Assembly (NCBI RefSeq): GCF_002775205.1
Contig: NC_036453.1
Location: 4,615,103-4,679,102 of the forward strand
Source of the DNA: Xiphophorus maculatus
Taxonomy: Eukaryota > Chordata > Actinopteri > Cyprinodontiformes > Poeciliidae
Length of the DNA stretch: 64,000 nucleotides
Direction: 5' to 3'
The translations under genes and the position numbers were made by a program. The notes under the pieces are model-generated. The model saw only the letters and a program-made list of their open reading frames with translations. It was not told where the DNA came from and searched no databases. Shown here piece after piece: positions 1 through 64,000 of the stretch (its first letter is position 1; every line of letters begins with the position of its first letter).

Positions 1-446
1 ACCGGCGCTCACAACTTCCTGCGTCTGCGTGAGACCGTGCTGCTTCGCAAAGAAGCTCGTAAAATGTTTGTTCAGGCTAACACCAGAATCGGTGGCAATA
101 AGCTGGAGTTTGGTGACAGACACATGAATCAGATTGGAGGTAAATTAAATGACTACCGGAGGCTAAAAATGGATTATTACAACCAGTGTTAAAAAGACAA
201 ACATAAAATTTAAGTTGTGAATAAATGACGGTTGTAGTGTTGCCAAATCCTGGTAATTATTATTTTCTGCTGTTCAACTTGTGTCGCTCTGTGCTGCTTC
301 CAGGGGAGAACGTAGAGCTGGTGGAATATGAAAGCAATGCTGCAGGTTTGATTCGCTCCTTCACCGAGCGCTTCCAAGACGACGCGGAGCAGCTGGAAGA
401 CGTCCTATTGGATCTGAACAAAGCTGACGCCTGTTACTGGTGTTGA
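1..446 (+). CDS. dpp3: Dipeptidyl peptidase 3, C-terminal end (partial, last two exons)
   Basis: DPP3 is a cytosolic zinc exopeptidase (family M49) that removes dipeptides from the N-terminus of short peptides; it also binds KEAP1 in mammals. Only the C-terminus is here; the zinc site (HELLGH-type) lies upstream of the window. The first exon is open from base 1 in frame 1 (TGAHNFLRLRETVLLRKEAR). The last exon starts at 304 after a CAG acceptor and ends with TGA at 444-446; it encodes ENVELVEYESNAAGLIRSF, close to the conserved DPP3 tail (LLEYEASAAGLIRSF in mammals). The donor is uncertain: a weak GTGGCA site after base 91 gives family-like length, while a strong GAG|GTAAAT site after base 139 adds 16 residues; both are phase 1. 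The protein ends DACYWC, shorter than the mammalian tail. The family call is firm from the AAGLIRSF block and from synteny with rin1 and rbm14. Confidence 0.88.
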
Positions 447-1891
447 TGAATCATTGGCTCCACAGGTTTAAAAAATAACTATGAAAGTCTGTTTTTATGT
501 CCTGGAAAGGTTTAAATGAGGCGGTGAAAAGAAAATTCTTAAAATCGGTAAGCCATAAGATGTTGGATTGCTGAAATGTGCTTGTTCAAATTCAGGCAAG
601 TATTGATTTGTAATGCAACAGATCTCTTTGTAAAAGCCACTCGGAACACATTTTGTAATAAGAAGTATTAGAAACAATGGAACCTGGAAATGAAATAGAT
701 TCTTACATAAAGTTTTTTTTCTGTCATGACATTTGTCACTCTGTACCTAAACTGATTTTGACGGTTAATTTGTGGCTAAAAATAAAATAAATCTGTCTGA
801 CTTTTTTGTTTATTTTTACAGGTTTTAGAAAAGTTCAAAGTTAGGTAAACCTAGTCTGGAAGTTTCACAATAATAATAAAAAAAATGCTTAGTCCAGTCA
901 TAACGTTAATTATGAGGAAGAAACAAATGACTAAACACAAAAATGTACATTTGGGGTTTTCATGTCTTCTTTGTGTTTATATTTAAAATGTTTGTGTATC
1001 AAACAAAAAAATAAAACAACATATTAAGTGAAAACTATGAAACTATATTACTTTGCTACATATTTTACAACTTGCTAATATTGTTCAGTGCATTGAGGAA
1101 AAATGTTTCTTGTGTCTGACTGCTTATTCCTCTTGTGCAGTGGCCTTTCCTATAATATACTCCAGCACATGAACTACTGCACAAATGATCATTTATCATA
1201 TTTTTATACTCCATTAACAAAATATATTCAGCTGTTACTGCAGTGGAAGTATTTCAGAACAATATAATCACATTACTTGATGATAATGTGATGATATTGT
1301 CATCACATTATTAAGATAAATTTAGATTTATCTTAAATTTATCCAAATTTAAGATAAATACCTGGTGATGCATGATGTCTTCTTTCATTCATAGTTCATT
1401 AATTCCCATTTGCTCCCATAATAAAATAAATTCTGTATTTTAACAATTATGTTAGTTTATATTAGTTATCTCCTATCATTTCTTGAATTTTACAAAACCC
1501 ATGATGTTCAAGGATTTATTTTTAGTAGATCAAAATGTGCTACTGTATTAATATTTTAATTATATATAATAAAAATAAGCAGCATATTTAACTGAGAATG
1601 ATTTATTTACAACTTGCAAGAACAAGAGTCTATATTTGCAGATTGAAAACGATTGGTATGGAGGGGTTTATTTTGCAAACATTTCAACTGTTGTCACTAA
1701 TTTTAACAGAGTTAAACTAAAAAATGACTTGCTCCCTAATTGAAAAGGAAGACCACCTAAAACACGTTTTAAGAAACATGTCACTCAAATATTAATTATT
1801 CCTATAAGGTATCTCTGCTCATTCTTGAAAAGTGTTTAAAACATTAACTATTTTTAAATGCATCAACAGTCTAAGGTGCTTGCTAATCACT
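447..1891. other. Convergent dpp3/rin1 3' flank, no gene seen
   Basis: This AT-rich stretch holds the 3' UTR of dpp3 (+) and the 3' UTR of the RIN-like gene (-). A minus-strand AATAAA (plus TTTATT at 1667-1672) could end the RIN-like transcript. Bases 1260-1375 contain two adjacent AT-rich imperfect palindromes. I find no exon with VPS9 or Ras-association similarity on the minus strand, which matters for the RIN-like gene. Confidence 0.6.
781..786 (+). terminator. dpp3: Candidate dpp3 poly(A) signal AATAAA
   Basis: AATAAA lies 335 bases after the dpp3 stop codon, followed by a T-rich stretch (DSE-like). It is the first canonical signal downstream of the stop. A 3' end here is inferred. Confidence 0.5.
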
Positions 1892-4849
1892 TTAAATGTT
1901 TTCCTGTTTATGGGGTAACTGAGTCTCTGTTGCTTCTTCAAGAGTACTTTCAGAACTGAAGATTTCTTCTTCAGCGTTCTTTACATCCATGTTGTTCTCT
2001 TCTTTCTCCTTCTTTTCATCTGAATCCTTTGCCCCTCCATCGTCACCCGTGTGTGCTGCTTCATCCTCAGCCTCCTGCACTGATCTCTGCTCATCTGGTC
2101 CTGAAGGACCAGCCTCTTCACAGCACACTTGTTCTGACAGCAAAGAGGAGTTCATAGAGGTTACAGGGGAGAGAGATGGAGAAATGCTGGGCGAGTCATA
2201 TGGGGAGAGAGAGAGTTTCACTTTGGGGGATATAGACGGGGACTGATAAGGTGAGACGGATGGGGAAGAACTGGGAGAGTAGTGAGGAGAGCGGGAATGA
2301 CACGTTTTGGGGAAAAGAGGGGGGGCTCTTGGAGAAACTGTTGGTGACTGGTAAGGAGAAAGCGAGGGAGAGTGGGCACTGACTGCAGAACAAGGCTGCA
2401 TGTAATCATCTAAAAGATGCTCCATTATGGCTGGTAGCTGAGCTAAAGCCATTTCCTGTTTGATGTCGGCTTCAGTGTGGTCCATCTCGCTCTCTGCTTG
2501 GCCCTCTTCCTGTATCTCTGGCCAGACATAAAGCTCTACTGATGGATCCTGCTCAACCTGAAGTGCTGCTCCTTTGGGTTTGACTCCCTCTCCTTTTAAA
2601 TCTTTACATCTCCCTTTGGTTTTAGGCATGAGGGGTGGAGGAGGTGGCGGAGCGAGCGGAGGGGAGAGCGAGCTTGACGTCTCTGTGGAAACTCGAATCT
2701 TTAAGCTGCGTTTGAACATGCGCCTTCTGGAGAAAGCATTCTGTGACTGCAAGAAAAGAGGGTTGATGAAGCAGAGAGCGCCCTGACCGGAGCTGCAGTT
2801 CAGTTCTCTGGGGCTCCGCGTTTTGATCGGACAAAACTCCTGGAACAGAGTTGGATTTGAATCAGATTTAGTGCCGTTTGAGTGGGGTTCAGCTGCACTG
2901 AGCTGGTTCTCTGCATCCGGTTGGAAAACACAGTCTGGCTCAGCTGCACGGTTAGTCTGTAGAAGAACAGGTGGAGCCGATGTTGCAACATCTGGCTTCT
3001 CCTCTTTTCTGGGCTTAGGAGGATCCCGTGGTCCACGGACATTCAGATGGGAACGCCAGAATTCTAGAAAAGAATTGGGATCTTATTATAGTGCACTTTT
3101 CAGTTAATATAATTTAATATATCTTTGAATACAGTAGCTCTCAAAAGTGTGCACACCCCTATTTTATTTGATATGTATTTTGGACTTTAATATATCTTAA
3201 TTTTTAGCTAACTGTTAACCATGTATTAACTTTTAAACATTTTTTATTGTCAAATTTTTTCCATTGCAACAATTTTGCACTTTAATAGGGGTGTGTACAA
3301 TTTCAAAATCCACTGTCTGTGACTGAGTTATGTAATTAAATCCCTTCTTCAAAGCTTCAGACAGTTAAAAAGTAGGTTGCAAAATCTGCTGTGAGGAAAC
3401 GGGTAATTCCCTCACCAATTCCCATGTGGGAGATGGACTCGAGCTCCTTGTGTGATGACGCCTTTGCGATGGCTTCAGGAAGCTCCAGAGGAAAAGGCAG
3501 CACATCTCTGAAATGCAAATGCAACATCCGATCACACAAGACGCTCCGGCACCTAAATATTTAATGATTAAAGATGGAATATAGATAGGAAGAAGAAATT
3601 GATTGAAACAAAACTAGAAAGGAACATTGAGTTTCGCTTTTTTACCTGCTGACACAATAAAAGGAAATGAGTCTAGGGAGATCTGGAAAGCTGATGGCCG
3701 AACTTTCCAGAGACAGAGCTGTTGATAAGAAAAGTACAAAAATGTATCACAGTGGTTAAAAATAGTTTCCACATAACTAGCATATAATGATTTCTGAAAT
3801 AGTTATTTTTGTGAGACAAGACTGACCAAAACATGGGGTTAGAGGTGGAATAATGTTCTTACTGGACTGCTCTTCCCTGATGCCAAACTCCTGAACAAAC
3901 GACGGCACACTGTCATCTGCTAAACGAACACAGAGCACGTTCTTTTGGGATGTGCGCGACTTTCTTACCAGGAACGTCTGTAAGATAAAACTTAATACTG
4001 AATGCAAGAGACTGCTTGGTGAAAAGACATGAATTAAATGTGTATGGTACAGTCAGTGAAAGAGTATTTTTCCTCTTACAGATTTATTCCTATTTAAGAC
4101 AAAGTCATTGACATCTATCAGTCAGGAAGACGTTTCAAATTTCTAATCTAATCTAGGCCATTAATCATGAGTCAACAACAAGACACAGACTGGGCAAAAA
4201 CCAGCGTCCATGGTTTAAGATGAAAACCACCAGAAAATATCTTGATGGTCTCCAGGACTTCTGGAAAAATGGTCTTTGGCGTGGCAATATAGAAGTAAAA
4301 TTAATTTCAGGAAAAAGGTTTCTACTGGCAGTCAAACATGGTGGTAGTGTGATGTTCTGGGTCTGCTTTCTGTTTTAGGACCTAGAAAGCTTGCCCTAAT
4401 TGATGGAGCTTTGAATTCTGCTCACAGTCAGAAAATCCTTAAGAATATTATCTGGCCATTAATTTGTTACCTTGGACTCAAACACACTTGGGTCACGAAT
4501 TGTTTAAACAAGCCATACATGCTTACTTAAAAAATTTTAAGTGTGACAAAAAAGCTAAATCAGGAGTAATCTGTGAGTTGACAAATACTTATTTACAGCG
4601 CTGTGTGCATAACAAGAAAGTGAGAAGCATAGATTTGTGTCAGACCCCAGGAGGTTCCCTCTGCAGAATGTGCAGCGCGTTTGCCGGGTTGATGGACAGC
4701 TGCAGCCAGACAGGAACGGTAAGCAGGAGACGGTCCAACACGCTGATGCTTCTCAGGGAGCCCCTTCCTCTTTGAACCCCCAGGAGTTTACGCTTTGATG
4801 GCTGGGCGGGCTCTGGGAAATCATACAGAGGCTCCTCCTGCTGTGCCAT
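1892..4849 (-). CDS. rin1: RIN-family (Ras and Rab interactor 1-like) SH2 protein lacking VPS9
   Basis: Coding exons on the minus strand: 4849-4646, 3977-3863, 3718-3646, 3507-3416 and 3063-1892; phases join and give 551 residues. The start ATG directly follows a TTTTCAG acceptor, so exon 1 is non-coding. The SH2 domain spans about residues 45-150, with WLQL at 49-52, the phosphate-binding arginine in FLVRKS (R73), then ISFPDLPRLISFYC and VLPFPLELPEAI. The RIN hallmark HMGIEFW and the block GALCFINPLFL (about 256-266) follow, then a polyproline run (about 296-308). Residues about 392-461 are SP repeats of the form SPYQSPTVSP, and the acidic tail ends at TAA. Known RIN1-3 and RINL carry a VPS9 Rab5-GEF domain, and RIN1-3 also a Ras-association domain, after this region; neither is present before dpp3 begins. 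The protein should bind phosphotyrosine and SH3 partners but could not act as a GEF. Neighbours dpp3 and rbm14 support the rin1 assignment; the exact paralogue is uncertain. Confidence 0.82.
3139..3305. mobile_element. Short MITE in rin1 intron 5
   Basis: About 20-base inverted ends (AAAGTGTGCACACCCCTATT on the left; AATAGGGGTGTGTACAATTT on the right) bound an AT-rich 165-base segment with no ORF. It lies just upstream of the last exon of the RIN-like gene in the transcript sense. Confidence 0.65.
4135..4622 (+). mobile_element. Decayed Tc1-like transposon remnant in rin1 intron 2
   Basis: Plus-strand segments resemble fish Tc1-like transposase coding sequence: a stretch reading GTCAAACATGGTGGTAGTG, followed by CTTGCCCTAATTGATGGAGC, and a tail reading GACAAATACTTATTTACAGC that looks like a Tc1-type end. 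The frame is broken many times and the DDE core cannot be read through. It is internally shortened (about 490 bases versus about 1.3-1.6 kb for a full element). Confidence 0.75.
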
Positions 4850-5358
4850 CTGAAAACACACACTCACACATCAGTAACTACACTGTTATTAGCTGTACCA
4901 GTAATGATCAGGCGGTCCCATTATAGTGTTGATTATGCCTTAGTCAATAAGAAGGGTGAGACTGCTCCACATTGAGACACACACGCAAAGAAAATCTGTC
5001 TGGATTTGAACTGCAAGTCCAGACTTGGTCAACTGGAGCAGCTCAGAGAGAGAGAGAGAGAGCTTAATGAAATGGCAATTCAAGTCAAAGCCTAAACAGA
5101 CAGAAAAGTCTGACATCACATCATATTTAATAATAAAACTAAGTGTCAAACATCAACATCTTTATGTCTATTCTGTAGAAACGCTACCGACAGCATGAAG
5201 GCCAACATCATTCTGACTGCGCGCATGCGTTCATAAAACTTCCACTTTAAAGAGTGGAAACTATCTCAAACTCTATCTTTTCCTCAAGCTCTAATCTTGT
5301 CATTTAAGTCTGAACAGTTTAAATATTAAGATTACCAGATGGTTTTAAGTCTATGTAC

Positions 5359-5480
5359 CTTTCCGCTCAGATCCTGTTTTCTATCCTCTCGGGTTCCAGT
5401 TGATCGTGGCGTGCTCCATGTTCTTCCGTCTCCAAGTTTACAACTAAGAAAAGTTCACTGCTCCTTCCACTCCGGCCTGT
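5359..5480 (-). other. rin1: Non-coding first exon and promoter region of the RIN-like gene
   Basis: On the minus strand a good donor (GGAAAG|GTACAT) ends a likely 5' UTR exon at 5359, pairing with the acceptor just before the ATG at 4849. The upper end (about 5480) is a guess based on the GC-richer patch with several CpGs; no TATA box is obvious. Confidence 0.5.
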
Positions 5481-5957
5481 CATGACGTGCGTCTACAGAT
5501 CCACAAGAGTATGTGGCTCCTCCTTCCTGCTCACCTGGAAGGAGGATGTCACCTGGAAACAAATCTCCTCATACGGTCGTGTAAAAAAATTAATAAAATA
5601 AAGAAAGAGAATAAAAGAAAATAAGCCCGCGCACTACTGATGGGGAAAAGCGATGGGTCTCACAACAGTCATTGATTGTGGATGGGTTAATTTGGTAAAA
5701 TAGCGCCTCCTGCTGGTAACTCGACCTGAACAAGCAGGTGAGCCGGGAGGGGCGGGGGGAACAATCCCTCTCATGAAGCCTGGAATAAGTTAATGCTAAT
5801 TCAATAAAAATATGATTGCTAATCATTTTTATTTTACTTTATTTATTCATAGTTTTTAAAACATCTATTTATTTCGTTTCCATAAGTGTTTGGAATATCT
5901 GTGAAAGAATATGTAAAAATAATATGTGTAAATTAGCTTAATGTATTCTTGCTTTTT

Positions 5958-6036
<79 letters not shown>

Positions 6037-6737
6037 CGTGTGTGTGTGTGTGTGCGTGTGTGTGTGTGTGTGTCTTAAAACATGCGAAACAAACATGATT
6101 TGCTGTTCACATGCATTGATGAAACCTAGATTTTTGCTACTATTTTTTTTATTTAATTCCCAAATACTCTCCTGGTTTTTTGTGTTATGAGTGATGTAGC
6201 TCAAATCATTCAACTCTAAATGACTATTCTTAAAGAAAGCTGAAAAGAGCCATATGTGGGGAGCACAATATGTTGGTTTGTTTCTGTAAAATGCTATGGT
6301 GTAAATAATTGATTTATAGGCAAAAATCTTTGCTTTTATTGTATCTTCTTAGTTTTGGAGTAGCCTATTGTTATTTTCCTGCAGTTCAATGGCGAGTCGG
6401 GGTGACCGGAACTAATTGGCTGTTAAAGGAAAGTTTACTTGAAAATCCGAAGAACAAAATTTATACCCGAAAGAGTAAAAAATAACTATTATTGACTATG
6501 ATTGATGTTTTAAAATATCTCTACTGTTTTAGTTGTGGAAAAACTCTAAACAGAATAATTTTTAAAACATAACGTAGTTTAATTTTAATATAGGTTACAG
6601 CTGAACACGTTTTTGTGACGTTTTGTTTGTAGCCTCTGACAAGTTTTTCTTCAAATAAACAAATAATCTTATTATTAGTTATTAAAACTACAAAAATCTG
6701 CTTTTTATGGCAGTGCTACTTTTTTTCTTTTTGTTCC
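5480..6737. other. Divergent intergenic region between rin1 and rbm14
   Basis: The 1.3 kb between the two outward-facing genes holds an AT/GT microsatellite and AT-rich sequence. No conserved exon was recognised. GC-richer patches near 5400-5540 and 6740-6790 are the likely promoters. Confidence 0.5.
5960..6073. repeat. Compound microsatellite (TA)n(TG)n
   Basis: About 29 TA units run into about 28 TG units with two GC interruptions. Such alternating purine-pyrimidine DNA is prone to length change and Z-DNA formation. Confidence 0.97.
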
Positions 6738-6792
6738 AGAATAGCGTAGCCGGATGTGACGTCTGAACCACATCAGCTTACGACCGCGTTGG
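6738..6792 (+). other. rbm14: Non-coding first exon of rbm14
   Basis: A strong donor (TTGG|GTAAGC) at 6792/6793 ends a likely 5' UTR exon that contains a start-stop (ATGTGA) at 6754-6759. The acceptor TTTTACAG at 7402 would bring in the coding exon. The transcription start is inferred. Confidence 0.55.
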
Positions 6793-7402
6793 GTAAGCTA
6801 TCTGTGCACTATTTAGGCTTAAACGTTTGTCTGGTCTTTGATTTAAATACAGAAGAAACAAACATTTATTCGGTATGTTTGTTTGTATGTATTTTAAGCT
6901 AAATGTATTTAGTCGAAACATACCGTTGCAAATTCATTCATATAATAGCACTGTTAGCTTTAGCTTGCACGGCAAACGCTGCATCATTAACGCTAGCGTT
7001 AAACAAAATGGCCAAGAGTTTTAGTTAGCTGATGGTTGTATTTTTTTGCCACAAAACGTCGTTTTGTTTTCATTAATCTTCGTTTTTGTCTCCTTTTATC
7101 TAGTCTATTTGTCTTACGGTATGCTTATTACTTTCCTAAACCAATTTTCACTGCTAAAGTTAACGGTGATATTAGCTTAGCTTATAAAACGCCTGCCAGA
7201 AAGCTACATCTTTGTAAATATTCGGACTCTTTTCGTACCACAACTCTTGTTGAAACGTTTAAAAAAAACCAGTATGTTACAATTGTGCCATTACATTATA
7301 TTTCTGGAGAGTCGTGGGAAGTTAGCAAATGGGTAGCTAACGTTCGGCGGGGAATATCTAACCTAACGTCTTGTACCAATAAATGCTGCTGTTCTTTTAC
7401 AG

Positions 7403-7414
7403 ATGTCTGGTTGA
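7403..7414 (+). promoter_or_regulatory. rbm14: Three-codon upstream ORF in the rbm14 leader
   Basis: ATG-TCT-GGT-TGA immediately follows the exon 2 acceptor and ends seven bases before the main ATG at 7422, in another frame. With the ATGTGA start-stop in exon 1 the leader may hold two minimal uORFs, which could lower initiation at the RRM start. Confidence 0.55.
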
Positions 7415-7421
7415 TACAGAG

Positions 7422-10400
7422 ATGAGCGGTGAGAACGTGAAGCTGTTTGTGGGAAACCTTCCTTTAGATGCTACTCAAGATGAACTAAATAAGCTTTTCG
7501 CTCCTTATGGAGAAATCGACACATGTTCTTTGCTCAGACAGTATGCGTTCGTGACCCTGAAAGGGGAGGGCGCAGCAGACAGGTATGTAACTGTCCATGA
7601 TAGTTATTTGTAGTCAGAAATGGATTGGTGTTTTTGACGTGACGTGTTTTAATAGACTGTTTAATAGACTGTTCTTCCACCTTGGTTTAAATGTAAACTT
7701 TTAAAAAAATATTTTAATTACAGATCAAATAATTGTAGGTAGGAAACTGTGAATGATCTTAATTTTAGTCCGTGAAAACTCTTTTCTGGTGTTCATCTAC
7801 ATTTAAGAATTAAATGTATGATTTAATTCAGTTTTGTTGTGTTATGCTGTGTCTATCCTACAAACCCCTTGACTTTGGGAAACAACAAACCAAGTGAAAA
7901 TTAATTTACCCCCAGTCAGCCAACCCTGTATTTACTACTGACTCATTTAGTATAAAAATGTTTGTATAAAAAGAGGTTTGGCTTAAAAATAGGAATTTCC
8001 ATAGTTTAATAAAACCAGTTAACTGTTATGAAGCAAATTCTAAAAATTGTAGTATAATGTTGAAGTTCAGTAATCAGTAGGTATAAGTTAGACAATATAA
8101 GTTTGTCAAAATATAAGTTTTGACACTTATATTTTGTTAATAAGTAGGTTAAGGATAAGGTGTTAAATATGAACATTCTTAAGGAACTTTAAATAATTGA
8201 AAGGGGGTTAAATTGTTTTAATTAGAATTGGGTCAGAATTATATGTCTTGCCAAAGGACACATGGAAATGTAGCAAGGAAAGGGCTGGAACTGAACCAAT
8301 AACTTCCCAATTAGTCATCACTGTTCCAAATCTGCCCAAAATTGCTTTAATTTTGGATTATATTTGGAAGATTTGTAGCAGCTAGAATACGAAATGTGCA
8401 TTTACAATTTTACTTGTCAAACATTTTAAAAGGTGGAATATGGGCAGATTCCTTTGTGCGTAAGTGGAGTATAATCTCTTGAGTGTTTTGTTAATGAAAA
8501 AGGAAATGCTTCTGTATCAGCACTTCTCCTGGTTGGGTACTTATAACTAGCTTACTCAAGTGTTAAAATTAAATTATGAAACAATTCAATTCTAATTAAT
8601 GACTGCAGGCCCCATGGCCACAATAAATGCCAAAAAGTAAGATGATTCTTCTCATTTTGAAAAAAGCATTTTTTAATATTGAAAACTGTTTCAGAGAACC
8701 ACCTAGAAAATATTTTACTGAAGCATAACTTGCATTGTTAATAAGAATGCACAAAACATTTTAAATGTACATAATCTTTGCTGAGTTTGTCCAAAGTTCT
8801 GATGTTGGTTTCATTCCTTCAGGGCCATACGGCATCTGGATGGCAAAGAGTACAGAGGCAGGCCGCTAGTTGTTGAAGAGTCGCGTGCGCGCCCGCCTAA
8901 TTCCATTAAAGTGTTTGTAGGAAACATCAGTGCAACATGTTCAGCAGATGACCTCCATGGGCTTTTCTCAACCTTTGGAAGAGTTTTAGACTGTGATAAA
9001 GTCAAAGGTAAAGGTATATAAACCAGAATGGCTAGTAATACTCAAAAGAAATACAAAAATAGTCAAGCATTTGTGTCCTGCAAGCTGATGGCTGCAAAAT
9101 TTGTTTTGCAGCAAGATTATGCTCAAATGTTGGGTACGCATTCGTGCATATGGAGAGGAAGGAGGAGGCCCTGGCAGCGATAGAGGCTCTCAACGGGACC
9201 ATGTTCAAGGGCCGTCAGCTGGCTGTGGAGCTTTCCAAAGCGCAACCTTTGATCAATCAGATTCCAGGGGGCGGAGATTCATCTGCAGGCGGAGGTGTTG
9301 CAACTGAAGATGAAGAATCCAGCTTCCTTTCTTTATTTAAACAAATAAAATACAACCTTTCACACTTGTGATCTTTGCTCCTTGCTTCCAGGTGGCAGAG
9401 AGGGTCTTCTTCCACGTCCTCCTCCATCACTCGAACATCACCAGAGTCAAGCGGCTGTGCTAGCTGCTGCCGCTGCTGCAGCCGCTGGCCTGCCCATACA
9501 AGTAACTGAAATAATAAAATTAGCATTTTTAGTAATGGATAAAATCTAATAGTTAATTAACTGTACACCTTCCATTTCATTTTGATACCATTTAGTCAAG
9601 TCAGATTGGAGTTTCATGTCTTTTTAATAATGTCCATAACTCTTCTTTCAGGTTCAACAAAGTGTCCATAACTCGTTTTACAACACAACAACCTTTGACC
9701 CCACCTACGCTGCTCTCAAAGGCCTTACCAGTTCTAAGGGGGCAGACGGGGTGATATATGGTGCTCTTGCCAGCCAGGTGTATGGAGCTGTTGCTGACCA
9801 GGTCTACCAAGAACTGGCCCATCACAATCCTGCGGCTGAAGAGGCAGAGCAACCTGCTGTTCCAGATCCCACAACGCTCTTTGAAGCAGCAAGAGCCAAG
9901 TTCTTTCAGGAAGGACAGAAGGTTAGCTAACTTTTGTATTAAAGCATATTTTGTTAATACAAATTCTTCAAAAAATAAACCGTTTGCCTAATTCATATTT
10001 TTTCATAAAATTTGAATTATAGGTTCTGGCAGAGCAGCAGGCAGGAAGAAAAGCAGCAGCAGCAGCTGCTACATCAGAAAACGAACGAGACCGCAGTCCA
10101 ATCAGAGGAAACCGGGCCCCTCTTCTTCCCGACCCGGTTCCCGGTTCCTTTGCTCAGATACGCCCCAAACGACGCACGCTTCTGCCGACACCACCTGGAG
10201 TCTCTGAAGACGCAGCACCTGCCACCACTACGTCTGAAGGGGCGGATCCTGTTGCTAGGTAACACATTCATTTACAGCGGAGTCTAAAGAAAATAAAATT
10301 TCTATCATATTGGAAGTCATTATCTACTGTTCCCACATAACGGTAACACAGTGATGTGGTGAGGAAAAACATTTTACTGGAGACGCAGCATAGAATGACG

Positions 10401-11569
10401 TACACTGCAAACACGAAATCTTACCAAGTAGTTTTGATTTAGTTTCTAGTGCAAATATTTTAGTACACTGGAAATAAGGCAAAACTAACTTACTAGTAAC
10501 TTGTCAGCAAAAAATACTTTTTTTAAGTCAATAATTTATTAATATTGATGAAAAATTGCTGATTATTACGGAAATAATCTGTCATTGGAACAAGTCATCC
10601 ATTATTTAACAGGATTTTCCTTCCAGGTTTGCGAGAAGCGCTGGTGATTTCCTCCAGCAGTCATTGAGTGAAAGGTTTGGTAGAACAATACATTTTTCCA
10701 TATTATAAGGAAAAATGTAATCCACTAGCAGATTATTTCACTTATAACTAGTTCATTTTCATCAATATTAACGAGTTATTAATTGAAAACAAGCTCCTGT
10801 TTCTTGCTGAAAAACTACTTGTAAGTTTGTTTTGCCGTATTTCAAGTGTACTAAGATATTTGTACTAGGAACTAAACAAAAATACTTTGTAAGAATGTGC
10901 TTTTGAAGTGTAAACTGGGAATAAATATTCTTAAGTTATCTACGTCAAGCCAGAGGTTTTTCCAAGGGTTCTGAAATTCATTAAATATTTTGTAAGAGAC
11001 AAGCTTTTAGTTGTTTTTTCTTTCCCTGCTGCTTTGACTTAGTACTCAACTTGACCTTGCTCTCTAGGTCATACTCAGAATACTACCAGCAAATGCATCA
11101 GTACCAACAGTATCAGCAGTACCAGCAACAGTACCAGTACCTCCAATACGCTTACACCAATCCTCCTCCACCACCACCTCCTCCACCGGGCAGCGCTCAG
11201 ACACAAACCCCTCCCACTACCACCCCTGCACCGCCAGGGACTTACACGGCACCGCCAACTTACGCTTCGACAGACGCCTATGCAGCCCCAGGAACATACA
11301 GCGCTTCAGGAGGTTACGACGCGTCGTCGGGGACCTACGACACTTCATCTGGGAATTACAATGCTTCTTCAGGAAGCTACGACGCCTCGGCAGGATATGA
11401 CACGTCTGGAGGCTACGGTGCATCGGGAGCATATGATTCATCTGGAGCTTACCCAGCAACGGCAAACTACTCCACATCCACACCGTATGAGCAGACACCC
11501 GCACACGGGCAACCCACGCCCCAGCGTCACGATTACCCTTACCACACGCCAGAACCCCCTTACCGATAG
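7422..11569 (+). CDS. rbm14: RNA-binding protein 14-like (two RRMs, prion-like tail)
   Basis: Coding exons: 7422-7582, 8823-9007, 9112-9294, 9392-9501, 9652-9921, 10023-10258, 10627-10674 and 11068-11569; frames join to 564 residues. RRM1 has RNP2 LFVGNL (8-13) and RNP1 RQYAFVTL (39-46); RRM2 has VFVGNI (84-89) and VGYAFVHM (122-129). Then come a Gly-rich linker, an alanine run (about 199-207), the block VQQSVHNSFYN typical of teleost RBM14, and ERDRSPIR as in RBM14. The last exon has Gln/Tyr repeats, a nine-proline run and a Y-[DNG]-x-S tail (YDASSG, YDTSSG, YNASSG). RBM14 (COAA) is a nuclear coactivator, splicing factor and paraspeckle protein whose Tyr-rich region phase-separates. Here the mammalian YxAQ repeats are replaced by YDxSxG repeats. 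The first ATG of exon 2 (7403) opens only a three-codon uORF; 7422 is in frame with RRM1. A tandem donor at 9008/9014 could add two residues. Confidence 0.9.
10403..10910. mobile_element. Fold-back MITE with long inverted arms in rbm14
   Basis: The left arm (10403-about 10583) and the right arm (about 10722-10910) are inverted copies over roughly 180 bases with some mismatches and small indels. The ends read CACTGCAAACACGAAATCTT on the left and, reverse-complemented, CACTTCAAAAGCACATTCTT on the right. TA dinucleotides sit just outside both ends, as expected for a Tc1/mariner-type target duplication. The central 120-140 bases are unrelated to the arms and contain the probable exon at 10627-10674. 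Confidence 0.85.
10627..10674 (+). other. rbm14: Probable 48-base rbm14 cassette exon inside the MITE
   Basis: A pyrimidine-rich acceptor (TTTTCCTTCCAG) and a weak donor (AAAG|GTTTGG) bound 48 open bases in the correct phase (2 to 2), encoding FARSAGDFLQQSLSE plus split codons. Skipping it leaves the frame intact. Whether it is an ancestral exon or an exonised piece is unknown. Confidence 0.55.
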
Positions 11570-14500
11570 TCCCACCCCTCCCCAACACACTCCATACACA
11601 CTGCCAATGTGTGTGCTCACGTATATGTATTTACATGAGGGACAGTTTAAAAGGAAACTCGGAACAGGAAGCCAGGTTGTATTCGAATGTGCTTTGCATC
11701 TTAAGCATCGTTTTTCCCATTATCGACCAGTTAGCAAGAAGATCTTTAAACACGTGGAGATAATTCGGCAATATTGGTCAGCTTTCAAAGTTTCTTGTTA
11801 GATGTTGTGGCAGAACTGGTTCCTAGTTGACTGTTGCCGGGGACAAGGTTAGGTTGGAGGATGAAGTTTAGCATTTTTACTTTGTTGCTGGATCAAGGCC
11901 CCTTTTATACTTTTCATAGTTTCTTTTCCACAGACTTGTTTTGCTTAAATGTTACTCTGTGGTTTCCTGAGGGGATCCAGAATGTTGCATTTTTCCTCAA
12001 TTACTTTGCTGAACAATTTATTAAATTGCCAGGGGAAGCTAAAAATTTCAGTCGGTCAACAACGATCAATAAAATGTCAAATATTTTCTGAATACTTGTA
12101 CAAGAACTGTTTTCTAGCAGTTCCTAAAGATTTATTGTCAGGGTTTTATTCCAGAAAACTGTTCTAGTGTTGTGTGAGTGGTGGGTGACCTGAGCCCAAA
12201 CCTTTGCAGAGTGTTTAGCAATCCTTGGATTAACTGAGTTTTAAGGCGTTCTTTTTCTGTTTATTCAGATGACGATTGCTGCAGTTAATACTTCTGAGTA
12301 GAGATGACCAGTTAATCAACCCCAAATTAGAATCAGTCAGGAGTTTTTGTCTTGTGACAGACAGGTCAGTTATCAAAAGTAAAAAAAAAAATTCACCCAA
12401 AGTTATTAAATACATTAAAACTTAAAATCCCCATTTACAGTCCATAAATCAACCGATGACATCTACTTTAATGCCCTCGGTCAGCTGAATGAAGATAAAA
12501 TGGTTAGGGATTGTGCTTTAGTGTTTTTAATGAATTTATTTTTTGTATATTCATAACTACTACCTCTGTCAGATCCCTGGAGCACAAATTTTCTCCTTTG
12601 TGTTGTACATCTCAGAATAAAAAATGTGAATCAGCAGGTCAGAACGTATATTATAAAATTGGTGTTTAATATGAAAAGCTTGATGTTTTTCTAGCTGCAA
12701 ATAATAGGAATTAAATGATTTGAGAGGTAAATCTGACTTTTTGTTTTTTTACAGAGAAAAATCAAGGTGATACAGCTCACCATGTAGCTCTATGAAAAGA
12801 AAAATTGGCTGATGACAATTAGATTCTGAGTTTTGCTTAATGAGCATTCATTGAAAATATACTGATATAATATTTTGGCTTAATCCGCTGTTAGTTTGAT
12901 GTTGCACAGAAGGACTTGTTTGAATTGAAGTGCTTGCGTATCAATCGGATCCCGTCAGCTGTCCCAGTATGAAAAAGGGATTTGTGAAAATGAAAAATTT
13001 AGTAAAACTTTAAATAGGTTGGTTAATTTGAACTTGTTTTCCTAAGGTGTTTACTTATTTTCCTTATACAAGACTGAAGTTTGGTTGTAGTAAAAACTAA
13101 AGAGAATGAATTTCATTGCAACTTGGATAACAAATTAGAAATGGGAAGCTGCTCATTTCTGCTCCTTGGCTGACCTTGTAACTTCACAGTTTTGATCACT
13201 GGAGTGTTTTGGGCAGAAAATGGTGCCATCTGCCACAGGATGTTTGACTTTGTCTTTCATTTTGTGCCCACCAAAAGGGGGCACTTGCACCCACTTTGGC
13301 AACTGATTTTTTTTTAAAGTAAATTTCAAAATTCTGCTAACAAAATGTGTTTATAATATGACTTCATTAAAAATAATCTACCTAAAAATAATAACTAAAC
13401 CACTTAGTTTGATCAGGGGTCATTTAAATAATAAATTGGTCAAACTGCAGACCAGAACCAAAATAAATAGATGTATGTTGTAACACACAGTTTTTAGATA
13501 TTAACATTCAGTTTAATTCAATCACACAGGCATATTTTGACTATCAGAACGTACTTAAAAAGTGGGGAATGAATTGGTCTTTTGATTGGTTGATTATTTT
13601 TCTTCACTAGACTGTTTACTTGTACAATAGGGTCTGGTATTTTAGCTACTAAAGCATCAAATCAGAATCTTTGGATTCCATTCAGAATTCACTTTCATTC
13701 TTTAGTGAAAATAGATTCAATACATTCACATCATTGCATAATTTTAGACTAAGGTTTTTTGTTGTGTACATATTTGAATTTGCAAAAGCCAGGAGTAACA
13801 TCATTGAGCAAACAGTTATTTAAATTTTTATCAGTATCTGCTGTTCTTTTGTTTTTCTCCTGTTGTCAGGTTCCCCTCCATTATAGAAAACATCAGACCT
13901 ATAAGGGAAATGTACACTTTGGTGCGTATGTATTGTAGTGGTTTGAAGTTGAGATTGCAAAAATTGTTTACTACAGTCATCCTTTGAAAGAGATGTAGGA
14001 TTATTTCTTCCGTTACATCTTGTGGTTTTATTCGGGTGTTGACCGAATAAAATGGAAATGAGGTGATGTAGAAGTTGTTTCTGGATTGCTCCAGCGGCAG
14101 TGTGAAGGGCAGATTATTTTTTTCTCTCGGCCAATTTCAACAGAGCACACCTTTTTATTTTAAGTCAAAACAAGGATTTGGTTTTTTTTTCCTGGAATCC
14201 CTATCACAGTTAAATAACAGCTTTACTCAGCGCTTAAATCAAAATGGATTTTTTTTCTTTTCTTTAACACATCAAAAACAGACCAAACATGCTAATTTAC
14301 CGTGGTCTCACAGTATCCATCTCGTTTTTCATGGGACACCTGAACTGACAGTTTTAGGTTCAAATGACACATAGCAACTCAACATTTCCACATTATTCCA
14401 CCTTCTCCATGTGAACTGTTAGTTGCATGCATTGTTGTTGCTGCTGCTCCAGCCACCTTCTTCCTCTTGCTGATTATTGCAGCTAGAGTGGGAGGGAGCC

Positions 14501-15310
14501 AAACTGAGCCCTTGCCCTGGACGTACGCCGCACGCAGCTGTAGAGTGGGATGGGGGAAACAGCAGCGTTAGGCCTGAAACTGCTGTGGACGATGGGGGTG
14601 TCCCCCCACTAAAGGTAAACACTCAGACCACACACTCCTGCCCCGGCCCGAAACACGTGAACACACTCACAAGCACATATTTTTTGACTTAACAGCATCA
14701 GCTATGTCCATGCTCACTATTCCTTTTTTCCTGTCTTTGGGATTTTAATTTGTCAGGATACCTGGAAAAAATTTCCCCTGTCTTTTTTTTTTTTTTTTTA
14801 ATGGGAGAGAATCTTTTTTTTTCTCCTCTGGTTTTCCGGCTAAGATTTCTTCAAGCATACTGAGCGATACATTCCTGTTTCTGACTTGAAAAGTCACATA
14901 ATTCTTTGAGGACATTTATACCACCTTTATATTTAATCTGACCGTTTTCAGCTGCCATTTTGTTTTTATTGCTACCTGCCACTTAAAGAATACCAGGCAA
15001 TCACAACCAGAACCAGATTTTGGACATTTCAGTGGGATGGGATGTTTTAGGTTTTATAAATGTGACCCGGCGGCCACTTTGGGGTTAAGTGCCTTGATGA
15101 AGAGCCCTCCTTTTCAGAGTTGAATAACCTGGCTCAGGATCAGTTGCTGGTTCGACGCTAGACTCCCCATCTCCTAAAAACAATTTTTTTTGATGCCACT
15201 TTCAACCTGTAAGAATGACAATGAACACGAATTCTACCATGTTGTTTTAAATTACATTTTGTCCTTTTTGTTCTTTGAAATGTTTCATTATCAATAAATG
15301 GATTTCAACC
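11570..15310 (+). other. rbm14: rbm14 3' UTR and downstream sequence
   Basis: No ORF of interest lies here. AATAAA signals at 12068-12073, 12616-12621 and 15293-15298 are candidate 3' ends; the last is followed by a T/GT-rich stretch. A small hairpin of CCC/GGG type occurs at about 13267-13285. The region may be one long 3' UTR or a 0.5-1 kb UTR plus spacer. Confidence 0.5.
15293..15298 (+). terminator. rbm14: Distal rbm14 poly(A) signal AATAAA
   Basis: AATAAA followed by GT-rich sequence (TTTTTGTGTGTATATTTG). It is the last plus-strand signal before the opposing picalm signal 94 bases on. Confidence 0.5.
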
Positions 15311-15391
15311 AAACTGTATTATTTTTGTGTGTATATTTGTAAAGATTGTGCTTTGACAGGAATAACTCAGAGATGAACATCAGATGATGTT

Positions 15392-15397
15392 TTTATT
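15392..15397 (-). terminator. picalm: Distal picalm poly(A) signal (minus-strand AATAAA)
   Basis: Plus-strand TTTATT reads AATAAA on the minus strand. It would end a picalm 3' UTR of about 4.9 kb. Further minus-strand signals occur near 15985-16005 and 16160. Confidence 0.4.
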
Positions 15398-16029
15398 AAA
15401 TTTTCTTCCAAAAAAAAACATTTATCTATCTCTTTTTAGATTAAAAAAAATAAGAATCCAAACCTGATGGTAATCTGATCGCTTTAATACTAAAAAAAAA
15501 AGAAATAGCTGGAAGAAATTTAAATGAGAACCTACTCCCTGCAAGGAAGAGTTTGTCATAGACACTGCTGAGTTTCATGCGCTCAACAACAATGAACAGC
15601 TAATGGACACAAGGGGGCCGAATGAGTGTATTGAATGCAGTATAAACAAATGGTATGCTGAGGTAATAAGATGAGTAATAAGATGCATGTAAGTTAACAT
15701 ATAAAACCGATACAGAATGGGGCATCTACTCGGCAACATGAAAATGCAGCAGTTTCCAATAAAAGCAAGTCAGGCATCCAGCAGCCAGACAAATAGGAAA
15801 ATCTGAAGTTATTTGCCTTTTATACAAATGATGTACAGTTTTTGTCAAGTGGAAATATTCCTTTGGGACTTTTTAAAAATACTATCAACTAGGGTTGTGT
15901 AGTCATCTGTTGCATATTGATAAAATTACATTTTATAATTTTTTACAAGGCAAAATAATGTAATTGCTCAAAAAAAATGAAAGTATTTTTATTGATTTGG
16001 TATTTTATTATGCTCACCTTTAGTTGAGC

Positions 16030-16125
16030 TCCTTTGACAGGAACTATTAATTATTTTGAGAGGCCCAGCCAAAGTCCTGACTTGAAGTTGAAACAATTTG
16101 TAGAGGGGCTTTACGATAAGTTTAT
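16030..16125 (+). repeat. Left copy of a Tc1-transposase-like direct repeat
   Basis: Contains GGCCCAGCCAAAGTCCTGAC, the Tc1 coding motif for WPSQSPD. A diverged direct copy lies at 16815-16935, on the other side of the element at 16150-16716. Confidence 0.6.
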
Positions 16126-16149
16126 CCAACATCACTGGATCTTATATAT

Positions 16150-16716
16150 GCTATGGCCACTTTATTAGGTACATTTGTTCGATGAAATGTTTTCAAAACA
16201 AGCGAGTTAATTGCAGGGCAGCAACTCAGCATATTTATGCATCTAGACATCTGAAGTGATTTGTTGAAGAAGAAAAGGGGTAAAAATTGGCTTTGAGTTT
16301 GGCATAATAGTTGGTGCCAGGTTGGGTTCCTGAGTATTTCAGGAAGTGCTGATCCTGGAATTTTCATGCACAACCCTTTCTTTGGTTAAAAACAAAAATA
16401 TCCATCATGAGTTGCGATTGGACACAAAAAAGACTTTGCGATGTCTTGAGATGAAGGGATTGACCGGTTTAAGGTGTTAGAAAGGCAAAAATAATTCAAA
16501 TAGCTGCCTGTTGTAACACCGGCATACAGAATATCATCTCTGAACTTCAATGTAAAGAGTCACAGTAGCAGAAGACCACTTCTGTCAGCTGAGAACAGAA
16601 AAGCTGAAGCTACAATGAGGCACATTTTTGCCAAAAAGTGTTAAATTGATAGTTCTGAATGTTTCTAGGGTGTTCAACATTCTACTAGTACGTTGTACCT
16701 AATAAAGTGGCTGGTG
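16150..16716. mobile_element. Internally deleted Tc1/mariner-type element
   Basis: Inverted ends GGCCACTTTATTAGGTACA (from 16155) and TGTACCTAATAAAGTGGC (to 16711) are a well-known vertebrate DNA-transposon terminus. Internal pieces (CCTGAGTATTTCAGGAAGTG; CAGCTGAGAACAGAAAAGCT) match the N-terminal transposase coding region of that family, but most of the gene is gone. Confidence 0.85.
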
Positions 16717-16814
16717 TGTGGTTTTCATTAGCATTTGATTTTGTTCATCTGTAGTTATCCCCAAGATTACCTATACCCCTTGCAGGTTTTCAAGTAATCT
16801 TAATTTTGACAACA

Positions 16815-16935
16815 CATCTCCTCTGACTGAAAATACTAATCATTTTGAGTGGCCCAGTCAAAGTTCTGACTTGAATTTGAAACTATCTGAAGAGTAAAGT
16901 AGGGTAAAGATGCACTCCAAGATAAATTGATTAAT
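16815..16935 (+). repeat. Right copy of the Tc1-transposase-like direct repeat
   Basis: Contains GGCCCAGTCAAAGTTCTGAC. By eye it matches 16030-16125 at roughly three quarters of positions. Confidence 0.6.
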
Positions 16936-19900
16936 AAAAAAACAAAACCCTGAATTGTCCAAAAGTTGGCCATCAATCTTTTAAGAGATATGTTATTTCC
17001 TATAGCTACAAAAATGTCTTGACTGAACAAAAGCCATGTCAAACTTAGTTAATGCAATTTTCCTGATTTGCTTTGTCTTCATTGTTAAAAGCAAACTGAA
17101 AGCTTCCAGTGAAGGATTTCTGGAAACCACTGCATTGTGGAAGATGACTGGGATTTTGGTATTTAATGGTAGACAGGACGACACCCAAACACTTTGAAAC
17201 ACCACACAACGTGAACCAGACCAAACACGTGTTACAGTACTTTGAACCACAAACCTCCCAAGATACTGCTGGCTTGACATGAAAAAGGAGCGAGCATTCA
17301 AACACACGTATTGAAAATAGCAACGCTTTAATAAAGAGCAATTTTTACAAGACTGCAATGTCTAGCTAGTTAGGTGGTAACCGGCATTGACATCCATGGC
17401 GTTTTAGAGATGCGGTTGTGGTAACTTGGTTTGAAGTTTGATGGGTTACTTGCAAGTTGCATTGATCCATGCGAGGCAACCTTCAAACAGTTACAGACCC
17501 TACATCGTAAAACAGCTGATGATGAATGTCAAGAGGTAAGTTTAAAAAAAAAGAAGTCTCAATGAGGAAGTTCATTTTCCAAACACACCGGTAAGAGTGA
17601 GTTCACACTATGGTCATGCTTTTACCGGGCACACAAGCCAATAAAAAGACGACACATAATCATGCAAAAGAGACAGTTTCGTTTGTCTTTAGAAAATAAA
17701 AGAACCAAACCAAAAAAAAAATCCTTGGAGTTCTGATATCATCCATCCTTAGTGACCTTGGATAAGAAGCTGCGCTTTGATGATGACTTTGGTGCAAAAA
17801 ATGTTCCTGTTTCAAAGAGGACAGACCCCGTCCTGTCCTCTTTTTTTCAATGAAGACACTCTTGGTATTGACCAGTTGTGATAGTTTACCCCTGACCCCT
17901 CCCACCCACCCTCTTCCACCTTGAGATGGACACAAAGAGCACAAACATCGACCCAAGCCCATCCCTGGATGATGACACCTTCAAAAATACAACCATTCAA
18001 ACACTGATACAGCAATAAATTGTCCAACATACAGTAAGTCATCCAATGGGGGCTTTGATCACGTTCACAGAGAGAGCACGGCTAAAAACACATGAACAGC
18101 ATTACCTATATACAGTGGGGACACGGTAACAGTCAGATCCCAGGGTGGGTTGAGTTGTGGAGCTGAATAACTCATTGAATAAAGCTTTCAGCTGAAGAAG
18201 GACAAACCACTGGAACAAGAATGATGGAGAAGTGTAACAACAGCTGAACTCGTCAAATAGGTGAAACCTCACAACATATGCCTGCTTGGTGATGATTTCT
18301 AACACAAGTCTCTGCTGGTAGTAGAGCCTTAGGTGCAGGGAGCCTGGTATCGGTTGATTTTTAACCTTTAATCACAGTACACTAACGTACTTTTGGTCTT
18401 CTCTGAAGATTTGGTTAGAAATAACCCGCCGTCTGAAGAGTTCAGTTTGACTGAACTCAGCAGGCAAACAATCCACCTACAGCTGATGTGTTGTACAGAC
18501 TCAGACACTGTCACAAGAACACTCAATTCTAAGTTAGTACACACTACCATCTCACTAGACCCTCCATCTCTAACCGAGGAACATGACCCTGTTAATCTCT
18601 ATGCGAAGGCATGTGCACACAAACACACAAAGTACATGTACATAGAACAGACAGAATCAATAGAAAACGACTTCACCCCCAATCGATTATTGCCCCTTTT
18701 CACTGTACATCCCAGCAATGATTTTAAGGTTTTTGTGCAGCAGAGCATTGTTCCTTCTTCGAAGGTTTGTGCTATAAATATATGTATATATATATCATCA
18801 GACTGTGTCTGTCTTGACCTTGGATCTGCCAGAAAATCCACATTAGCATTTAATGCCTCATTAAGGCTCCTCGTCTCAGCTGTCTGGATTGATCTGTGCG
18901 CCATCACTGCAGGCGTTAGCAGGGTTGTGATCAGAAGACATCACCCTCGGCCGCTTTCGGATGGTTGGGTGTTCACTGGACTTTTCGCAACAACCTTAAG
19001 CTGTCCTGTTTGTATACGATAAGACTTCATGAACCCAAGTCTTCTCAGTAAAGGTTGCACAAAGACAGAAGTGCTTGCTCCAAATCCAGTTTTTCTGAGG
19101 TGAACAAGACTTAAAATGTAACTAATTTAGGAGAGAGAGAAAATTAAACAATTTCTGACTGGTTAGACTGAAAATCCCCTTCTATGTTTCACTATTAGAG
19201 CAGTACAGGTATACAAGAGAAGGTTAAAAAACAAGCAGGAAAAATAAAAAAAAATATTCTATACAGAGAAAACATGGACAAACAAATTACAGTGTTGAAG
19301 AAAGCTCCTAAATAGACTAAAGTTGTGAAAAAAGACAGTTAATGAGGTTTCACAATATCACACAGTTGCAGAAGGGGAAACAAAGAAGGAAACATTGTGT
19401 ACAGTAAGTCCCCAAGAAGCAAAGTTAGTATGAGAGGTTTGTTTACATCCAAATGCAATAGCTGGGTCTGGCTCAGTGCTTTCATCGGTTAGTTCCAGTG
19501 CAGTAACACATTGGCACCCAGCAACATAGTCATGACATCAGGTACCAAAAGATAATTTACACACACACACACAAAGTTCAAACTCTAAAGAGCTACATCC
19601 ATTTACAACCACACAGGCATACCCAAAGAAATCATTGTTTTACGCATTTAAGAACAAATGATCAAAGATGCTGCTCACTGAAATGCAGAAAAAAAGCTAA
19701 CACCCACAAGCATTCAAATCACTTGTGACTTCAAATGATGGTGACAAGCAATCAGGAACCAATCTTAACAAGATGCTAGAATCATCTACGCAGAAACACA
19801 CCCTTGGCAAAAGTTCACATTGAGTAAAGTGCCAGCAAATGATCGAATCAGAGAAAGAGATGTTTGCCCTCCAAGTTTGACTCAGATGTTGGATAGGGAG

Positions 19901-20323
19901 AGATGTGGGTAAGTTTTCATACTGGTTATTAACCGGAGGGGTGGCTCAGGAGAAGGTGAAGAACCTCCGTATAGCTGTCAGTCTCTGCTATGTCAGCATA
20001 GGCTGTGATTGCCATTAGAAGAGGCCAAACAAAGATAAGCTGGGCTGAACCGATGAGGAGGCTCCGATGCTCCAGGGTTATACTGGGTTAAAGACAGACA
20101 AATCAGTAGCCACATGGAGAATAGAGGGTGAAGTGACAATAAATTGACATCAGCATTTCATCTTCTATTAATCCTCTGCTCCGGTCCTCCAATCCCCTCG
20201 CCGTTCTTTCTTCCTCCTGCACTGGATTTGGTTCTGTATTTGTGTTTGCCATCAGCTCTTTCTTTTCCATCTTTCTCTTGCCTCTTCTCTTTCAGCTTTG
20301 CTGCTATGGTTACAACATCATCT

Positions 20324-48949
<28,626 letters not shown>

Positions 48950-49650
48950 GTTACAGTGGAGGAGGAGGAGGAAGAGGAGGAGGAAGAAGAGGAGGTGGCG
49001 GAGGAGGTGGTGGTGGTGTTGGTGGTGGTGATGGTCGAGTCCGGGTGGGGGGAGCTGGGGAGGATGATCAAAATGTCTTTAGTGGTAGGGAGGAGGGTAG
49101 TGCCCTCTGTGAGAGTCAGGAGGAAGGGGAGGAGGAGGATGAGGAGGAGGAGGAGGAGGAGAGAAGCAGCAGAGTACACCGACGAGGATCCGGTGGGAGA
49201 ATTCATGCGGCGGCCAAAAAAATCATGTAAAAAATGACAGAGGACAGTCACATTCAGGCAAAACGACGAATGTAGGTAGAAATCTGCATAAAGAGCTTGC
49301 TGGCATGCAGTGTAGCCAGTGCACAGTGAGCGATCCCTGAAATAGATGCTGCCCAAAGGCTGGGATGCCGGTGGCAGGGTGCGTCCGTGCCAACGCCGAA
49401 TCCGAAATGTCCCTAATCTAAAAACGGACGGTGATTAGTAGTAAAATCTGCGTGGCATCCACTGTGAGCGACGAAACGACACGAAACAGCATTGTCCTTT
49501 CCTTCCCAGCAGTCTCCCTCTTCTTGACCCGGTTTCTCCTCCAGAATCAAAGCGATCCGAGCGCAAACACCTCTCTGATCCCCACAGCACCCCGCGCCGG
49601 CTGCACCAACCTCAGTCTCTTTCAGTCTGCGCACTGAAAAAAGGGGAGTA
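48950..49650 (-). promoter_or_regulatory. picalm: picalm 5' UTR and promoter region
   Basis: Upstream of the picalm ATG the transcript strand carries long CCT/CTT polypyrimidine tracts (48956-49030 and 49115-49165), then a CpG-containing region to about 49640. There is no clear TATA box. The mirror-type purine tracts could form H-DNA. Confidence 0.5.
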
Positions 49651-52214
49651 TTTCTCTCTTAAAGGTTACCGATAGGCCAATTCGTATCCCCCCCCTCAAT
49701 TATTATTATGTCAGTCAAACTTGTGTGTAAAATGGCAGCACGTGAATCAGGTGACGGAGAGGGAGACGAGGGCGATTGGGCAACTTCTCGGGTCTGGGGA
49801 GGGCATCTTAAAGCAGAACCCAGTTGATGAGGCAATTATCTGCTGTGGTCACCTTGCTGAGCACTGATGCCTCAAGGCAAATCTAAATGCAAATCCATTA
49901 TCAGAACAAGCCCCACCTTTATAGTTAAGGAGCGTCTGTCGCTTTAAGTTGTGATATATCCATGCCAACATATTGTTATCATTTAGATTAGTCATTTGTT
50001 TTAATTGTTTTTACAGTGTATGTCCCCTTAACTAGCAGCTTAATTTGAAAGGTGTTGTATGGAAAGATATCATGCAAAGGAGAATTTCTTTTTGTTGCAA
50101 TTCATTCTGGTATTTTTCAGTTTGTCTGACTGAAACTGTAAAACGGTCTGGAGCACTGCAGAGAAATTACACCTGACCAGTCTCGGTCTCAGACCAGCAC
50201 TTGACCAAAGGTGTACTTTTTGTTTTTCCCTCAGACAGAAGGTACCGGCACATTGTTTCTATCATGTGCTTTGTCTGTTTTCTATGTTGGCACAGGTATT
50301 GCTGCCTTACCTTGGTGTTTATATGTTTTTGTCTTCAATAGAAAGTACCCCTTGCTTTGTTTGTTATATCTAAATATGAGTAATATCTAAATATGTTATT
50401 AGGTAATAGAAAATCAAGTGGATCAAATCATAGCATGAATTTGTAAATTGTGATATGATTTTTTGTAGGTTTTGCTCAGCTCAACTCTTTTGTATGTTAT
50501 GTTAAGTTAAAGGACCAGTGCTTATGCTAGTATATGAGAGAAGTTAGATGTTCACATCCTGTCCTTCATGAACATCTGGTTGGGTAAAACATATGTGTGT
50601 TTTTAATAAAAGAGAAGCTCTGACTCTTCTTTTTATTTGGCATGAAATTGGTTTGGGTGAGTCTCAAACCCAGTGCGAGTTGGAATCCCTTCAGCATAAT
50701 TATGTTTTCTCAGTTCAGCCTTTTTGTCGCTGAGGCTCAGAGGCCCTTAATATCTTCTGACCACAGAGATGAAGCCCCGTTAAGTCCATGCAATAAAAAA
50801 TATTTTTTCATCTTTTTTCCATCATAAAAGTTTCATTTAGCATACACGCTCTCCAAGGTCTCTCTGGGTTTTCTTTATAGCATTAGATATAAAAGTGAAT
50901 TGTTTTTTTCAGGTGTTTAACTACCTATTGATCTTGGAGGTGTTTTTTATGTCTAGGATTGACAATAATTAAAAATATATGGTTGCGGACGATCTTTAAG
51001 CTCTCACACTTTATCCTGTTTTGTGAGATTTTATTGAAGCATCTTGTGATTTATGGAGAGATCCTAAAAACACAAAAGACACAAAAACAAGGATTATTTT
51101 TCTTTGGCATGTCCACAAAGAAGAGAGACACACATTTGTAATTTTACAAATTGATCCAGGAGCTCATTACCGGGTGTGAAGTAAAATCCAAAGCAACATG
51201 TAATAGAAAACACTGAATTTTAAATAACAGTCAAAACACGCTGGCACGAAAGCAGACAGGTTCTCTTTGCTGATTTTAAAGAAAGAAAGAAAAGACTCAG
51301 ATTTGGGAAGGTATTGATTTTGTGGTTGTAAACAACAACTTACAACAACAATGGTGCAACAGTTTGACAGCAAGTCAGCTCTGGCATAGTTTGCTGTTAT
51401 GTCTGCAGCAAGAACTCGCCTCTCCAAGGATGTTTGTATTTTCTTTGGACTGAAGATGTCACTGACTAGACACGGAAACCACAATTACCTCTATTTTTAT
51501 TTTGATCTTAGGGGATTGTTGTAAATTTTTCTCTGCTGAATAGAAGAACACAAGGACGATTCAAGCAGCGGATAACTGTTTCTAATATTGCACACAGGAT
51601 TGCAGCTTCATAGAGGGAAAAGGCTGCCCTGCAGAAGGTCCTGCAGGGACAAGATATCTATCTTTGTCAAGATAAACAGAGACTGCAGCACTGAGATAAT
51701 TGGGACACATTCAAATATCAAAAACACACAAAAAATCTGACTGAGAAATTCTTAATTATTTTTCTTTTCCGATGCGGTTGCAGTAATAAGATATATTAAA
51801 ATGTTCCTAATTGGACATTTTTACCTGAACAGATTAAAGTTCGTTTTTAAAATACCTTCCTCTTGAGCCTTAGCTCTGCTGCAGGGTGTGGTGAACCTGC
51901 TGCAGCCGTTACACCTGGCTGCACTCATCTAACCACGTGTGATCTGACGTTTCTGGGTTGAATCAAGCCACACCTGTCCTCCATCCACAACGGAGGTCTG
52001 AATTTTTTCTCCAAAGAATGTTGCAGAAGTGCCTTGCTGTAAAATGTGCAGAGAAGGTAATTATTTGAAATAATCACTTTTTTTCATCTTTCTAGCTAGT
52101 TAAACATATATATGTTTTAAAAATGTGTATTTGTATATAAGACTTCTTTTTATTTTCAGGGACACAGAAATCTAAAACACAAAATAGAATGACTGCTTCA
52201 TGACCAGGCTGACA
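49651..52214. other. Intergenic region between picalm and rab38
   Basis: AT-rich sequence between two minus-strand genes. I recognise no exon, RNA gene or clear transposon; 52215-52420 contains minus-strand AATAAA signals likely to serve rab38. Confidence 0.5.
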
Positions 52215-52414
52215 TTTATTGTGTTAATTGCAGAAACCAATAAAAATAGTCAAACCATGAACTCACATTGTCTGTGACACGTGGCTCACAAACTAAATAT
52301 AAGGTCAATCTCTCTGAGGATGTTCACATTTTATGTGTTTACATTTTTCTAGTTAGTTAAATAACAAAAAATAAAACCATAAAAAACAAATCTCTCTTGC
52401 TGTTTGTGCTCCAC

Positions 52415-52420
52415 TTTATT
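52415..52420 (-). terminator. rab38: Candidate rab38 poly(A) signal
   Basis: Plus-strand TTTATT reads AATAAA on the minus strand, 112 bases after the rab38 stop. A second copy lies at about 52215. Confidence 0.5.
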
Positions 52421-52531
52421 TACTCCACTATATTGGAGTGTGAGCACAGCTTTAAATAATGTTCTTACTTACTACATGTAACTTATAAAAGGAACTGTTC
52501 TTTCAGATCTTTCTTCACTGATCTTATGTGA

Positions 52532-54647
52532 TTATTTTAAACATGAAGAACAGTTTAAAGGACTCCTTGCGGTGCTGGCATATCCCGACAGAAGGATGGA
52601 GGTGGGCTCTCGCTCTGACACTGAGCTCTCCTCGTTGTTCATGATGTGCTCCACCAAACAGCGCGCTGCCTCATCGATGTTTGTGTTTTCCTGATGGTCA
52701 GAACACACAAGCATTTCTAAAGAAATGTTCTTCTCAACTTATTTTGCATCATAAATGAGCAGAATGCTACAAAAAATTTTGTTTTTACTGGATTTAGTAA
52801 CACCATAAGTTGGATTATAGAGGTTCAAAGAAAAGTATCTGGTGAATTTGCAGTTAGGTTTTCAGAATAATTCAGAATGAAATGTGTAGATTTTCAAAAC
52901 CTGGATGTGTTACATTTTCATCTTGTGCTACTGCTAAGTCAAAAATGTTTTTTCCAGCTGTTCGAGAGCATACACAGTCCAGAGTTATTTATTTGCCAGT
53001 GACATTATTGGGTTTTAACAGTGAACTGTCTTCTTAACAATGACCATCAGCTGTGATGTCTTTCAGTCAGGTTTCCGTGCTCACCTCAGGATCCTGCTGT
53101 AAACCCGCAGTGGATGTTTCTGTCCTGATCTCACTGAGCTGTCTGCAGAGTTTACGGATTCTTCAACTGAAATGTTTTCTCTGACTTTTACTCTGATGTG
53201 ATGTAATTCTTTAGACACATTGAGCCAGAAAGGGAAAAAACCAGAAGCCTGGACTTCATGCTACACTTTTCTTCAGTTTCTCTCTTAAAAACTGAGAAAA
53301 TAATTTGTGTTTCAAGCAAATCTTTTGATTTTATAGTCAGGTGCTGTTGCCTTAATAGCAATAGTGCACTTCTGCATTAAAAATCAGGATCATGGGTCTG
53401 GATGCTGCTGTTCTGATTTTGTAAGTGATGTTACCTTTGCAGAAGTCTCAAACCAGCCCACAAACCCGTTCTCCCTGCAGAAGAAGTCCAGTTTGGGCAG
53501 CTGACACGCTATTTGGTCTGACTTGTTGGCAAGCAGAACAGCCGGAATTGGTCTCCCATGGTTCAGAGTCACCTGAGGAAAGATAAAGATAAAAAGAACC
53601 TCACATTATAGCTGCATCAGCCGCTATGTTATATCTAATATTTTAATGAGAACATGCAAAAACACTGTGATTGTTTATTTCAAAGTCAAGGCCAAAATAC
53701 TCATTCACCTGTATGAGTATCTTTTGAACTTTTGGATTTTTACAACCATCCAAAACAACTTTGTTTAAACTGGTAATTGTAAATCTAAACAGACAAAGAT
53801 GACATGCAGTTTCACAAGGCTCCACCTTCAGGCCACTTTTATTCAAGGCTTGCCTGCGCCCCCTAGCTTAGATTATGAGATATTACAACATTTCTTACTA
53901 CATGTACTTTGTCATCTCTTGACCAAAGTCCATTACAAATTTGCAGCCTTTTAATTAAAAATGCTTTCCAATCAGGGGATTTGACCATATCACAGCATTG
54001 ATACTGCACTGGTAAAGATTTTAAATGACATACAGCTTAAAAGCAATGCATCTAAAACTTCTGTGCTGGTGTTACTGAGTCGTAAGAGTGGCATAGTTGG
54101 CTATAATGTACTAATTGGTTGACTGGAAAAGTGTGTGAATGTCTTGTTCAGTGGAAAACTAGTTCAAATCTTAATCACTGGATCAGCTTTACTTTGAATC
54201 AATTGGCAATGATATATCTGATTCCTCAAGGCTCCATTTTCAATCCGTTTTATTCAACATCTAGCACAAAAAGTTACTTCTATGCTGATGATACACAACT
54301 ACAGATATCTGTATCACTGCATGATCACATTCAATTACATTCACAGGTTTAGTGTTTCTATAGCATCTGAATTACCAGGAAGGTCACTGTTTTTGTAAGG
54401 TTAGAGATTGAGAGAGACACAGAGTGATCAGAAAAGGACACAAAATCCCTAATCCTAAAACTGAGTTTGACTCACCTTAGCGTCTAGGTCATCCTTCCAC
54501 TTCAGCACAGCCTCAAACGTGGAGGCCCTCGTCACGTCAAACACCACCAGTGCTCCCACCGCCTCCCTGTAGTAGACACGGGTCATGTTCCCGTACCGCT
54601 CCTGTCCTGGGACAAAAGAACAGCAAATCAACTCAACTCCACAAATA

Positions 54648-54709
<62 letters not shown>

Positions 54710-54730
54710 TGTGTGTGGGTGTGTGTGTGG

Positions 54731-54761
<31 letters not shown>

Positions 54762-55283
54762 TGTGTGTGAGCGAGCCCATTTATTTTATGGTAGCTACCA
54801 TCATGCGATTGATATTATTGATCACGGGAACACTTCAGTCACAGTCAGACACAAGATCTACATTCCACGAGAAGGCATCAAGTACAGGGAGGCTCTGTGG
54901 CATGCAGAGGGCAGACTGACTCACTGGGGAAGTATTTTTTATTGTTCCAATTTCTGACACAGTCACAAACAAAACAACCACGTTAAAGTACTTTCCAGTT
55001 TGTAAGTACTTGCTCTTAAATTATTTTAAAAATATCAGCTCAAAAGATTGCTTTTTTTTTTCTTTTTTGGTGTACAAAGCTGAGGCAGACCTGCTATGTC
55101 CCACAGCTGCAGCCGGATCACAGTGTCACTGTCCCACTGCAGAACTTTCAGCGCGAAGTCAACCCCGATGGTGGTTCTGTAGTGCTGGGAGAAGATCTGA
55201 TGAACGTACCGCTTGATAATAGACGTTTTCCCGACACCAAGATCCCCGACAACCAGGACTTTGAAAAGGAGCTCCTGCTGCAT
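52532..55283 (-). CDS. rab38: Rab32/38-family small GTPase, Rab38-like
   Basis: Coding exons (minus strand): 55283-55091, 54606-54476, 53572-53435 and 52690-52532; phases 1, 0, 0 join to 206 residues (human RAB38 is 211). Rab38 directs cargo such as tyrosinase to melanosomes and other lysosome-related organelles, with BLOC-3 as its GEF. The P-loop GDLGVGKTS is at 13-21; switch II has WDIAGQE, the Ile being a Rab32/38/29 signature; NKSD and ETSAK guanine-binding motifs follow. The block [15 protein letters not shown] and [19 protein letters not shown] are family-typical. The end NCSSCLK gives the C-x-x-C lipidation pattern of Rab38, not the CC of Rab32. The intron after DDLDAK (53573-54475) splits what I believe is one exon in human RAB38. 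PICALM and RAB38 are also near neighbours on human 11q14. Confidence 0.9.
53085..53142 (-). other. rab38: Candidate poison exon in rab38 intron 3
   Basis: On the minus strand 58 bases lie between a CTCTGCAG acceptor and a CCTGAG|GTGAGC donor, both good matches. If included after ETSAK the frame reads ACA GCT CAG TGA, a stop before the prenylation cysteines. Length is not a multiple of three. Confidence 0.3.
53930..54352 (+). mobile_element. LINE reverse-transcriptase fragment in rab38 intron 2
   Basis: Plus-strand frames carry [10 protein letters not shown] and [12 protein letters not shown], the PQGS and Y-A-D-D motifs of CR1/L2/Rex1-type non-LTR reverse transcriptases. Just upstream SVLVLL- and DWKSV-like pieces fit the preceding RT segment. 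It is truncated at both ends and broken. Confidence 0.8.
54650..54769. repeat. (TG)n microsatellite in rab38 intron 1
   Basis: About 60 TG units with several GGG interruptions, 44 bases upstream of exon 2 in genome order. Cysteine/valine open frames across it are artefacts. Confidence 0.98.
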
Positions 55284-57480
55284 GCCTGCAGCTCGGCAAA
55301 AACGACAAAAAAGGGGGAAATAAATAAATAAATAAATACACAATAAGATGTTGAAAAACTTGATGTTGGTGACAAAAAGTCACGGAAAGTTGTTGTTTTT
55401 TTTCCTGTCAAATTACGAACAAAACATCACATCAGTTCGGTCTGCAGGAAAAACAGCGCTGACGGTCTGAGCTGATCATTTTAAGGCCAACCTATTATAA
55501 CAGTTTGAACGCGTGTCTAACAGCCGACTAAGACGAGTTGATGGTGCATTTAAGAGCAGCTCGTAAATCTAGGCCTCAATCACATTCTTTTCTTCAATCT
55601 TTCGGGTTCCCTCTCCCCAACCCGCAATATAACAATTATTAGGGGGAATAATAACAATTTTATTTATATAGTCTATATATAATAGAAATTCTAACATCTA
55701 CACATTTTTTTTTACCAAGGCGGGGCTTGATTTGTCAAGTTATAGGCAAATCCTTTGTCTATGTTATGTCAAAGGATTTATTTCAAACTTTTTTCTTTTA
55801 CGTTTTTAAGCCTAAAATATGAAATAATGTTTTTGCCAACCATGAATTGTGTGTCCCTGTTTGTGCATTACGACATTCTATCCCTACAGTACCTGAATGC
55901 ATCGTCTGCTTTGTTGTCAAAATACGAACTAGGAAGGTTACATCAGTCCACGCTGCAAGGAAACGAAGCGTTGCAGTCTGCTGCAAGCAGTGCCGTCACA
56001 ACATTATATTTTAAGTCCGTGTCTAACATCTGTGTTAGTGAAAGTAAATGGTTACTTCAAGTACTGCTAGGAAATATCGCCTTCAGCCTCACTTCTCTTT
56101 CCTGAAAGCGTCACGATTAACTTACCTGAGTACTTAAGTAAATCTACACTGTTTTTAGTGAAGTTAGCCAGTAGTTGTGTACATATAATTTCATCCTGTC
56201 ATGAAAACGGAAGCTATTTAATTGTAGAAATTGAGTGAATTTTCATACATTTTCTGGTGACATTCCACTTCATTCTCTGTTATAACTCAGTCCGTTACGA
56301 ACAAAACCAAAACTGTTAGTTTTACTGTAAAACTAACAGTAAAACCCTACAGTTGCGACACCAACACACGGTGCAAACAGTTCAAATAGGAATAAACAGG
56401 AAATATACACTCTTTAAAGTAGGAATGTGTGCAATTTAATTTTTGTGCACAAACATTAAAGATTAATTGTCCGGTTATGTTTGTTTTTACATTGGGCTTC
56501 AATATGTAAAACTAAGTTGCAAAAGTCGGTGGTTATCTAAACATCATTCTTTGCACGCAGTGATGAAGTTAAATAAAACTGGACCTCACGCCATTCTGTT
56601 TCTCCAGTGCATGAATGCAGCATCTTGATAGTTTGTGGCTGCGCTGTTGTCGGTGTAGTTACGGTACTGGTGCTGATGAGGGCGAGGAAGAGGTGTTTGT
56701 GCGTGATGCTGCCGCTGCTGCTGGTGGTGGTGCTGTGTCCTGCTGCCATTTCGGATGATCACACGGAAATATCAGCAGCTCCCATCACTAGCTTCACTAG
56801 CTGCTCTGCGCGCTGAGCAGCTACATTCTGCACGTTTGAAACCGTGATCTGGACGGCTTCATGTGTTGCGTCTTTTGAGGGTTGTTCCTGTAAGAAGCTA
56901 CCGAAAGCCTCAGGGGTCATTTACAGAAGACACAATCATCAACATGGAGCTTGTTTTTTACTGCTGCTGAGCTCAGAACCAAGGTAGGCCATCATCTCCA
57001 GGTATTTATATATAATCTGAAATATGTAGAATAAAAATACTCCTGGGATAATTTAGGGAAGGCCTAATGGATAAAACAGCTTTCTTTATTTTAGGGATCT
57101 GGGTAACAACATGTAATATTCTGCATGTATTTCTTCACTGAAAGCTTACATGGCTTGCTCCAACGTCTCATTGAGTGTTATTGCTCCCTACCAGCTACTC
57201 TATAATCCACATGGGGGCTGACTACACCACTGTTTATTGAGTTGGAGAGGAGTGCCCTCCCCCTCCCTTTTATCTCCTCAAATTAGATCACCCCACTGTG
57301 AATCACTTGCACAGGGCTGAGATGATTTGAGCTTATTATAATATTTTTATAAACCAAGAATTATAACATAATCAACACATACAGGGGCTTAGACTGATTT
57401 ATTTCATGCTTTTTAAACAGATGAACTGCTTAAAAGAAGAAATTAGATTTTCGTTACTTTTAGAACCATTTGCTTTGGGT
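55284..57480. other. Divergent region upstream of rab38, including a GC-rich patch
   Basis: The rab38 promoter should lie at 55290-55560. At 56560-56880 a GC-rich, CTG-rich patch carries overlapping short ORFs: plus strand 56607-56816 (69 codons, hydrophobic MLPLLLVVVLCPAAIS stretch resembling a signal peptide) and minus strand 56749-56537 (70 codons, start in good context AAATGG). I recognise neither. A donor-like CCAAG|GTAGGC sits at 56983. It may be a distal promoter or 5' exon of a neighbouring gene. Confidence 0.4.
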
Positions 57481-57489
57481 TTTTTTAGA

Positions 57490-58470
57490 GCTTTGCAAAG
57501 ATGTTAGTGTTCATTGAACATGTCCACATTTTTTAGATTGTATGTCGTAAACCAATATGAAGCAGTGCAGAACTATGATGTACTGAGTTGACATGTATTA
57601 CTACTTTGTTAATGTCTTTTGGGTCATTGTCTCAACCAGCTTTTAACACATTTACACAATTTTTTTGTTTATTCTTCTTTGCAAACTGGCTCAAATTTAG
57701 CCACGTTTGAAGAAGACCGTCCTGTTTTCAATAGAATTTAGACTTTAAATTTGATGGAGTCATTCTAACACATAAATATGCTCTGATCTACACCATTTCT
57801 CTTTAACTCTGGCAGGAATGTCATTGTCCTGTGGGAAGGTGAACATTCTCTCCAGCTTGCAGCAGAGTTTCTTCCAGGATTGTATTACATTTATCTCCTT
57901 CCATCTTCTTATCACCTCTACATCTTTCTCTGTTCCTGCTGAAGAAGCATATCCTCAGTATGATACTGCCTCCACCATATTTGACTGTAGGGACGGTGCT
58001 TTAACCCACAAATAAAGTTTTGCATGTATGTCTGAAAGTTCAATTTTGGTCTTCTCTCAATATATGATGTATGACAAACTATAAACTGGACATCTTAGGA
58101 CTTTCTTTTTTCCACTTTCCCATTAAGGTGAAATTTGTGGAGCTCATAACTTATAGTTGTCTTGTCAACATTTGTATTTTTCACCTGAGTTATGCAGCTC
58201 CTCCAGCGTTACCATGGATATCTCGGTTGTTTTACTGATTATCTCTCAGTATGAACTGCTGTGTCTTGATGTTTCCAGTTGTGCCACGCTCTTTTCATGT
58301 TCAGATGTTTTATTCAACAGTATTCTGTGAGATGTTTGGACTGTTGCTGTTTTAAGCGTCTTGACAAAAACACTTTTTATCTTGAGTTTTTATCATGTTG
58401 TTCTGCAATGTTTTCTAATAAACCTCTGAGGCTTTCACAGAATAGATTTATAAATCAACATTAATAAAAC
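57490..58470 (-). mobile_element. Decayed Tc1-like transposon upstream of rab39b
   Basis: The minus strand carries Tc1-type transposase remnants; on the plus strand they appear as CTGTTCCTGCTGAAGAAGCA, GATACTGCCTCCACCATATT and AACCTCTGAGGCTTTCACAG. It is about 1 kb and belongs to the same family as 30281-31159, with the terminal repeats too worn to place exactly. Confidence 0.75.
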
Positions 58471-58878
58471 ACAATTGATTTATAGTAATAAGGTGACTTC
58501 AAAAGTCAGGTGGCTACACTGGATTTTATTTTTGGACGTCAGAGTAAAGAAGGCTGAATACAAAAGCACAATGTGGTTTTTAAGATTTTTATTTTAAAAA
58601 TATTTCAAAGGTCATGTTTACATTTTTCTTCTGCTTCACAGTTGGTATACCACATAAAATCTAAAATAAAACATTAAAGTGCCGATAGTGTAACAAAAAG
58701 TAGTATAAGTGCAATGAGTTTGAGAAATTGTGCAAAGGAGTGTGTATGGAAATGTACAAATTTAACCAATGAACTGATCTGAAAAAATAAACAATTTAAA
58801 GTTAATTTCATTAGTGTGAGATTTAGCTTCTCTCTTCCATTCCAACATCTTTCTCTGCAACAGATTAAACTCACATGA

Positions 58879-60457
<1,579 letters not shown>

Positions 60458-63400
60458 TGGCTGCAGCACCAGAGCTGGAAGGTGGTATAAATAAAACCTC
60501 ACCAGACTGAAGTTTTCTGCTGCTGCTGCTGCTTTAAGGCCAGATTTTTGGGATTGTTACTCACTTTACTCCTACATGTACGGCACTGTTAAACCATCCG
60601 TCTAAAGCTACGCTCAGATTCCCAACAGGTGTAGAAGCACAAGAAGCATCCTGACCCCTCACCTTTCTGTCTGCATGCAACCGTGTGTCTGTAGCTTTTA
60701 GCAACACTGCAGCCACTTTTGGCCTTTTTCTCAAGTGATAACTCCTCTGGCTGGTTATGTTGAAGCCAGAGACTCATACTGCCAGTCTGGTCTCCATCTG
60801 CTCATGTATCCACAAGAAATTAGTCTGGATGGAAGACTGAGGCTCACCACACCGCTAACCATTAGAAGAAAACGTTGTTACTGTCCAAGTGGACACCTGT
60901 GCCATGAATATGACATGGAGAGAATGTGCAGGACAACAGAAGCAATGGATCAAGCCAATAGTTGGGATTTTTCCATTGGTTTACTTCTAACTGCTGAAGG
61001 GAATAGTTGGTCAGAAGGAAAATCTTCTGTAGCTGCTCACTGACTGCCTTTAAGAACAGATCTTAGGAAGGTTATTAACAGGACAATTTTCTTACTTGTG
61101 TTTCAGATTGGTCTAACGATAAGAGTGTATGCATTTGTGTGGTAGTTTCATGTTGTGCAGCTGTTCGGTTTATAAAATATACCCTGCAAACCCTGTGGAT
61201 CCTTTCTATGTGCTGTGATTTTATTAAAGTTTGAACATTTCTTTCTCTGTAGAAAAAAGGTATTGAAAATGTTACTTTTTAAGCACACAGGTCATGACCA
61301 AATTTAGCCTGAACAAAGACATTGAAAGTCAGGCTTGGTTGATCCCATTTGATCAACCCTAACCACCTTTCAATCCACAGACCTCAATCTGTCTGCTTCA
61401 TGAAACATATTTAATGTTTAGCCATCCATTAGGCCATCAAGAAGCAAATTAATTAAATGAGTTTCAAACAAACAAAAATAAGATTAACCTCTATTACGGG
61501 GAGAAATGTTGCGGGGAGTTCAAATTGCTGATTATATAATACAAGAATACATAAAGTACGTGATTATAAAATTGAAAAAAAAAAGATTTCTGCTTTTTGT
61601 AGGTTACCTAGCAGGTAAAAGTGACCTATGAAAGTAGGAAAAAAAACAGTTTTTTCAATTTGCCTGCTTTTAGTAGATAAAAGTGACCTACTAAATACTT
61701 GACACTTTTTATAGAAATACTTTATATTTGGATCTAGATTCGAGCATTTGACTGAATCCCGGTCAAGGCATTGGTTTCAGATTCTCCCACTCAATTAACA
61801 AAACTTTGGTCTGCAGTCAAGAAAATCAACTTTTTCTGTACATTATATTCCCAGGCAGTTAACTGGAGCTGCATTGAAATATATTATATATTCCATTTTC
61901 AAGAAGTCTTATCAAAATAGAAGTGTTTCTTTTCACCAGGAATGTTTCTTGATAGTTATATAAAGTCACAACCATGTTAAACCCAACAATTGGGGAATAT
62001 TTGGAGAACCTTCAACGTAACTTTCCCAGATGGTTAGCGATGTGGCCATTGTAACAGACTGAGCCTTTTCCTCTCCTGTCAACCAGCTAATTACAAATAA
62101 GAAATAATCTAAGACTGGGAAGTGGAATACTTTGCAATGCTATCCTGTAAAAAGCACATAACATGGCCTAAATATTCAGTAGCAAGCAAAGGACAACTCA
62201 CCACATGGGGGAGCCATTTCCCCATTGAGGGCACCTGCAAAAAAGAATTAGAAAACCTATTCAGGGAACAACTAACAAACTAGCTACATTTCAATATTAT
62301 GTGCTCATTTCCTCCCAGGGCAACAACCCTTATCAACTGACTACTTAACACAACTAGGTAACGCTCCCTCTAGGTTCTCTTACATTACATTGTAAATGTT
62401 TCCTATAATTATCTGAGAGTCTTTAGTGAATTTTTCCTGAAGGTTCTCGAAGGTCAAAGTGTGCAGGTTTTAGAAGATGTTTGGGGGACATTTGGAGAGC
62501 ATTCACTAATGTTTTCCAAAAAGTTGCATTATCATTGTTAAAACTAACACTGATAACACCATTATTTCAAATTAGCATTTTAAACACTTTGTTTTATTCC
62601 TTTTCTAATTTTTCCAAAAACATTTAAAAGATTCTCCTTTTACCATAGTTGCATATGTTGCTCCCAGCTTTCTCCTTTGGTCTTAATTTGTACATTTGTT
62701 TAAAATAATTTTGAAAATAAGGTGTTAAAAAGCCAATTAAAGTAGTATAGCTGTCGGTTAAAAAGTTATTGTTTTAAGTAACATGAATAGTAAAAAGAAA
62801 TGTTGCTTAAATACAAAGGATATTCATCATTTTAAACCCAAATGTAAAAACAATATAAAATTGTTTTTATATTTGAAGGATATAATAATTGAAATAATTA
62901 TTACATCCTTCAAATTTTTAGCCATTTTCTGGACTTTTTCACGCTTTATGGAGGGGCTCCACACCTTTATAAAATCAAATCTTTGTTCACAAATGTTATT
63001 AAAGTAAACATCACCCCTTCAGGGTGAAATCTCTTTGTACATTGAAGGTAACAATCTATTGATTAGCTCACTGCTGCCTGAATTGACAGTGAATTCATCC
63101 CTTCATTTTGGATCAAAGTTTCTAAGAGAGAAAGTGCTTCTTTATTTTGATTCAATATGAATAGGTTATTCAATTGGTTTGTATCTAAATCTTCCTAATA
63201 AAATGCCAATAAGTATGAACTATTGGGATCAAACATGATAAATAATCAATGGATGAGTCCATTTACTCCATCTGAATGGAGGTAGAATCTCTTCCGAGTG
63301 ACTTTGGACGTAATAAATACAAACCCACAGAATTTTTAGAAAGTCAATGTAAGACATAAAATTTAAGAATTCAATCTAAGCCAGACCAGTGAGTTACCAT

Positions 63401-64000
63401 GTTTGACCATTAGAGGGCAGCCTCATTAAATGAAGAAGTAATAAAACTGTGATCACTTCCTAACAAAATACAAAGGTAGGCAAAAAAAAAAATTATCGGA
63501 TAGCATCAACTTTTAAACTAATAAATTCAGTCCAGGACTTTGCAACATGACAGATGTCAGTAATTTTCTTTATGTTCTTGAATTTGTGTGGATGTAGATC
63601 CTTTATGTCGTCAGACTGGTTCCATTTAAGTGATTTAAGGATTTCCAAGTCCAGATCAGGCCAGGGAAAGTGGGGTGTGGTTGTAAAACAATTTTAGATT
63701 TACTCAGGTTATATTTGTTTGATATTAGAAGTTGTTTTATGCTGATAAATATATCAAGTGTAAAAAAAAAAAAGAAAAAACAGAATAACTTTAAAGGGGC
63801 AAATCCATTTGCATATTTAAAGATAACTAATTTGTCCCAGAGGCTGAGCAAAACAGGAAGTAATAGAAGTGTAAAGAGCAGTAAAAGCATACATTTTCTA
63901 TTTGTTGAAAAAATCAAGGGTTTATTAAGCCATAGAAATTTAAGTACCCATTATAATACTTTCTAACTTCTTAGCAATATCTTCTAAACCTCAGGATTTG
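60458..64000. other. rab39b 3' flank, no gene seen
   Basis: A short CTG run occurs at 60519-60534. Possible 3' ends: AATAAA at about 60489 and ATTAAA at about 61223. The rest is AT-rich, with repeat-like stretches at 61560-61700 and 61970-62500 that I cannot name. An AT-rich hairpin lies at 62871-62915. No exon of a further gene is recognised to the window end. Confidence 0.5.
62871..62915. repeat. AT-rich perfect-type hairpin
   Basis: ATTTGAAGGATATAATAATT and its inverted partner (ending ATCCTTCAAAT) pair over about 20 bases with a few-base loop and one mismatch. No flanking repeat ends were found. Confidence 0.7.

Follow-up and report, generated by a model that had tools for sequence, protein, structure and literature searches.

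The window analysed here is a 64,000-nucleotide stretch of Xiphophorus maculatus DNA on contig 11 of the genome that was searched (704.3 Mb, 101 contigs). The gene at 7422-11569 encodes two N-terminal RRMs (two RRM_1 matches); for the second of these the best PDB chain is a polyadenylate-binding protein and the second-best is RNA-binding protein 14 (2dnp), and on its sequence the gene is probably rbm14, in an rbm14b-like copy. Searches for rbm14 in viral contigs and in prokaryote species contigs turned up no relative. The rbm14 frame is open across eight coding exons, the candidate exon described below included, with two possible starts of the second exon. The upstream coding exon (10023-10258, plus strand, placed by frame and splice scores) ends in GADPVAR and is followed by the donor GTAACA, and the last coding exon (11068-11569, plus strand, placed by frame) starts with SYSEYYQQ and ends at TAG. 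The last intron, 10259-11067, contains both a palindromic MITE and, inside the MITE, the candidate exon. A long TA/TG microsatellite is found upstream of the gene, at about 5960-6073 of the window.

A paralogue of the gene is located on contig 14, where EDPMAR is joined to YYAEYYQQ across one intron (the splice-like sites there imply this junction); the residues encoded by the candidate exon, 16 in number, are absent. When the paralogue intron was searched for a counterpart of the exon peptide, the best stretch scored 21 vs 77 for the exon itself and was not preceded by an acceptor. The exon was thus either gained in the window copy or lost in the paralogue. The two copies also differ in other introns: three short introns of the window gene (9295-9391, 9502-9651, and 9922-10022) correspond to one open exon in the paralogue (locus L051), so these introns were either gained in the window copy or lost in the paralogue. 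After its second RRM the paralogue (about 3842-4918 of the reverse complement of L051) carries a CCHC zinc-knuckle-like motif, CVNCGKQGHYAGECP, which the window copy does not have.

The candidate exon at 10627-10674 (plus strand) is 48 nt long, has phase 2-2, and encodes the peptide FARSAGDFLQQSLSER with split codons. It is preceded by the 3' splice site GATTTTCCTTCCAG (10613-10626, plus strand, 10.4 bits) and followed by the 5' splice site GTTTGG (10675-10680, plus strand, 4.4 bits), the last one or two bases of which are within or at the edge of MITE sequence; both sites were scored with standard matrices, which are averages. In the same scoring two control sites, |e2 and the alternative donor, were misplaced and carry no information. 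At those splice scores it is the sole in-frame candidate in the intron. A splice-site pair as good or better with an open frame appeared in 1/2000 dinucleotide-shuffled introns, and in 0/2000 when a GC content of at least 50% was also required. The exon has 50% GC, a value attained by 1 of 2120 other 48-mers from rbm14 introns in a comparison whose exon borders were misplaced by as much as three bases. The earlier note had described a symmetrical 48-base exon (phase 2-2) and had stated that its skipping is silent for frame; both points were recovered, and the exon has an AG acceptor, a GT donor, and an open frame. It is improbable that there is no exon here at all, i.e., that the signals are due to chance or decay and that the main transcript joins 10258 directly to 11068: such a junction would equal the one inferred for the paralogue and the donor is weak, though its 4.4 bits are close to the 4.8 bits of the neighbouring exon's donor, and the shuffled introns and the GC peak count against chance signals. 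Judged by these signals, 10627-10674 is very likely a real coding exon and presumably used. Internal duplication was considered as a source of the exon and is unsupported, since the best local score was reached by 65/1000 shuffled peptides. The octapeptide SAGDFLQQ is absent from the literature searched.

The MITE occupies exactly 10403-10910 (no strand assigned) and was delimited by its termini, inverted repeats, predicted fold, and genome matches. Its terminal inverted repeats are CACTGCAAAC (from 10403) and TTTTGAAGTG (to 10910), and TA flanks it on both sides (10401-10402 and 10911-10912). An inverted-repeat search returned the arm pair 10432-10514/10800-10882 (84% complementary), nested with it the pair 10517-10589/10721-10793 (74% complementary), as well as a third inverted repeat, a small one with its midpoint near 10704. 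The last of these is the palindrome's own centre, a small hairpin within 10678-10730 (no strand assigned) that was located by inverted-repeat and profile searches. The left arm (10403-10598, plus strand) is 86.0% identical to the family consensus over 193 aligned sites and stops about 11-14 bp before the centre, and the right arm (10679-10910, minus strand) is 86.9% identical over 191 aligned sites, crosses the centre, and reaches about 22-25 bp beyond it. The termini, the arm pairs, and the TA flanks thus agree with inverted arms bounded by outer TA dinucleotides as claimed previously; their lengths, however, are about 196 and 232 bases rather than about 180. The exon does lie in a fold-back transposon as proposed, not at its centre but just left of about 10704, where it interrupts the left arm.

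Terminal inverted repeats and many genome copies identify the element as a MITE: in the same genome 145 matches, the window's own two included, were obtained from the best 40 scored of 4594 first-look candidates. The neighbourhoods of matches were fetched, and after removal of the own locus and five repeats 38 loci were kept, 37 of which yielded 60 half-elements that were aligned from the terminus inward; the fetched copies are the best matches to the window's MITE and not a random sample of the family. In this alignment the left half tracks the family to about 10598, and the right half from 10910 back via the centre to about 10679. A profile search placed model positions 5-199 at 10409-10599 and 3-235 at 10904-10680, and a search with a longer profile agreed with it (10403-10598 and 10910-10680). 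The two arms diverge from the family consensus by 14.0% and 13.1%, and the insertion is therefore old. The TA flanks are weak evidence for a target duplication, because only 16 of 54 ends in other family copies have TA in front of them (18 of 56 counting the window's own); equal flanks of 2-3 bp were seen in a few of the 20 listed end pairs (L012, L021, L025, and L036), most being unequal. Angel-type palindromic MITEs of teleosts are probably similar to the window's MITE. Nothing on Angel elements or on the exon 10627-10674 is contained in the available portions of PMC6796953 and PMC7786948. Two further observations concern the family itself. Loci L010 and L044, on contigs 19 and 6, share, at 100% identity, 1592 bases that hold an array of the same MITE, so that either the duplication happened very recently or the assembly is at fault here. 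The family (loci L002-L043, half alignment inspected by eye) seems to comprise two or more subfamilies, distinguished by their sequence near the centre.

The left arm is interrupted, just left of the palindrome's own centre, by a single-copy segment of 80 bp at 10599-10678 (plus strand; genome search and alignment to copies), which consists of 28 nt of intron ending in CAG, the 48-nt exon, and 4 nt of intron (GTTT). It is bordered by two copies of a 15-bp MITE stretch recognized in the family alignment, ATTGGAACAAGTCAT (10584-10598, plus strand) and GGTAGAACAATACAT (10679-10693, plus strand), which are 10/15 identical to each other. The 90 bases around the exon match only themselves in the genome search, in which the best candidates alone were scored and a diverged source could be missed. 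When five intact copies (394-425 bp) were aligned to the window's MITE, the extra sequence that the window's MITE has next to the centre appeared as one block of 82-97 bp relative to four of them and as two pieces relative to the fifth (L028). Among the 145 matches, own matches excluded, all left-arm matches end at or before 10598, and right-arm matches begin at or after 10678 except one, that of L017. This match aligns from 10659 on, collinear with the right arm, and covers the final 16 exon bases together with the donor.

The L017 match bears on the possibility that the exon is made of MITE sequence, either wholly or in a partial form in which MITE sequence supplies the last 16 exon bases and the donor, the remainder being foreign. 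We consider this very improbable. The exon does lie within the outer ends of the element, L017 aligns with 10659-10678, and the envelope of the longer profile extends to 10660; the profile's alignment, however, stops at 10680, and L017 is alone among the 145 listed matches (the window's own two aside) in entering the segment by more than one base. In an unanchored test of the 80 bp against ten copies, each score was reached by at least 90/300 shuffles, and for the last 40 bases of the segment the lowest count was 34/300. When the alignment was anchored at the arm edge against 19 halves, the best score was equalled or exceeded by 111/300 shuffles and by 204/300 other stretches of the window, and the score of the segment's extension was 15 vs 32-78 for family copies. 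An extension of the right arm into the last bases of the exon was rejected, being one BLAST match (L017) that is no better than chance; the segment is consequently treated as foreign, its last 20 bases being the least certain. As far as copies were compared, the segment appears to be mostly or wholly foreign to the MITE. The idea of a new exon from the MITE interior, which the earlier note had offered as one of two origins, is not supported: the segment is single copy in the genome search and is unmatched by the scored copies apart from the chance-level 20 bases of L017. Derivation of the exon from the element, the mark of an exonised MITE, was not found, with the last 16 bases of the exon the least certain.

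Tentatively, we read the locus as a genuine short rbm14 exon inside one old palindromic MITE that was interrupted by an exon-bearing fragment. We infer the following order of events: one palindromic MITE would have inserted into the last rbm14 intron; a later break would have hit its left arm, 11-25 bp away from the centre of the palindrome; and this break would have been mended with the 80-bp fragment, which brought the exon and its splice signals, with 15 bp of MITE left on either side. Breaks are known to occur at hairpin centres. One element is supported by the complete outer termini on both sides and by the abutting break points. Several findings weigh against it: a repair delivering a whole in-frame exon must be rare; the genome search, in which the best candidates were scored, revealed no source for the 80-bp segment; and the two copies of the 15-bp duplication are only 10/15 identical. 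If the L017 match were real, the exon end would be MITE. Furthermore, loci with a single arm broken near the centre are common among those fetched, at 6/38 (L013, L020, L030, L035, L038, and L043); they end 13-39 bp before the centre, and L035 and L043 retain a short scrap of the other arm.

Such single-arm copies speak for a second reading, which we regard as quite possible: the exon is ancestral to the rbm14b-like gene, and two MITEs of the same family inserted on either side of it, each losing its inner half, with the result that the pair resembles a single element today. Most exons are old, and the composition and acceptor of this one are like those of a settled exon. The arms of the window share three derived sites, compared with 3.7 on average for halves taken from different elements; by the same count, the idea that one arm was copied late and inverted to the other side of the exon was rejected. 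Arm-to-arm identity is 77.0% vs 75.2% expected under independent decay, and this excess of 0.018 is closer to the between-element mean of 0.024 than to the mean of 0.041 within 17 other elements. It is reached by 44% of between-element pairs, and it leans slightly towards two elements but lies inside both spreads. A target duplication is of no use in separating one insertion from two, because it would comprise at most 2-3 bases. On the other side, two half-elements require two insertions, each with a deletion of its own, within 28 and 4 bases of a single exon, with breakpoints overlapping by 15 bp in the palindrome, and the paralogue is without the exon, though loss there is possible. According to PMC2533698, exons are flanked by a zone from which Alus are excluded, similar in length to the ~80-150 nt of conserved flanks, which also counts against two MITEs placed beside an exon. 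One interrupted MITE is thus narrowly preferred to two half-MITEs flanking an older exon, a lean that stems from economy of events and is not proof. That the MITE acquired a single-copy fragment which became a coding exon, so that the exon and the dsRNA hiding it arrived as one package, we consider rather unlikely.

Complementary arms stand on both sides of the exon and are predicted to pair in the pre-mRNA. The RNA fold of 10380-10930 has a predicted energy of -192 kcal/mol vs a shuffle mean of -104 (z -15.3, 0/100 shuffles as good). In the fold of a longer pre-mRNA stretch the arms form 132 predicted base pairs, including an unbroken run of 32. Of the 194 bases of the left arm, 113 have a probability above 0.9 of pairing with the right arm; acceptor, exon, and donor are predicted to be partly unpaired, with mean unpaired values of 0.45, 0.43, and 0.31, respectively. 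Arm-to-arm pairing across the exon, as proposed earlier, is thus borne out in prediction. In the pre-mRNA the arms (about 132 bp) would pair around the exon, keep it in a loop, and shorten the distance from the outer donor to the outer acceptor; pairing would weaken exon inclusion and favour the frame-neutral skipped form, whose junction would equal the inferred junction of the paralogue. Frame-neutral skipping of the exon is plausible on these models, as is RNA editing of the arms, given the predicted duplex with its 32-bp unbroken run. A 48-nt exon is very short for circularisation, and a circular RNA of 48 nt is unlikely.

Strong predicted pairing that spans the exon might suggest that selection maintains the hairpin itself as a device for splicing, editing, or circular RNA, and exons can become alternatively spliced under the influence of inverted repeats in introns (PMC2533698). 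We find this hardly credible: the identity of the arms is no higher than independent decay predicts (77.0% vs 75.2%), it is within the range of 13 other elements (0.62-0.81), and the shortness of the exon speaks against circularisation. Since the pairing of the arms is no better kept than independent decay predicts, the hairpin looks like an inherited by-product and not a conserved device.

The anatomy of the locus is well established, and the existence of the exon is very probable. When an exon lies within a transposon, it has usually been formed from the transposon's sequence; the exon of this locus appears foreign to the transposon around it, which supplies its own looping structure. If the exon is younger than the MITE, the locus would be a traceable case of coding-exon birth with a ready-made skipping switch, in an RNA-binding protein and just before its tyrosine- and glutamine-rich tail; if exon and hairpin did arrive together, the gene would have gained an alternative exon with skipping built into the mobile element that carried it.

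The locus thus presents a MITE hairpin around an exon that is not its own, as far as copies were compared. Inverted Alu pairs, as described in PMC2533698, share with it the principle that pairing between complementary repeats close to an exon can change how the exon is spliced; inverted intronic Alus moved an exon from constitutive to alternative splicing, and in the tested case both Alus were within one intron. The window arms, in contrast, flank the exon left and right at distances of just 28 and 4 nt, derive from a single palindromic DNA transposon or from two halves, and have a predicted effect. With exonised transposable elements the locus has in common an exon within transposon boundaries, but the window exon is at least mostly not transposon sequence. 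Like the palindromic MITEs of teleosts, the element is short, multi-copy, and a near-complete palindrome with termini CACTGCAAAA and A/T-rich arms; unlike them, the window's copy is interrupted near its centre by a single-copy segment that bears an exon.
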